DNA of 64,000 nucleotides from Deltaproteobacteria bacterium. GTDB taxonomy: Bacteria; Desulfobacterota; GWC2-55-46. Numbering within the stretch: position 1 is the stretch's first letter; the number at the start of each line of letters is the position of its first letter. The position numbers and the translations under genes were made by a program. The stretch covers positions 62,001 to 126,000 of the forward strand of contig JACOUO010000008.1 in the NCBI GenBank assembly GCA_016177845.1, in the 5' to 3' direction. Under the pieces are notes generated by a model. It was not told the origin of the DNA. It worked only from the letters and a program-made list of their open reading frames with translations, and searched no databases. Shown one piece after another: positions 1 to 64,000 of the stretch.

Positions 1-88
1 CCTCATCAACAAGCTCAAGGGCCGTTTGAATCGAACCGTTATGATTCACTCCGGCCTCGGCTATTATGAAAGTCCTTTTTCCATTCAA
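1..88 (-). CDS. N-acetylneuraminate synthase family (NeuB/SpsE-like), N-terminus only, truncated by window edge
   Basis: Reverse complement reads TTG start then LNGKRTFIIAEAGVNHNGSIQTALELVDE, the characteristic NeuB N-terminus (IAEAGxNHNG). GGAG lies 8 nt before the TTG. Not in ORF track because it is truncated. Confidence 0.8.
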   Translation of the reverse strand, partial: MNGKRTFIIAEAGVNHNGSIQTALELVDE

Positions 89-99
89 TGCAAAATCTC

Positions 100-753
100 C
101 TATGGAAGCTTAAGCGGATAAATTTCACCGCCTGATTCGAGATACGCGCCCGGCATCCCCGGATAATCAGTTGCCTTTACCCGTCTTTTTATTTCATCAT
201 CTGCCATATCCTTCGTAACCCGGCAAAGCTCGTCGAGTTCTTTCCTTGTATATGGCTTCCTCTTCCACTGCTCGCTGCTCTGAGGCATAGGCTCTCCGGA
301 GAGCATGATGCGGAATATCCTCACAAATGCCGGATATATATACGCGTAGCATCTCTGCGTTACGGTATAAACCGTATCCCTGTCAAATACAGGGAAACGC
401 TCCACATGAATGATCTTGCCTGTATCCACCTTTCTTTCCATATGATGGACTGTGATACCAAACTCCCTTTCCCCGTTATACACTGCGAAATTCGTGCATC
501 CTATGCCGGGATACTCAGGAGGGCCTGGGTGAAAGTTTATGGCGGCTATCTTTGCATTTTTAAGCACCTCTTCAGGGACTATCCATGGGGAAATATATGA
601 GATAACATAATCAAATTTCCTCTCCTTGAGGTGTTGAGGCAAAAGGTCTCCCCTTTGTCCAAATACTATCTCCGAACCTTCGGCATGCATCCTTACAAGC
701 TCGGCGGCATCCTCTGAGTACGGCTTATGTTTAGCGAGAAAAAGAATTTCCAT
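100..753 (-). CDS. formyltransferase-family protein (methionyl-tRNA formyltransferase-like fold, probable sugar N-formyltransferase)
   Basis: INFHPGPPEYPGIGCTNFAVYNGEREFGITVHHM..DTGKII motif of the formyltransferase fold; position among nonulosonic acid genes. Confidence 0.75.
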   Translation of the reverse strand: MEILFLAKHKPYSEDAAELVRMHAEGSEIVFGQRGDLLPQHLKERKFDYVISYISPWIVPEEVLKNAKIAAINFHPGPPEYPGIGCTNFAVYNGEREFGITVHHMERKVDTGKIIHVERFPVFDRDTVYTVTQRCYAYIYPAFVRIFRIMLSGEPMPQSSEQWKRKPYTRKELDELCRVTKDMADDEIKRRVKATDYPGMPGAYLESGGEIYPLKLP

Positions 754-780
754 TTTATCCAGACACCCAAAATTGTAATC

Positions 781-1944
781 TTACCTTTTGAAATAATCCT
801 TTACAGCATTTGTTACGAAAGCGATATCCTGTTCAGAGAGGCTTACGCTGCACGGCAAATTAAAGCAGGTCTCATACGCCTCATTTGCCTGCTCTATAAA
901 ATAATTCTGATAATTCTGATACATCCTTAAAGTAGTAAGCGGTTTCCAAAGCGGCCTTACCTGAATGCCGCGCGCCAAAAGGGTTTCCATCAGCCCGGCT
1001 TTATGCTCTTTTGCTGCCTTCAATGTATAAAACCAGAAATTGCTTCTGGCACCCTGCGACTCCCAGACGAGATCGACCTCTTGAAGGCCTGAGAGCATAT
1101 TTTTATAAAGCAGTGCGTTCCTGCGCTTCACCAAGACAAACTCATCGATCCTCTCCATCTGGGCCACCCCTATTGCGGCTTGCACATTAGTAAGGCGATA
1201 GTTATATCCTATGTCGTCATGGTCGTACTCAAAACTGTCGCTTTTTGCCTGTGTAGTCAGATGTTTTATCCTTGCAGCGCGGTCCCGGTCCCCTGTCAAC
1301 ACCATTCCTCCGCCGCCTGTTGTTATTATCTTGTTGCCGTTAAAAGAGAAGCAGGCCATCAAGCCAAAAGAGCCGGTCTTTTTTCCATTCAGCTCTGACC
1401 CGAGGCTTTCAGTCGCATCCTCGATTATGTCTATGTTCCTTTGAGAACAGATTTTTATAAGCTCATCCATTCTTGCCGGATGGCCGAAGACATGGACCGG
1501 GATCACTGCCTTTATTCTTTTTTTAGTTGTTCTGTTGCAGGTAAACCCGTCAGAGCGCTGAAAGCATTCCCTTTCAATAAACTCAGTGAATTTTGAAATA
1601 TCGATGCACAGGGTCTCGGGGTCGCAGTCCATGAATACCGGTGAAGCGCCGCAGTACCTCACTGCGTTTACAGGAGCGATAAATGTAAGGGCAGGCACAA
1701 TGACCTCATCCTGCGGCGAGACTCCGAGCGCCACGAGGCTTATGTGCAAAGCAGAGGTGCCGTTAACAGTAGATACTGCGTACGCGCCTCCTACATACTC
1801 GGCCATCATCTTCTCGAAACGGGAAACATATTCGCCCGCTGAGGAGACCCAGCCGGTATCAAGGCATTCCTTTATGTAGCTCCATTCATTACCCGAGATT
1901 TCAGGCGAAGAGAGCGGAATTTTTTTTTCTATGTCCTCAGACAT
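781..1944 (-). CDS. PLP-dependent DegT/DnrJ/EryC1 aminotransferase, LegC-like
   Basis: PLSSPEISGNEWSYIKECLDTGWVSSAGEYVSRFE start and FSFNGNKIITTGGGGM active-site Lys region typical of LegC-type aminotransferases. Confidence 0.82.
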   Translation of the reverse strand: MSEDIEKKIPLSSPEISGNEWSYIKECLDTGWVSSAGEYVSRFEKMMAEYVGGAYAVSTVNGTSALHISLVALGVSPQDEVIVPALTFIAPVNAVRYCGASPVFMDCDPETLCIDISKFTEFIERECFQRSDGFTCNRTTKKRIKAVIPVHVFGHPARMDELIKICSQRNIDIIEDATESLGSELNGKKTGSFGLMACFSFNGNKIITTGGGGMVLTGDRDRAARIKHLTTQAKSDSFEYDHDDIGYNYRLTNVQAAIGVAQMERIDEFVLVKRRNALLYKNMLSGLQEVDLVWESQGARSNFWFYTLKAAKEHKAGLMETLLARGIQVRPLWKPLTTLRMYQNYQNYFIEQANEAYETCFNLPCSVSLSEQDIAFVTNAVKDYFKR

Positions 1945-2935
1945 GATATATCTCGTCTTTATAGCCTTTCAGGTTTTCACTTTTCCTGAACCACTCTATT
2001 GTTCTGAGCAGGCCTTCGTCCAAGCTATAGCGCGGAGCCCATCCGGTAAGCCTTCTGAGCTTCTCGGAATTCCCGAGCAGCCTTTCCACCTCGCTCTTCT
2101 CCGGCCTGAGCCTTTGCGCCTCTGCGATAACCTTCGCCTCAGGATTTATTAATTTTATTATGAGCCCTGCAAGCGAACCAATTGAGGTCTCATTCTGAGT
2201 CGCGATATTGACTTCCTCTCCGGCATTGATATCAGAGGCCGCGATGCGTACAAAACCTTCTACCGTGTCTTTGACATAGACGAGATCCCTTGTGGGATGC
2301 AATGAACCAAGCCTTATCTCTTTTTTACCTGAGAGCAATTGTGTGATTATGGCAGGTATCACTGCGCGCGCGGACTGCCTCGGGCCGTAAGTATTGAACG
2401 GCCTTACGATAACAATATTCTGGCCAAAGCTCCGCACAAAGGACTCCGCCAAAAAGTCAGCGGCTATCTTTGTGGCTGAATAAGGCGACTGGCCTTGCCT
2501 GGGATGGGTTTCGTCAATGGGGACATAACGGGCCGTCCCGTACACCTCGGAAGTGGATGTAACGAGCACCTTGCTCACGCAGTGGTCCCTTGATGCCTGT
2601 AGTACGTTCAGAGTACCTTTTATGTTCGTGTCTATGTAGCTGTCAGGAGAATGATAGCTGTAAGGTATGCCTATAAGAGCGGCAAGATGGAATACAGCTT
2701 CAGAACCTTGCACAGCCTTTCTCACTCCATTCGGGTCCCTGATGTCGCCTGTAAATATTTCTACATCTTTGATGGCATTCTTTGGCAGCGAATCAAGCCA
2801 GCCCCAGGAATTGAATGAGTTATAGCAGACAAAGGCCTTGACATGGCAGCCTTCCTCAAGAAGCCTTTCGACAAGATGGCTTCCGATAAAGCCGCATGCC
2901 CCTGTTACCAAAACTTTTTTATTTGAAAGATTCAT
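1937..2935 (-). CDS. NAD-dependent 4,6-dehydratase/epimerase, LegB-like
   Basis: KVLVTGACGFIGSHLVERLLEEGCHVKAFVCYNSFNSWGWLD, YSATK catalytic motif; overlaps the LegC-like gene by 8 nt. Confidence 0.82.
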   Translation of the reverse strand: MNLSNKKVLVTGACGFIGSHLVERLLEEGCHVKAFVCYNSFNSWGWLDSLPKNAIKDVEIFTGDIRDPNGVRKAVQGSEAVFHLAALIGIPYSYHSPDSYIDTNIKGTLNVLQASRDHCVSKVLVTSTSEVYGTARYVPIDETHPRQGQSPYSATKIAADFLAESFVRSFGQNIVIVRPFNTYGPRQSARAVIPAIITQLLSGKKEIRLGSLHPTRDLVYVKDTVEGFVRIAASDINAGEEVNIATQNETSIGSLAGLIIKLINPEAKVIAEAQRLRPEKSEVERLLGNSEKLRRLTGWAPRYSLDEGLLRTIEWFRKSENLKGYKDEIYHV

Positions 2936-2955
2936 TTAAAAAACCTCTTTATATA

Positions 2956-5913
2956 TCAGAACGCCACTAACAAGACGCCTGCAGTGACAGCAATCTGGTA
3001 GAGTATCTGGGTCAGGTCCTTGGTCTCTTTAAGCCAGGCTATCTTGTCTAGCTTCTCGGGGACCACGATCGTATCACCGGGGTCAAGGCGCTGGGCCATG
3101 AGGCTGTTCGTAGTCCAGCTCTTTAAAGAGCTGTCCCATTTTATGCCGGACCATCCCGAACTGTAGCCCAAGGCTGTTCCGTCCACCTTAAGGACATATA
3201 TGTCTTTCTTTTCAGCGTCCCGGGTCAAGCCTCCGGATTTTTTGATATACGACGACATTGTTGCCTTAGGGTCATATACAAAGGCTGTCTGGTTATGCAC
3301 GGAACCTATTACCTGGATCTGGTCAGGCCGGTCCGGGATGACAAGACTGTCTCCTTCTTCCAGTGCCATGTCATACACAGAACCCTTGAACCTCTCAAGC
3401 GTATCGAGGTTTATGCTTATCCTCCCTATAGCCTTGGCAGCTCTCAGCTTAGTCATAAGGGCCATCCTCTGGTCGGCAACACCCTGCAGTTGCTTAGCTT
3501 CATCAGGGGCAAGCGCTTTCTGCATTGATTCGGAAGAGTGCATCAACAGCTTCTGTTCAAACCTGTTTATTGCCTCGTCTATGTTTTTCTGCTGAAGAAG
3601 CCGTACTGATTCCCTGGTGAAAACAACGCCCTTAAGATATGCCCTATCTGTGTACCCTCCTGCCCTCTCTATTACAGAGCTGAGAGTTTCTCCTTTTTTA
3701 ATAAGATATTGCCCCGGGAAAACGACTTCCCCTGTAATGGATACGAACATCTCCTCTTTCCATTCGGGTATCTTCTTAACGTAAAGGCTGTCATGAGGCC
3801 TCAGGGCGACATTATGGGCAGGGTCTCCGGCCATGGCCTTGCCAAGATTTATTTTCCGGTAATTTATGTTGTAGCTCTTACGGCCCTCGACCACGCCTGA
3901 AGCTATCTCGGCTTCTTCAAAAAACGCAGATTCAAGCAGATTGCCAGCCGCAAATACAAGATCGCTCACCCTCCAATTCGAAGCATATTCATAATTTCCG
4001 GGCCTTGTGACCTCACCCTTTATCATTACGAATTGCTTCGGGGACATCTCCCGCACCGAATGAACTACTACCCTGTCCTGCTCTTTCAGCAAAATGTTAT
4101 TTGCCGTATCCGACTCCATTGCCTTGGCAAGGTTCAGCTTCATTGTATTTACGATCTTGGTACCGGGGTCTGTCCTATAGAGCTCAAATTCTTCGAAAGA
4201 GGCGTCTTTTGTAGCGCCTCCCGCAAGCAGGATCAGGTCCTTGATAGTGAAATTCTTCTGCAGCTCAAAATCACATCTCTTGTACCGGACCTCTTTCCCT
4301 GTCTTTTTTTCACCGGCGCTATCTTCGCTATCCCCTTTATCAGCGGTCACAGGTACCATGCCGTTCTCAGTGCTGCATCTTACTTCCCCTTCTATGGTCA
4401 CTTTTGGTTTCTCCCTGAAAAACCACTCCGAAAAAACATAGATGGAATCCTGAGAGGCAAGCGGGAGATTCTCGCCCTGCACACCTGAAAAAAGTTTTCT
4501 GAGATTGAATGGCATGAGCTCAGGCTCCATATTAGGCGGCCTAAGCCTTTTTATGAGACCGTATTCAAGATGTGTCTCGCTGGCAAGATCGCTTTCATTT
4601 TTCAGGATGTCCTTAAGCCTCATCCCGGCCTTGATTTCATATTTGCCGGGTCTTTTGACATTGCCGTGAAGGAAGATAGCGTTTACATCCTTTTCGTTTA
4701 TCGCGGTGATCTTCACAAGGTCGCCATCCTGAAGCTTGAACCTGCCTGCGGCCTTGGTGTCCTTGGCGTTGATATCGATTACAATCCTTTTTTCATTGCC
4801 CTCGAACCTTTCAACCTCAATTCGCTGTGTGTAGGCTGTAGGTATTATTCCCCCGGCAAGCTCAAGGGTACTGGCCAGGTCGGAAATATTGGTCAATTCG
4901 TAAACAGCCGGCCTTTTTATGTTGCCGGCTATTCCCACAAGCGAGCCTACGGTGGGCACGAATATCACATCCCCGTTATGGAGCCTCAGGTCCTTGGATT
5001 TGTCTCCGGTTAAGAGCAGGTCATAGAAATCCATTTTGATAACAGTCTTACTGTCCCTTTTAAGCTCCACCTTTCTTAATGACCCGATTCCGGTAGGGCC
5101 GCCTGACAGCATCAAGGCGTTTGTGAGAGTGGACATCGCGCTTACAGTATAAGCCCCCGGCTTTTTCACCTCACCGAGAACAAAGACCTGGATGCTCCTC
5201 AACCTTCCCATCGTAATGCTTATCTCGGTTCCTATAATATTTTTAACCCGCCGGGTAACGGCTTTCTTCATCTCCTCAAAAGTCATGCCGCTGACATTGA
5301 TTGGCCCTATGTTTGGAAAATGAATCATACCCTCCCTGCTCACAGTAAGGGTATACTGCCCGTTTATCCTGCCCCACACGAGTATATTGATTTCATCATC
5401 CGGCCCTATTATGTAATCAGAAGCTACAGGCAGGTCCTGGGACGAGTTTACAATGGCATTATTGAAAAGGTCATAGCCGAACGGCTTTAATTTAGTGGAG
5501 ACTTCCAATGCGGAGGAATCAGAGATATATCTTTCGAAAAGAGACTCCTCAGGTTTGGAAGGACTGGGAGGCGGGGCTGGGGATTGTTCCTTGTTTTCCT
5601 TTTGCTTTAGTATGGATCTGCCCTTGCCGACTTCTTCCGGCTTTATATCTTTGAACTCATTATTGGTATTGAGCTCATCAAAACCTTCGGGCGTGATTCC
5701 CTTATCAAGACTCTCCTGTGGGATTATGCCGCAATTAATACAAGGCTCTGCTGAAGCGGCGGCTGCAAAGCTTTCCGCGCTTGAAAGCATGATAAGTAAA
5801 ATCAGTACTGTTTGAATGACTGCTGAAAATCTGAAGCGGAGCGGTTTGACCGCCCGTCTTTCAGACCTGTAAAGAACTTTCGAGAAGAAATCTGTAGCTA
5901 CTCCAAAACTCAT
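2956..5913 (-). CDS. polysaccharide export protein with multiple SLBB domains (Wza-like)
   Basis: Poly_export motif (YIIGPDDEINILVWGRINGQYTLTVSREGMIHFPNIGPINVSGMTFEEM) followed by about seven SLBB-like units (GxVxxPGxYxxxxxxxLxxxIxxAGG). ORF extends to 5988; ATG at 5913 has AGGGG upstream and precedes a signal-like segment. Confidence 0.88.
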   Translation of the reverse strand: MSFGVATDFFSKVLYRSERRAVKPLRFRFSAVIQTVLILLIMLSSAESFAAAASAEPCINCGIIPQESLDKGITPEGFDELNTNNEFKDIKPEEVGKGRSILKQKENKEQSPAPPPSPSKPEESLFERYISDSSALEVSTKLKPFGYDLFNNAIVNSSQDLPVASDYIIGPDDEINILVWGRINGQYTLTVSREGMIHFPNIGPINVSGMTFEEMKKAVTRRVKNIIGTEISITMGRLRSIQVFVLGEVKKPGAYTVSAMSTLTNALMLSGGPTGIGSLRKVELKRDSKTVIKMDFYDLLLTGDKSKDLRLHNGDVIFVPTVGSLVGIAGNIKRPAVYELTNISDLASTLELAGGIIPTAYTQRIEVERFEGNEKRIVIDINAKDTKAAGRFKLQDGDLVKITAINEKDVNAIFLHGNVKRPGKYEIKAGMRLKDILKNESDLASETHLEYGLIKRLRPPNMEPELMPFNLRKLFSGVQGENLPLASQDSIYVFSEWFFREKPKVTIEGEVRCSTENGMVPVTADKGDSEDSAGEKKTGKEVRYKRCDFELQKNFTIKDLILLAGGATKDASFEEFELYRTDPGTKIVNTMKLNLAKAMESDTANNILLKEQDRVVVHSVREMSPKQFVMIKGEVTRPGNYEYASNWRVSDLVFAAGNLLESAFFEEAEIASGVVEGRKSYNINYRKINLGKAMAGDPAHNVALRPHDSLYVKKIPEWKEEMFVSITGEVVFPGQYLIKKGETLSSVIERAGGYTDRAYLKGVVFTRESVRLLQQKNIDEAINRFEQKLLMHSSESMQKALAPDEAKQLQGVADQRMALMTKLRAAKAIGRISINLDTLERFKGSVYDMALEEGDSLVIPDRPDQIQVIGSVHNQTAFVYDPKATMSSYIKKSGGLTRDAEKKDIYVLKVDGTALGYSSGWSGIKWDSSLKSWTTNSLMAQRLDPGDTIVVPEKLDKIAWLKETKDLTQILYQIAVTAGVLLVAF

Positions 5914-6307
5914 AATAAACCCCTGTAAAAAATAAGGGTCTACCTTGTCCAACCTTGAAACAGAAAAGGTGTCAGGCCGCAAGCCCAATACGGAATTGAC
6001 ATAGCCTGAAAGGAATTTTATTTGGGTTCCTTAATGAAAAAAGAGGAAAGAACTGTAGCAGAAAAAACGGGGAACGAAGAACAATCGAAGGGAAAATCAA
6101 AATGCATTAAACGGGAACCAGAAACAGACTGGATAAAATTTCAAGTTAACAAGATAAACTTTTCTAAAACGGAATTACGCCGGCAATTGCCTCCCATGAA
6201 TCAAAGCTGTAGCTTATTGATACTATATAATATAAAAAATTCCAATTCAAGTTCTTTTTAGCTGCAAGGCCTTGTTAAACCTAACAAAATTTAAAAACCT
6301 TCGAGCG

Positions 6308-7801
6308 TCAGAAGTTATAATCAAGCCCTGCCCATATGCTGTGCGGCGTAAGATTATTTCCTTCAATGCTGTCTATGTTTTTTCGCCAATCAACAGCATA
6401 GCCTGCCGAAAGTTTCAGACCTCGCTCAAACTCCTTTACCCATGAAAACAACGCCGTCCTGTTTTTTGCCTTCACATTATTCTGGAGTCCTGTCGTCTCA
6501 GAATCAAAGCTAAAGATGAAAGAGCCCGGCCTGCCTGCGTTGAGAGTGGCCTCAAAAAAAATATCCCTCGCGTCTGAGCCCATATGATGTCCAATTATTT
6601 CGCCCTTGTATTTGTAGCCTGTAGAATAGATGTGATGCGTATACCAGACTCCGGGCTTATTCTTTACATGATTGTCAGCGTATTCTCCCCTGAGCGCGAG
6701 TTGTTTTGCTCCAATGACCCTGGGCAGATAAACCCCTGCTATGTATCCTATATGGGAAGGCAGCATACCTGCCTCATCTTCCCCTCCTATTTCAGAGTAA
6801 AATACAAAGGGCTGTAAATCCCATGGTATTACCAATTTCACGTCAACCGATGCCAGCTGATTGCCTGGCTCAGAGGCAGAATTCTCATTTCGAGCAAGAA
6901 AGGCATCAACTACTGTCCCGAAGTCAACTTTCCTGCCGCCTCCTCCAAACATTGCAACCCTTGAAAGCCCTACACTAAATAAAGGGTGCGGCTTCAGATC
7001 GAGCCTGAGGCCCGTAAGATACGGTTTGCGTAAATCCCTTTGCGACTCAAGCCTTGTAGCGAATGCCGTAAACTTAAAAGGGCCCAGATAACTGAAAAGC
7101 CAAGGCAGAAGAGTTGGCTCAGGGTTAGTAATTTTTATGAGGTCGAAAGGCTTTGCGTTATTGCTTATAAGAAGAGCTCCATGATACCCCGGTCCCCACC
7201 AGAGGCTTTCTCTTCCAACTGTCAGCTCCATATTCCCGAAGGTCAAAGAGCCGTACCCCTCCAGTACCTCTATTACAGTTCCATCTGTGGCTGTATCTCT
7301 GGCATCTTCCGGATACCTGACCTGCGGGTTAAAAAAAAATGAGAAATTCCTGTTCAGCCTGCCACTCGATACAATGCTCAGGCTGTAATTCGACCCGGAA
7401 GAAAGGTCCTTGCCCCTGTTGTTGTAATTCAATGCGTGAGCAGAATCAGAGGTGTAGGCATACATGGCCTTTGCGGACTCAACCGGATTGAGATAATAGA
7501 TATCCCGGTATTCAATCTCATTTTTAAAATGATCCTTAACCCGCCTGAGCAGTTCCTTGGACTGCGGGCTCATTATAGATTCGTTCTCTGAAGCCTCTGT
7601 GACAAGTCGCGCACCTTCAAGCCTCGTTAAAGGCATGTTCGATAAAAGGCCGCTTTTTATATGCCCTTCAGCTTCAAGCCTATCAAGGGCGCAATAGACC
7701 CAACTTCCTACAGGTACATGAGCGGAATTGCCCGCTTTCCCCTGAGCAGGCAAAAAAAACAGACCGGCCAGGACTATGATTAAAACCCTCAGACAGGGCA
7801 T
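6308..7801 (-). CDS. capsule assembly Wzi-family outer membrane protein
   Basis: Signal peptide MPCLRVLIIVLAGLFFLPAQGKA, then Wzi-family pattern (GRESLWWGPGYHGALLISNNAKPFDLIKITNP, C-terminal WAGLDYNF). ORF track start is 7876; internal Met at 7801 fits the signal peptide. Confidence 0.8.
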   Translation of the reverse strand: MPCLRVLIIVLAGLFFLPAQGKAGNSAHVPVGSWVYCALDRLEAEGHIKSGLLSNMPLTRLEGARLVTEASENESIMSPQSKELLRRVKDHFKNEIEYRDIYYLNPVESAKAMYAYTSDSAHALNYNNRGKDLSSGSNYSLSIVSSGRLNRNFSFFFNPQVRYPEDARDTATDGTVIEVLEGYGSLTFGNMELTVGRESLWWGPGYHGALLISNNAKPFDLIKITNPEPTLLPWLFSYLGPFKFTAFATRLESQRDLRKPYLTGLRLDLKPHPLFSVGLSRVAMFGGGGRKVDFGTVVDAFLARNENSASEPGNQLASVDVKLVIPWDLQPFVFYSEIGGEDEAGMLPSHIGYIAGVYLPRVIGAKQLALRGEYADNHVKNKPGVWYTHHIYSTGYKYKGEIIGHHMGSDARDIFFEATLNAGRPGSFIFSFDSETTGLQNNVKAKNRTALFSWVKEFERGLKLSAGYAVDWRKNIDSIEGNNLTPHSIWAGLDYNF

Positions 7802-7925
7802 GCAAGCCTCATTGATGTATTTAATAAATGAATGATTTTTTGCAAAAAACACCCTTGCGAATGGCCATGGACCCATTTTTCAATTATATACCAGAGTACG
7901 AATCCGCGTTGGCTTATTTGGAAAT

Positions 7926-8876
7926 TTAACGGGATTTACTCCTGAACTCCAGCATAAAGGCCAGAAAGACGCCGCTAAATAAAGAAGACACAAAACCTAT
8001 GGTTACGATTTTTTTCCTGTTCGGAAAAATTTTCCTGTCAGCAGATATCGGCGGGTCGATAATTGTAAAAGCGAAGCTTTCCTTCATCTCCGCCATCATG
8101 GAAGTCTCTATCTGCTGCGCTATCAAATTATAGATCTTCTGTCTGATTATAGGGTCTACTGTCCTGCCGAGCTGGTTTTCCAGGTAATTCTTGTTTACCC
8201 CTGCTATCCTTTTTGATTCGCTGCTCATGTGTTCCATGAGCGTTGCCAGCATGCAATCCACAATCCTTGCCGCGACTTCAGGATCTTCATGCCTCGCGGT
8301 AATGGTTATAGTGTTATCCTTAATGTCGTTGCTTATGATCAGAATAGAATTCAGCTTCCTCAAACCATCCCATGTGGTAGGCCCTTGCCCTGCCGCTGCC
8401 TGAACCTTTTTTCCATTATGCGGCTTTATCATGGCAAACGCCGAACCTATGAAATATGACGTGCTCCTTCCTGCCCCTTCATTGGCTTTCTTCCACTCTT
8501 TTTTCTCCTGGTCCCACCTTTCAGGGAAAAACAACGGCAGGAGATCGTTTCTTTTAATGGCGCGCTCACGGAGCACATTAGATTTTAGCAGGTTCAACAG
8601 CTCTGAGATTGAAGCTGAGGCCGGAAGTGAAATACCGGAAAATCCGCCTAACTGTTGAGCGAATGTAGAGAAGCCTGAATTCCCATCCATCTTCCTGTTT
8701 GCAGGAGTGATCACAGCGCTCGACTGATATACATCCTCGATTCGAAGCGAATACACGACAGTCCCCAGGGAAACAAAAACGGAAACAAGCATAATGAGGA
8801 TTTTTCTTTTCCATACCACCTTCCAGTAATCGGCAAGGTTTATCTCCCTTTCGTATGAATTATTTTCACGTTCCAT
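7926..8876 (-). CDS. Wzz/chain-length determinant family protein
   Basis: N-terminal INLADYWKVVWKRKILIMLVSVFVSLGTVVYSL TM, central coiled region, C-terminal PNRKKIVTIGFVSSLFSGVFLAFMLE TM. Confidence 0.85.
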   Translation of the reverse strand: MERENNSYEREINLADYWKVVWKRKILIMLVSVFVSLGTVVYSLRIEDVYQSSAVITPANRKMDGNSGFSTFAQQLGGFSGISLPASASISELLNLLKSNVLRERAIKRNDLLPLFFPERWDQEKKEWKKANEGAGRSTSYFIGSAFAMIKPHNGKKVQAAAGQGPTTWDGLRKLNSILIISNDIKDNTITITARHEDPEVAARIVDCMLATLMEHMSSESKRIAGVNKNYLENQLGRTVDPIIRQKIYNLIAQQIETSMMAEMKESFAFTIIDPPISADRKIFPNRKKIVTIGFVSSLFSGVFLAFMLEFRSKSR

Positions 8877-8941
8877 CCCAAAAAACCTCCTTCAGTAACA
8901 CTGGTTGAAAATCGAATTTTTTTCCGCAAGCGGCGGACTGT

Positions 8942-10906
8942 TCAAGCGCTCTTCTTCTCAGTCATGTGCTCGACATATTTTTTCAGAAGCTCCTTCAAAA
9001 ACTCATTCGAAGCTATTGACCCGTTCATGTTGGACTCGAAAACCTTAAGGATATACTCTATCTCCTCAAGTGAATAACGCCCTTCATCCTTTGCCACAAA
9101 GATCTTCTTATGAGATGTTACTTCCAGAACCTCTTTTTTTGTGAATATTTCCTCAAAGAGCTTTTCTCCGGGCCTGAGCCCAATGAACTCTATATCTATG
9201 TCCTTGTATGGCACAAGGCCGTTTATCCTTATAAGCTCTTCGGCAAATTCGGCTATTCTGATGGGGTCGCCCATATCAAGCACGAGTATGTTTCCGCCCT
9301 GGCCTAACATTGAAGACATAAGGACAAGCAATGTAGCCTCGGGTATCGTCATGAAATATCTTTTCATATCTTTATGGGTAACGGTTATCGGCCCTCCTGC
9401 CTTCAATTGATCCATGAATAGCGGAAGCACACTGCCGCGGCTGCCGAGGACATTACCGAACCTCACCGACATAAAAGCCGTTTCACCATAACCATTAAGC
9501 GAAGAGCATATGTTCTCGGCCATTTTTTTTGTAGCACCCATGACGCTGGTAGGCCTGACAGCCTTATCAGTAGAGATCATGATGAATTTCTTTACCTTAT
9601 AATTCACAGCAGCGCGTGCCACCGTATAAGTGCCGAACATATTGACCTTTACAGCCTCTTCAGGATTATATTCCATCATGGGGACATGCTTGTAGGCAGC
9701 CGCATGGAAAACCATATCAGGCCTGAAGGTCTTGAAAACTCTGTTGACCTTATCCTTATCCAGCACATCGCCGACAACAAATATAAATTTATCAGACGGC
9801 CTGATGGACAGAGTTACCTGCCTGTTATTCTCCCTCTGCTTAAAGTATTGGGGGTAAGTTTTCTTCAGCTTTATTTCCATATTATGGAGGTCTGTCTCGT
9901 CTATATCGAACAGCACAACTCTCTCGGGCTGATAGGCCGCAATCTGGCAAACAATTTCCGAACCTATTGACCCTCCTGCGCCAGTCACAAGAATGACCTT
10001 CTTTTTTATGAACTTTTCTATCTCCTCACGGTCCACTTCAACTGACTGCCTCCCTATAAGGTCCTCTATTTTTATATCTTCGAGGCCCTTTAGATTTATA
10101 GTCGGCTTATGAAAATTATATATTCTCGGCACTATCTTTATGGCATCCACATGGTTCCTCGCCGCATCATATATGCTCTTAAGCGCATTATGGTTAAGAG
10201 AAGGTATTGCTATGACTACCAGTTCAACCCTATGGGCTGAGACCATCTCCTTGAGCTTGTCAATTCTGCCGAGCACCCTTATGCCATGTATGTAATTTCC
10301 AATCTTATTTCTGTCATCATCAAGAAACCCCACCGGGCAGAACTCGGTCAAATGCCTCAGCATATCCCTGAGTATCATCTCGCCTGTATTGCCCGCCCCT
10401 ATTATCAGAGTTTTTTTGCCGTGCTTTTTTAAATGGTTTTTATTGAGCACATCGAGGAATATCCTTTTTGATATCCTGAGGCCCGAAAAAAACAGTATCG
10501 AAACCGACCCGTCTATAAGGAATATCGACCTCGGGAACCTCATCACATCCGCAGACATGGTTTGAGAGACGCCCGGCATATCAGGAGGAAAATAGAAAAT
10601 AATGGCTACGAGCATAAGCTCAGAGACAGTGATTGCGCTTATTATCTTCATGAAGTCCTCAATCCCGATATACCTCCATGCCATTCGGTATATCCTCAAT
10701 AACCAAAACACGAAGAGCTTCACCCCAAGAAAAAACGGGAGCGAATATAAAAATATTTTTTTGTATTCAATCCCCAGGACAAAATCCAATCTCAGCAAAA
10801 AAGACAGATAGAGCGAGGCTACAAGGATAACTATGTCTGCAATAAGGAAAAAGGTTAACCTTTTTACCGGGCTCGGAGAAAATAGGTTGAAAGATTGTTT
10901 TTTCAT
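8942..10906 (-). CDS. membrane-anchored nucleoside-diphosphate-sugar 4,6-dehydratase (CapD/PglF/WbpM type)
   Basis: Four N-terminal TM helices, CoA-binding-like domain, then ILVTGAGGSIGSEIVCQIAAYQPERVVLFDIDETDLHNME and FGNVLGSRGSVLPLF. Confidence 0.9.
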   Translation of the reverse strand: MKKQSFNLFSPSPVKRLTFFLIADIVILVASLYLSFLLRLDFVLGIEYKKIFLYSLPFFLGVKLFVFWLLRIYRMAWRYIGIEDFMKIISAITVSELMLVAIIFYFPPDMPGVSQTMSADVMRFPRSIFLIDGSVSILFFSGLRISKRIFLDVLNKNHLKKHGKKTLIIGAGNTGEMILRDMLRHLTEFCPVGFLDDDRNKIGNYIHGIRVLGRIDKLKEMVSAHRVELVVIAIPSLNHNALKSIYDAARNHVDAIKIVPRIYNFHKPTINLKGLEDIKIEDLIGRQSVEVDREEIEKFIKKKVILVTGAGGSIGSEIVCQIAAYQPERVVLFDIDETDLHNMEIKLKKTYPQYFKQRENNRQVTLSIRPSDKFIFVVGDVLDKDKVNRVFKTFRPDMVFHAAAYKHVPMMEYNPEEAVKVNMFGTYTVARAAVNYKVKKFIMISTDKAVRPTSVMGATKKMAENICSSLNGYGETAFMSVRFGNVLGSRGSVLPLFMDQLKAGGPITVTHKDMKRYFMTIPEATLLVLMSSMLGQGGNILVLDMGDPIRIAEFAEELIRINGLVPYKDIDIEFIGLRPGEKLFEEIFTKKEVLEVTSHKKIFVAKDEGRYSLEEIEYILKVFESNMNGSIASNEFLKELLKKYVEHMTEKKSA

Positions 10907-10916
10907 GATCTTCCTT

Positions 10917-11900
10917 TCAGAGTTGCTTACTTGCGTTCATGCCCCCGTTGGGGATACGCTTTATTGATCTATATGTTACGGCTGAGAGGATTATAAACAG
11001 GCACGATACGGCTAATTGCGGCACAATCCTCCGTGTGTAGGAAAAAAGCGATAAAATCCCCAAAAGCGCCAGTACAGATGCGTAACCGAGAGAGACCTTC
11101 CAGTGCGGGATACCGAGGTCATTGCTTAGGTACTGATAAAGATGGTTTCTGTGCGCCATAAAGATGTTCTCTCCTCTTCCGGCCCTGCACAATATCGTTA
11201 TTATTGCGTCAGCATAAAAAGTTCCAAGGAATGCCGACATGCTTAAAAAAGCCTCGACGCCGTTTGACAGCTTGAGCACGAAAGAAGCGAAAAGAAACCC
11301 CAGGAAGATGCTCCCGACATCCCCCATAAAGACCCTGCCCTTCGGGAAGTTGAAAGGGAGAAACCCCATACAGGCCAGCATCGTAACTATTCCAAGCACG
11401 AACAAGCCCGAGCCTGATATATAGGCAAAAATCGAAATCAGTCCGAACCCGACGATACCGGTAAGCCCGGCCATCCCATTTATTCCATCCATGAAATTAT
11501 AGATGTTAGCTGTACCAGCCACGAACAAAACCCAGAAGAGAAAAATTATCACCGATACGGCAGAATCCGGAAGGCCCAGAACCGAGACAGCAAGCAAGGA
11601 GGATAGAACGAGATATATTATCAGCCGCAGTGCCACAGGCAAGCCTATGATGTCCTCGAAAAAACCAAAAAGACCAACACCCGCAAGAATAAGCGCAAAG
11701 GTAATATCTCCTGAAAAATATGCAGCCGTTACCACTGCCGCTACTATCCCCGCCCCTGCGCCCCTTGGCGTCGGCACGGTGTGGGAACTCCTTTCAGCAG
11801 GCATGTCCATCAGCCCTATGGCGCGGCCCGCGCCATATATTATGGCTGAGCCTGCTGCGCCCGCTAAAAAACTTAATAATACAGGCAAGGGGCTTCCCAT
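10917..11900 (-). CDS. glycosyltransferase family 4, MraY/WecA-type initiating phosphoglycosyltransferase
   Basis: Polytopic protein with MDMPAERSSHTVPTPRGAG, NIYNFMDGINGMAG and VFMGDVGSIFLGF motifs; HRNHLYQ. Confidence 0.88.
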   Translation of the reverse strand: MGSPLPVLLSFLAGAAGSAIIYGAGRAIGLMDMPAERSSHTVPTPRGAGAGIVAAVVTAAYFSGDITFALILAGVGLFGFFEDIIGLPVALRLIIYLVLSSLLAVSVLGLPDSAVSVIIFLFWVLFVAGTANIYNFMDGINGMAGLTGIVGFGLISIFAYISGSGLFVLGIVTMLACMGFLPFNFPKGRVFMGDVGSIFLGFLFASFVLKLSNGVEAFLSMSAFLGTFYADAIITILCRAGRGENIFMAHRNHLYQYLSNDLGIPHWKVSLGYASVLALLGILSLFSYTRRIVPQLAVSCLFIILSAVTYRSIKRIPNGGMNASKQL

Positions 11901-11901
11901 T

Positions 11902-13071
11902 TTAAATCCTCTCTGTCCTTTCCCAGGTCATCTTCTGCCTTCCCGAGACTGCCTTGAGAAAGCCCATGAAGATAGCAAGGTTAAGATTACAGAAATAGTA
12001 AGGCACATAAAAAACGAACGGAAGTCTGCTGTTCCCAACCATTAAAAAACCGAGTATCGCGGCTGCATAGAATGCGGCCTGACCGGCAAAGATATATTTA
12101 TAAGGCCTATACTCAAAAAGCATGACATTGACAATTAGCAGGGCAGGAAGGATAAAAGGCGCCGACCACCTGAATATCCTGTGCGACCAATGTATAAAAG
12201 CCCTTATGCCAAGAAACGGATTGAGCAGCCCCACAAGATGCCACAGAGCTATATAGTGCCCCGCGCCATCCCTGACATGCCGTTTGAATTCGCCTCCCGC
12301 GCTCGTCGCGACATCTTCATAAGCCAAGGCCTTTTCCTCATAGATGCTCTTGTAGCCCTTTGCCACAACCCTCATTGAGATTACGAAATCATCGTTTATG
12401 GTTCCTTTAGGCAGCGGCTCGAAAAGCTCTCTCCTTATCGCGTAAATAGCGCCGTTAGCGCCTGAGATATATCCGAGCCTGCTCTCAAGCCTCTTTAAAG
12501 CTGTTTCATATTTCCAGTACGAGCTCTCTCCTTTTCCGCTTACAATCCTGCCCGGATTTCTATATACGAGCTTTCCGCATACACAGCCGATTGCCTGATC
12601 AGAGAAGCGGCTCGCAAGGAATTTAAAGGCGTTAAGGTCGAACTCCGTGTTGGCATCGGAAAAGACCACTATGTCGCTTTTTTTCACCTCCGTTGACATT
12701 CTCTCCATTGCCTTGGTGAGCACACACGACTTGCCCATGCGCGGAAACTCAAGCAGGCGCACCCTTTTGTCTTGCGCAGCCAACGCACTGACAATGCTGT
12801 TTGTAGCATCAATCGACCCGTCTGATGCAACCCATACTTCTATCAGGTCTCCGGGATAATCAATGGAAAGCGTGTTCCTTATTTTCGCGCCTATGCTCCT
12901 TTGCTCATTGTAAGCTGCTATGAGCACGCTTATTGAAGGCAGAGCAGTTTCAGGGACAGACGCCTCCTTTTCACTGCCGATTATTTTAGCGAGAAATGCC
13001 AGGATAGCAGGGTATCCTACATAGGCATATGCAAGGACCGCTATGCCGGCCCAGAAAACAAGTTCAATCAT
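11902..13071 (-). CDS. glycosyltransferase family 2
   Basis: SVLIAAYNEQRSI, VVFSDANTEFD, INDDFVISMRVVAKGYKSIYEEKALAYE; C-terminal TM helices. Confidence 0.85.
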   Translation of the reverse strand: MIELVFWAGIAVLAYAYVGYPAILAFLAKIIGSEKEASVPETALPSISVLIAAYNEQRSIGAKIRNTLSIDYPGDLIEVWVASDGSIDATNSIVSALAAQDKRVRLLEFPRMGKSCVLTKAMERMSTEVKKSDIVVFSDANTEFDLNAFKFLASRFSDQAIGCVCGKLVYRNPGRIVSGKGESSYWKYETALKRLESRLGYISGANGAIYAIRRELFEPLPKGTINDDFVISMRVVAKGYKSIYEEKALAYEDVATSAGGEFKRHVRDGAGHYIALWHLVGLLNPFLGIRAFIHWSHRIFRWSAPFILPALLIVNVMLFEYRPYKYIFAGQAAFYAAAILGFLMVGNSRLPFVFYVPYYFCNLNLAIFMGFLKAVSGRQKMTWERTERI

Positions 13072-14531
13072 GATACAGCCCTCTCTGAAGAGCTTCTTTT
13101 AAAAAGATGTCTTGTAAAAACCCTTGCAGACTTTACAGTCTTCCTAAACTCTTCAAAATCCTTCATTCCCTGCCTGAGCTTATACAGGATATACTTAGGC
13201 CCCAGATAATAGCTCCGCCTTGCGTAATCGCAAAAATCAACAAGCTCCCTTGCGCTCAGCTCAGGGGTGCTCACCACGCAGTTGTGCATCCCTTCATCGG
13301 TCAGCCATTTTCTGAAATCCCTTGTGGTCAGATAACCGTTATCCTCTGCCCAACTGTAAGCCTCGGTTCCGGGATAGACCATAAGCGGGAAAAACTGGCA
13401 GGTATCCGCGTTGACCTTTTTTGCAAAGTCCAATGATTTCTTAAGGGTCTCTCTGGTCTCTCCCATATTGCCCGCCATAAAGCAGGCGTGTATCATTATC
13501 TTTGCCCTTTGGGAGTCCTCAGCGAACTGCCTCATGCGCTCAAAGGTTATTCCCTTTTTTATGTTCCTTAATATCGTGTCGTCTGCGCTTTCGAACCCGA
13601 CGACTATAAGCCTGCAACCGGCCTTTTTCATAGCCTTCATCGTGTCATATTTAAGATTGGCGCGGCATTCTACTGTCCAGGGCAGCCGAATCCGCTTTTT
13701 AATCATCAGTTCGCAAAACTCCAGCGTATGTTCCTGGTTGAATGAAAAGGTGTCATCATCAATCAGGACTTCCCTCGCCTGCGGCAGCTCCTTTTCTATG
13801 TATTCAAACTCGGCAACGATGCTCTCCGGGCTTCTTTGCCTTTGCTTTCTTCCCAGGGCCTGCTGAGGATATACGCAGTAATTGCACCTTGCATTGCAGC
13901 CTCTGCTCGTAAAGATAGAAACTACAGGGTATCTGCAATGGGCATAGAAGTAGTCCTCTATCCTGAGGTGCTTTTTATAAACCTCTGAGACGAACGGCAG
14001 AGAATCCAGGTCTTGAATGTAAGGCATATCCGGATTGCACCTGACCCGGCCTGCGGCCTTTAAGGTCAAACCCGGAACTGAAGATATGTCGCCGCTGCCA
14101 AGCCTTTTTGCAATTTCCAAAAGTGTAAGGTCATATTCAAGGCGGGCCACTGCATCAACTCTCTCATCGAGAGCAAGAGATTGTTCAGGCAGGGCTGAAA
14201 CATGAGTGCCCGTAAGCACCGTAAAGGCGCCTCGGGTATTCTCCTTAATCTGTGCCGCCACCTCGACATCGTTATATATGCTGGGCGTGGAGGTATGGAT
14301 TACCGACATATCAGGCATGAATTCCCGAGCCGCCCTGCAGCAATCCTCTCTATCGAGCCCTGCCGCAGGGGCATCGATAAGTTTCACCTCATGGCCTTCT
14401 CTCTCAAGCAGCCCGGCGGCGTACGCATGCCAAATAGGGTAGTATATGGTCCCGCTCTTGGTCACTGCCGGGCTCCTTGAAAAGCGTGAGTACCTCGGCA
14501 GAAATGGCGGGTTTAAAAGAAGTATCTTCAT
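13068..14531 (-). CDS. B12-binding-domain radical SAM protein
   Basis: N-terminal B12-binding-like domain (KILLLNPPFLPR...) and SRGCNARCNYCVYPQQ CxxxCxxC cluster motif. Confidence 0.85.
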   Translation of the reverse strand: MKILLLNPPFLPRYSRFSRSPAVTKSGTIYYPIWHAYAAGLLEREGHEVKLIDAPAAGLDREDCCRAAREFMPDMSVIHTSTPSIYNDVEVAAQIKENTRGAFTVLTGTHVSALPEQSLALDERVDAVARLEYDLTLLEIAKRLGSGDISSVPGLTLKAAGRVRCNPDMPYIQDLDSLPFVSEVYKKHLRIEDYFYAHCRYPVVSIFTSRGCNARCNYCVYPQQALGRKQRQRSPESIVAEFEYIEKELPQAREVLIDDDTFSFNQEHTLEFCELMIKKRIRLPWTVECRANLKYDTMKAMKKAGCRLIVVGFESADDTILRNIKKGITFERMRQFAEDSQRAKIMIHACFMAGNMGETRETLKKSLDFAKKVNADTCQFFPLMVYPGTEAYSWAEDNGYLTTRDFRKWLTDEGMHNCVVSTPELSARELVDFCDYARRSYYLGPKYILYKLRQGMKDFEEFRKTVKSARVFTRHLFKRSSSERAVS

Positions 14532-15992
14532 CTATGCGCCTGTCCTTATTCTATTCTCGACCGGCATATGGCGATAACGGGCCCTGTCAGAGAGTTTCCT
14601 TAAAAAATTATTATTGAAAAACAGCTTCTGAAAAAAAATCCTGGAGGCTAAATAAGCCAGAGGATACTTCAATGCCCCGTAATTTTTAAAGACACGCTCC
14701 ACTCCCTTCTTCTGGATGTCAAGCGTCACAGCCCTGAGTTTTTCCGCAAGCTCCAGCCTCTGCAGGGAATCAAGCTCGCCTGTAGTAAAGAACGGCTTAC
14801 CGGTAGCCTTTGAGAACCTCAGATTTTTATCCATACTGTTAAGCAGTTCCATCGGCTCGCCTGTCCAGGCATTGTTCTCCTCCACCCACTTCCAGAGCTC
14901 AGTGCCCGGGAAAGGTATGAGATTATAGAAATCAACCTTGAAGACAGGATATTTTCCGGCTATTCTTACGGAGTCTTCTATATCCTCCATGGTTTCCCCC
15001 GGCGTGCCGTATACGAAAAACAAAGAGACCTCGAAACCGAGCTCACAGCTGAGCCTTATCGCGTTCTCTATCTCTTCCATGGTCTCACCTTTTTTGAGGG
15101 CCTTGAGTACCTTGTCATTGCCTGCTTCTACCCCGATACCGAAGCTCTTGAACCCGACCACTTTCATTCTCAAGAGCATCTCTCTGTCTATGCGGTCTGC
15201 CCTGATGCCATTCGATGCCCTCAGGGTCAGCCCCTTTAGGCCCCTCTTCTCTATTTCATCGCAGATGGAGAAAACCCTTTCACGATAGAAGGTGAAATTA
15301 TCATCGAGGAAGTTGAATATCCTCTTGCCTCCGGCGTACCAATACTCAAGCTCCTCCCCTATCTTTTCAACTGACCTTATCCTTACCTTTTTCCCGAGCG
15401 TAAGGCCTACAGAACAAAATACGCAGGGATAAGGGCAACCGCGGGATGTAATGATGCCGATCTCGTTGGAATACTTATCGAGTTCAAATTTTTGATAACG
15501 GGGCCAACTTATCAAGTCGAGGTTGTCCGGCCTGCTGATTGGATTGCCATGCACAGCGCAGTTATCCCTATATAGCAGCCCCGGTATGCTGCCGTATGGC
15601 TCACCTTTGCAGAACCTGACAAAAGATTCCTCTGCTTCTCCGGTGAAAGCCATATCTATATGGCCATATTCTTCAAGTATTTTTCTGCCCAGTATGGTTA
15701 TATGGGGCCCGCCCGCAGCAGTGATAATTGCCGGGTACCTCTCTTTGACAGACTTGAGCAAGCCGAAGAATTTCTTGTGCCCCACTGTATAGACAGTTAC
15801 TCCGACGCAGTCATATCCGTCTCTGCGTATTTTTTCAAGAATGCATTTCTCCGAATACCCAAGCTTCATATCTATGACATCATGCTCAATTCCTGCATCC
15901 TGCAATGCCTGAGAAAGATAACCTGTCCCGAGCGGCGGCCTGCTTGAGCCGAGCTCATCGGAATATACGTTATAAAGCAGCAATACTTTCAA
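14532..15992 (-). CDS. B12-binding-domain radical SAM protein
   Basis: LKVLLLYNVYSDELGSSRPPLGTGYLSQALQDAG and SRGCPYPCVFCSVG (CxxxCxxC). TTG start at 15992 preceded by GGAGGA gives the natural N-terminus; ORF track start at 16028 is probably too long. Confidence 0.83.
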   Translation of the reverse strand: MKVLLLYNVYSDELGSSRPPLGTGYLSQALQDAGIEHDVIDMKLGYSEKCILEKIRRDGYDCVGVTVYTVGHKKFFGLLKSVKERYPAIITAAGGPHITILGRKILEEYGHIDMAFTGEAEESFVRFCKGEPYGSIPGLLYRDNCAVHGNPISRPDNLDLISWPRYQKFELDKYSNEIGIITSRGCPYPCVFCSVGLTLGKKVRIRSVEKIGEELEYWYAGGKRIFNFLDDNFTFYRERVFSICDEIEKRGLKGLTLRASNGIRADRIDREMLLRMKVVGFKSFGIGVEAGNDKVLKALKKGETMEEIENAIRLSCELGFEVSLFFVYGTPGETMEDIEDSVRIAGKYPVFKVDFYNLIPFPGTELWKWVEENNAWTGEPMELLNSMDKNLRFSKATGKPFFTTGELDSLQRLELAEKLRAVTLDIQKKGVERVFKNYGALKYPLAYLASRIFFQKLFFNNNFLRKLSDRARYRHMPVENRIRTGA

Positions 15993-16632
15993 ACTGTTTA
16001 TCCTCCGTTTTCTTTTTAGCTTCGGCATAAAGCATTCCGCCGAAAGGAATCAGCGACATAAGCTCATTTGCGGTATCCAGCCGTTCTCCTATTGAAGGGA
16101 AGTAATAAGACCTGATGCGTATCTCGCAAAATCCTGCCCTTTCAAGGAGCATTGCGAGAGATAGCCTGTCGAACAGGTACTTGTGGTCCTTCTCAGATAT
16201 GCCAACCCACCTGCTCCCCTTGACGAGCCTGCTGAGGCTTGTCAGGTTCGGCGTGGAGATGAGCACCATGCCCTGCGGCTCAAGCATCTTTCCAACATTC
16301 CTGAGAAACTCGTACGCGTTCTCTATATGTTCTATGACCTCCCAAAGAGTCGCTATATGGTAAATACCCAGAGGGACCTGCCCTGTCCCGGCCTGCAGGT
16401 CCTGAAGATAGAGTTTGCCTGACCTTTTTATCGCATCTTCCCTAAGCCAGCGGGAAGGTACATCTATGCCGTGCATGCGCTCAATCTGCTCCAGATTCGC
16501 TGAAGCAGCCTCCATGAAGCTTCCATCAGCGCAGCCGATATCCACAGCGTTTATTTTTTTTTGGGGAAAGCGCCTTTCACTCACCTGTCTCATGCGCCTC
16601 ATTAGAAATAAAAGCCTTGGATCAATTTTCAT
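15970..16632 (-). CDS. class I SAM-dependent methyltransferase
   Basis: VDIGCADGSFMEAASANLEQIERMHGIDVP, LWEVIEHIENAYEFLRNVGKMLEPQGMVLISTPN. Confidence 0.83.
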   Translation of the reverse strand: MKIDPRLLFLMRRMRQVSERRFPQKKINAVDIGCADGSFMEAASANLEQIERMHGIDVPSRWLREDAIKRSGKLYLQDLQAGTGQVPLGIYHIATLWEVIEHIENAYEFLRNVGKMLEPQGMVLISTPNLTSLSRLVKGSRWVGISEKDHKYLFDRLSLAMLLERAGFCEIRIRSYYFPSIGERLDTANELMSLIPFGGMLYAEAKKKTEDKQFESIAAL

Positions 16633-17806
16633 AATTACCTGACTTCCTAAGCAACACCTCTGCCTCGCTGAAAACCTCTTCGGGGGTTATGGCAAGAACG
16701 CATGCCCCTGCGCCGTCTCCATGATTGTAAAGGCATGAGAACTGCCAGCATGGTGAACAAAAGAAATTCTTGTAGACTATCCTGGTATCCTGATTTCCCC
16801 ACGGCCTGAAAACTTTTGGTGACTGCGGGCCCATCATGGCTACAATAGGTATTCCCGACGATGCCGCAATATGCATGGGGCCGCTGTCAAAACCAATATA
16901 GAGGGAACCTTCTGAAAGAAGTTCCTTGAGCTCGGAAAGCCCTACCAGGCCGCAGAGGTTTTTTATCCTCTCGCCGCGATTCGAAAGAACGCCTTCTTCC
17001 ATGACTGCAAAAGCCTCCCAAAAATCGGCCTTCGAGCCAAGGAGGGATATCTTCAAATCTTTGTCGCTGTCCAGCAGCATCCCGCATAATTTCGCGAACC
17101 TCTGTGTCGGCCATCTTCTCAGCATATTGCCTGCGCCGATATGGATGTACACTTCACGGCCTTGGCCGCAATGTCTTGAAGACCTCGCAGAGGAAACCGC
17201 AGCCATCATGTTTTCCGAAAAAAGCTGGGCAAAGAGATTCTGGAGGCATTCACAGAAATGCATGTAATCGCCTGCTACAGGCCTTCCCGACATTATGGAG
17301 ATCCAGGCCCGCCTGGCAGGCATGGGGTACTTGGCCGCACTCACAAAAGGAATCCTCTTCCTCATAAGCAGAAAAAGGGTCTTAAGGTCTCCTCTCAGCC
17401 ACACGGCAGCGCTATATTTTCCAATTTCAAGCACCTGGGCGGGAAAGCCTGTCGGCTCGCTTCTCGTATACTTTTTTGAATTATAGATAATCACTTCGTC
17501 GGCACAGCCGCTTTTGATGCACAGTCCCGCGTTTATCGAATCCAACAGCACAGTGAGCCTGACCTTGTCGCCATAGCGGTCCTTGACAGCCTTCAAAAAT
17601 GACTCTGTGAGCACATAGTCGCCTATCTGGCCGAGTTGGATTACAAGGAGACCGATATTATCGGCTCTCTCGTCAAGGCTTGCAGGAAAGAGCCTTTCGT
17701 GAAAAGCATGCGCCTTGGCCTGAAGAGCCGAGGCGACTGACAACAGAAGAGTCCGAGCAAAAAAATCAAGCCTGTTTGCAATCAATCCTTCAGGTCGGGA
17801 CTTCAT
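16622..17806 (-). CDS. glycosyltransferase family 9 (heptosyltransferase-like)
   Basis: LLVIQLGQIGDYVLTESFLKAV N-terminus and C-terminal FDSGPMHIAASSGIPIVAMMGPQSPKVFRPWG. Confidence 0.85.
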   Translation of the reverse strand: MKSRPEGLIANRLDFFARTLLLSVASALQAKAHAFHERLFPASLDERADNIGLLVIQLGQIGDYVLTESFLKAVKDRYGDKVRLTVLLDSINAGLCIKSGCADEVIIYNSKKYTRSEPTGFPAQVLEIGKYSAAVWLRGDLKTLFLLMRKRIPFVSAAKYPMPARRAWISIMSGRPVAGDYMHFCECLQNLFAQLFSENMMAAVSSARSSRHCGQGREVYIHIGAGNMLRRWPTQRFAKLCGMLLDSDKDLKISLLGSKADFWEAFAVMEEGVLSNRGERIKNLCGLVGLSELKELLSEGSLYIGFDSGPMHIAASSGIPIVAMMGPQSPKVFRPWGNQDTRIVYKNFFCSPCWQFSCLYNHGDGAGACVLAITPEEVFSEAEVLLRKSGNYEN

Positions 17807-18435
17807 AATATATAACCCTTGCCGGCATACATGATGAGCTTCAGATATTCCTGAAATACGCTTATCATCAATCCCTCATCTCTCCACCATTCGCCAAGAC
17901 CTTCCTCAAATGACCGTGCCGGAGAAAAGCCCAGCGAAACCCCGCTATTACGAAAGGCTTTTTTAAACACAAGCGAAACCCTTCGCATATGGTAAGGCGA
18001 GCTTACGATTATCATGGATTTAAATCCCTTTTTGAACGCGAGCTCACGAACAGCAGCCGCCTCCTCATAGGTGCTCATTCCCTCAACAAGGACAGCGATG
18101 TCTTTTTCAGGCATCCCGTGGCTTGCAAGCCAATCCCTCGAGAGTGAAGCGAGCGACCTGCCTTCCTGAAAGAATAAAAGCCCCTTGCCCAGCGCGCCCC
18201 CTGTAACAACGACCATGCCGGACCTGCCCTGCCTATAGAGCTTAAGACAATGCTCGACTCTTTCGACCTCCGCCCCTGAGAGGCAGATTATGGCATCAGC
18301 CCTCGTCTCTATCGGCGTTTCCACATACAGCAATCGAGCAGGCATTTTCAGCGCTTCGCGCGGATATGCCAAAAGCAGAATCACCGCTGCAATCAGCGCC
18401 GGAACAAAAAACCTTGCGAAATTCTTTTTAATCAT
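17803..18435 (-). CDS. YdcF/ElyC (DUF218) family protein
   Basis: ADAIICLSGAEVERVEHCLKLYRQG..VVVTGG, MSTYEEAAAVRELAFKKGFKSMIIVSSPYHMRRV. Confidence 0.8.
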   Translation of the reverse strand: MIKKNFARFFVPALIAAVILLLAYPREALKMPARLLYVETPIETRADAIICLSGAEVERVEHCLKLYRQGRSGMVVVTGGALGKGLLFFQEGRSLASLSRDWLASHGMPEKDIAVLVEGMSTYEEAAAVRELAFKKGFKSMIIVSSPYHMRRVSLVFKKAFRNSGVSLGFSPARSFEEGLGEWWRDEGLMISVFQEYLKLIMYAGKGYIL

Positions 18436-18445
18436 CTATGCCCTT

Positions 18446-19786
18446 TCAAGTAGTGCCTGTTCCAAAGACCCTGCCCCCCGCAACGTACATGGAAGCGAGA
18501 AAATTTAAAAAACCTACATAAAGATAATCGGGTGATGCGTTGATAGCCACCATAGTCGTTATAAGCGCTCCGCCCAGCCCGAATTTTACAATACGGCTAT
18601 TCTCAGGGTCCGTTATCCCTCTGCCTGAGCGTAAGACCTGATAACAGATATAAAACAGCAGGATTATCCCGATGATCCCTGTTTCAGCCATCCATTGTAT
18701 ATATGTGTTCATAGGCGGGAATCGTGAGGCGAGAAAGAGGCTTAAGAATACATCAGGCACAAGGAAATAGTTCACGGCTATATCCTTCAGGTAGCTGGGC
18801 ACAAAAAAGACGCTCTGCCCTATTCCAACCCCGGTCAGCATATGGTCAAAAAATATTGAGATGCCCGCGACCCATGAGGAGGTCCTTACATTGATATGGG
18901 AAAGTTGTCCTACCGTTTTGCGGAAGATAGCCTCGTATATTTCAGCCTGGAATATCAGCCCGAATACGGCAATGCCGACAAAAATCAGAAGCAGCCCTCT
19001 TTTGCCAAGGTGTTTCAAACTCAAAATGGAGAATGCGAGCAGTGCAGATAGAATCCATGCTGATGAAAATGTCGAGATAAGGTCAAGCGTTGCCACAACA
19101 GAGGCAGCCACAAAAAGCCACCTTGGGAACCAAAGCCTTTGATGACCCTTGTTGGCAAAGGCAATCGTGAGAAAATACCCGCTTACAATGACGCCTGCGA
19201 GAATGCTGGATTCGCCCAGGTACCCGCCTGTCCGTGAGAGCGTTTCAATATTGGATGGCCTCAACTCCCCTATTTCTATTCCCAGGAGAGAATGCAGCAT
19301 GAACTGTAAAAGCACATAAAGACAGACAATGAAATAAAACAGGAGGTAATAATTTATTGTTTTAAAAAAGCGTTCTTTGCTGTTCACGGTACAGATTATG
19401 AAATTCATGGCGAACAGGGAAAGCAGAAGACGGATAAGAAATGAGATGCCCCTGATATCAGGAGAGCTCAGGCCCTTTGCCCAGACATAAGCATACGCGT
19501 CCGCCGGAAAAGCCTTGGATGGGTCCAACTTGCTGATGAGCAGGGAAATCATGACCCAGAAGAAAAGGGCGAGCATGCCTTTCTGCACAGGGTGGCTTAC
19601 AATCGAGAACCTGCCCTTCAAAAGGCTATTCATCACGAAAACCACGCACATGAGAATAGCCACGAGCGAGGCGGTAGTTATCATATTTATCCTGATATAT
19701 GAAACAAGGAAGACCGAGATTACAAAAAGGATTATCAGGTTGAATTCTATGCCGTCGGTTTTTTTTGTTACTTTGAAAGTTTGCAT
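18446..19786 (-). CDS. O-antigen ligase/polymerase family membrane protein (Wzy/WaaL-like)
   Basis: Polytopic; GVGIGQSVFFVPSYLKD and PPMNTYIQWMAETGIIGIILLFYI match the Wzy_C-type pattern. Confidence 0.78.
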   Translation of the reverse strand: MQTFKVTKKTDGIEFNLIILFVISVFLVSYIRINMITTASLVAILMCVVFVMNSLLKGRFSIVSHPVQKGMLALFFWVMISLLISKLDPSKAFPADAYAYVWAKGLSSPDIRGISFLIRLLLSLFAMNFIICTVNSKERFFKTINYYLLFYFIVCLYVLLQFMLHSLLGIEIGELRPSNIETLSRTGGYLGESSILAGVIVSGYFLTIAFANKGHQRLWFPRWLFVAASVVATLDLISTFSSAWILSALLAFSILSLKHLGKRGLLLIFVGIAVFGLIFQAEIYEAIFRKTVGQLSHINVRTSSWVAGISIFFDHMLTGVGIGQSVFFVPSYLKDIAVNYFLVPDVFLSLFLASRFPPMNTYIQWMAETGIIGIILLFYICYQVLRSGRGITDPENSRIVKFGLGGALITTMVAINASPDYLYVGFLNFLASMYVAGGRVFGTGTT

Positions 19787-19790
19787 GGCA

Positions 19791-20837
19791 TTAATTAAGC
19801 ACTCTGTTGTAAAAGCCTACAAGGTCTGCCGCAATCCTGTCCCTCGAATGGGCGGCAAGGTCATACGCGTAATTTATTTCCCCTTCAAAGGCCTCCATGG
19901 CAAAAAAGACCCTCTTTATCTCTTCCGGAGATATCTCATTAAGGATGAATTGCCTGGGGATATATGGCGTAATCGATGTTATGCTGGCATGGCAGACGAT
20001 TAACCTTTTGCAATACATGGTCTCAAGACATATCCTCGGCATGCCTTCTGATTTTGATGGCAGTATTACTCCCTTGCATTCAAGTATTTTAGAATATATC
20101 TCGCTGCTCGGCGCGCTCCCCATGTACTCGGCTTTTCCAAGGCCTGCCACCTTATCCTCGAACTCTTTCCCAAGCATATTCTGCCCCCAGATACGAAGCT
20201 CCAGCGGGTTTGAGGACTCCTCCAGGTACTTCCCGTATCCTTCAAGCAACTCCATTATCCCCTTGTTCAGGGCAATCGTTCCCATATAGGCTATCTGATG
20301 TTTTTTTTGAATATCCTTCCTTAATTCCTTGAATTCCATGGGTATCGGTATGTGCTCTTTTTTTTCTATCCAGTGATAGAATTCACCAAGCTCCCTGGAG
20401 CAGACCAGAAAATTATGGCTGAAGCCGAGGTTATCGTAGAACCTGTCCCTGATGTCTATTACCACTTTGGAACGTGTTGCCAACAGGACAAGCCATATAA
20501 TCCTCCCTATATATTTTGCGTAGACGTACCTTGCATGTATCTGCACAATATCTTTTCTGGTAAAAAGAATTGCGCCCATGATTATGAGATAATTCAGAAC
20601 CTGATTAAAAAACCTCTTATCTTTTTTTTCAGCCGAGTCATAGTTATAGAGCCTGTCATGGACCTTTACTGCACCGCCATAATTCGTGAAGCACCCCTTT
20701 TCCGTAAGCACCCTGACTTCGCTGATGCCGTGCTCTCGACCGTCTGCAAGCTCGCTAAGTATGTTGCTGTAGCAGACTGCCGCGCCCCCCGGATAAGGCG
20801 GCAATATCGAGACGATATATAGAACTTTCAGACCCAT
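19791..20837 (-). CDS. glycosyltransferase, group 1/GT4-like
   Basis: YIVSILPPYPGGAAVCYSNI; HQIAYMGTIALNKGIMELLEGY; GVILPSKSEGMPRICLETMYCKRLIVC. Confidence 0.82.
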   Translation of the reverse strand: MGLKVLYIVSILPPYPGGAAVCYSNILSELADGREHGISEVRVLTEKGCFTNYGGAVKVHDRLYNYDSAEKKDKRFFNQVLNYLIIMGAILFTRKDIVQIHARYVYAKYIGRIIWLVLLATRSKVVIDIRDRFYDNLGFSHNFLVCSRELGEFYHWIEKKEHIPIPMEFKELRKDIQKKHQIAYMGTIALNKGIMELLEGYGKYLEESSNPLELRIWGQNMLGKEFEDKVAGLGKAEYMGSAPSSEIYSKILECKGVILPSKSEGMPRICLETMYCKRLIVCHASITSITPYIPRQFILNEISPEEIKRVFFAMEAFEGEINYAYDLAAHSRDRIAADLVGFYNRVLN

Positions 20838-21814
20838 GATAAAAAACGGCTGTAATCCCTGCCGGACTCCTTTTTGAAATATTCAAATGTTTTCATTAAG
20901 CCTTCTTCGAGTTGATATTGCGGAGAAAACCCGAGCGTTTTTTTAGCCTTTGAAATATCCGCAAAACTTCTCTTCATGTCGCCTTTAAGCGAGCTTCTGT
21001 AATTGATTTTCACTTCATTACCGGTTTCGTTCTCAACGAGGCTTTTTATTTTTGAGACTAATTCATTTATACTGGTCTCCCTGCAGGTGGCTATCTGAAA
21101 GACCTCTCCGCCCACTTCCCCTTTAATCGATAAAATAATGGCTTCGGTAATGTCGTGCACATAAATAAAATCCCTCGTCTGGGTGCCGTCCCCGTTGACC
21201 TCAAGGAGCTGATTGGAGAGCGCCTGCCTGAAAAACTTCGCTACCACGCTGTTCTTATGGCCTGAATACGGTCCGTAGACATTGCCGAACCTGAGCGCAA
21301 CGGTTTTAAGCCCGTAAGTTCGGAAAAAAGCCGAGCAGTAACCTTCTCCGGCAAGCTTGCCTGCTCCGTAAGGCGATATGGGCCTTGGAGGTTTTTCTTC
21401 ATTTACAGGCGGTTCAGTATCGCCTGTTGAGGCGCCTGAAGATGCGAATATGAATCCTTTGACGCAATTTTGCCTTGCAGCCTCAAGCATATTAAAGGTG
21501 CTTATTACATTTGTTTCCATATCCCGCCTTGGGTCATCAACAGACTGGGAAACTCCGGCACTGGCAGCCAGATGGACTATTGCGTCCATCCCCTCCGAAT
21601 TTTCAATGCAGGCGCGGGGGTCCCTTGCGTCTGCCTGCACCAACTCCATCCTCGAGCCAGAGATTGATTTGCCGCAGGCCTCATGGAGATTAAAACTGGA
21701 GCCGGTTGAGAAGTTATCAAGTATCCTTATCCTGCAGGTCAAATCCTCTTTCAGGAGCCTTGCCGCAAGGTTAGCCCCTATGAAGCCGCAGCCTCCTGTA
21801 ATAAGCCATCTCAT
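20828..21814 (-). CDS. NAD-dependent epimerase/dehydratase (UDP-glucose 4-epimerase-like)
   Basis: RWLITGGCGFIGANLAARLL; SPYGAGKLAGEGYC (YxxxK); RFGNVYGPYSGHKNSVVAKFF. Confidence 0.85.
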   Translation of the reverse strand: MRWLITGGCGFIGANLAARLLKEDLTCRIRILDNFSTGSSFNLHEACGKSISGSRMELVQADARDPRACIENSEGMDAIVHLAASAGVSQSVDDPRRDMETNVISTFNMLEAARQNCVKGFIFASSGASTGDTEPPVNEEKPPRPISPYGAGKLAGEGYCSAFFRTYGLKTVALRFGNVYGPYSGHKNSVVAKFFRQALSNQLLEVNGDGTQTRDFIYVHDITEAIILSIKGEVGGEVFQIATCRETSINELVSKIKSLVENETGNEVKINYRSSLKGDMKRSFADISKAKKTLGFSPQYQLEEGLMKTFEYFKKESGRDYSRFLSWV

Positions 21815-22965
21815 GCGGCTCTCCAGCTGACCCTTGGCATGATCTTGCCGATATCAATGCGATTTTTGTATTTGATTACCTTGCTCATCATGCCGCGCAG
21901 CACCTCATCAGTCATATAAGCAGGTTTTAAGCTCAGTTTTAGAAGCCCGTCATGACGCACATTATAGTAATGCTCTTCCTTCTCCTTGCGCGGGTTCTCA
22001 ATTGACATTATTTTCACATTGAGCTTCATTTGATTCCCGACGCGGCTTATCTTTTCCGCAATTTCATTGACACTGAATTTCTCGGTAAACTGATTAAAGA
22101 TACGAAGCTCCCCTTTTTTAGGCGGGTTCTTCATCACCAGCTCCACACACTGAATGGTATCGTTGATATTTATGTATCCGCGTATCTGTTCGCCTTTGCC
22201 GTATACGGTAAGAGGCACGCCTGCAACAGCCTGGACAAGAAACCTGTTTACAACAGTGCCGAATATGTCATCGTAGTGAAAGTTGGGAAATAATCTTTCA
22301 TCAAGTTCTGCCTCTTCCGTAGAGACCCCGTACACAGGCCCCTGCATCAGGTCTGTGACGCGTATGCCGTAGGTGCGCACATAGAACCAAAGCAGGTCAG
22401 TGTCAAGTACCTTGGTTGTATGGTAAAGGCTTCCTGCCTGGCGCGGATAAAGAAAGGTCTCCTTTCTTCCGTTCCGTTCTATTTCTATCCATCCTTCCTC
22501 GATGTCTATATTTGGAGTCCCGTATTCGCCCATGGTGCCGAGCTTTATTATGTGGCATTCAGGCGCGTGCTCCATCACAGCCCATATCAAATTAAAGGTG
22601 GTATTGATATTATTATTGAGCGTCTTTCTGGCACAGTCGTAATTTATCATTGAATACGGGGCAGAGGGCTGCTCCGCGTAATGAACGACCGCTTCCGGCC
22701 TGAGGTCCTTAAATATTGCGGAAAGCATTCCATAATCTGTGCAGTCTCCTATCTCGACACGGATCCGGTGACCGGAAATCGAATGGAATATATCGGCCCT
22801 TTTAAAAAGTTCAGGATTGGGCAATAGCGCTTCTGAGCCGGTTTCAACGGCAATCTTTCTTCTGAGATAATTATCGATAACAGTGACATCATGTCCCCTT
22901 GAGGCAAATGCCATTGCTGTCGGCCATCCAAGATATCCGTCTCCGCCCAATATCAAGACTCTCAT
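21811..22965 (-). CDS. SQD1/SqdB-like NAD-dependent epimerase (UDP-sulfoquinovose synthase family)
   Basis: RVLILGGDGYLGWPTAMAFASRGHDVTVIDNYLRR; LGTMGEYGTPNIDIEEGWIEI; LYHTTKVLDT; DLMQGPVYGV; PLTVYGKGEQIRGYININDTIQCVE; RIFNQFTEKFSVNE, all in SQD1 order. Confidence 0.8.
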   Translation of the reverse strand: MRVLILGGDGYLGWPTAMAFASRGHDVTVIDNYLRRKIAVETGSEALLPNPELFKRADIFHSISGHRIRVEIGDCTDYGMLSAIFKDLRPEAVVHYAEQPSAPYSMINYDCARKTLNNNINTTFNLIWAVMEHAPECHIIKLGTMGEYGTPNIDIEEGWIEIERNGRKETFLYPRQAGSLYHTTKVLDTDLLWFYVRTYGIRVTDLMQGPVYGVSTEEAELDERLFPNFHYDDIFGTVVNRFLVQAVAGVPLTVYGKGEQIRGYININDTIQCVELVMKNPPKKGELRIFNQFTEKFSVNEIAEKISRVGNQMKLNVKIMSIENPRKEKEEHYYNVRHDGLLKLSLKPAYMTDEVLRGMMSKVIKYKNRIDIGKIMPRVSWRAA

Positions 22966-23033
22966 GAAGCTCTCCTTATTTTTGACTGTTGCCTGCTAAA
23001 CCTTATGCTCATGCTTTCAACTTTTCGGATCCC

Positions 23034-24032
23034 TTATGCCCCGAGCAGGCCCTGAAAAAAACCGTATGTCCTGTTGATCTGTCTTTTTATGTCTCCTGTT
23101 CTCAAATTAACCGCGAACTCATCGCCTCCATTGCCTGAAAATTTAATCCTCCTCAGAAGGAGCAAATTATCGCCGGTGCGGTTAAATCCGCTGAAAGAGG
23201 TTACAGCAGCCTCAAAACCAGCGCGCTTTACTGACTCAACCGCTTCAGCCGATATATCTTTTCTTTCCCCGAACGGATAGGAAAAAAACCGTATCCTCCT
23301 GCCAAGTTCATCTTCAAGCCTGCGCTTGCCTGCACCGATTTCATCAAGCCCGCCTTTGGAAAGCACAGGATGCGTTTGGGTATGGCCCCCGACCTCAACA
23401 TAACCGCTGTTTGCCAGGCTTCTCAACTCTCTCCAATCCGCAAAACTATTTCCCGCGGGCCTGCTATACGCCTGTGTTCTTAATCCTGCAAAAAGCTCTT
23501 CCGGGCTGAGGCCGGAATATTTTATTTTATTTGACATGTATGAAATAAATCTGCGGCGGCCTGGATCTGACACAAGATCAAGCTTAAGATTCTCAAAAGT
23601 AATTTCCCTCATTGTCATCGCCATATGCTGCAGCTCATCCCACCATGGGATCAGCAGATTGTTATCTATGAAAGCGGTTGATATAAAAATGGTTGCCGGT
23701 ATTGAATGCCTCCTGAAAATAGCCAATCCGAGCCTGGCCACATCCGCATAACCGTCATCAAACGTAACTGCCGAATAAAGTCTGTCAGGCTCTTGCCCTT
23801 TCTTTACTTTTTTTACGATTTCGGAAAGAGGTATGACGCTGCCCAGTTCGCGCAGATACTCCATCTGTTCCGAGAAACTGACAGTATCTACTGATAGGCT
23901 CGAAGGCGGGCATGAACCTGTCTCATGCAGCCGGTGGTACAGGAGTATCGCGTAGCCTTTCGGCGCCGGACGCATCCTGCTTATAATGGTAAGTCCGCCT
24001 TTTATCATATTGTTAATGTGCGATATCGACAT
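23034..24032 (-). CDS. polysaccharide deacetylase family protein (NodB-type)
   Basis: AVTFDDGYADVARLGLAIFRRHSIPATIFISTAF and EVGGHTQTHPVLS motifs. Confidence 0.87.
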   Translation of the reverse strand: MSISHINNMIKGGLTIISRMRPAPKGYAILLYHRLHETGSCPPSSLSVDTVSFSEQMEYLRELGSVIPLSEIVKKVKKGQEPDRLYSAVTFDDGYADVARLGLAIFRRHSIPATIFISTAFIDNNLLIPWWDELQHMAMTMREITFENLKLDLVSDPGRRRFISYMSNKIKYSGLSPEELFAGLRTQAYSRPAGNSFADWRELRSLANSGYVEVGGHTQTHPVLSKGGLDEIGAGKRRLEDELGRRIRFFSYPFGERKDISAEAVESVKRAGFEAAVTSFSGFNRTGDNLLLLRRIKFSGNGGDEFAVNLRTGDIKRQINRTYGFFQGLLGA

Positions 24033-25152
24033 ATCCTGCCATTTGCCTCGCGGGCTTGAGCTGCCTGTACAAACCGCCGAAGTTATAAAGGAACCAGGGT
24101 TTTATGGTTATAAGCCATGAGTACTGAAGAGACCATGCTTTGGAGCAGGTATATGAGTTCGTCTCGACACTCGTTGTGCTCCACATGAGCTTGTATTCCT
24201 CATTACCCTGAAGAAAATCTATCCCTTTCCAGCCTTTCCCTAAGCCGTGCTCAATCAACATATGCAAATGCACTTTTCCCGGAGACTGCCTCTCAAAAGC
24301 CATATTGTATGCAGGCATGTACCAGAGGAGCCAACCGCTGGAAAGAAAACCCAGATGCATGCTGATGACCTCTGTCCCGCATGTGAGATAGGAGAAATGA
24401 AGCTGATTTTCATGGAGTTCATCAGCAAGATTCCTACAAAACTGCCTCATTTCAGGGTCAAGGAACTTCATATTGAATTTCCTTGTCTCCCACTGTGCCG
24501 TATGCATCTCGAAAAAAACCGGTAAAATCTCAAGTATCTCTTTTTTCCTGCCTGGAATATGGAGGCGGAGTTCGCCTTTTTCTTCAAGCCTTCTCCTCTG
24601 CCTTCTTAGGTCCGTCCTCAGTGATTTTTTCCAGGCCTTTTCAACAGAGCCATAATCAGGGCCGAATTCAAGCATAGGGCAAACAGAAGTCTTGCAGTCT
24701 GCCCTGATGTTTTTCTCATTTATTAGATTGGCAATAGCGGATGAAGCAGGGTGGCCTGAGGGAAGATGAGGGAACTGAAGTATGATGTTTCTGCCGGTCC
24801 TTTTTAAAATATCCGATAAGACTTTTTCAATAAAAACTTCCTCAAAGCCGGTCTTCACGGCAGGCAGGCAATAATCAGCGCTGGCCCCGGAAAGGGTCTC
24901 CAGGATGGTACTGTAGAAATTTTTAACAGAGGACCTTTTGAGACAGAAGGGCCACACGCCTATGAGATGCCCGTCTTGGTAGCCTGAATATATAAGCAGC
25001 TTACTCGTGCCTCCGAACGCATTCCACCAGGCCCTGTGCCATGCGTCGCCTGAGAAAAGGTGCAGCTTCTGTTCCTCTACAATCCTCTCCCATCCTTTTC
25101 TTAATGAGCGGAAAGTCTCCGGAGAATCGTGTACTTCAACTCTGATGGACAT
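24013..25152 (-). CDS. GNAT/FemAB-like acyltransferase (BioF2-type domain)
   Basis: WNAFGG..YSGYQDGHLIGVWPF; VEKAWKKSLRTDLRRQRRRLEEKGEL; GKGWKGIDFLQGNEEYKLMW, a pattern typical of FemAB-like proteins in exopolysaccharide loci. Confidence 0.78.
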   Translation of the reverse strand: MSIRVEVHDSPETFRSLRKGWERIVEEQKLHLFSGDAWHRAWWNAFGGTSKLLIYSGYQDGHLIGVWPFCLKRSSVKNFYSTILETLSGASADYCLPAVKTGFEEVFIEKVLSDILKRTGRNIILQFPHLPSGHPASSAIANLINEKNIRADCKTSVCPMLEFGPDYGSVEKAWKKSLRTDLRRQRRRLEEKGELRLHIPGRKKEILEILPVFFEMHTAQWETRKFNMKFLDPEMRQFCRNLADELHENQLHFSYLTCGTEVISMHLGFLSSGWLLWYMPAYNMAFERQSPGKVHLHMLIEHGLGKGWKGIDFLQGNEEYKLMWSTTSVETNSYTCSKAWSLQYSWLITIKPWFLYNFGGLYRQLKPARQMAGYVDIAH

Positions 25153-25160
25153 AAGATTTT

Positions 25161-26132
25161 TTAAACCGTAAAAACTATAAGCCTGCGCCAGATATCTACC
25201 GCGCTGTCATGATTCCTGCTGACATATAAAGGCAAGGTGGGCCATGGGCTTACCTTAAAACCTTTTTTTAAATAATATGACAGCCATTTATCCCTTTGAA
25301 AAACATACATCGGACAGCCTGAAGGGACCGTCTCATGGTCGAGCTCCTTGACAGGCACAAAACCCTTTGGCTCAAGCCGCTCAACCCATTTGCGGTAATT
25401 TGCCCTCCTGCGCTCCGCCTCTCTGCCGTATCGGTATGACAGAAGCACAGACATGCTCCATGCATCCGCGCTGAAATCCATTGCCTCTTGTTCAGTTGAG
25501 CCGTGGGCGAGCAGATTCAGTTCCCTTTTTCTTAACCTGCTAAACGGAACAGAGTGCCTTGCTTCCAAAAGCTTAAAAAATGTGGCCAGCCTCCTTGTCC
25601 TTTTCTCCTCAGGGAGCGATTGGCTCGCAAGCCTGATATCATCAAGGAAGCCTTTACCAACCGGCCTGTTTACCAGAAGCGCAGCGCCGTTTACCACCGG
25701 TATGAGTTTTCTGAAGCTCAATATTGATATGTCCCCCTGCAGGCCGAGAAAACTTCCTTCCGACCTGCTCAAAAAACTATGGGCGTTGTCCTCAATCAAA
25801 TAGAGCCCATGCCTGTCGCAGATTTCCCTCAGTTTTTTCATTTCCTGGGGGAAACCAAAATAGTTAACGGCAAGAATTGCCTTTGTCTTTTTTCTGATAA
25901 GTCCGGAGATGCTTTCAAAATCAGGCTCAAGGCTCTCGTTCACCCTGTAGAACCTGACATTGATGCCGAGCCTTGTGCAGGGCACCATCATGACATCACA
26001 TATCAGGTCCGGATAAAGCACCTCATCACCATTTTGCAGGCCCAGATATCTGAAGCCATATTCAAGGGCAGTCCTTGCATAGCCGAAAAAAACGGCTTCA
26101 CGGCCTGTACATATATCATTAAGGCTGAACAT
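25161..26132 (-). CDS. DegT/DnrJ/EryC1/StrS aminotransferase-family protein
   Basis: LIEDNAHSFLSRSEGSFLGLQGDISILSFRKLIPVVNGAALLVN; start chosen at internal Met to reduce overlap with the upstream gene. Confidence 0.72.
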   Translation of the reverse strand: MFSLNDICTGREAVFFGYARTALEYGFRYLGLQNGDEVLYPDLICDVMMVPCTRLGINVRFYRVNESLEPDFESISGLIRKKTKAILAVNYFGFPQEMKKLREICDRHGLYLIEDNAHSFLSRSEGSFLGLQGDISILSFRKLIPVVNGAALLVNRPVGKGFLDDIRLASQSLPEEKRTRRLATFFKLLEARHSVPFSRLRKRELNLLAHGSTEQEAMDFSADAWSMSVLLSYRYGREAERRRANYRKWVERLEPKGFVPVKELDHETVPSGCPMYVFQRDKWLSYYLKKGFKVSPWPTLPLYVSRNHDSAVDIWRRLIVFTV

Positions 26133-27099
26133 AACCGCTGCGCTGCCTGTAATACCCCAGGAAGGCGTCTGCAAATCTGTACGGCAGAAAAGATATCATA
26201 TACAATGCAAGCGACCTGGAGTCCTTGGTCAGATAAGGCCTAAGCGAACTGCGAAGCCTGAGGTCCCCCCTCTTCCAGCCGTTCACAAATTTTTGTTTTG
26301 CTATCTTAATCCTGAAGGATTCGACTTCATCTTTGTATTCCTCCTCAAAGCCGGGGAATATCTTCAGATATTTATCGAGCATCATCTGGCTTTCAATAGC
26401 GAAAAGCTCCTGCTTTTTCCATGTGAAGCTGCCTGCGTGGACACGCCATTTCGCAAGCGGCTCATCTATGTAATCGGCCTCCCATCCATAGGCTATCCTT
26501 ATGAAAAGGTCAGCCTCTTCATTCATGCTAAGCCTCTCATCAAAGCGCTCCGGGAGCCCTCTAAGGGCTTTTGTTCTAAGTACAACCGTTTCCATGGAAA
26601 GAAAGTAATTTGCCAGCAGGTCTTTGAATATCATGCCCCTTGGCGGCTTGCTCTTAAGGTATATCTGGCGCTCATCCCCCCTGTGGTTGAAAAATACCGT
26701 GTCTGAATATACAAGCCCTAAAGCAGGGTTAAGATCAAAAAGTTTTATCTGTTTTTCCAGCTTCTCCGGCATCCAGATATCGTCGCAGTCCAGGAAAGCT
26801 ATAAATTCGCCTTTGGCCTGCTCTATGGCCCAGTTCCTGGCCTTGCCAAGGGACACTGTCTCTGGGCTCCTGAAATACCTGAGCTTCCCGTCATAGCTGT
26901 GGGCTATTGCGGCGCTTTCATCGGTAGAGGCATTGTCCCAGAAAATTATCTCCCAGTCGCCGCAGGTCTGCGCGTAAACGCTGTCTATCGATTCCCTGAG
27001 GTACTCAGCACTGTTCAGGCAATTCATTATGACGCTTGTTCTTGGCTGGCTTCTCTCAGCAGGCATCCGCAATCCCCCAATCGTATTTAATAACTGCAT
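26119..27099 (-). CDS. glycosyltransferase family 2
   Basis: TSVIMNCLNSAEYLRESIDSVYAQTCGDWEIIFWDNASTDES; FIAFLDCDDIWMPEKLEKQ. Confidence 0.88.
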   Translation of the reverse strand: MQLLNTIGGLRMPAERSQPRTSVIMNCLNSAEYLRESIDSVYAQTCGDWEIIFWDNASTDESAAIAHSYDGKLRYFRSPETVSLGKARNWAIEQAKGEFIAFLDCDDIWMPEKLEKQIKLFDLNPALGLVYSDTVFFNHRGDERQIYLKSKPPRGMIFKDLLANYFLSMETVVLRTKALRGLPERFDERLSMNEEADLFIRIAYGWEADYIDEPLAKWRVHAGSFTWKKQELFAIESQMMLDKYLKIFPGFEEEYKDEVESFRIKIAKQKFVNGWKRGDLRLRSSLRPYLTKDSRSLALYMISFLPYRFADAFLGYYRQRSGYVQP

Positions 27100-27508
27100 T
27101 TTGTATTTCCAGACGCTCTGATTCTTCAGGGCTGTGAGCCATATCGGTACAGTTGGCTATAAGAGCCGGCACTTCGGATATCCCTGTAAACCCGTACCAT
27201 AACAGCGGAGGTATCCGTATCAGTTTATAGTCGCTTTCACCTGTCTCAATTACCTCGATAGTCCCTCGCGTTCCCGATGCACTGCGGTCGTCATAGATGA
27301 CGAGCCTTATCGTGCCGACCGGAACAGCGAAGTGCTGGGTCATTTTCAGGTGCCTTTTCCATGCCTTTATTTTCCCCGGGTTTACGACAGAGAAATAAAT
27401 TTCGCCAAAGCTCCCGAACAGCGGAGAGTCAACCCTAAGCATATGCAATACCTTGCCCCTGTTGTCCTCAATTTGCCTGAGGGGCACGATCCTGAGGCCT
27501 TCAATCAT
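27056..27508 (-). CDS. dTDP-4-dehydrorhamnose 3,5-epimerase-like cupin protein
   Basis: Internal start MIEGLRIVPLRQIEDNRGKVLHML; FGEIYFSVVNPGKIKAWKRHLKMTQHFAVPVGTIRLVIYDDR; PPLLWYGFTG. Confidence 0.78.
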   Translation of the reverse strand: MIEGLRIVPLRQIEDNRGKVLHMLRVDSPLFGSFGEIYFSVVNPGKIKAWKRHLKMTQHFAVPVGTIRLVIYDDRSASGTRGTIEVIETGESDYKLIRIPPLLWYGFTGISEVPALIANCTDMAHSPEESERLEIQNAVIKYDWGIADAC

Positions 27509-28638
27509 GCAAAAACCTCCTGCATTATCCATGGGAGCTTCTGTCTGGCTGCTTCCCTCACATAATAATCTATCTGGCCGATGGAATAATCGTACATATC
27601 CCTGCTCCCCATGTAATACCTCTTGTACCACTCGGCTGTAAGCTTTATCGTTTCTTCAAACTGAAGCACCGGATGCCAGTTAAGCTCATGAAGGGCCTTA
27701 TCACAGGAGAGCTTTAGAAGAGCGCTCTCTTTTTTATCTCCGATGCCTTTCTCATGCCTCCACCCGACCTTGCCCCAGGAATCCTTGAAAACATCCAACA
27801 GGTCAGATACCGATTTGTTGACCAGATGGCCTGGCCCGAAATTGAAGGCCTCGCCATGGAGCCTTTCGGAGCTCAAGAGATCAGCGCCCACCCAGAGATA
27901 ACCGCTCAGGGGCTCAAGTACATGCTGCCATGGCCTGGTAGAACCCGGATTCCTGATTACAGCATCCCTGCCCCGCGCCCATGCCCTGACGCAATCCGGA
28001 ATTATGCGGGACTCCGCCCAATCACCCCCGCCTATGACATTTCCGGCCCTTACCGTAGACACCCTCGGAGAGCTTTCAGATGTAAAAAATGACCTTGCGT
28101 AAGAACTCGACACAAGCTCGGCGCATGCCTTTGACGCGCTGTACGGATCAGAGCCTCCAAGCCTGTCGCTCTCGCGATATCCCCAAACGCATTCTATATT
28201 TTCATAGCATTTGTCGCTTGTGATTATGACTGCTGCCTTTACCGAGTCTGACCTCCTGACGCATTCCAGCACATTTACCGTGCCGCCTACATTGGTTTCA
28301 AATGTTAGTCTGGGGTCATCATAAGACCTGCGTACGATAGGCTGGGCAGCAAGATGGAAAACTATCTCAGGCCTGAACTCTGAGAAGACCCTGCCAAGCC
28401 TTTCTATGTCTCTCACGTCGCCCTCGAAATGCTCGATCCTGCTCTTAAGCCCGCATACTGAAAAATTGCAGGGTTCTGAAGGAAGGTATGCCGAATATCC
28501 GGCTACACTTGCACCAAGCGAGGTAAGCCAGATCGACAACCACGACCCTTTGAAGCCCGTGTGGCCGGTCACCAGGACTTTTTTGCCCCTGTAAAGCCCC
28601 TTGAAAAGCCTCGGCTCATGTAATGCCGTCAACGCCAT
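27505..28638 (-). CDS. rfbG: CDP-glucose 4,6-dehydratase
   Basis: KGLYRGKKVLVTGHTGFKGSWLSIWLTSLGASVAGYS; VFHLAAQPIVRRSYDDPRLTFETNVGGTVNVLE; GGDWAESRIIPDCVRAWARG are diagnostic of RfbG. Confidence 0.9.
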   Translation of the reverse strand: MALTALHEPRLFKGLYRGKKVLVTGHTGFKGSWLSIWLTSLGASVAGYSAYLPSEPCNFSVCGLKSRIEHFEGDVRDIERLGRVFSEFRPEIVFHLAAQPIVRRSYDDPRLTFETNVGGTVNVLECVRRSDSVKAAVIITSDKCYENIECVWGYRESDRLGGSDPYSASKACAELVSSSYARSFFTSESSPRVSTVRAGNVIGGGDWAESRIIPDCVRAWARGRDAVIRNPGSTRPWQHVLEPLSGYLWVGADLLSSERLHGEAFNFGPGHLVNKSVSDLLDVFKDSWGKVGWRHEKGIGDKKESALLKLSCDKALHELNWHPVLQFEETIKLTAEWYKRYYMGSRDMYDYSIGQIDYYVREAARQKLPWIMQEVFA

Positions 28639-29420
28639 ATCTTCCATTTCGCATTTCCGCTCTCCCAGAGCCTCTCCAGGAGCTGCTTGTCTCTTAATGT
28701 GTCCATGCATTGCCAGAATCCCCCGTGCTTATAGGCCATAAGCTGCCTGTCCCGCGCAAGGCTCTCAAGCGGATCCGCTTCAAGGACGGTTTCATCCCCA
28801 TGCAGGTAATCAAATATCTCCGGCTCGAACACGAAGAACCCTCCGTTTATCCAGCCCTCCCCTGTCTGCGGCTTCTCCTTGAAATCTATTATCTCGCCGT
28901 CATGGCCGTTCAATTTGACCTCCCCAAATCTTGCAGAAGGCCGTACAACCGTTAATGTCGCTATTCTTCCGTGCGACTTGTGAAACTCTACAATAGCTCG
29001 TATATCAATATCTCCGACCCCGTCGCCGTAGGTAAGCATGAACCTGGAGCCCTTTAACCTGTCCCTGAGCCTGTGAAGCCTTCCACCTGTCATCGAATTT
29101 ACGCCTGTGTCTACAAGGTGCACGAGCCAATCATTAGAGCCATGATCCCCGGTCTGTATCTTCCCTGTCTTGAGGTCAATCGAAATATCGCTCTGACGGT
29201 ATGTATAATTTATGAAATATTCCTTTATGAGCTCGCCCTTGTAGCCAAGGGCTATGATGAATTCATTGAACCCGTGCGCAGCATATATATTCATGATATG
29301 CCAGAGCATGGGTTTCCCGCCTATCTCCACAATAGGCTTGGGCTTTACTACCGTCTCCTCGCTAAGCCTTGTGCCGAGCCCGCCCGCCAGTATGACGACC
29401 TTCATATTCGCCTCAGTCAC
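28629..29420 (-). CDS. rfbF: glucose-1-phosphate cytidylyltransferase
   Basis: MKVVILAGGLGTRLSEETVVKPKPIVEIGGKPMLWHIMNIYAAHGFNEFIIALGYKGELIKEYF. Confidence 0.93.
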   Translation of the reverse strand: MTEANMKVVILAGGLGTRLSEETVVKPKPIVEIGGKPMLWHIMNIYAAHGFNEFIIALGYKGELIKEYFINYTYRQSDISIDLKTGKIQTGDHGSNDWLVHLVDTGVNSMTGGRLHRLRDRLKGSRFMLTYGDGVGDIDIRAIVEFHKSHGRIATLTVVRPSARFGEVKLNGHDGEIIDFKEKPQTGEGWINGGFFVFEPEIFDYLHGDETVLEADPLESLARDRQLMAYKHGGFWQCMDTLRDKQLLERLWESGNAKWKIWR

Positions 29421-30549
29421 AGAAGTGCTCCTTGATGCATGTTATAACCTTGCGCTGCTCAGCGCCGGTAAGCCCGGGGTGCAGCGGTAAAGAAAGGAGC
29501 TCGCCGTGCAGCCGCTCCGTTACAGGAAGGTCTGTGCCCCTTCCTCCGTAAAAGGTCAAAAAATGGTTCGGATAATAATGAACGCCGCACTCTATCCCGT
29601 TTTCCAACAGATGCTCCTTAAGGGCATTGCGCCTGCCTTCAAGGACCCTTATCGGGAATATATGAGGTATTATTTCGCTGTAATCGTTTTGAAATAGCAT
29701 TATCTCCGGGATGCCGCCGAGTGCGTCATGGTAGGCCCTTGCAAGCCTCTGGCGTGAAGGCTTGAAATCACTGTCAAGCCTTTCGAGCTGGCAAATTCCA
29801 ATAGCCGCGAAGATGTTGCTCATATGATATCTGTAGCCCCTGTGGGTCACATCAAACTCCCAGCTGCGAATTCCCCGGTATCTCTTCTCAGTATCTTTCT
29901 CCACGCCAAGGAGCCTTGCGTCCATAACATACTTCGCAACCTCCGTGGAGCCGGTCACAACAGCCCCGCCTTCTCCTGATGTTATGTTCTTTATTCCGTC
30001 AAAACTGAAACAGACTATATCCCCGAAAGAACCTACCTTCCTTCCCTTGTATATAGTCCCGAATGCATGGGCGGCATCCTCTATCACCCGGAGCTTGTGC
30101 CTTCCGGCAAACTCATAAACCTTCTCAAGGTCTCCTGTCCTGCTCGCGTAATGGACAGGCATTATGGCTTTCGTTCTTTCGGTAAGCCTTCTCCCGGCAT
30201 CCCCGATATCTATCGTGCATGTGCCGGGCAGAACTTCACAGGCAACAGGGATCGCTCCGGCAGCGCTTATCGCTTGAAAGCTCGCTATATATGTAAGCGA
30301 TTGCACAAGCACCTCTGAGCCGGGCGGAACACACGACTCAACCGCCAGGTGGAGCGCTGAAGTCCCTGAGCTTACGCACACTGCATACCTGCCGCCTCCC
30401 AGCCATTCGCGCAGCTTTTCCTCAAATTCATTTACAAAGCTGCCCATACCCAGATAGCCTTGGTCGATGACCCTGGCGAGAGCCTCTTTCTCAAGGTCTC
30501 CTACAGATGATTTTGAAAGCCTGATTTTATCCATATCTCCCATTGCCAT
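29413..30549 (-). CDS. DegT/DnrJ/EryC1/StrS aminotransferase
   Basis: VIEDAAHAFGTIYKGRKVGSFGDIVCFSFDGIKNITSGEGGAVVTG with catalytic Lys retained. Confidence 0.88.
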   Translation of the reverse strand: MAMGDMDKIRLSKSSVGDLEKEALARVIDQGYLGMGSFVNEFEEKLREWLGGGRYAVCVSSGTSALHLAVESCVPPGSEVLVQSLTYIASFQAISAAGAIPVACEVLPGTCTIDIGDAGRRLTERTKAIMPVHYASRTGDLEKVYEFAGRHKLRVIEDAAHAFGTIYKGRKVGSFGDIVCFSFDGIKNITSGEGGAVVTGSTEVAKYVMDARLLGVEKDTEKRYRGIRSWEFDVTHRGYRYHMSNIFAAIGICQLERLDSDFKPSRQRLARAYHDALGGIPEIMLFQNDYSEIIPHIFPIRVLEGRRNALKEHLLENGIECGVHYYPNHFLTFYGGRGTDLPVTERLHGELLSLPLHPGLTGAEQRKVITCIKEHFCD

Positions 30550-31472
30550 CAGCTGAAGTTATTGCTCCCGAGCGCAACCTCCACGGAAACCCTATTCTCC
30601 TCGGTTATCTCGTTATATATCTCATTCATGCAGTGCAGAAGCCCCTGGCCAAGGTCTACATACCTGTCAGGCGACATCTTTTTTGCAAATTTGGGGTCAA
30701 AGGTATAAGGAGTAATCTTGTAGTGTGTATCGAGCCTGCGCTGACGGTACTCTATCTCCACCCTTCCCTTCAGCATCTCGGCTACCATCTCAAGGAACTC
30801 CTTGTACTTCATGGCCCTCTGCCCGGTGACTATCACGCATTCATTAGCAAAGGACTTATCAAGTATTTCCACGCTCGCGCGGGAGGCATCCTTAACATGA
30901 AGAAATTCCCTTTCCTCATCCCCTGTCCCGTAGTAGGTTATCTTGCCGGTTGTCAAAGCTTCCTTGAGTATCCGGTATACGCTATTTCTGCTGTCCGAAC
31001 GCTCGCCGTAAAGTGAGCCGTATCTGAGAATAGTGTATGGCAGCCCATGAAGACAGCTGTAGTTCTCTATTATAAGCTCGCAAGCCTGCTTGCTTACCCT
31101 GTAGAAAGCGCCCGCATCGCTGTATACATACATAGTGCTTGCAAACACGAACCTTTTTATCTTCTCGGCCCTGGCTGCCTCGAGTATTATTGAATTGCCG
31201 AGTATGTTATACTTCACAACATCTATTGGCCTTGATTTGCACTCCTCTATGTCAGCAAGGCCCGCGAAATTATAGATATAGTCCGCTCCCTTTACTACTT
31301 TGCCGAGGTCTTTTTCATCGAGTATGTCGCCTACGATCATCTTCTGCGAAGACTTTAGATATGGAGAGAACCTTTTATCGAAGATGGTGACATTGTAGCC
31401 TGACCTGGTCAGCTCGTCAGCAACATGGCTTCCCAGAAAACCCGCCCCGCCGAAAACTACCGCCTTTTTCAT
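30549..31472 (-). CDS. NAD-dependent epimerase/dehydratase
   Basis: KKAVVFGGAGFLGSHVADELTRSGYNVTIFDKR; YRVSKQACELIIENY. Confidence 0.85.
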   Translation of the reverse strand: MKKAVVFGGAGFLGSHVADELTRSGYNVTIFDKRFSPYLKSSQKMIVGDILDEKDLGKVVKGADYIYNFAGLADIEECKSRPIDVVKYNILGNSIILEAARAEKIKRFVFASTMYVYSDAGAFYRVSKQACELIIENYSCLHGLPYTILRYGSLYGERSDSRNSVYRILKEALTTGKITYYGTGDEEREFLHVKDASRASVEILDKSFANECVIVTGQRAMKYKEFLEMVAEMLKGRVEIEYRQRRLDTHYKITPYTFDPKFAKKMSPDRYVDLGQGLLHCMNEIYNEITEENRVSVEVALGSNNFS

Positions 31473-31483
31473 ACGCCTCCTCT

Positions 31484-32131
31484 TTACTCCTGCGAATCAA
31501 GTGCGCTAATCGTATTAATGAGCCTTTCCATATCAGCCACCTTGTATCTTTCACCTGCAAGAGGGCTTTCCATGCACGAAAGCCTTGCTATGAAATGAGT
31601 CCCGGCATCTATGGCGGCCTGCATGTCAGTCTCTGCGTCGCCTACAAAAACAACTTCTTTCCTGCAAAGGCCGTATCCGGCCAATATGCCTGTCAGTATC
31701 TCCGCCTTAAGGCGCGGGCTCCCCCAAATACCTCTGAAATATCCTTCAAGACCTCTGGCCCGCACTATATCCGCAAGCTCCTGCTGCGGAGTTCCGGAGG
31801 CAATGAACATGAGGTATTCGCGATGATGCCTTTCAAGCAGTTCGGCTGCGCCTTTTACAAAAGGCGCTTTAAGCACCTCTTCATAGACAAGACAGGAGAA
31901 CCTTTCGCCAAGGGCCTGGCCCATTTCTGGGGTGTACTCTGATTTAAGGATATTCTCGTAGAAGTGCCTGAATTTTTGAAATCGCGAGATGCCCATGTGC
32001 GCGAGGTGATAGCGCACCATCTCATCGACTTGATCAGGATATGAGGAAAAAAGTTTTCTGAACGCCTGTGTCTTTATATCAGCGGATTCTACCAGAACGC
32101 CGTCGAAGTCAAATACAATGGCTTTGATCAC
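31484..32131 (-). CDS. HAD-superfamily hydrolase
   Basis: IKAIVFDFDGVLVESADIKTQAF; FVGDAETDMQAAIDAGTHFI. Confidence 0.87.
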   Translation of the reverse strand: MIKAIVFDFDGVLVESADIKTQAFRKLFSSYPDQVDEMVRYHLAHMGISRFQKFRHFYENILKSEYTPEMGQALGERFSCLVYEEVLKAPFVKGAAELLERHHREYLMFIASGTPQQELADIVRARGLEGYFRGIWGSPRLKAEILTGILAGYGLCRKEVVFVGDAETDMQAAIDAGTHFIARLSCMESPLAGERYKVADMERLINTISALDSQE

Positions 32132-32150
32132 TAATAGCTCCAGGATGTAT

Positions 32151-33095
32151 TCAATAGTTACTGCTCATTTTCGCAAGCTCGGCAACACCCAAGCCTGCCA
32201 AGAGGTTATTTACAGATTCAAGCTCCATCTCCGCCCTGGCCTCTCTGGCGTAGGAGCCTATATGAGGGGTAAGGATTACATTAGGGAATTCCCTGAGAGA
32301 TCCGGTATACGGCTCTTCTTCAAACACATCAAGCGCGGCCCCGGAAATGCGGCCGCTTTTCAAAGCTTCGTAAAGGGCTGATTCATCAACAACACCTCCC
32401 CTTGAGGTGTTTATAAGACATGAGCCCTGTTTTAAAAGGCCTATTTCCATTGAGCCCAGGACTGTTTTTACAGGAGAAGCAGGCGAGACATGGATTGTTA
32501 TTATGTCTGCCCAGGAAAGGAGCTCAGATAATTCAACCTGCCTGCAGCCAATGGCAGGGGTCGAGCAGCGCAGGTCGTAATACGATATTTCCACCCCAAA
32601 CGGAAGGAGCAGTGCGGCAACTTTTCTGCCTATTCTTCCAAACCCTATAATGCCAAGCTTTTTGCCGCTTAGGAGGCTGCCCATGACCTTACGCCATTTG
32701 CCTGAGCGGATATCGCGGTCCATCTCAGTTATCCTCCTCATCAGGTCGAGTGCGAGGGCCACGGTAAGCTCAGCAACTGCCGGTGTGGGCCCGTAAGGGG
32801 TGCTGTAAACAGATATCCCATACCTGTTTGCAGCCCTCATATCTACATTGTCAAGCCCGGCGCCGCAGCGCGATATTACTTTAAGCCCTTTAAGGCTCTC
32901 CAGGACCATGCCATCCAGCGGTTCGGTTCCGGCGATGATTCCCGAAGCCTCTGAGGCGAGGTCTAAGACTTCCTCCCGCTTTAGGGTTCTGCCGTAAGGG
33001 TTCATAACCGGCTCTAAACCCGCTTGCTTAAGCAGCTCAAGAGGCGAGCCGTCATATTTGCCAAATGAAGTCGTTGAAATAAGTACTTTTTTCAT
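32151..33095 (-). CDS. D-isomer specific 2-hydroxyacid dehydrogenase (phosphoglycerate dehydrogenase-like)
   Basis: SRCGAGLDNVDMRAANRYGISVYSTP; LGIIGFGRIGRKVAALL; INTSRGGVVDESALYEALKSGRISGAALDVFEEEP. Confidence 0.9.
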   Translation of the reverse strand: MKKVLISTTSFGKYDGSPLELLKQAGLEPVMNPYGRTLKREEVLDLASEASGIIAGTEPLDGMVLESLKGLKVISRCGAGLDNVDMRAANRYGISVYSTPYGPTPAVAELTVALALDLMRRITEMDRDIRSGKWRKVMGSLLSGKKLGIIGFGRIGRKVAALLLPFGVEISYYDLRCSTPAIGCRQVELSELLSWADIITIHVSPASPVKTVLGSMEIGLLKQGSCLINTSRGGVVDESALYEALKSGRISGAALDVFEEEPYTGSLREFPNVILTPHIGSYAREARAEMELESVNNLLAGLGVAELAKMSSNY

Positions 33096-33439
33096 GATGT
33101 TCATCTCTCTATGAGTTCACAAATGCAAATATTCCAAAAACACAAAAATAAAAAACCAACTCTTTTGCCTTAAATTTAAGTGGCGCCCATGAGTTAGTTC
33201 AGTAATGGGGCCCAATAAAATAGGGACAAACACATGACTTGAATTCTATTCGCTAATTTCGGGGATTTGATACAGGCGGAACAGGGAGAGAGCAGAAGCA
33301 ATCAGGACACTTTTAAAAACTTCCAGGAAGCGGAATCAACACATCGTTCCGCGAATGAAAGTGCCCGATTTCAAACGAGATATTCGAAACCTTTTCAAAA
33401 TCACCTTGTAGCTTTTAATTCATTTGCCTAAGTAGAATA

Positions 33440-33454
33440 GCAATAAGCGTGCCA
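33440..33454 (-). promoter_or_regulatory. sigma-54 (RpoN) -24/-12 promoter for the polysaccharide operon
   Basis: Minus strand reads TGGCACGCTTATTGC followed by T, matching TGGCACG-N4-TTGCW exactly; points into the minus-strand operon. Confidence 0.82.
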
Positions 33455-33554
33455 CACTAATTAAAAAAACAGGCTCATTTTCCTATAGAATTTTACAGAT
33501 ATTTTTTTCGCTTTTCGAGGAATGAACAAATGTGTGGAAAAAAATCAACACATT

Positions 33555-33570
33555 GTAAGGCGGTCCTTAC
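33555..33570. promoter_or_regulatory. inverted repeat GTAAGG-N4-CCTTAC, candidate enhancer-binding site
   Basis: Perfect 6-bp arms about 100 bp upstream of the -24 element, the usual range for sigma-54 activator sites. Confidence 0.45.
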
Positions 33571-33696
33571 ACTTTTTCAAAGGCAGGCGAAATTTTGAAT
33601 ATGAGCTTATGCCATCGCATCCGCACCGACTTCTTCTGTATAATCTTTATAGAAGGTTTTTATGATAAGGACATTGGCAGGGTATATCCGCTCATC

Positions 33697-33721
33697 AAAA
33701 AAACCCGCCAAAGGCGGGTTT
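33697..33721 (-). terminator. Rho-independent terminator of the DEAD-box helicase gene
   Basis: Minus strand AAACCCGCC-TTT-GGCGGGTTT followed by T-run. Confidence 0.88.
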
Positions 33722-33760
33722 GAAATTCATCTCTGATCAGTTGTTTACTTCCGATTTTAT

Positions 33761-35008
33761 TTAACGGCGGCGCGAAGGACAACCAAAACCCGCCGCTTTT
33801 TTGGTGCGCTCATGCGGTTTTCTTGCAGGCTGCCTCGGCGCGGGCGCAGGGGCCGACGATTCAGCAGAGGCCTCGTGCTTGAACCCTGTTATCTCCTGAA
33901 CCTGAATATTCCTGCCAAGCAGGCGTTGTATATTCTTGAGCAAGTCTCTCTCTTCCGCCGAGACGAGCGAGAGCGCGATGCCGGTAGCGCCTGCGCGCCC
34001 TGTCCTCCCTATGCGATGGACATAATCCTCCGGGACATTGGGCAGGTCGAAATTGACTACATGAGGAAGGCTGTCGATATCAAGACCGCGAGCCGCGATA
34101 TCCGTAGCCACAAGTATCCGCACAGACCCGCTCTTGAAATCAGCCAGGGCCTTGGTTCGCGCTGCCTGGCTCTTGTTGCCATGTATGGCGGTTGAGTTTA
34201 TGCCGTCTTTCAAAAGCTGTGTAGCGAGCCTGTTCGCCCCGTGCTTGGTGCGGGTGAAGACAAGCGCCTGCTGCCAGTTCCCTTCGTTTATGAGGTGAAC
34301 GAGCAGTTCGCGCTTCCTTGTCTGGCCGACCGGGTGAACGACCTGCGAGACCGTCTCAGCCGCTGTGTTCCTACGCGCTACCTCGATTAATTCCGGGTTA
34401 CGCAGTATCCCGTCGGCAAGGCGTTTGATGTCATCATTATAAGTGGCAGAGAAGAGCAGGTTCAGGCGCTTTGGCGGAAGGAGCTTCATAATCCTCTTGA
34501 TATCGTGTATGAAGCCCATGTCCAGCATGCGGTCCGCCTCGTCCAGAACGAGTATCTCTATTTTGGAGAGGTTGACTGTCCTCTGCCCTGCATGGTCGAG
34601 GAGACGGCCCGGGGTGGCTACAAGTATATCCACACCGCGCCTTAGCTGGTCTATCTGCGGATTGATGTTCACGCCTCCGTATACAACAGTGGAGTAGAGG
34701 CGAAGGTTCGTTCCATATGTTTTTACGCTCTCCGCGACCTGCGCAGCGAGTTCGCGCGTGGGCGTGAGTACGAGCGCCCTGGGCGCGCGTCCCTTGGGCG
34801 TGCCCTGCTGGGTGTTGCTCAAAAGATGCAGCATGGGAAGAGTGAACGCGGCAGTCTTACCGGTGCCGGTCTGCGCTCCTGCAAGCACATCTCTGCCTTC
34901 AAGTATAACGGGGATAGTCTTGGCCTGAACAGGGGTGGGGCAAGTGTAGCCCTGCGCTTGGACAGCACTGAGCAGTTCGGCCTTAAGGCCGAGTGATTCA
35001 AATGACAT
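33761..35008 (-). CDS. DEAD-box RNA helicase (RhlE-like)
   Basis: [75 protein letters not shown], basic C-terminus. Confidence 0.93.
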
Positions 35009-35287
35009 TCTTAAAACTCCGGATGCAGCCTACTCAATTTCATGAGCCGGTCTAGGCGGGATCAGTTAAGGTTATTCTGGTGAGGTTGAAAAAGGTAGGT
35101 CCAACCGTGACACAGCTTGCTGCCGACCGAATGGCAGCAATTTTAGAACAAACAAGCATAGCACAGAAAAACAGGAAAAGAAATAATACTATTCAAAATC
35201 CCATTTACAGGCTCAGACCGTCCAAATCATGGAAAAGGGACCCAATCTTACCTCTTCCTATACAAATATTTATGATATAACAGTGCT

Positions 35288-36523
35288 ATGAAATACGATG
35301 TAGCAGTAATCGGTGGAGGTCCGGCCGGGATGATGGCCGCAGGAAGGGCTGGCGAGCTCGGCTCCCGCGTACTTCTGGTTGAAAAGAACGACAGGCTCGG
35401 GGTCAAGCTACTTATAACAGGGCATGGGCGGTGCAATATCACTAAAAAAATCGACTCTCCGAGAGAGATGGCGGAGAAATTCGGCAGAAACGGCAAATTT
35501 CTTATCTCTGCATTTTCAAGGTTCGGGGTCAGGGAGGTTATAAGCTTTTTCGAAAGCCGCGGCGTAAAGACAAAGATCGAGAAGAACAACAGGGTTATAA
35601 CCGAGAGCGACATGGCGCAGGATGTATTGAATGCCCTGATATGTTACATGGAGAAAGCCGGAGTCGAAATAAAATTAAACGCGGAAGTAAGGTCGATAGA
35701 CAAGTCCGGCGACAGGATCGAGAAGGTCGTGTTGGCTACGGGTGAAGAGGTATTTGCCGACAGGTTCGTTATATGTACGGGTGGCAAATCATACCCTGCA
35801 ACCGGCTCCACAGGCGATGGGTTCGAATGGGCTAAGGCCCTGGGGCATATTGTCATTCGTCCAGTGCCGTCGCTCACGCCTGTTATTCTAAAGGATGTAT
35901 TTGTAAAAGAGCTTGAAGGGTTAAGCCTCAGGGACATCAGGATAGCCGCATATAAGGACGGCAGGAAGTTCGACTCAAGCGTTGGCGATGCCATATTTAC
36001 GGCCAAAGGAATGAGCGGGCCATTGATCATCAACATGAGCAAGGGAATCAGCAAAGAACTTCCCGGCGATGTCGTGCTGAAGATCGACCTTGTGCCTGAT
36101 TGTGATTTTACGGAGGTCGACATGAAAATCAGGAAGGATTTTCAGGAAGGGCCCAATAAGCAGATTAAAAACTGCCTTGATATGCTTTTGCCGCAGAAAC
36201 TCGTACCTGTCATCATGAAGATTGCAGGTATTGAGCCCGATAAAAAAGTCAATTGCATCACAAAAGAAGAAAGAAAGAGGCTGTTGCGCCTTATTAAGGA
36301 GTTCGAAGTTCAGGTGGCAGGGCTTCCCGGTTTTGACAAGGCTGTCATTACATCGGGCGGCATAGAACTAAGCGAAGTCGACTCGAAGACCATGAGGTCA
36401 AAGCTGGTAAAGAACCTGTATTTTGCAGGCGAAATTCTGGATTTGGACGGGCCTACCGGCGGGTATAATCTGCAGGTTTGCTGGAGTACCGGCTATTGCG
36501 CCGGAGAAGCTGCTGCCATGTAG
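35288..36523 (+). CDS. FAD-dependent oxidoreductase, HI0933/YhiN family
   Basis: DVAVIGGGPAGMMAAGRAGELGSRVLLVEKNDRLGVKLLITGHGRCNITKK; GGYNLQVCWSTGYCAGEAAA. Confidence 0.9.
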   Translation: MKYDVAVIGGGPAGMMAAGRAGELGSRVLLVEKNDRLGVKLLITGHGRCNITKKIDSPREMAEKFGRNGKFLISAFSRFGVREVISFFESRGVKTKIEKNNRVITESDMAQDVLNALICYMEKAGVEIKLNAEVRSIDKSGDRIEKVVLATGEEVFADRFVICTGGKSYPATGSTGDGFEWAKALGHIVIRPVPSLTPVILKDVFVKELEGLSLRDIRIAAYKDGRKFDSSVGDAIFTAKGMSGPLIINMSKGISKELPGDVVLKIDLVPDCDFTEVDMKIRKDFQEGPNKQIKNCLDMLLPQKLVPVIMKIAGIEPDKKVNCITKEERKRLLRLIKEFEVQVAGLPGFDKAVITSGGIELSEVDSKTMRSKLVKNLYFAGEILDLDGPTGGYNLQVCWSTGYCAGEAAAM

Positions 36524-36575
36524 ATTCCCGTTCCTATGCAAGATTTAAAACCCTAAGGTCAGTTGCAAAAACATC

Positions 36576-36604
36576 AAAGGAGTTACGGAAACCGTAACTC
36601 CTTT
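36576..36604. terminator. bidirectional terminator between convergent genes
   Basis: AAAGGAGTTACGG-AAA-CCGTAACTCCTTT, 13-bp perfect stem between the + oxidoreductase and the - NmrA gene. Confidence 0.85.
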
Positions 36605-36627
36605 AATCATCTGCAAGTAGCGTTTAA

Positions 36628-37509
36628 CTACCCCGCCTTCCTCTTCTGCTCAAGCCTGCTCCAGCCAGTCTCCCTGAGCCATGCCTCAAATGACCTAAGC
36701 CCGGGATGCATATTTCTGAGAGCCTTGATATCAATGTTTACGCGCTGCTCATTGAACCACTGGAACATCTTTGCCAGGTCTGCACTGAACTTCCTCACCT
36801 CTGAAATCGGCACCTCCACGAACTTAACGGGCCTGTTCATGACCCTGCTGAGCACATCTGCCGCCTCAGGCATTGTCATGACATCGCCTGCAAGCTCGAT
36901 TGCCTTGCCCATGTAGTCGTTTGGCTTTTCAAAAGCCATTGCAACAAATGCAGCGTGGTCCTCAACAGCAAGCATATACAATTTTGTCTCAGGTTTTAAA
37001 GCCAGCGGCAATGTACCATTGAGTATGGATTGGTACAACTGGGGTGAGTTGAAGTTATACATGAAGAATACAGGACGAAATATCGTTGCCTTAAGCCCCA
37101 GAGAGCGGATATGCTCCTCTATCTGCCATTTGCTCTCAAAGTGAGGCACACCTGTTTTTTTATCAGCGCTTACGACTGAACTGTAGATGAAGTGCTCGAT
37201 TCCTGCTGCCTTTGCCTCCTCAGCAAGCAGCTTACCCTGAAGCACCTCTCCCTCCGTGCCCTGCTCAAAAAAGGTCTGTACGCTAAAGACACCGTAAACA
37301 CCCCTTAAAATGTCACTTATTGAAGCACGGTCATTGAGGTCGCCTCTTACTACCTGCGCCCCTCTTCTTGTCAAAACCTCTGCCGCAGGCTTTATCGGGT
37401 CTCTTGTCAAAGCGCGCACCTGAAAGCCTTTATCAAGAAGGGCCTTTGCAACTGCTCCTCCCTGATGGCCCGTAGCGCCGGTTACGAGTATTATTTTTGT
37501 GGTATTCAC
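36628..37509 (-). CDS. NmrA-family NAD(P)-binding protein
   Basis: KIILVTGATGHQGGAVAKALLDKGFQVRALTRDPIKPAAEVL. Confidence 0.9.
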   Translation of the reverse strand: MNTTKIILVTGATGHQGGAVAKALLDKGFQVRALTRDPIKPAAEVLTRRGAQVVRGDLNDRASISDILRGVYGVFSVQTFFEQGTEGEVLQGKLLAEEAKAAGIEHFIYSSVVSADKKTGVPHFESKWQIEEHIRSLGLKATIFRPVFFMYNFNSPQLYQSILNGTLPLALKPETKLYMLAVEDHAAFVAMAFEKPNDYMGKAIELAGDVMTMPEAADVLSRVMNRPVKFVEVPISEVRKFSADLAKMFQWFNEQRVNIDIKALRNMHPGLRSFEAWLRETGWSRLEQKRKAG

Positions 37510-37644
37510 GACAGCCTCCTTCGATTAAAAGGTCCAATTCTGCACAGGCTGAAAAAATAACCCTATTTAATTATAACAGATTTCAGGAGGTTAATTCGTG
37601 GAAGCGCCGCAGGGTGAGAAAACAACAGAGGGCCTTAAAAAGTT

Positions 37645-38265
37645 TTATTTTGCCTTGACCCCGTTAAGGTATATCTGCAATACCTCTTCAAGGTACTCCT
37701 CATCCCTCTTTGGGCTGTCAGGCAAAATGCCGTCTGATACAGGCTGCACTATAAAATAGTAATTGAGCATGCCAGCGAGGGCAAGCGCGGAATAAGAAGG
37801 GTTTAGATTTTTTTTGATATTGCCTTCCGAGATGCCCTGCGCGATCGTATTCTCAAGCATCTTGGCGCCCGCGGCAATGTATTTCTTTACGACAGTCTCA
37901 AAGCATGCTGTGGGGTTTGTAAGTTCGCTGTAATAAAGTCTCATGATGCATGGAAATTCCTTATGCAAAGAGCTTAAAGTCTGTGAGAACTTTTTAATCT
38001 TCTGCATGGTGTCGGTCTCGTTTTTAAGTATCGGCACAAGGGCGCAGAAAAATGCCTTGAACTGAGATTCAAGCACTTCTGCGTAGAGCCCCTCCTTGCC
38101 TCCGAAATAGTAAGATATCATGCCGCTGTTCGTGCCTGCTGCCAGGGCAAGCTCTCTGATGGAGACTGCGGCAAAGCCTTTATTGGCAAAAAGAGTAGTT
38201 GCGGCCTCCATCAATTTCTCACGGGAGTATTTTGGGTTGGAACTCGCAATGACACTGCTTTTCAT
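37645..38265 (-). CDS. TetR/AcrR family transcriptional regulator
   Basis: REKLMEAATTLFANKGFAAVSIRELALAAGTNSGMISYYFGGKEGLYAEVL helix-turn-helix. Confidence 0.92.
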   Translation of the reverse strand: MKSSVIASSNPKYSREKLMEAATTLFANKGFAAVSIRELALAAGTNSGMISYYFGGKEGLYAEVLESQFKAFFCALVPILKNETDTMQKIKKFSQTLSSLHKEFPCIMRLYYSELTNPTACFETVVKKYIAAGAKMLENTIAQGISEGNIKKNLNPSYSALALAGMLNYYFIVQPVSDGILPDSPKRDEEYLEEVLQIYLNGVKAK

Positions 38266-38275
38266 GACATTCTCC

Positions 38276-39826
38276 TCAATGAATATTTGCCGGCCCTGAG
38301 GTCTGCGTTCTCCTCAATAAAAAGAGGAAAGGCATGACAAGCAGGAACACTATGCCCATTATCCAGAATATATGGTTATAGGAAAGCATGGCCGCCTGCC
38401 GGGCTACTTCCCTGTACATTATCGCTATGGCCCCCTTCTCGGCTGTGACCGCATCAACACCTCTTGAAACAAGCCCTGATTTCAAAAACTCGAACTTCAT
38501 CCTTGCGGCAGTATCAAATACGGTTATGTGCTGGACAAGCGAAGTCTGATAGAACTGGGAGAACCTCTCAAGAAGCGTTGCCGCAACAGCTATGCCCACC
38601 CCGCCCCCGATATTTCTCTGAAGGTTGAAAATACCTGCCGCGTCCCCCATCTCTTTTTTGGATATGGGCGCCAGGGCGATTGTTGAAATTGGCACAAAGA
38701 TAAGCCCTAAACCTATGCCAAGCAGTATCCTTGGCATTACAAATATCCAGTAAGATGTCTCAAGGTTAAACCCGTTCATAATGAACATCGACCACGCGCT
38801 TAGGACAAGGCCGATGCCTATGAGCCACCTGCCGTCATGCTTCTCAAGCATGCCTCCCGCGATAGGCATGGTTAAAAGAGTAGCTATGCCGCCGGGCGCA
38901 AGGACGAAGCCTGACAGTGTTGCCGTATAACCCATAAGTGTCTGAAGGAACAGAGGTATAAGCATAAGAGAGCCGTACAGGCAGAACCCGAACATGAACA
39001 TCATGTAGTTGCCTGTGGCAAAAGTCCGGTCTTTAAAGAGCCTCAGGTTTACAATCGGGTGTTCGTGCTTAAGCTCCACATAGATGAGCATAATAAGTGA
39101 AATCAATGCTATCAATGAGAATGCTATTATGAATGAAGAGCTGAACCAGTCTTCCCTTTGACCTTTATCAAGCACGACCTGCAGAGAGCCAAGCCCGCTC
39201 GTAAGAAGAATAAGCCCCCAGTAATCGATTGACAGGCCCTCTTTCTTTTTCAGGTAATCCGGGTCAAAGATAAAGAACTTCGCCATTATCACGGCGATTA
39301 TTCCAACAGGTATGTTGATATAAAATATCCATCTCCAGCTCATGTTGTCTGTGACCCAGCCCCCGAGGGCCGGGCCGATAATGGGGCCCATCATCGCGCC
39401 TACGCCGAAGATTCCCATTGCCATTCCCTGCTGGTTCGGCGGAAATGTCTCCATGAGTATTGCCTGACTGTTGGGGATGAGTATGCCCCCGGAGGCTCCC
39501 TGGATTACCCTGAATAAAATAAGTGTCTCTATATTAGGCGAGATACCGCACAGGAATGAGGATAAGGTGAATAGTATCATGCAGGAGATAAGCATCCTCT
39601 TCCTGCCGAACATCTTTGAAAGCCACCCTGTCATTGGAAGCACTATTGCGTTGCTGACAAGGTAAGATGTGAGCACCCAAGAGACCTCATCAGTGCCTGC
39701 ATTAAGGTTTCCCTGAATATTGGGCAGGGCGACATTGGCTACCGAGGTATCTATTATCTCCATGACAGTAGGCAGCATTACCGAAAGTGTAATCAGCCAC
39801 TTATTTACAATCGGCGCACCTGACAT
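38276..39826 (-). CDS. MFS drug efflux permease, DHA2/EmrB-QacA type
   Basis: MEIIDTSVANVALPNIQGNLNAGTDEVSWVLTSYLVSNAIVLPMTGWLSKMFGRKR; about 14 TM segments. Confidence 0.92.
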   Translation of the reverse strand: MSGAPIVNKWLITLSVMLPTVMEIIDTSVANVALPNIQGNLNAGTDEVSWVLTSYLVSNAIVLPMTGWLSKMFGRKRMLISCMILFTLSSFLCGISPNIETLILFRVIQGASGGILIPNSQAILMETFPPNQQGMAMGIFGVGAMMGPIIGPALGGWVTDNMSWRWIFYINIPVGIIAVIMAKFFIFDPDYLKKKEGLSIDYWGLILLTSGLGSLQVVLDKGQREDWFSSSFIIAFSLIALISLIMLIYVELKHEHPIVNLRLFKDRTFATGNYMMFMFGFCLYGSLMLIPLFLQTLMGYTATLSGFVLAPGGIATLLTMPIAGGMLEKHDGRWLIGIGLVLSAWSMFIMNGFNLETSYWIFVMPRILLGIGLGLIFVPISTIALAPISKKEMGDAAGIFNLQRNIGGGVGIAVAATLLERFSQFYQTSLVQHITVFDTAARMKFEFLKSGLVSRGVDAVTAEKGAIAIMYREVARQAAMLSYNHIFWIMGIVFLLVMPFLFLLRRTQTSGPANIH

Positions 39827-39831
39827 ATCAG

Positions 39832-40890
39832 TTAAAATATCCCTTTAAAGATATCAGCTATGCTTCTGCCCGTGTGAATGGTAGACTCCACGCTCATGCC
39901 TACCCTCAATACTTGCTCAGGGTCGGTTTTCTCATCTATCGTTATCTTTACCGGTATCCTCTGTACGACCTTTACATAATTGCCTGAGGCGTTCTCGGGA
40001 GGAAGCAAGGAAAAGGCCGCGCCGGTGCCTGCCATTATGCTCTCGACAGTACCTTTAAAGACCCTTCCGGGGTACATATCTACCTTGAATTCCACTTGTT
40101 GCCCCGGCCTTATATAAGTAAGCTGGCTTTCCTTGTAATTCGCAGTGACCCACGCGCTATCAAGCGATACAACGGCCATAACAGGCTGGCCCTGAGAGAT
40201 AATATCACCGGTCTCTATTGCCTTTTTTGTGATATAGCCGTCAGCAGGGGCATATATCTTTACATAATCGAGATTAAGCTCGGCCTCTTGAAGCTGTGCC
40301 CTTCTCTGAAGTATTTTGGCCCCTTTATTCGGGTTTGATGAACCGAGCACAGCCACTGCCCTTTTCAGGGTTTCTTCAGCTTCATTATGCTGGGCCAGAG
40401 CCATCTTGTGAGCGGTAAAAAGCCTCTCAAGGTTTTCCTTGGGGATGACCTCTTTTTCATAGAGCGCCTGCCCTCTCTTTAAATCAAGCTCAGCCTGCTC
40501 AAGGCGGGCTGAAGCTACCCGTACCGAAGCCTTTGCTGCCTCGACCTGTGCATAATCGCTTGATGTCTCGTTCTTTGCCATATCAAGCTGCGCCTTGGCA
40601 TTGAGCGCCCTGACTTCAAAATCCCTTGGGTCAAGTTCAAGCAGCAGCTCGCCCTTTTTTACAGGCTGATTATCCTTCACATATACATTTTTCACAGTGC
40701 CAGGAATGCGGGATGACACCGTGTAGATATTAGATTCAATAAAAGCGTTGTCTGTCGTTATATGGGTCTTGCTCCTGACCCACATCCTTGCGCCAAGGGC
40801 TATGATTATAAGAAAGACTGTGAGGATGATTACCACAGCCCTGATTTTCTTACCATTGCCTTCTTTTTGGTTATTTAGCCCCTCACCCAT
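39832..40890 (-). CDS. HlyD/EmrA-family efflux periplasmic adaptor
   Basis: TDNAFIESNIYTVSSRIPGTVKNVYVKDNQPVKKGELLLELDPRDFEV; good SD CTGGAGGAACAACAATG. Confidence 0.92.
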   Translation of the reverse strand: MGEGLNNQKEGNGKKIRAVVIILTVFLIIIALGARMWVRSKTHITTDNAFIESNIYTVSSRIPGTVKNVYVKDNQPVKKGELLLELDPRDFEVRALNAKAQLDMAKNETSSDYAQVEAAKASVRVASARLEQAELDLKRGQALYEKEVIPKENLERLFTAHKMALAQHNEAEETLKRAVAVLGSSNPNKGAKILQRRAQLQEAELNLDYVKIYAPADGYITKKAIETGDIISQGQPVMAVVSLDSAWVTANYKESQLTYIRPGQQVEFKVDMYPGRVFKGTVESIMAGTGAAFSLLPPENASGNYVKVVQRIPVKITIDEKTDPEQVLRVGMSVESTIHTGRSIADIFKGIF

Positions 40891-40909
40891 TGTTGTTCCT
40901 CCAGCTTAA

Positions 40910-40929
40910 TTAATCAATCGTTTGATTAA
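40910..40929. promoter_or_regulatory. palindromic operator, probable TetR-family binding site
   Basis: TTAATCAATCGTTTGATTAA with 8-bp perfect arms, between the -10 box and the emrA-like start. Confidence 0.65.
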
Positions 40930-40939
40930 GAATACAGAT

Positions 40940-40967
40940 ATTATAGTTTCAGGCCAAGGATTGTCAA
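40940..40967 (-). promoter_or_regulatory. sigma-70 promoter of the EmrAB/TetR operon
   Basis: Minus strand TTGACA-N16-TATAAT. Confidence 0.8.
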
Positions 40968-41056
40968 CAGGTAAATTCAACCACACACCTCCGGCCTCCC
41001 TTGACTTACCCCACCCGCTCATTTAATATGGGAACATTCAAAGAAAAGGGATTGTT

Positions 41057-41950
41057 GTGAGCGAACAAAAGGGAGTAACGATAAGAACGGCCCTGCAGGA
41101 GGCCATAAAAAAGCTTGAGGCCGCACGGGTGCCTGACGCAAAGGCAGAAGCCGAGTTTTTACTTACGCATCTGCTCTTCCTCAAAAGGCATGAGCTGTTC
41201 CTTGACCCTGAAAGGCAACTGACGAAAAAAGAGAGTGAACTCTGGAACAGCTTCATCGAAAGAAAAGCAAACAGAGAGCCCTCCCAATACATCATCGGAG
41301 AGACGGAGTTCTACGGCTACCGTTTCAAGGTAACTCCCGATGTGCTTATCCCAAGGCCTGAGACCGAGCTTCTGGTCGAAGAGGCAATCAAAACAGCCTC
41401 TTCGTTCAAAGGTGAAATCAATATAGTAGACCTGTGCACGGGCAGCGGCTGCATAGCAATAGCTGTTGCCAAAGAGATAAAAAGTTCCAATGTCTTTGCA
41501 ACGGATATTTCAGCGGGGGCATTAAAAGTGGCTGCGGAGAACGCCAAGCTGAACAGCATCACTGAACGAGTTAGTTTTTTTGAAGGAGATCTTTTCAAAC
41601 CTCTTGAAGGAACAGGTCTTGAAAATAAAATCCATCTCATCCTTTCAAATCCTCCGTATGTTTCAACAAAGGATAAGGAAATCCTTGAGCCGGAAGTGCG
41701 GGACTTTGAGCCTGCGTCAGCCCTGCTTGCGGGAGATAACGGCCTTGAATTCTACAGGAGGATAATTCTGGAAGCTCCGCTGTATCTCCTCAGCGGAGGG
41801 TATCTTATAATGGAGCTTGGGTACGGGCAAGCCGATTTAGTGCGGAGCATGGCTGAAGAAAACGGACGATTCGCCTCAATTGAAGTTAAAAAAGATTACT
41901 CAGGGATAGAGCGGGTCTTTAAGGCGCAGATTAAACAGCACGAACTGTAA
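41057..41950 (+). CDS. prmC: peptide chain release factor N5-glutamine methyltransferase
   Basis: YIIGETEFYGYRFKVTPDVLIPRPETELLVEEA; LILSNPPYV (NPPY) motif. Confidence 0.95.
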   Translation: MSEQKGVTIRTALQEAIKKLEAARVPDAKAEAEFLLTHLLFLKRHELFLDPERQLTKKESELWNSFIERKANREPSQYIIGETEFYGYRFKVTPDVLIPRPETELLVEEAIKTASSFKGEINIVDLCTGSGCIAIAVAKEIKSSNVFATDISAGALKVAAENAKLNSITERVSFFEGDLFKPLEGTGLENKIHLILSNPPYVSTKDKEILEPEVRDFEPASALLAGDNGLEFYRRIILEAPLYLLSGGYLIMELGYGQADLVRSMAEENGRFASIEVKKDYSGIERVFKAQIKQHEL

Positions 41951-43339
41951 TCACATCTTTATTATCTCAAGGAGCTTGCACTTCTCCCAGAGCGTCTTTC
42001 TGGAAACGCCAAGAAGCTTTGCCGCAAGGGTCTTATTCCCTTTAGTCTCTTCAAGCACTTTTGTGATGTATTGTTTTTCAAAATCCCTCATCACCTTTGT
42101 CAGGTGCTCATAGCTCTGGATATTCTGCAATACCTTAAAGCAATCGCCGATATTGTTATTATTGACCTCTTCCGAGAGGTCCCAGGGGTGTATCTCATCC
42201 CCCTTGCTCATCACTACTGCCCTTTCAACAATATTTTCAAGCTCCCTGACATTTCCGGGGTACGGGTATTGTAAAAGAAGTTCAACCGCATCTATTGAGA
42301 ACCCCTTTATATTTTTTTTGTAATGCTCGGAGAAGTAATTGAGGAAGTGGTTGGCAAGCAACATTACATCTCCCTTGCGCTCCCTCAAAGGAGGCAGGGT
42401 TATCGGGACGACATTGAGCCTGTAGTAGAGGTCTTCCCTGAATATCCCCTTCTGCACCTCTTTTTTCAGGTCCCTCTGCGTTGCGCATATGATCCTCACA
42501 TCAACGCTTAGGGTCTCCGTGCCTCCGAGCCTGTCAAACTCCCTCTCCTGCAAAACCCTTAAGAGCTTTACCTGTATGGCAGGGGATATCTCGCCTATCT
42601 CATCAAGGAAGAGAGTGCCTTTATTGGCAAGCTCAAACCTGCCTTTTTTCTGCTTTATGGCGCCTGTAAAAGCGCCCTTCTCATAGCCGAAAAGCTCTGC
42701 CTCAAGGAGTGTCTCGGGAAGCGCCGCGCAGCTTATCTTTACAAAAGGTTCGTTTCTCCTTTGGCTGTTGAAATGCACTGCATTGGCGACAAGCTCTTTA
42801 CCTGTGCCGCTTTCCCCGAGTATAAGCACTGTGGAGTCAGTCTGCGCGACTATGAAGACCTTATCGAATATCTCCTTCATCTTCTCGCTCTTGCCTACAA
42901 TGCCGCTGAAGTTATACCTGCCTTCAACCTGCTCTTTTAGCATCATATTCTCCTCTTCAAGGTCTTTAAACCTTATGAGGCGCTTGACCATCAGGAGGAG
43001 TTCATCCATTGAAAAAGGTTTGGTTATGTAATCGTATGCCCCGTACTTCATCGCCTCTACAGCCGTATCAACGGAGCCGTAGGCAGTGATAAGTATCACC
43101 TGGGTATCAGGGGAGTTGCGCTTGCACGATTTAAGCACTTCGACCCCGCCGATGTCAGGAAGGCGCAGGTCGGTTATAACGATATCGTAAGAGGTCTCTT
43201 TGCTTGAGTTTATGCCCTCTTTGCCTGATTCGGTCTCGTGCACGATATAGCCTTCTTCCTTGAGGGCGTCGCTTATCGATATCCTCATCAAAGGCTCGTC
43301 ATCTATCAACAGTATCTTTGGTGTCCTCGGCACTTCCAT
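41951..43339 (-). CDS. sigma-54-dependent response regulator (NtrC family)
   Basis: Receiver domain, GESGTGKELVANAVH, GAFTGA, C-terminal Fis-type HTH (GNKTLAAKLLGVSRKTLWEK). Confidence 0.94.
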   Translation of the reverse strand: MEVPRTPKILLIDDEPLMRISISDALKEEGYIVHETESGKEGINSSKETSYDIVITDLRLPDIGGVEVLKSCKRNSPDTQVILITAYGSVDTAVEAMKYGAYDYITKPFSMDELLLMVKRLIRFKDLEEENMMLKEQVEGRYNFSGIVGKSEKMKEIFDKVFIVAQTDSTVLILGESGTGKELVANAVHFNSQRRNEPFVKISCAALPETLLEAELFGYEKGAFTGAIKQKKGRFELANKGTLFLDEIGEISPAIQVKLLRVLQEREFDRLGGTETLSVDVRIICATQRDLKKEVQKGIFREDLYYRLNVVPITLPPLRERKGDVMLLANHFLNYFSEHYKKNIKGFSIDAVELLLQYPYPGNVRELENIVERAVVMSKGDEIHPWDLSEEVNNNNIGDCFKVLQNIQSYEHLTKVMRDFEKQYITKVLEETKGNKTLAAKLLGVSRKTLWEKCKLLEIIKM

Positions 43340-43345
43340 CCTCCG

Positions 43346-45610
43346 TCAAACAGCTATTGGCAAATATATCTTAAATGTCGTACCTTTTCCAAGCTGGCTT
43401 TCAACTTCTATCCTGCCCTTGTGCCTCTCGATTATACCACGGCTTACCGACAGGCCCAGGCCTGTGCCTTTACCGACACCCTTGGTCGTAAAGAACGGGT
43501 CAAATATCTTGGGCAGATTATCGGCGGCGATACCGCACCCGTTATCGGAAACAAGTATGCAGTACCAGTTGCCTTCAAACCTTGTCGAGACCTCTATTAC
43601 GCCCTCTCCGTCAACGGCCTGTATGGCATTGAGGATTAGATTTACAAGTATCTGCTCCATCTGGTGCTTGTCAGCGAAGATGCTCGGCAGCCCCTGCCCG
43701 AGCTTTTTGACAAGCCTTATATCTTTGCCTTTGATGATATGGAGGAACAAGGGAATGATTCCCTCTATCATTATGTTTACATCTGTAAGCCTCAGTTCCG
43801 GTGCGTGCTGCTGCGAGAAGTCCAGAAGCTGCCTTACGATGTTCTGCACCCGCTTAATGCCTTCTTCCATGAAATCAAGGTACTCTGCCTTACGAGCCTC
43901 GGTAAGCTTCTTATGCTTGAAATTATAGAGACAGTTAAGTATCCCGCCAAGCGGATTATTTACCTCGTGCGCTATGCCAGCGGCAAGCTGGCCGATTGCG
44001 GCAAGTTTCTCGCTTGAGATGATGCTTGCCTCTATCTCCTTGTTCTTTGTTATGTCCTCTGCCATCCAGACGACATAGTCCGCAGGCCCTGAGCTCTCCG
44101 ATAATATCGGGAATATGCTTATCCTTAATGAGATGACCTTTCCTTCCGAGTTTGTTATCTTCTGCTCAATGGTCCTGCCCGAGCCTGTTTCAAAGACGCT
44201 GTTCATCACTTCATACAGCCCTCTTTTGATCTCAGGATTTGCAAGGTGGACAACGAAGTTAAGGTTTGAGCAGTCCTCGCCCTCTTTGCAATTGCATACG
44301 GGGCACGCCTTTGAGGCGTGCCTGTTCCATACGACTATCGACATGTTCCTCTCAACGACATAGAGGCAATACGGAAGGCTGTTTATAATCGACTCGATAA
44401 GGTTTTTCTGCTGCCTGAGCTTATCCTGGCTTACCTTTATCCTGTCTTCGTTATCGCGCAGGCTCTTGACCATGATATCAAAGGTCCTTGCGAGGTCTGC
44501 TATCTCGTCATTGCCGTCCTTTTGCGTTCCGACGCGGATATTGAGATCTCCCGTTGAAACAAGCTGCGCCTTTTTGGTTAAGGATTTTATCGGCCTCGTT
44601 ATCATGTATGTGATAAATGAGGCCACACCCGTTGCCATCAGCAGGCCGACAAGGGCTATGGTCGTGACTGCTTTTATGTTCCTGTACTGGAGCTCTACAA
44701 ACTTTTCCTTTGGCACGCCCACAAAAAGCGACCCTATTATCTTTGCATCGTGGTTGATAATCGGGTCAAACGCAGTGATGTACTGCTTCTGGGCTATTGA
44801 GGTCTCTCCCCTGAAGCTCAGGTTCGTATTTATCTCACTGATGACTTCCTTGGGTATTAGATGCCCAATGGTCCTGTGTCCGTTCTCATCCACAACATTG
44901 GTGGCTATCTGGACATTACCCATCGCTATGGTGACAAGAGAGCCGGGGATGCTCTCGGCAAGGCTGTCAGAGACGAATGAGTCATTATTCATCAGGTCGC
45001 CGGTGATGATTGCGCCTATCACCTTATCGCTGCTGTCCATAACAGGGGTTACTACTATCAGCATCATCCCGTCATTAAGCTCGCCCTCATTTACCAGTTT
45101 GCCGCCTTTCTCGGTCACAAGCGGCACATTGGCAAGCCCTGCTATTCCATCCTCGCGCAGTATTTCATTTGAGACTATTTCGGTTGAGATGAAAGATTTT
45201 TTCTTCTGGAAGGCCTTCTGCACAAGGCCGTTGAATGAGAGGGGCACGCCGGACTTAAGATTATTCTGGGATGCGATAGTGATTGCCTTGCTGTCTACAA
45301 CCGCCCAGAGGTCAACATAGGGCCTGAATTTATTCCACGCCTTGAGCTGTTCCTTCAGTACGGTTTTATCTTTCCTGATTATAGACTGCTTTATATAGAC
45401 TTCGGTAGATGCCTGAAGCATTCCGTATTGCATCTGGTATGCCCTTGCGTAGTACTGCATCCACGCTGCCTTGAGGTTATGGTTAATGGTCTCCTGGGCA
45501 TCGTCTTTTTTACTGCTGCTTATGATCGTGGTTGTGAGAAAGGCCAGAAAAATAGTAGGCAGAAGCGTTACGACGAGAAAGGAAAATATGAGTTTACTGC
45601 CTATGTTCAT
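43346..45610 (-). CDS. sensor histidine kinase (Cache-like sensor, HAMP, PAS, HisKA, HATPase)
   Basis: Two TMs flanking a periplasmic domain; AAGIAHEVNNPLGGILN H-box; NLILNAIQAVD; FFTTKGVGKGTGLGLSV. Confidence 0.93.
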   Translation of the reverse strand: MNIGSKLIFSFLVVTLLPTIFLAFLTTTIISSSKKDDAQETINHNLKAAWMQYYARAYQMQYGMLQASTEVYIKQSIIRKDKTVLKEQLKAWNKFRPYVDLWAVVDSKAITIASQNNLKSGVPLSFNGLVQKAFQKKKSFISTEIVSNEILREDGIAGLANVPLVTEKGGKLVNEGELNDGMMLIVVTPVMDSSDKVIGAIITGDLMNNDSFVSDSLAESIPGSLVTIAMGNVQIATNVVDENGHRTIGHLIPKEVISEINTNLSFRGETSIAQKQYITAFDPIINHDAKIIGSLFVGVPKEKFVELQYRNIKAVTTIALVGLLMATGVASFITYMITRPIKSLTKKAQLVSTGDLNIRVGTQKDGNDEIADLARTFDIMVKSLRDNEDRIKVSQDKLRQQKNLIESIINSLPYCLYVVERNMSIVVWNRHASKACPVCNCKEGEDCSNLNFVVHLANPEIKRGLYEVMNSVFETGSGRTIEQKITNSEGKVISLRISIFPILSESSGPADYVVWMAEDITKNKEIEASIISSEKLAAIGQLAAGIAHEVNNPLGGILNCLYNFKHKKLTEARKAEYLDFMEEGIKRVQNIVRQLLDFSQQHAPELRLTDVNIMIEGIIPLFLHIIKGKDIRLVKKLGQGLPSIFADKHQMEQILVNLILNAIQAVDGEGVIEVSTRFEGNWYCILVSDNGCGIAADNLPKIFDPFFTTKGVGKGTGLGLSVSRGIIERHKGRIEVESQLGKGTTFKIYLPIAV

Positions 45611-45735
45611 CTTTGTATCTGCGCTTTAAAAAATGGATAAGGCCCGGCGGCCTTAAGGGAACGGAAATATCTGAATTTTGTATAAAATTTAGAATATTAC
45701 AAATATGCGGGAAAGTCAAGGAATGCGGAAGGCTT

Positions 45736-45775
45736 AAAAAGGAGGCGGGGAGGCCCCTGCGGAAGGGCGCTCCCC
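45736..45775 (-). terminator. GC-rich terminator-like hairpin
   Basis: Minus strand GGGGAGCGCCCTTCCGCAGGGGCCTCCCC with nested stems, followed by GCCTCCTTTTT. Confidence 0.5.
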
Positions 45776-45808
45776 TTGTTGCGGATTGTGGGGTTTGGGA
45801 AAAAACTC

Positions 45809-45901
45809 TTATGAAACGGCCACTGCCGAAACTATCGTGATTATCACTGCAAGCTGCGCAAAGATTTCGAAGAGATTGAGTTTGTCGCTGTATTTTGCCA
45901 T
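45809..45901 (-). CDS. 30-aa single-TM small protein
   Basis: AGGAGG-AAATAAA-ATG then MAKYSDKLNLFEIFAQLAVIITIVSAVAVS*; polar N-terminus and hydrophobic helix. Below ORF track length cutoff. Confidence 0.6.
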   Translation of the reverse strand: MAKYSDKLNLFEIFAQLAVIITIVSAVAVS

Positions 45902-46036
45902 TTTATTTCCTCCTTTGTCCGGGTTACCGGCCACCCTTTATTGAGGTGCCGTTTCAGCTTATGGTCCCAGTATACAGGAGGCATCATTAGAGAAAGATTA
46001 GAGGAATAAGTGCAGAAACGAATGGAGAGGAAAAAT

Positions 46037-47404
46037 TCAGAGCCTCGGCTGAGCACCGGCGGATAATCCGGTTACATTATCACCCAATCCTTTTGGGATG
46101 CGTATCTCGGTTACGCTCTTTATCCTGTTCTTAAGAGCTCCTGTCTTTGAGCGCTTGCCAAGCTCAAGGCTTGTCACGGCGGCCTTATTTAAGACCTTCA
46201 TGCCGCCCCTGTCCATGTAACCGAATATCTGGTGTATGACATAGGGCTTGCCTTTATTTGTCCCGATATAAAGCATGACATGGCCCCTGAGGGTGAGTAT
46301 CGTAATGCCGGGAGTAGCTTTACCGAGCGCCCTTTTAAGCTCAAGCCTTGTGTCGTCCTCATAGGCGTGCGCCTTTATCAAACCGGCATAGCCCTGCTGG
46401 CTGGAATTACGGGGCATCGTAATCCCCATTGTAGCGAATATGTCCTTGATAAATATGGAGCAGTCGCGCTTTCCATCCCTGCCGCCCCAGCCGTACTCTT
46501 CACCAAGCATCTTGAATGCCTGAGCGATAACATTCTTTTTAGTGTAAGGCAGAAAGCCTTTATTCACATCAGCCTTCTTATCTATATAAGCCTCTATCCA
46601 TACTGCCTTGCCCTCCTCAGACCTCCAGGGGAACTCCACTATCCAGGGAGCGCGCCCTTTTTTCTTCTGCCCGCTTTCTTTAAGGCGGATAACCGCACCC
46701 ATCGGGATTGCGGCTGCAGGCGTCTTTAATTCTTTATCGGAAAAGACATGGATTCTGCTTCCGGTGACTACAAGAAACTCTCCGGTCTTTTCAGTGTCAT
46801 CATCCGTGAACGCAACCTTATCGATTTTTATCCAGCCCCTCACAGCCCCTGTCTGGAAAAAACCCCACTGCCCATCCCTGCTTATATGGAGCAGGACTAC
46901 CTTCTCAGGCGGATAGAGGCTTGAGTACTGGAATGTATCGAACTCAAGGGAGCCCGGACTTTTAAGTACCGGCTCTTCGGTAGGGAACGCCCTCACATCA
47001 GTGCGCTCCACTATCACGGCCGGCCTTAAAAAATTCTCTTCCATAACCCCATCGAGGTTCATATTATCCTCAACGGCATCGAAGAACTCCCTTGATATCT
47101 GCTCGCCAAGGGAATTATACCTGACCTCATCAGGACGGGGGAACCTGTCACGGGTCAGATACCCGTAGAGCCTTTCGCCTGACATGATGGTCGGCATATT
47201 ATCTATTACCGCCATCTGGTCGAAGTCATCGAGGATGGAGCTGTTAAGAGCTTCTATTTCATTAGGCTTTAAAATTACGGAGTCCGGGGATTTGAGCTTG
47301 GATATCCAATGCGAGGCCTTCTCCACATTCGGCCTTGCAGATGAATAAGAGGGCAATACGAGGACTAAAAACAACGCGAGTATATTTATTGCTATCGACG
47401 CCAT
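46037..47404 (-). CDS. SH3-domain/NlpC-P60 cell-wall hydrolase-like protein
   Basis: GEEYGWGGRDGKRDCSIFIKDIFATMGITMPRNSSQQ (Cys), GHVMLYIG (His), preceding SH3-like segment. Confidence 0.85.
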   Translation of the reverse strand: MASIAINILALFLVLVLPSYSSARPNVEKASHWISKLKSPDSVILKPNEIEALNSSILDDFDQMAVIDNMPTIMSGERLYGYLTRDRFPRPDEVRYNSLGEQISREFFDAVEDNMNLDGVMEENFLRPAVIVERTDVRAFPTEEPVLKSPGSLEFDTFQYSSLYPPEKVVLLHISRDGQWGFFQTGAVRGWIKIDKVAFTDDDTEKTGEFLVVTGSRIHVFSDKELKTPAAAIPMGAVIRLKESGQKKKGRAPWIVEFPWRSEEGKAVWIEAYIDKKADVNKGFLPYTKKNVIAQAFKMLGEEYGWGGRDGKRDCSIFIKDIFATMGITMPRNSSQQGYAGLIKAHAYEDDTRLELKRALGKATPGITILTLRGHVMLYIGTNKGKPYVIHQIFGYMDRGGMKVLNKAAVTSLELGKRSKTGALKNRIKSVTEIRIPKGLGDNVTGLSAGAQPRL

Positions 47405-47601
47405 GCTTCCTGCTTCTCTAAAGATTAATTCCTTGTGCGGCCTGCCATATTCTAATACTTACATATGGGGCTGCGCAAGGTTATTCTCATTGACTGCGGC
47501 TATATTCTGCGGGTATATTGAAAACGCTTTGTCCGCGTCATTATATTAGAAGCAGGGATTTGAAGGCTGTGACAAAAGTCCGGCCTTTTTTATTTGGAAC
47601 A

Positions 47602-48501
47602 ATGGATAAAAACAATTCACATATGGTTGGCTACGGCCTTGCCGCTGCCTCGGCCATCACTTTTTCCGCAAAGGGCATATTCGCCAAGATATTGTACGGC
47701 TACGGCATAGACCCGATAACACTCCTTGCGCTAAGGTTCATTATTGCAATGCCTTTTTTCTGGCTTACCTTATGGTTCTATCCGTCGGGAAAGGTAGACT
47801 TAAGGGATATGGCTGTGCTTGTAATCAGCGGGCTTCTGGGGCTCTACGGGGCTGCTTTGACAGATTTCTACGGGCTCCTGTATATAGACGCATCCCTTGA
47901 GAGGGTAATCCTCTATACATATCCAGCGATAGTCGTTATCTGGACATATCTATTTTTTAAGGAAAAACTCGGCAGGAGAAAGCTCATCTCTATCGGGCTT
48001 ACTTATGTGGGGCTTGCCTTTGCGCTGAAGATATTCAGCGGCGGGAAAGGGATAAACTTCTTTGGGGCAGGGCTTGTGCTATTCTCAGCGATCATCTATT
48101 CGCTGAGCTACATAATCACGGAGGTATTGAGCAGGAGGGTTTCAGGCGTAAAGATATCGGCATATACCACTACTGCGGCGGGCTTTGCGTTTATCGGCAC
48201 ATGGCACGGCAAATATGTGCCTACAGACCCTCATGTCTGGGGGCTTATCTTCGTGCTTGCGGTATTCTCAACCTATATACCGGTGCTGACGCTTGCCCTT
48301 GGCATAAAGAGAATAGGGGCAAGCAGGGCCGCGCTCGTCAGCTTCATAGGCCCTGTTTCAACAGCGATACTTGCCTATGTTTTCCTGAACGAGACAATGG
48401 AACTGATACAGATAATAGGCATGGGCCTTGTAATAATCGGAGTCCTGGTAATATATTCCGAGAAAAATGGAAAAAAAGGAGGGGAAAAAGCGGCTATTTA
48501 G
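47602..48501 (+). CDS. EamA/DMT-family transporter
   Basis: Ten-TM EamA pattern; start at MDKNNSHMVGYGLAAASAITFSAKGIFAK, internal to ORF 47518. Confidence 0.9.
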   Translation: MDKNNSHMVGYGLAAASAITFSAKGIFAKILYGYGIDPITLLALRFIIAMPFFWLTLWFYPSGKVDLRDMAVLVISGLLGLYGAALTDFYGLLYIDASLERVILYTYPAIVVIWTYLFFKEKLGRRKLISIGLTYVGLAFALKIFSGGKGINFFGAGLVLFSAIIYSLSYIITEVLSRRVSGVKISAYTTTAAGFAFIGTWHGKYVPTDPHVWGLIFVLAVFSTYIPVLTLALGIKRIGASRAALVSFIGPVSTAILAYVFLNETMELIQIIGMGLVIIGVLVIYSEKNGKKGGEKAAI

Positions 48502-48919
48502 TATGCGTTGGCTTCTTCTGCTCCACATCCTTAAGAAAAGCCCCGAATTCCTTGTCCACTCCGCCGATGTGGTTTATAAGCCAGTCAACGACCTCTCTCT
48601 GCACTCTTATGACAAGACCGGTAGATACTCCTGCCTCAAACTCTTTCCTGAGCTTTGCGATATCTTCGATAAACCTTGTGTGCTCGACCAGGTGCGCAAG
48701 CGTACCGGGGTAATTGTATTTATTCATGGCCTGTTCCTCAGCCTCGAAATGCACCACGAAGTAATCGTCAAGGAACTTGAAGACCTTTCCGATCTCATCT
48801 TTGCCAAGCCCCATGTTCATGGCCTGCAGAAGCTTGTTTATCCTTTTAAAAAGCTCCTTATGATGCCTGTCCTGCCACTCTATGCCTGTTGAGAAACTTT
48901 TACTCCACTCTATAACCAT
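48494..48919 (-). CDS. bacteriohemerythrin
   Basis: WSKSFSTGIEWQDRHHKELFKRINKL, HFEAEEQAMNKYNYPGTLAHLVEHTRF, LINHIGGVDKEF. Confidence 0.93.
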   Translation of the reverse strand: MVIEWSKSFSTGIEWQDRHHKELFKRINKLLQAMNMGLGKDEIGKVFKFLDDYFVVHFEAEEQAMNKYNYPGTLAHLVEHTRFIEDIAKLRKEFEAGVSTGLVIRVQREVVDWLINHIGGVDKEFGAFLKDVEQKKPTHTK

Positions 48920-49177
48920 TGGTCCTCCGCGAAGCCTTTACTGCTTCATGGGCGATTATAAATCAAAGCGAATGTTTTTGGAATTTTTATATTTCTGGCC
49001 GGGAAACGCCTGGTATGATCTGAGGATTAAAATGTAAAAATAAGGGGATGGGCAGTTTAAGGTCTTGCCCGGGACCGTATAGAGCAGCCGTCGCTACAAT
49101 GGGCGACTCTCGGGATGCTGAAACGTTTCATAATGCTCCCCCCTTTCACGGCTTATTGTTTTATTTTTGGAGATGGC

Positions 49178-50317
49178 TTACTCTGCCGATTCTTCATCCA
49201 TCTCTTCGCTCTCAGCCATCATGCTTTCATCCATCATGGGCTCCTCAAGCGAACTGCCCATGGACGGGCAACTCTGACCCATCATACCTTCACCCATGCC
49301 GCCCATCATGGGGCCCATCTGCATCATGTCCCTGAGTTTTCCTCTCTGCTCATCATTAAGTATCTTCTTGAAATCTTCCAGCGCCTTTATCCTTGAGAAC
49401 ATGAGGTCAGCTTTTTTCGATGTTATGTCGCTTACCTTTGCCTTTACCTTATCAAGGTTGACCGGTTCAGCGGTAACAAGCTCCTTAAGCTCGATTTTCG
49501 CTACTTTTATATCAGCCTCAGCCTTTACCGTCCTCTTCATATAATCAGAATGGAGCGCGCGGGCCTTTGCCATCTGATCAGGGCTGAGGTTTAACCGGCG
49601 AACAGCCCTCATATACATTTTACCATAATTCCCGCCGTCCATCATACCCATTCCGCCGCCCATCTTATGCCTGCCCATCATACCTCCGCCCATGCCCCCC
49701 ATCATGCCCCCCATCATGCCCCCCATCATGCCCCCGCCCATTCCCATCTGCGGGCAGCCGTCTGCGGGACACTGCGGGCAAGACTGCGTCATGCCGCCCA
49801 TCATGCCGGGGTGCATACCGCCCATCATGCCTCCGCCCATCATCCTTTCCTGCTGCATTCTCATGGCTTCAGGCATCTGGGCAAGCATGACATTGACAGG
49901 CATGTTCTGCCCTGCCCTGTTAACCTCAAGGGCAACCTGATTTCCGACCTTTGAGCTCTGCACCTCTGAGATGAACTGGTCAGAGTTCCTGACATCTTTT
50001 CCGTTGAGTTTTACTATAACATCCCCGGTGTTGAGGCCGGCGTCATCAGCGGGGCTGCCCGGGGCTACATTGGAGATCATTACCCCTTTTGCGTCCCTCA
50101 TGCCCATGGCCTTTGCAAGCTCCTGATTTACATCCTGAATGGTCACGCCAAGCCAGGGCGTGGCCTGGCTTGGCTGGGCCGCTTGTTTTTGTGGTTGTGA
50201 AGTCTGTGATTGGGATACGGCTGAATTGTGCTGATGTGAAGTCTGTGCAAAGACCGGCGGAACAGCCGTAAGTAAAAGCGCGATTAAACCTGTAAATATA
50301 GCCCTCGGATTGCTCAT
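49178..50317 (-). CDS. periplasmic PDZ-domain protein with Met/Gly-rich linker and Spy/CpxP-like helical region
   Basis: Signal peptide; PWLGVTIQDVNQELAKAMGMRDAKGVMISNVAPGSPADDAGLNTGDVIVKLNG; MMGGGMMGG repeats; LNLSPDQMAKARALHSDYMKRTVKAEADIKVAKIELKELV. Confidence 0.85.
   Translation of the reverse strand: MSNPRAIFTGLIALLLTAVPPVFAQTSHQHNSAVSQSQTSQPQKQAAQPSQATPWLGVTIQDVNQELAKAMGMRDAKGVMISNVAPGSPADDAGLNTGDVIVKLNGKDVRNSDQFISEVQSSKVGNQVALEVNRAGQNMPVNVMLAQMPEAMRMQQERMMGGGMMGGMHPGMMGGMTQSCPQCPADGCPQMGMGGGMMGGMMGGMMGGMGGGMMGRHKMGGGMGMMDGGNYGKMYMRAVRRLNLSPDQMAKARALHSDYMKRTVKAEADIKVAKIELKELVTAEPVNLDKVKAKVSDITSKKADLMFSRIKALEDFKKILNDEQRGKLRDMMQMGPMMGGMGEGMMGQSCPSMGSSLEEPMMDESMMAESEEMDEESAE
49683..49735. 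repeat. short tandem repeat, period 12 bp (CATGCCCCCCAT unit), coding MMGG units
   Basis: Direct reading of repeated catgccccccat in the Met/Gly-rich linker. Confidence 0.85.
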
Positions 50318-50391
50318 TTGAAACCTCCTTTAAGAAAGTTTAAATACATCCAAGACAGCAATATTACATCTGACGATGAGGCACAACGGAT

Positions 50392-51570
50392 TTAAACAGG
50401 CAAAAACCTGCTGTCAATCCATCTCCTGATGACTTTCCACGGCTTTGAACGGATCTTATTGTAAACCCAGGTATAGAATGTGTCGCAGTCCTCTTCTCCC
50501 CTTATCACATCGTAGAACCTGAGCATTATCTCATGGTCTTTCTCTACAATGCTGTACCAGAGGCGGGGATGGTTATAGACAAGATCGCTCAGCTTTTCAG
50601 CGGCCTTGAACTCAGGCAATATCTCTTTTTCCAGCCATTCCTGATAAGGGTTAAGGTCGATTGAGCCTGAAGCCATACTGTTTATTATAACAGAAGAAGC
50701 TGCTTTCGCTGTCCTTATGGCGTAATAGATGCCCTCGCCAAGGAACGGGTCTACAAGGTGGCCTGTATCGCCTACGAGAACTACCCTGCCCTTTACCGAG
50801 GCTGGCGCTCCGTCATAGTAGATAGGCACTGTCCAGCCTATCCTTTCCTCTACTTTCAAATTTGTCAAAGCAGGGTGGCTGCCGGCAAACGAATTAAAAT
50901 ATTCCTTAATCTTTCCGCCTACTTTGCATGTATCACCCGCAAGGCCGACTGAAAGGTACTTCTCCTTGGGGAATATCCAGCCGTAGCCGTATGGAACCCC
51001 TCCGAAGTCTATGAAAAGCTTGCCTTTGCAGTTTGCAGTCTCACGGTCATAAGGGACCTCGGCGGTTATGGATACAGCCGCTTCCTTTGGGTTAAGCCCG
51101 AAGACCTGCCTGCCGACGAGGCCGGAAGACCCGTCTGCCCCTACAAGCACTTTTGCCTTATAGACCTCTCCGTTGGCGCATGTTACGGAGACATGGTCCC
51201 CGTGGTCCTCAACGGATTTGACCCTGCACCCTTCGATAATCTCCGCGCCTGCATCTTTTGCCTTTTCTACAAGGAAGTGGTCAAACCTGTCCCTCATTAC
51301 ATTGTAGCCGACAGGCCTGTCAGAGATGATATCCATCGCCCTTTCGGACTTGTAGGTATAAGTGGCGCCGTATATGGTGTCTTCGATTACCTCTTTTATG
51401 CTGAAGTCAAGTATGCGTTCTATCTTTGTGGAGATACAGCCGCCGCATGACTTGTATCTCGGGAACTTTTCCTTATCAAGGCCAAGCACCTTGAGGCCGC
51501 TTTTGGCAAGAGTATAGGCAGCTGTTGAACCGGCTGGCCCGAGGCCGGCAACAATAACATCGTACGACAT
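50392..51570 (-). CDS. geranylgeranyl reductase-family FAD oxidoreductase
   Basis: YDVIVAGLGPAGSTAAYTLAKSGLKVLGLDKEKFPRYKSCGGCIS; GDTGHLVDPFLGEGIYYAIRTAKAAS. Confidence 0.9.
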   Translation of the reverse strand: MSYDVIVAGLGPAGSTAAYTLAKSGLKVLGLDKEKFPRYKSCGGCISTKIERILDFSIKEVIEDTIYGATYTYKSERAMDIISDRPVGYNVMRDRFDHFLVEKAKDAGAEIIEGCRVKSVEDHGDHVSVTCANGEVYKAKVLVGADGSSGLVGRQVFGLNPKEAAVSITAEVPYDRETANCKGKLFIDFGGVPYGYGWIFPKEKYLSVGLAGDTCKVGGKIKEYFNSFAGSHPALTNLKVEERIGWTVPIYYDGAPASVKGRVVLVGDTGHLVDPFLGEGIYYAIRTAKAASSVIINSMASGSIDLNPYQEWLEKEILPEFKAAEKLSDLVYNHPRLWYSIVEKDHEIMLRFYDVIRGEEDCDTFYTWVYNKIRSKPWKVIRRWIDSRFLPV

Positions 51571-51573
51571 TTT

Positions 51574-52116
51574 CTATTCGGTCTCCTTTTCGACGCTGAA
51601 TTCCATATTTCCGCACCAAAAGCCCGTATTATTGAGAGATTCGCTCTCCCAGCGCAGCACCTTAAGGTGCGCCTTTTCCATCTCAAGAAGTTTTGTCAGC
51701 ACTACTTTTTCAACAGGCTCTTTGGCCTGCTTAAGGAGATTTGAATAAAAATCAATGGCGCTTTCCTCATTCTCCATTGCTATTGCAACCGCATTGAGGT
51801 CGGTCTGGTTTGTCTGGAACCTTTTTACAAGCTCATTTTCCTTCTGAAAGATGGGGATTCCGCCTTCCATAAAGGAGTCTCCGCCCCTCTTTAATGCCTC
51901 TTCATAGCCTATCCAGCCGAGGCCCTTTTTTACGGATTCCGCTATCTTTGAGATGACCATGATATGGGCAAGCTCATCCTTGGCAAGGTTTATGAAAACA
52001 CCTTTGCCTTTCGAGTCCTCAACAAGGGCCGCCGCGGTTGTATAAAAGTGATATCCTGATATCTCTGTATTATAGGCTGTGCTCAGCTGGTCAACTATAT
52101 TCCTGTTCTCAGACAT
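51574..52116 (-). CDS. ferritin-like/rubrerythrin-type diiron protein
   Basis: YNTEISGYHFYTTAAALVED..LAKDELAHIMVI; ENEESAIDFYSNLLKQAKEPVEKVVLTKLLEMEKAHLKVL. Confidence 0.88.
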   Translation of the reverse strand: MSENRNIVDQLSTAYNTEISGYHFYTTAAALVEDSKGKGVFINLAKDELAHIMVISKIAESVKKGLGWIGYEEALKRGGDSFMEGGIPIFQKENELVKRFQTNQTDLNAVAIAMENEESAIDFYSNLLKQAKEPVEKVVLTKLLEMEKAHLKVLRWESESLNNTGFWCGNMEFSVEKETE

Positions 52117-52202
52117 GGTCCCTCCAAAATGGTTTATTTGAACGGTCTATGAAACCGTGCAACTACCCGCCGATTATACTGAATCTGAGTCCGAGCCTAT
52201 AT

Positions 52203-52370
52203 TTATCTTCTGCCTTGGTCAGTCCTGCCGGCCTTCTCCGCTTCGTGCTTCTTTTCAACGGCCTCGCCCCTGATCCTGTCCTCGCAGGCATGGCAGATGG
52301 TCATGTCGGAAGGCTTTCCGCACACTGAACAGACGTGCTTTTTTTCCTGCTCTTTTTTCTTCTCTTCCAT
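52203..52370 (-). CDS. 55-aa zinc-ribbon-like protein
   Basis: MEEKKKEQEKKHVCSVCGKPSDMTICHACEDRIRGEAVEKKHEAEKAGRTDQGRR*; two CxxC pairs; purine-rich SD. Below ORF track cutoff. Confidence 0.75.
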   Translation of the reverse strand: MEEKKKEQEKKHVCSVCGKPSDMTICHACEDRIRGEAVEKKHEAEKAGRTDQGRR

Positions 52371-52482
52371 ATATACCCCCTCGAATGAGTTTACTTAAAA
52401 GTTATTTACCTGTTGATGTAAGCCTTACAGATACCATATAACGGGAATTATTACAATACAGGCAGTTAGTGATTGTTATTTT

Positions 52483-53676
52483 TTAAAGATATCTGCTGAT
52501 ATCCCTGAAAGACAGGCCTTTAAGCGCAGGTTTCTGGAGATTCCTGTGCTGTATAAGAACCTTGAAAATATCTCCCATGCCGTCAGGCATGATAAGCCTT
52601 GCAATGGCCCTGTTGAAATTTATCCTCTCATGTTCAGCCATTTTTGGGTCTGTCCCTGCCTCCATCAGCTCTTCATGTATCCCAAGCCCAAGCAGAAAGT
52701 CCTTCTGGGTAGTGTAGCCTGTAAGATTAAGCCCTGACATTTGGCCTTCCCTGACGAGAGTCGTGAAATCAATGTGGGTGGTAATATCCTGAGAGCCTAT
52801 ATTGATGTACGGGTTATCATTTAAGGTGTGCCTGAAATGGCAAAGGAGGCTGCCCTTCCTGTGCGGAGCGTAAAGCTCAAGGCCGTGATAACCATAGTCT
52901 ATGGTAATGACAAAGCCTGTCTTAAGAAGGCTTGCGGCCTTTCTTATCCATTCCTTTGCCGCAAGGTTTACCTCTGTGATATGCCCGTCTGAAAGCTCAA
53001 CCCCCAGGTCTTTAAAATATCGTTCAAGAGCATCCGTAGAAGGCTCGCCTATGACATCGACAAACGATGAGCCGTCATAACCTACATATATCTCTTTGAG
53101 TTTACCCTCAATAAAAATAACCCTGTGCACCGGGAAGCTGTCTATAAGCTCATTTGACAGTATGCAGCCGCAAAAAGGCGCAAGCTCATCGAGGCTTTCA
53201 TGCCAGGTTATGCGCCCTGCAGCCTTTTCCCTCAGATTTGGGTTTTTCTCAATCAGCCTTATTTTAATTATTTCAAAAAGTTCGGGGTAATGCGCCTGAA
53301 TAGTATCAAGAATGCCTTTGGAAAGAATTCCCCTGCCTGCCCCTGCCTCAACAAGCTCAAATTCACCGGGCCTTCCCAAAATTGCCCACATCTCGTGGAT
53401 TTGTTTAGCGATTATCTTTGAGAATATCGGGCTTACATCAAGGCTTGTGATGTAATCTCCGCCCCTGCCCCATACCCCCGGCTGGGAGGTATAATATCCG
53501 CCCTCGCGCCAATAGAGAGCAAGCTCCATGAACTCGGCAAAGGTAATCTTACCCTTCTCCGCGATTCGCCTTTCAATCTCTTTTATAAGGGCTGGTTTTA
53601 ACGGGGCTTGTTCTTCGGCTGAAGGCCGGGGAGAATTGTTTTCTCCCCGGGTTCCTTTCAAATCAGGCATTAACAA
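52483..53676 (-). CDS. class I SAM-dependent methyltransferase, MidA/DUF185 family
   Basis: ITFAEFMELALYWREGGYYTSQ, GDYITSLDVSPIFSKIIAKQ, ELVEAGAGRGILSKGIL, LSNELIDSFPVHRV. Confidence 0.92.
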   Translation of the reverse strand: MLMPDLKGTRGENNSPRPSAEEQAPLKPALIKEIERRIAEKGKITFAEFMELALYWREGGYYTSQPGVWGRGGDYITSLDVSPIFSKIIAKQIHEMWAILGRPGEFELVEAGAGRGILSKGILDTIQAHYPELFEIIKIRLIEKNPNLREKAAGRITWHESLDELAPFCGCILSNELIDSFPVHRVIFIEGKLKEIYVGYDGSSFVDVIGEPSTDALERYFKDLGVELSDGHITEVNLAAKEWIRKAASLLKTGFVITIDYGYHGLELYAPHRKGSLLCHFRHTLNDNPYINIGSQDITTHIDFTTLVREGQMSGLNLTGYTTQKDFLLGLGIHEELMEAGTDPKMAEHERINFNRAIARLIMPDGMGDIFKVLIQHRNLQKPALKGLSFRDISRYL

Positions 53677-53782
53677 CCTCTACGAAAGCCTCACTCGGTG
53701 CGTAGCACACCGGGCATACATCAGGAGGGTGTTCCCCCTCATGGATATACCCGCATTCGATACAACGCCATTTTTTCTTCAT
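53663..53782 (-). CDS. 39-aa rubredoxin-like protein
   Basis: MKKKWRCIECGYIHEGEHPPDVCPVCYAPSEAFVEVVNA*; CxxCGYIHEG...CPVC. Below ORF track cutoff. Confidence 0.85.
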   Translation of the reverse strand: MKKKWRCIECGYIHEGEHPPDVCPVCYAPSEAFVEVVNA

Positions 53783-53804
53783 ACGGCCTCTTTACTTTTT
53801 TTAT

Positions 53805-54248
53805 TTACTTTCTGATGCCGAGAGTCGTCTCAAAGGTGTCGGCATGGCCTTCTTCCTGTGAGAGTATCTGCTCAAGCATAAGCCTTGTTGTTGAATCTCC
53901 GAGTTCAGCACAGAGCTTTACATGCTGTCTGTAGCGCTCTATCGCGTCGTTCTCGCTTGCAAGGTCGTCGTTAAGCATCTGCTTAAGGTCGCCGCCCCTC
54001 TTGATGTTAGCGGGCTTATTAGTAGGCTCTCCACCGAGATAGACTATCCTTTCGGCCAAAAGTTCGGCGTGCCTCATCTCATCCATTGCGACTTTCTTAA
54101 TCAAATCGATTATAGCCGGGCTGTCCATGCCTTCGCCCTCATAATGATGCCCCATATACTGAATGATGGCAGCCAGCTCATTTGCCCTGTCCACATTAAG
54201 CGCTTCCACTATCTTTTTCCTGGTCTCTTCACTCAACGCCATACCCAC
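53805..54248 (-). CDS. bacterioferritin/Dps-like ferritin family protein
   Basis: ANELAAIIQYMGHHYEG..KKVAMDEMRHAELLAERIVYLGGEPT; LEQILSQEEGHADTFETTL. Confidence 0.9.
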   Translation of the reverse strand: MGMALSEETRKKIVEALNVDRANELAAIIQYMGHHYEGEGMDSPAIIDLIKKVAMDEMRHAELLAERIVYLGGEPTNKPANIKRGGDLKQMLNDDLASENDAIERYRQHVKLCAELGDSTTRLMLEQILSQEEGHADTFETTLGIRK

Positions 54249-54725
54249 CTCCGATTTTTGAATTATTTTTCAGCCAGTGTTTTTCAATTCTAACCGTTTT
54301 GAAATAATCCCTCAACAGAATTATAAAGGGCTAAATTGAAAAAAATTACCATTCATTATATCATAATTTAGGACATTTGACATAAGGGCTGCCTTACAGG
54401 CTTACCATGCCTTGACATTATCGAATTCACCTGCTTAAATCTAAGTATGCGAAAGCGCACCTGAACCTTATTTTTAAACCCGCTGCTGAGTTTCTCAAGC
54501 CTCCTGTTAATGCGGAACTGACCACCCCGAAGGCCGAAAGGCAAGCAAAACAGTTTTAAATAACTTAAACAAAGCCGCCAAATACGGAGAGAGGATTATG
54601 GATAGCAAATCCAAAAATTTCTGTTTTCCCATTTTATTTTCAACCAAACCTCCTGAATTCCCTTATCCTCTGCCGTATTAAACTCAATTCAAAGCACAGT
54701 TCAATCTCAATACGGGGGTACCTTT

Positions 54726-57122
54726 ATGAGCGTCGCGTTCAAAGAAGAATTTCCGTACCCTTCACCGGAGCCGTTTGGAAAGCCCGGAGTAACGCCTAAC
54801 TGGTCAAGAGCCTCCAAGCAGGGTATCGGCACATCCATCGGAGATGCCTCAAAGGTCTGGTTTACCATAGCCGACGGCGTAATAACCGAGGTCTACTACC
54901 CTACTATCGACACCGCCAATGTGCGCGACCTTAAATTCCTCATAACAGATTCAAAGACCTTCTTTGATGAGGAAGGGGTCGACACTGCCTCGACAATTGA
55001 ATACATCGATGCCAAAGCCCCTGCCTGGCACATAATAAATACTGCAAAATCAGGCAATTACAGAATAATCAAAAGGGTATTTACAGACCCCGCGTCCAAC
55101 TCCCTTATCATCAGCACACAATTCGAGGCGCTTAAAGGCAAAGTCGGGGATTACAAGCTCTATGTCCTTTTTGCGCCGCATATAAAAAACAGAGGTTATG
55201 AGAACTCAGGCAGGTGCGCTGATTATGAGGGGCGCAGCTTTATGTTTGCCCGGAGAGAGGATATTACCGCTGCCCTGACCTGCGATGTGCCGTTTACCCG
55301 CATGTCCGCGGGATATTCAGGTTATTCCGACGGCTGGCACGACCTTAAGGATAACAACAACATGGACTGGTCTTTCCAGAGGGCTGAAGAGGGCAATGTC
55401 GCGCTTATAGGAGAGATACCCATTGACAGGTTCAACCTTGTCCTGAGCTTCGGGAGAGACGAGGTAGAGGCGGCGCTTGACTCTGAGCTTGCCCTTTCAA
55501 GGGATATAAAAGAGATAGAGAGGGAATATATCAGAGGCTGGAAGAGATATATCAACAGCCTTGAAAATCTCGGCAGGGTGGCAGAAGACAGGGGCAGGAG
55601 ATTTTTAGCAAGCTCAATTGTACTAAAGACGCATGAGGACAAGACCTATAAAGGCGGGCTTATTGCCTCGCTTTCAATACCCTGGGGTGAAGTAAAAGGA
55701 GATACGGACGGCACAGGATACCATCTTGTCTGGGCAAGGGACCTTGTAAAGGCTGCCTTCGGCTTCATGGCAATGGGGGATGAAAAGACGCCGTCAGATA
55801 TATTGAGATTCCTCCTCAATACCCAGAATCAGGACGGCTCATGGCCTCAGAACATGTGGATAAACGGCAAGCCCAACTGGGAATATGTCCAGCTCGATGA
55901 AGTAGCCCTGCCCATAATGCTTGCGTGGAGGCTTAAGGGCATGGGGGTTGCGGGCCACGAGTTCTATCCCATGGTCAAGAAGGCCGCTGGCTATCTGGTC
56001 AGGAACGGGCCTGTTACGGAACAGGAACGGTGGGAGGAGAACATGGGCTTTTCACCTTCAACCCTTGCCGCAGAGGTCTCATCTCTCATCTGCGCGGCAA
56101 ACTGGGCGCTTGAAATGGGTGAAGAGGCAGACGCGCAGGTTCTCTTTACGACAGCAGATGCCTGGAACTCAAGGATTGAGGAATGGACATTTACGGAGTG
56201 CGATTGCATCGGGGAGAATATACCCGGCCATTATTTAAGGATAGTCCAGCAGGTCTCTGAATCACTCACCCCTTCGGAGCAGCTCTGTCATGCGCTTGTC
56301 TTTAACAGGAACAGGCCGCATGACATGCCGCACCATCAGGGTGAGCTTGTCGATGCGGGCTTCCTTGACCTTGTAAGGTTCGGCCTCAGGTCTCCTAAAG
56401 ACCCGAGGATAATGAGCTCCATCGAAGTGGTCGATAAGCTCCTGAGGTTCGAGGGAGACAATAAAGTAGCTTTCTACAGGTTTAACGGGGACGGCTACGG
56501 AGAGACGGAGGACGGCTCACCTTTCCGGGACTCAGGCGCAGGCAGGCCTTGGCCTTTGATAACCGGAGAAAGGGCCATGTACGAGCTTATGGCAGGCAGA
56601 GACCCATTCATATATTTAAAGTCTTTTGAGGAATTCGCCAATGAAGGATTGATGTTCCCGGAGCAGGTATGGGACAGGGACGATATCCCTGAAAAGCGTC
56701 TGTATAAAGGCAAAGGCACAGGGTCGGCCACCCCGCTCATGTGGGCGCACTCTGAATACATAAAGCTTCTGAGGTCAGTAAAGGACAATAAGGGCTGCGA
56801 CCTTATAGACGAGGTCAAAAAGAGATATGTCGATCTTGGCATCGAATTCCGCATGGCTGAATGGAAAAAGGATAAGCCGATAACCATCGCAAGGTCAACT
56901 GAGATAGTAAGGATCATCTCTTTTGAGAAGGCAAACATCGTCTGGACAAATGACAACTGGCAGACCAAATCAGAGGACACTATGGTTGAGACTGGTTTGG
57001 GCCTCCATTACATTGATTTCAAACCGGGCTCTTTGAAGTCGGAATCAAGTCTCATTTTCACTCTCTACTTCCCGAACACAGGCAAGTGGGAAGGCAAGGA
57101 CTACGCTATAAGGATATTCTGA
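54726..57122 (+). CDS. glycoside hydrolase family 15 glucan 1,4-alpha-glucosidase/glucodextranase-like
   Basis: SIGDASKVWFTIADGVITEVYYPTIDTANVRDLKFLITD; YHLVWARDLVKAAFGFMAMGD; LLNTQNQDGSWPQNMWINGKPNWEYVQLDE; WPLITGERAMYELMAGRDP. Confidence 0.94.
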   Translation: MSVAFKEEFPYPSPEPFGKPGVTPNWSRASKQGIGTSIGDASKVWFTIADGVITEVYYPTIDTANVRDLKFLITDSKTFFDEEGVDTASTIEYIDAKAPAWHIINTAKSGNYRIIKRVFTDPASNSLIISTQFEALKGKVGDYKLYVLFAPHIKNRGYENSGRCADYEGRSFMFARREDITAALTCDVPFTRMSAGYSGYSDGWHDLKDNNNMDWSFQRAEEGNVALIGEIPIDRFNLVLSFGRDEVEAALDSELALSRDIKEIEREYIRGWKRYINSLENLGRVAEDRGRRFLASSIVLKTHEDKTYKGGLIASLSIPWGEVKGDTDGTGYHLVWARDLVKAAFGFMAMGDEKTPSDILRFLLNTQNQDGSWPQNMWINGKPNWEYVQLDEVALPIMLAWRLKGMGVAGHEFYPMVKKAAGYLVRNGPVTEQERWEENMGFSPSTLAAEVSSLICAANWALEMGEEADAQVLFTTADAWNSRIEEWTFTECDCIGENIPGHYLRIVQQVSESLTPSEQLCHALVFNRNRPHDMPHHQGELVDAGFLDLVRFGLRSPKDPRIMSSIEVVDKLLRFEGDNKVAFYRFNGDGYGETEDGSPFRDSGAGRPWPLITGERAMYELMAGRDPFIYLKSFEEFANEGLMFPEQVWDRDDIPEKRLYKGKGTGSATPLMWAHSEYIKLLRSVKDNKGCDLIDEVKKRYVDLGIEFRMAEWKKDKPITIARSTEIVRIISFEKANIVWTNDNWQTKSEDTMVETGLGLHYIDFKPGSLKSESSLIFTLYFPNTGKWEGKDYAIRIF

Positions 57123-57149
57123 CAGGATGCGCATAAAAAGCAGGCAGCC

Positions 57150-57237
57150 GTCATTGCGAGGAGCGATTTACCGCGACGAAGCAATCTTAATTATTTGATA
57201 TACTTAAACGAGATTGCTTCGGTTCGCTCGCAAAGAC
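57150..57237. repeat. extragenic palindromic (REP/MITE-like) element
   Basis: GTCATTGCGAGGAGCG..GCGACGAAGCAATCT ... AGATTGCTTCGGTTCGCTCGCAAAGAC form a long imperfect hairpin. Confidence 0.82.
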
Positions 57238-57296
57238 AGCTTTTTTCATTTTTCCGCACCCTGTTAAACACTTACAATACAGCCCGGAGGGACAGG

Positions 57297-59246
57297 ATGC
57301 ACAAGAGCCTTGCCAGAAAGATACTGGAAAGCCATATTGTATCAGGCAGTTGGAACGAAAGCCCGGAGATAGGCATAAAGATAGACCAGACCTTGACGCA
57401 GGACGCAACAGGAACTCTTGCCTATCTTGAGTTCGAAGCGCTGGGCATAGACTCGGTAAAGACCGAGCTTTCCGCAAGCTATGTCGATCATAACCTTCTT
57501 CAGACGGATTTCAAGAACGCTGATGACCACAGGTTCCTGATGTCGTGCGCCATGAAGTACGGAGTCTACTTCTCACCTCCGGGCAACGGAGTTTCCCATC
57601 CGGTACACATGGAGCGTTTTGGAGTGCCAGGCAAAACCCTCCTTGGCTCAGACAGCCACACATCAACTGCAGGCGCGCTCGGCATGATAGCCATAGGCGC
57701 GGGAGGTCTTGATGTGGGCCTTGCAATGGCAGGTGAGCCGTTCTTCCTGAAAGTCCCGAAGATAATGGGCGTGAAGCTTACAAAAAAGTTAAAACCGTGG
57801 GTTTCCGCAAAGGATGTGATACTTGAGATGCTCCGCCGCCATACAGTAAAAGGCGGTGTTGGAAAGATAATCGAATACTGGGGGCCGGGGGTCAATACCT
57901 TATCCGCAACCGACAGGGCAACGATTGCCAATATGGGCGCTGAACTTGGGGCAACCACCTCGATATTCCCTTCCGATGAGATGACAAGGGATTTCCTTGA
58001 ACGGCAGGGCAGGGTCCACCAGTGGATACCGCTTGAGGCAGACCCGAATGCAGAATACGACGAGAACGATGAGATTGACCTGTCAGCAATAGAGCCTCTG
58101 ATAGCCTGCCCAAGCTCCCCCGATAATGTAGTAAAAGTAAAAGACATCGAAGGCACTCCGGTAGGGCAGGTCATAATAGGTTCATCCGTAAACTTCTCTT
58201 TCAGGGATATGATGGTGGTATGCAAGGCTTTGAAGGGAAAAGTCGCGCACCCTTCGGTAAGCCTTGAGATAAATCCGGGCAGCAGAGAGGTGCTTGAAAA
58301 CATAGAGAAGGCTGGCGGTACGCTTATACTCAACCACGCAGGAGCGCGCGTACAACAGTCAGGCTGTCTCGGCTGCATAGGCATGGGGCAGGCCCCTCCT
58401 ACAAAGACCGCCTCTGTCAGGACATTTCCAAGGAATTTCAAAGGCAGGAGCGGCACAGAAGATGATTTTATCTATCTCTCAAGCCCTGAGACAGCTGTTG
58501 CTGCCGCTATATTCGGCAGCATCACAGACCCGAGGAAACTCGGCACTTACCCAAAAATAACGGAACCCAAAAAATATATTTATAATGATTCAATCATCTT
58601 AAAGCCCTTGCCTGTTGAAGAAAGAAAAAAGGTGACGATAGTACGGGGGCCGAACATAGCGCCCTTCCCTGCCCTTGAGCCCTTGCCTGAATCCTACGAA
58701 GGAGAGGTGCTGCTTAAGGCAGAGGACAATATCTCAACAGACCACATAATGCCCGCAGGAAACGAGGTATTGCCACTGCGGTCCAACATACCGCTTATAA
58801 GCGAACATACATTTGAAAGGGTTGATAAGACCTTCAGCTCAAGGGCAAAACAGGCCCAAGGGGCAATAGTAGTCGGAGGAGAAAATTACGGACAGGGCTC
58901 ATCAAGAGAGCACGCTGCCCTCGCGCCAAGGTATCTTGGGGTCAGGGTAAAGATAGCAAAGGGCTTTGCCCGCATCCACAGGACAAACCTCATAAACTTC
59001 GGCATCATACCGCTTACATTCAAAAACCCTTCTGACTATTCAATTATCGAGCAGGGCGACAGGATAAGCTTACCTGATATCAGGAAGGCTATCGAGAACG
59101 GGGCAGAGGAGTTTGAGGCGATATTAAAAGGCAGGGAAGAGAGGAAGCTCCCTTTGAAAATAATCCTCAGCAAAAGGGAGCGAGACTGCATACTTGAAGG
59201 GAGCCTTTTGAATATTATAAAAAAGAAATTCTACCGACCCAAGTAG
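57297..59246 (+). CDS. aconitate hydratase
   Basis: TLTQDATGTLAYLEFEALG, LLGSDSHTSTAGALGMIAIGAGGLDV, GENYGQGSSREHAALAPRYLGVR. ATG at 57297 chosen; ORF track start lies in the repeat element. Confidence 0.94.
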   Translation: MHKSLARKILESHIVSGSWNESPEIGIKIDQTLTQDATGTLAYLEFEALGIDSVKTELSASYVDHNLLQTDFKNADDHRFLMSCAMKYGVYFSPPGNGVSHPVHMERFGVPGKTLLGSDSHTSTAGALGMIAIGAGGLDVGLAMAGEPFFLKVPKIMGVKLTKKLKPWVSAKDVILEMLRRHTVKGGVGKIIEYWGPGVNTLSATDRATIANMGAELGATTSIFPSDEMTRDFLERQGRVHQWIPLEADPNAEYDENDEIDLSAIEPLIACPSSPDNVVKVKDIEGTPVGQVIIGSSVNFSFRDMMVVCKALKGKVAHPSVSLEINPGSREVLENIEKAGGTLILNHAGARVQQSGCLGCIGMGQAPPTKTASVRTFPRNFKGRSGTEDDFIYLSSPETAVAAAIFGSITDPRKLGTYPKITEPKKYIYNDSIILKPLPVEERKKVTIVRGPNIAPFPALEPLPESYEGEVLLKAEDNISTDHIMPAGNEVLPLRSNIPLISEHTFERVDKTFSSRAKQAQGAIVVGGENYGQGSSREHAALAPRYLGVRVKIAKGFARIHRTNLINFGIIPLTFKNPSDYSIIEQGDRISLPDIRKAIENGAEEFEAILKGREERKLPLKIILSKRERDCILEGSLLNIIKKKFYRPK

Positions 59247-59270
59247 GCGCCCAAGAAGGCGCCTACTTGG
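59239..59270. terminator. 13-bp perfect hairpin between convergent genes
   Basis: CCAAGTAGGCGCC-CAAGAA-GGCGCCTACTTGG; contains the aconitase stop codon. Confidence 0.7.
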
Positions 59271-59277
59271 TCTAACA

Positions 59278-59724
59278 TTAAAGGGCAGGCTTCTGTGTTT
59301 CAGTCTGTACAGGAGCGGGCTGTACTGCCTGAGTAGGCTGAACAGGAACAGGCTGCTGGTTTGCCTGAAGCTCTTTGGCCCCCTGCCCGTAAGTATAATA
59401 GTAAACTGTGTTACGCTTGTTGATGCTATCTGCATCAATTGCTGCTTCCGGGGCTGCCCAAACTATCGAGATAGGCCAGAAGAGCAGGTTTAGGACACCA
59501 TACATCCATTGCTCACCCTCATTAGTCCCTATAGCCAAATAAAAATTCCCAAAACCTGGGAGGATATTGAGAACGCCTGCCGCACCCGGATTCTTAAGTT
59601 CTTCATGAGGTACAATTACGCCCTTGGCTTTGAGTTCAGCTATCTTTGTCTTTTCAAGGGAACTGAGGGTGGTGCAAGATGTGAGCGAAATAGCGAGTAA
59701 GGCCATTAAAAGTTTCTTTTTCAT
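59278..59724 (-). CDS. putative lipoprotein
   Basis: MKKKLLMALLAISLTSCTTLSS with LTSC lipobox; Gln/Pro-rich C-terminus. Confidence 0.8.
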   Translation of the reverse strand: MKKKLLMALLAISLTSCTTLSSLEKTKIAELKAKGVIVPHEELKNPGAAGVLNILPGFGNFYLAIGTNEGEQWMYGVLNLLFWPISIVWAAPEAAIDADSINKRNTVYYYTYGQGAKELQANQQPVPVQPTQAVQPAPVQTETQKPAL

Positions 59725-59823
59725 CGTGGACTCCTTGAAATAAATTTATAGGGAGCCGAAATATTACATTAGTTACAATAGTAAAGCAAGTCTAATGAGT
59801 TTGTAAGTATAAAATAATCTTTT

Positions 59824-60852
59824 TTAGATATTTTTTTTAATATTTTCAATCAAATGATTAAATTTATCATCCCCCTGCCCTGAGATGAGCTTTACTTTTT
59901 CCTTTGGAACGCCCGCGCCTATCCTTATGGCGGTCTTGATTTGCTTCTGCTCCCAGACATCCTTTTCAGTTACAGGCTCCCATTTGCCGAATGACTTTAT
60001 TACGCCAAGCCCGACAATATCAGCCGCAACCCTGTCACCGCTTGCAATTATTAAATTCGTATCAGCCGGAGTGCCTTCCCAAGGGCCTCCCTCTATCATG
60101 GATACAGTCCCGTCCACTATATTCAGGTCAGGAGTATAGGCAGCGTTAAATTCCGCCACCACCTCCTCCCAATGCACAGGGTCAACAAGATAAGGCCTCT
60201 GCTTTAAATGGGTGCATCCGATGAAATTTTTAAGCGTGATAGAGTAGCTTGCCGACCTGTGGGTCTTGATCACAGGCAGGTTTATTATGATGTCCGGCCT
60301 GAATATCCACTCGGTCACATATGCTTTTTTAATGTATTGGTTCTTTGGCAGATCCACCTCTACCCAGCCGAAGTCCTCAAAGGTGATGACCTCTGCCCCG
60401 TTCTCCTCAGCCGCCTGTTTTATCCTGTTCTTCTTCATGTTCCTTGTAGTTGAAAGGGTCCTGAATGCGGACATATCGCCTACATAGACCTTCTGCGCGC
60501 CATATTCGTAGAGTATCTTTACGAGGGAGCCGACAACATCCGGGTTTGTTGTCGCCGGGTTCTTCTCGCCTGAGACGACATTGGGCTTCACAAGGATGGT
60601 CTTCCCCTTTACCCCAAGCTTCTCAAAGCCCCCGATAAAAGCGACCGCCTCTTTTATCATCTCTTCAATGGGCTTGCTTCCTGATATGCCGACAAGAGCC
60701 TTGTCGCCGTCCATGAAACGGTTTTCCCTTATCCTCGGGAAGCTCTTCTTCTTTGGCTTGAAAAAAAACTGCGCAAGCGCAGTGGTATTGCCTGAGAAAA
60801 GGAAGAGAAGAAAAACACCGATTATTTTCAAAATGTATCGCCTTGATAGCAT
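59824..60852 (-). CDS. DUF362 domain-containing protein
   Basis: KTILVKPNVVSGEKNPATTNPDVVGSLVKILYEYGAQKVYVGDMS; IINLPVIKTHRSASYSITLKNFIGC. Confidence 0.88.
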   Translation of the reverse strand: MLSRRYILKIIGVFLLFLFSGNTTALAQFFFKPKKKSFPRIRENRFMDGDKALVGISGSKPIEEMIKEAVAFIGGFEKLGVKGKTILVKPNVVSGEKNPATTNPDVVGSLVKILYEYGAQKVYVGDMSAFRTLSTTRNMKKNRIKQAAEENGAEVITFEDFGWVEVDLPKNQYIKKAYVTEWIFRPDIIINLPVIKTHRSASYSITLKNFIGCTHLKQRPYLVDPVHWEEVVAEFNAAYTPDLNIVDGTVSMIEGGPWEGTPADTNLIIASGDRVAADIVGLGVIKSFGKWEPVTEKDVWEQKQIKTAIRIGAGVPKEKVKLISGQGDDKFNHLIENIKKNI

Positions 60853-60940
60853 TGACGGGCCTTTTATGTTTTTGATTTAAGTATAGCAGGGTTGGAAAGA
60901 GGAGGGGCGGGGCGTGAAAAGGAAAAAATATTCAGTCAGT

Positions 60941-61259
60941 TCAGTGCTGTTTTAACTTTGCTTCGCTCCTAAACAATATTTTTCTTTCCCTCTCCCCTTG
61001 TGGGAGAGGGCTGGGGTGAGGGGGTAAAAAAACAGATTGCTTTCAATCTGTTCACAAATGACGACCTTTGGTATTTTCCCAAGGAAAGAGGGCAGTCCAA
61101 AATCTTTAATGCAGGATTCCCGATAGAAGCATTCGGGAATGACGGCTTGATTAAGCTGGGAGCCAATGCCCTGAGGAGCAAGCCCAGCGCACAAAAGTTA
61201 AAAAACAACAACGCTTTACTACAAGTCTCTTTTTTGAAGCTCAGTGCTGTTTTAACTTT
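60941..61259. repeat. 19-bp direct repeat TCAGTGCTGTTTTAACTTT at 60941-60959 and 61241-61259
   Basis: Exact copies 300 bp apart in the extragenic repeat island. Confidence 0.85.
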
Positions 61260-61490
61260 AACGCCAGCCGGGCTCTTTCGGGCGAATGGCTCGCCACCCG
61301 CTCCTCCCCAATCCGCTCGCTCGCCCTGCCTCCCTTAGGGGATGCTTCGCCATTTGCGCCCTCGGGGGTTTTGTAAAGACAAAATACAAAAAAGATTGCC
61401 TCGTCGCTTCGCTCCTCGCAATGACAATATTTTTCTTCCCCTCTCCCCTTGTGGGAGAGGGCTGGGGTGAGGGGGAAAAAACAGATTGCT
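60960..61490. repeat. about 83-bp near-direct repeat (60960-61042 and 61406-61490)
   Basis: GCTTCGCTCCT...AATATTTTTCTT-CCCTCTCCCCTTGTGGGAGAGGGCTGGGGTGAGGGGG-AAAAAACAGATTGCTT in both copies. Confidence 0.85.
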
Positions 61491-61756
61491 TCGCTCTGCC
61501 CGCGATGACAGGTTTAGTAATTGTCATTCCCGCGAAAGCGGGAATCCAGTATTTTTAAAAATAGATTCCCGATAGAGACATTCGGGAATGACGACTTGAT
61601 TAGCGAACGGACTCGACAGCGAACGGAGTCCAATGCCCGGAAGGGCGAACGGCAGTTCGCAAAAGTAATAAAGCACAGTGACAGGTATAGCCCACCCTTC
61701 AATTGCTCTAAATACTGGATTCCCGATAGAGACATTCGGGAATGACGGCTTGATTA
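61115..61756. repeat. three direct copies of a 39-bp extragenic palindromic unit (61115, 61564, 61718)
   Basis: GATTCCCGATAGARRCATTCGGGAATGACGRCTTGATTA; a related GTCATTCCCGCGAAAGCGGGAATCCAG element at 61523-61549. Confidence 0.87.
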
Positions 61757-61895
61757 AGGAGGGCTGGGGTGAGGGGTAGTTTTTACTTTTCCCCCTCCCC
61801 TTTTATCCCTTCCCATCAGGGGAGGGGGAATTGTTTTTATATCTTGTCTTGTTTTTAAAACACCACCTCAAGGGGCATCATTGGAAAGGTTTACT

Positions 61896-62633
61896 TTACT
61901 TCAGCACTTCCTTAAGCTTTGAGAATTCATCGATGATAATATCGCACCCTGCCTCGACCAGCTCTCCCCTGCCCCTGAACCCGTATGCGGCCCCGACTGT
62001 GCAGGTTCCAGCGGCCTTTCCAGCCTCGCAGTCAACAGGACTGTCACCGACTATAACCGCCTTGTTTGGAGCAACCCCCAATGTATTTACGACCTTCTCA
62101 ACAGGCTCGGGGTGAGGTTTTTTATTAAGGAGAGAATCCCCTCCCAATACCATCCTGAAATACCTGCTCAATTTTAATATATCGAGTATCTGCTCCGATA
62201 AGCCGATTGGCTTATTGGTAACAATAGCCATCTGCTTGCCTTTATCCCTGAAAAACTCGATGGTATCTATCACCCCGGGGTATATATATGTCTTTACCAC
62301 AAGGTGCCCTCCATAGAACTCAAGGAACTTGTTCCTTGCCTCAAGTATCCTCTCAGGGCCCTCATCAGGCATAAGCTTCTCAAGCAGCGGCTTTACTCCC
62401 CAGCCGATATGCCCCACAATTTCATTGATATCCCTCTCCCTGTGGTCCATCGCAAGAAGCGTCCTGTTGGCTGACCAGGCTATGTCCTGGCTTGAATCAA
62501 TGAGGGTTCCGTCAAGGTCAAAGATTATAAGGTCTGTCTCTATTATACGGCTCACGGTATCGGTATCCTTTTCATTCAATAAAATCAAGAGCCGTAGAGT
62601 ATAACACAGCCGCAAACTATTGACAAATGCCAA
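61896..62633 (-). CDS. HAD-family phosphatase (phosphoglycolate phosphatase-like)
   Basis: DLIIFDLDGTLIDSSQDIAWSANRTL; VGDSPVDCEAGKAAGTCTVGAAYGFR. True start may be downstream of 62633. Confidence 0.9.
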   Translation of the reverse strand: MAFVNSLRLCYTLRLLILLNEKDTDTVSRIIETDLIIFDLDGTLIDSSQDIAWSANRTLLAMDHRERDINEIVGHIGWGVKPLLEKLMPDEGPERILEARNKFLEFYGGHLVVKTYIYPGVIDTIEFFRDKGKQMAIVTNKPIGLSEQILDILKLSRYFRMVLGGDSLLNKKPHPEPVEKVVNTLGVAPNKAVIVGDSPVDCEAGKAAGTCTVGAAYGFRGRGELVEAGCDIIIDEFSKLKEVLK

Positions 62634-62654
62634 TAAAGTGACATAATTCTATTA

Positions 62655-62673
62655 GATAATGAAAATCATTATC
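62655..62673. promoter_or_regulatory. Fur box
   Basis: GATAATGAAAATCATTATC matches consensus GATAATGATAATCATTATC at 18 of 19 positions; upstream of the thioredoxin-like gene. Confidence 0.8.
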
Positions 62674-62696
62674 AATCAGGGAGGAGGCGGTGACAG

Positions 62697-63260
62697 ATGT
62701 CAAAGATTAGTTGGGTAGAAAACCTGGAAATAGCTCAGAAAGAGGTATTCAGGACAGGAAAGCTCGTACTGATGTTCTTCCATCATCCCGCGTGCGGAGG
62801 ATGCAGAAAGACTATCGATATAACATTTGACGACAAGGATGTGCTTGAATTAATTGATAAAGAGTTTGTGCCTGTCTCATTTGTGGTTACAGAGGCGCAG
62901 GATGTGACGGCAAGATACAAGGTGGAATGGACTCCCACTTTCATTATTGCTGACGCTTTCGGAAATGAACTTGAACGCTGGGTGGGCTATCTGCCGCCTG
63001 AGGATTTTATTTCACAGGTTCATCTCTCGGAAGGTCTTGCGGCTTTTCACAGGAACAATTTTCCACAGGCCGAACACGCCTTTGAATGGATAATAGACAA
63101 TAACCCCGACTCGGAGATCGCCCCAAAGGCAAGGTATTACATGGGTGTGACCCTTTACAAGGAAACGGGAGACCCTGCTCACCTTACCCGCACCTGGGAA
63201 GCGATGAATAAGAGATATCCGGGTCATTTCTGGACAAAAAAGGCATCAGCATGGTCGTAG
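62697..63260 (+). CDS. thioredoxin-fold protein with C-terminal TPR-like segment
   Basis: LVLMFFHHPACGGCRKTIDITFDDKDVLELIDKEFVPVSF..YKVEWTPTFIIAD; EGLAAFHRNNFPQAEHAFEWIIDNNPDSEIAPKARYYMGVTLYK. Confidence 0.87.
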   Translation: MSKISWVENLEIAQKEVFRTGKLVLMFFHHPACGGCRKTIDITFDDKDVLELIDKEFVPVSFVVTEAQDVTARYKVEWTPTFIIADAFGNELERWVGYLPPEDFISQVHLSEGLAAFHRNNFPQAEHAFEWIIDNNPDSEIAPKARYYMGVTLYKETGDPAHLTRTWEAMNKRYPGHFWTKKASAWS

Positions 63261-63285
63261 CCTCCTGATGTTCCTGATTGGCGGC

Positions 63286-63311
63286 CCCCGCCCGCAAAGG
63301 GCGGGGTTTTT
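63286..63311 (+). terminator. Rho-independent terminator
   Basis: CCCCGCCC-GCAAA-GGGCGGGG followed by TTTTT. Confidence 0.9.
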
Positions 63312-63416
63312 CTTTGCCTTCTTTACGCCCTCAAAAAAAGCTCTCTTACCTTTACAATCATTACCTCTTTTGATATTCTATCCTGAAGCTTAATTCACCT
63401 TATAAAACAAGGTTCT

Positions 63417-64000
63417 ATGTTAGTAAGAAAGCCCTGTGTAGCAGGGAAATTCTATCCGGGCGACGAGAAAACGCTTAAGGCCTCGGTTGATAATTTCCTC
63501 TCCCACAGCCCTAAGGAAACGGCAAAGGCCATCATTGCCCCGCATGCGGGTTATGTCTATTCAGGCGGGGTTGCAGGTTTTATATATTCATGCGTCCATA
63601 TGCCCGATGATGTTATACTCATCGGCCCTAACCACACGGGACTTGGCAAAAAGGTATCGGTAATGGCGCAAGGCGCATGGGATATGCCCCTTGGCAAGGT
63701 CAATATAAATAAAGAGCTTGCCGAAGAGGTCATCAGTTCCTCCGCCCTCTTTTCAAAAGACAATGAAGCGCACCTGCTTGAGCATTCCCTTGAGGTACAG
63801 CTCCCTTTCATCTACAGCCTTAATAAGGCCTCAAGGATAGTGCCGATAACAGTTATGCAGGCAACCATTGCCCAATGTGCTGAGATGGGCAAGGCCATTG
63901 CAGGCGTTATCAGCAACTACGGTAAAGAGGTGCTCATCGTCGTAAGCTCTGACATGAACCATTACGAGTCAGAGGCTGCTACAAGGGCGAAAGACAGGCT
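63417..64000 (+). CDS. MEMO-family (AmmeMemoRadiSam system protein B) protein, truncated by window edge
   Basis: MLVRKPCVAGKFYPGDEKTLKASVDNFLSHSPKETAKAIIAPHAGYVYSGGVAGFIYSC..VILIGPNHTG..EHSLEVQLPFI; open to the end of the window. Confidence 0.88.
   Translation, partial: MLVRKPCVAGKFYPGDEKTLKASVDNFLSHSPKETAKAIIAPHAGYVYSGGVAGFIYSCVHMPDDVILIGPNHTGLGKKVSVMAQGAWDMPLGKVNINKELAEEVISSSALFSKDNEAHLLEHSLEVQLPFIYSLNKASRIVPITVMQATIAQCAEMGKAIAGVISNYGKEVLIVVSSDMNHYESEAATRAKDR

Follow-up and report, generated by a model that had tools for sequence, protein, structure and literature searches.

The gap ahead of a long polysaccharide locus in the 3.0-Mb draft genome (30 contigs; G000) of an uncultured deltaproteobacterium is best read, from its sequence, as containing a sigma-54 promoter together with an upstream activator site. 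The window, i.e., the whole stretch of 64,000 nt that was analyzed, belongs to contig C16, and its coordinates equal C16 coordinates minus 62000. In the proposed mechanism, the sigma-54 promoter would start transcription at about position 33428 into a polysaccharide gene run of approximately 56 kb. A phosphorylated GvrA-like response regulator of the NtrC family would bind at 33571-33554, perhaps also occupying a weaker second site 21 bp nearer to the promoter, and would activate the sigma-54 polymerase by contacting it via looping. The likeliest activator would be an orphan regulator, L018, whose gene lies at the opposite end of this locus. A swap of two blocks of the locus turned the formerly internal gene 1 into the operon head. 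The full statement, that a gas-vesicle-type activator at the palindrome at 33571-33554 drives the sigma-54 promoter of the polysaccharide run, is given a probability of roughly two in three.

The -24/-12 element, TGGCACGCTTATTGCT (33454-33439, minus strand), is situated in the 656-bp gap between a helicase gene and gene 1 (33105-33760), and it is oriented toward gene 1. It matches all 12 scored positions of the consensus TGGCACG-N4-TTGCW, and 0.00035 matches of this quality were expected by chance in a Markov simulation of both strands of the gap. Five perfect sites were found in the whole genome; all five are intergenic, and each is directed at a gene. The genome contains one copy of rpoN and about 19 sigma-54 activators with strong AAA activator domains. 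A sequence-only reading of this DNA had reported the exact RpoN consensus at this position and had presupposed rpoN and an NtrC-type activator; on these points it was borne out. The element very probably represents a real sigma-54 promoter.

On its upstream side, the gap contains the intrinsic terminator of the RhlE-type helicase gene (33697-33721, minus strand), which had been recognized in the same reading and is indeed real, with its stem at 33701-33721. On the other side, the position of the element predicts a transcription start at 33428, followed by GCAA (33428-33424, minus strand), and a 5′ leader of 324 nt (33428-33105) ahead of gene 1. This gene (32151-33104, minus strand) encodes a D-isomer-specific 2-hydroxyacid dehydrogenase, and its true start is probably the second ATG at 33095. 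The leader matched no known RNA family and showed no unusual structure (z = -0.11). No known RNA element was found in the window at gathering thresholds, and weak sub-threshold matches occurred around the terminator of the gap.

Two further observations concern the surroundings of the promoter. First, six of 15 sigma-54 promoters of G000 (L024-L048) have GCAA at +1 or +2, where it forms TTGC-N-GCAA together with the -12 element, and none of 19 promoters of relatives has it at this place; this pattern was spotted post hoc. Second, the region 33614-33679 (plus strand) is an 88% identical copy of the start of a TIGR03546-family gene in the same genome, comprising its promoter and initial codons (G000:C24:151629-151695, L083). 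The copy stops after a few codons and is a duplication relic beside the new promoter.

The proposed activator site is the palindrome TGTAAGG-N4-CCTTACA (7 + 4 + 7 nt) at 33554-33571. It had been reported at 33555-33570; the location was right, and each arm is one base longer. A distance of 99 nt separates its near edge from the -24 element, in agreement with the earlier estimate of about 100 bp, and its center is about 132 bp upstream of +1, which is within looping distance (roughly 80–200 bp). A generic 7 + 7 inverted repeat is expected 0.57 times in 306 bp, and thus significance of the palindrome in its own right was rejected. Because generic repeats of this size are common, an independent test was required, and the palindrome turned out to be significant solely because it matches a specific site. 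That it might be a frequent motif was also rejected, since a genome search revealed no second copy with up to one mismatch. A sequence with two mismatches, CATAAGGGCTGCCTTACA, is present elsewhere in the window (54380-54397), in the gap before a gene for a 798-aa protein at 54726; within 250 bp of this sequence, no sigma-54 site reached 9/12.

The specific site was found in gas-vesicle clusters. The cluster of G000 (contig C14) has the order kinase gene, activator gene (L017), two dyads 21 bp apart (TGTATGTCTCTCCTTACA and TGTAGAGCCTCCGCTACA), sigma-54 site, and gvpA. The genome G021 has the same layout with the same distance of 105 nt between dyad and sigma-54 site, and its dyad differs from the window palindrome by one mismatch. 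The layout recurs in G003 (131 nt) and G002 (64 nt), where gvpA is preceded by a small gene for a response regulator. All four clusters therefore have dyads 21 bp apart, followed after 64 to 131 nt by a sigma-54 site. From these clusters, eight upstream sites were used to build a symmetric matrix, with the window left out. The window palindrome scored 19.9 bits, within the range of the training sites (12.2–23.3 bits) and above all shuffled controls (mean of the maxima 2.8, highest of 5000 at 16.8 bits). The sequence-only reading had taken the palindrome for the docking site of an enhancer-binding protein, and the match to the gas-vesicle activator site is consistent with that role.

Additional evidence comes from the context of the copies. 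Among the 15 best genome copies (at most two mismatches from the palindrome), two have a sigma-54 site of at least 10/12 within 250 bp downstream, namely the one in the window and the one at gvpA. Exactly 21 bp downstream of the palindrome, as in the gas-vesicle promoters, an imperfect second dyad is found, TGTTGATTTTTTTCCACA (33533-33550, minus strand). Six of its eight outer bases are right (0.005 per position), and its score with the full matrix is -0.1 bits. Given this score, it was treated as suggestive only of a weaker second activator site. An ungapped match of 31 nt between the window and the gvpA region spans the first dyad and reaches the beginning of the second dyad (E = 0.004). As this match around the dyads was all that the two regions share, common descent of the two promoters is unsupported. 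We propose paired TGTA-N10-TACA 18-mers, 21 bp apart, as the binding site for gas-vesicle sigma-54 activators; the literature searched contained no published site for these proteins. The gas-vesicle type is the best-supported activator identity for the window promoter.

G000 has two sister activators of the gas-vesicle type, L017 in the gvp cluster and L018 at the far end of the polysaccharide locus. The L018 gene (C16:36754-38136) is separated by 444 bp from the gene that closes the polysaccharide run, and no kinase gene lies beside it. The two proteins are 71% identical and group together with support values of 100/99, and they are closer to each other than either is to the proteins of G021, G003 or G002. 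At the DNA-binding end, 33 of 44 residues are identical, compared with 19 of 40 for the next best protein of G000. Upstream of L018, the DNA shares homology with the region that precedes the kinase gene of L017 (62% identity over 292 nt, E = 5e-15), and thus the copy originated together with a kinase gene and lost it afterwards. The GAFTGA motif, the Walker A motif, and the receiver aspartate of L018 are all intact. The copy is lineage-specific and present solely in the genome whose locus bears the site. We infer that one of the two sisters drives the window promoter, most likely L018.

In an alternative scenario, the pair of the gas-vesicle cluster itself, i.e., the kinase and L017, would activate the promoter in trans, and L018 would be inactive or act elsewhere. 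L017 has kept its kinase and should recognize the same site, its DNA-binding end differs little from that of L018, and the site at gvpA is the other genome copy that bears a sigma-54 site. However, L018 is intact, it is encoded at the tail of the polysaccharide locus, and its occurrence is restricted to the genome with the site. This scenario is thus rather unlikely, albeit the best of the alternatives. With a kinase-less duplicate of the gas-vesicle two-component system at one end of the locus, and a matching sigma-54 promoter at the other end, where the block swap created a new operon head, we tentatively suggest that flotation and surface polysaccharide share one signal via the surviving PAS kinase; the odds are somewhat against this extension.

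The TGTAA half-site is also a feature of the PEP-CTERM/exosortase regulon, and membership of the window promoter in this regulon, with PrsR coordinating polysaccharide and matrix proteins, was considered. Sigma-54 sites before PEP-CTERM genes have been described for Proteobacteria (Haft 2006, PMC1569441). G000 contains seven PEP-CTERM genes and one exosortase gene, and two of its proteins exceed the cutoff for PrsR. An upstream sigma-54 site was found for six of the seven genes in G000 and for 32 of 36 across the family. In this lineage, the PrsR box is a 17-mer, TGTAA-N7-TTACA, which is present with at most one mismatch in 17 of the 32 promoters (0.36 expected), whereas a spacing of N8 between half-sites of this type was found in four. 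One PEP-CTERM promoter in G021, L137, has a similar N8 dyad that reaches the same 19.9 bits with the gas-vesicle matrix. This shows that the half-site is not exclusive to gas-vesicle activators and that the two types of site can overlap. Nevertheless, the best PrsR match of the window promoter scored just 0.9 bits, which is less than shuffled sequences reach on average (1.9 bits), while most true boxes score 10–20 bits. Moreover, the exosortase and PrsR genes are encoded on another contig. Since the window dyad has the same half-sites with one more base between them, it rather looks like the site of a related activator. With the 17-mer box absent, control by PrsR was rejected, and the regulon explanation is left with very little probability.

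Two features of the regulon are added for completeness. The box of PEP-CTERM genes across the family (L126-L166) can be written as TGT[AC]A[AG]-N5-[CT]T[TG]ACA, and it is often doubled, with the copies about 97 nt apart (e.g., L156, L157, L165, and L166). The two PrsR-family activators of G000 above the cutoff are encoded on contig C18 at about 107 kb (L012) and 110 kb (L004), about 2.7 kb apart and near the single exosortase gene.

The palindrome could also have a different function altogether, namely that of a repressor operator at a sigma-70 promoter, in which case the sigma-54 match would be fortuitous or dead. A sigma-70-like element with 10/12 matches, TTGAAA-17-TACAAT (33580-33552, minus strand), indeed overlaps the palindrome, which occupies its spacer and extends into the -10 box. 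In addition, a TTGACA/TATATA element is conserved at the locus heads of the relatives G004 and G014. However, three sigma-70-like sites were found in the region versus 1.6 expected, and thus a 10/12 match is weak evidence, whereas a sigma-54 site with 12/12 matches would hardly arise by chance, and the palindrome matches the activator site at other sigma-54 promoters. A repressed sigma-70 promoter is about as improbable as control by PrsR. Least probable is control by the pair encoded within the window, a kinase (43346-45610) and an AtoC-like activator of the NtrC family (41951-43339, minus strand), the latter not a PrsR protein (452.6 bits versus a cutoff of 502.6 bits). The pair is intact and, at a distance of about 8.5 kb, the candidate closest to the promoter. 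However, its activator has a DNA-binding end unlike the gas-vesicle type (19/40 to L018), orthologues with 77–84% identity in related MAGs suggest a separate, conserved system, and its upstream region lacks a good copy of the palindrome (best with five mismatches).

The preferred sigma-54 promoter with its gas-vesicle-type site precedes a gene run that is larger than had been thought. The sequence-only reading had described a 33-kb operon, which turned out to be too short because the edge of the window cuts it. The minus-strand run continues from 33104 to C16:38581 and comprises about 50 genes on about 56.5 kb (G000:C16:38581-95104). Block A (7926-33104, minus strand) encodes sugar-nucleotide enzymes, several glycosyltransferases, a Wzy-like ligase, a radical SAM protein, and a Wzz-like protein. 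The first part of block B (1-7876, minus strand) encodes a Wzi-like protein (6308-7876), an SLBB export protein (2956-5988), LegB, and LegC, and its remainder, outside of the window and up to C16:38581, encodes NeuB, NeuC, WbuZ-like and HisH-like proteins, an aldolase, and an epimerase. LegB, LegC, NeuB, and NeuC scored above the cutoff, and a UDP-sulfoquinovose-synthase-like enzyme in the run scored below it. By its gene content, the locus is a surface polysaccharide locus, and the polymer probably carries nonulosonic acid.

The run contains a single gap of more than 100 bp, which has a length of 319 bp (5989-6307) and precedes the SLBB gene. In this gap, one sigma-70-like element with 9/12 matches was found (1.3 expected), TTGAAT-17-TATAGT (6250-6222, minus strand), and it may drive the second half of the run separately. 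In G004 and G014, the two genomes with the conserved TTGACA/TATATA element mentioned above, the SLBB gene is the first of the locus. Together, these elements weaken the claim that one activator switches on the whole locus, and with block B starting near the 319-bp gap this claim is unsupported. Transcription from 33428 would drive block A and might extend into block B.

Orthologues of gene 1 with 63–73% identity are present in G021, G004, G014, and G024, which belong to one other genus of the same family. In all four genomes, the gene is operon-internal and directly follows the aldolase gene, while the aldolase orthologue of G000 lies 55 kb away from gene 1, near the tail of the run. The locus halves are thus in opposite order (REARRANGEMENT), with block B before block A in the relatives and A before B in G000. 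Aldolase-like genes are also found just ahead of gene 1 in some distant members of the phylum, either directly (L211) or with one gene in between (L199, L200, and L208). The order shared by relatives and distant members indicates that the order in G000 is most likely the derived one. The label "circular permutation" would fit G004 and G014, in which the Wzi-like gene closes the locus, but not G021, in which it opens the locus, and therefore "block swap" is the safer term.

As gene 1 is internal in the relatives, the window promoter is located at a joint that exists only in G000. Conservation of the -24/-12 element upstream of orthologous loci, which had been named earlier as a check, is literally absent: no sigma-54 site of at least 10/12 was found at the locus heads of G021, G004, and G014, the three relatives with a complete head. 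The internal position of gene 1 in these genomes accounts for this result.

The proposed system resembles known ones in part. In Serratia sp. ATCC 39006, the NtrC-family regulator GvrA controls a sigma-54 promoter before gvpA1, for which the transcription start was mapped and a consensus sigma-54 site was reported (PMC4982088). Similarly, the gas-vesicle clusters analyzed here have the activator gene in the cluster and a sigma-54 promoter before gvpA, and L017 and L018 resemble GvrA by architecture and position. In contrast to Serratia, a kinase-less duplicate is encoded outside of the gvp cluster, next to the tail of a polysaccharide locus that is preceded by a matching site. The window promoter also resembles those of the PrsK/PrsR regulon (PMC1569441; Aquincola pepA, PMC9850573), in that a dyad with TGTAA/TTACA ends is followed by a -24/-12 element. 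Unlike the PrsR box of 17 nt with N7, however, the window palindrome has 18 nt with N8 and scores at background level with the PrsR matrix.

Sigma-54 has been described as a controller of the bacterial exterior, with promoters associated with genes for exopolysaccharides and other surface molecules (Francke 2011, PMC3162934), and thus RpoN control of exopolysaccharide loci, which the sequence-only reading had mentioned, is a known theme. A further paper deals with NtrC control of exopolysaccharide (PMC5491218). The literature searched did not clearly connect gas-vesicle activators of the sigma-54 type with polysaccharide. What is new is that a duplicated gas-vesicle regulator has apparently captured a polysaccharide locus. 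This offers a concrete, testable case of switch rewiring within one locus, comprising duplication of a regulator, loss of its kinase, rearrangement of an operon, and a new binding site. If the proposal is true, one regulator would act on both buoyancy and the polysaccharide coat, which are among the traits that determine whether a cell floats, sticks, or sinks.
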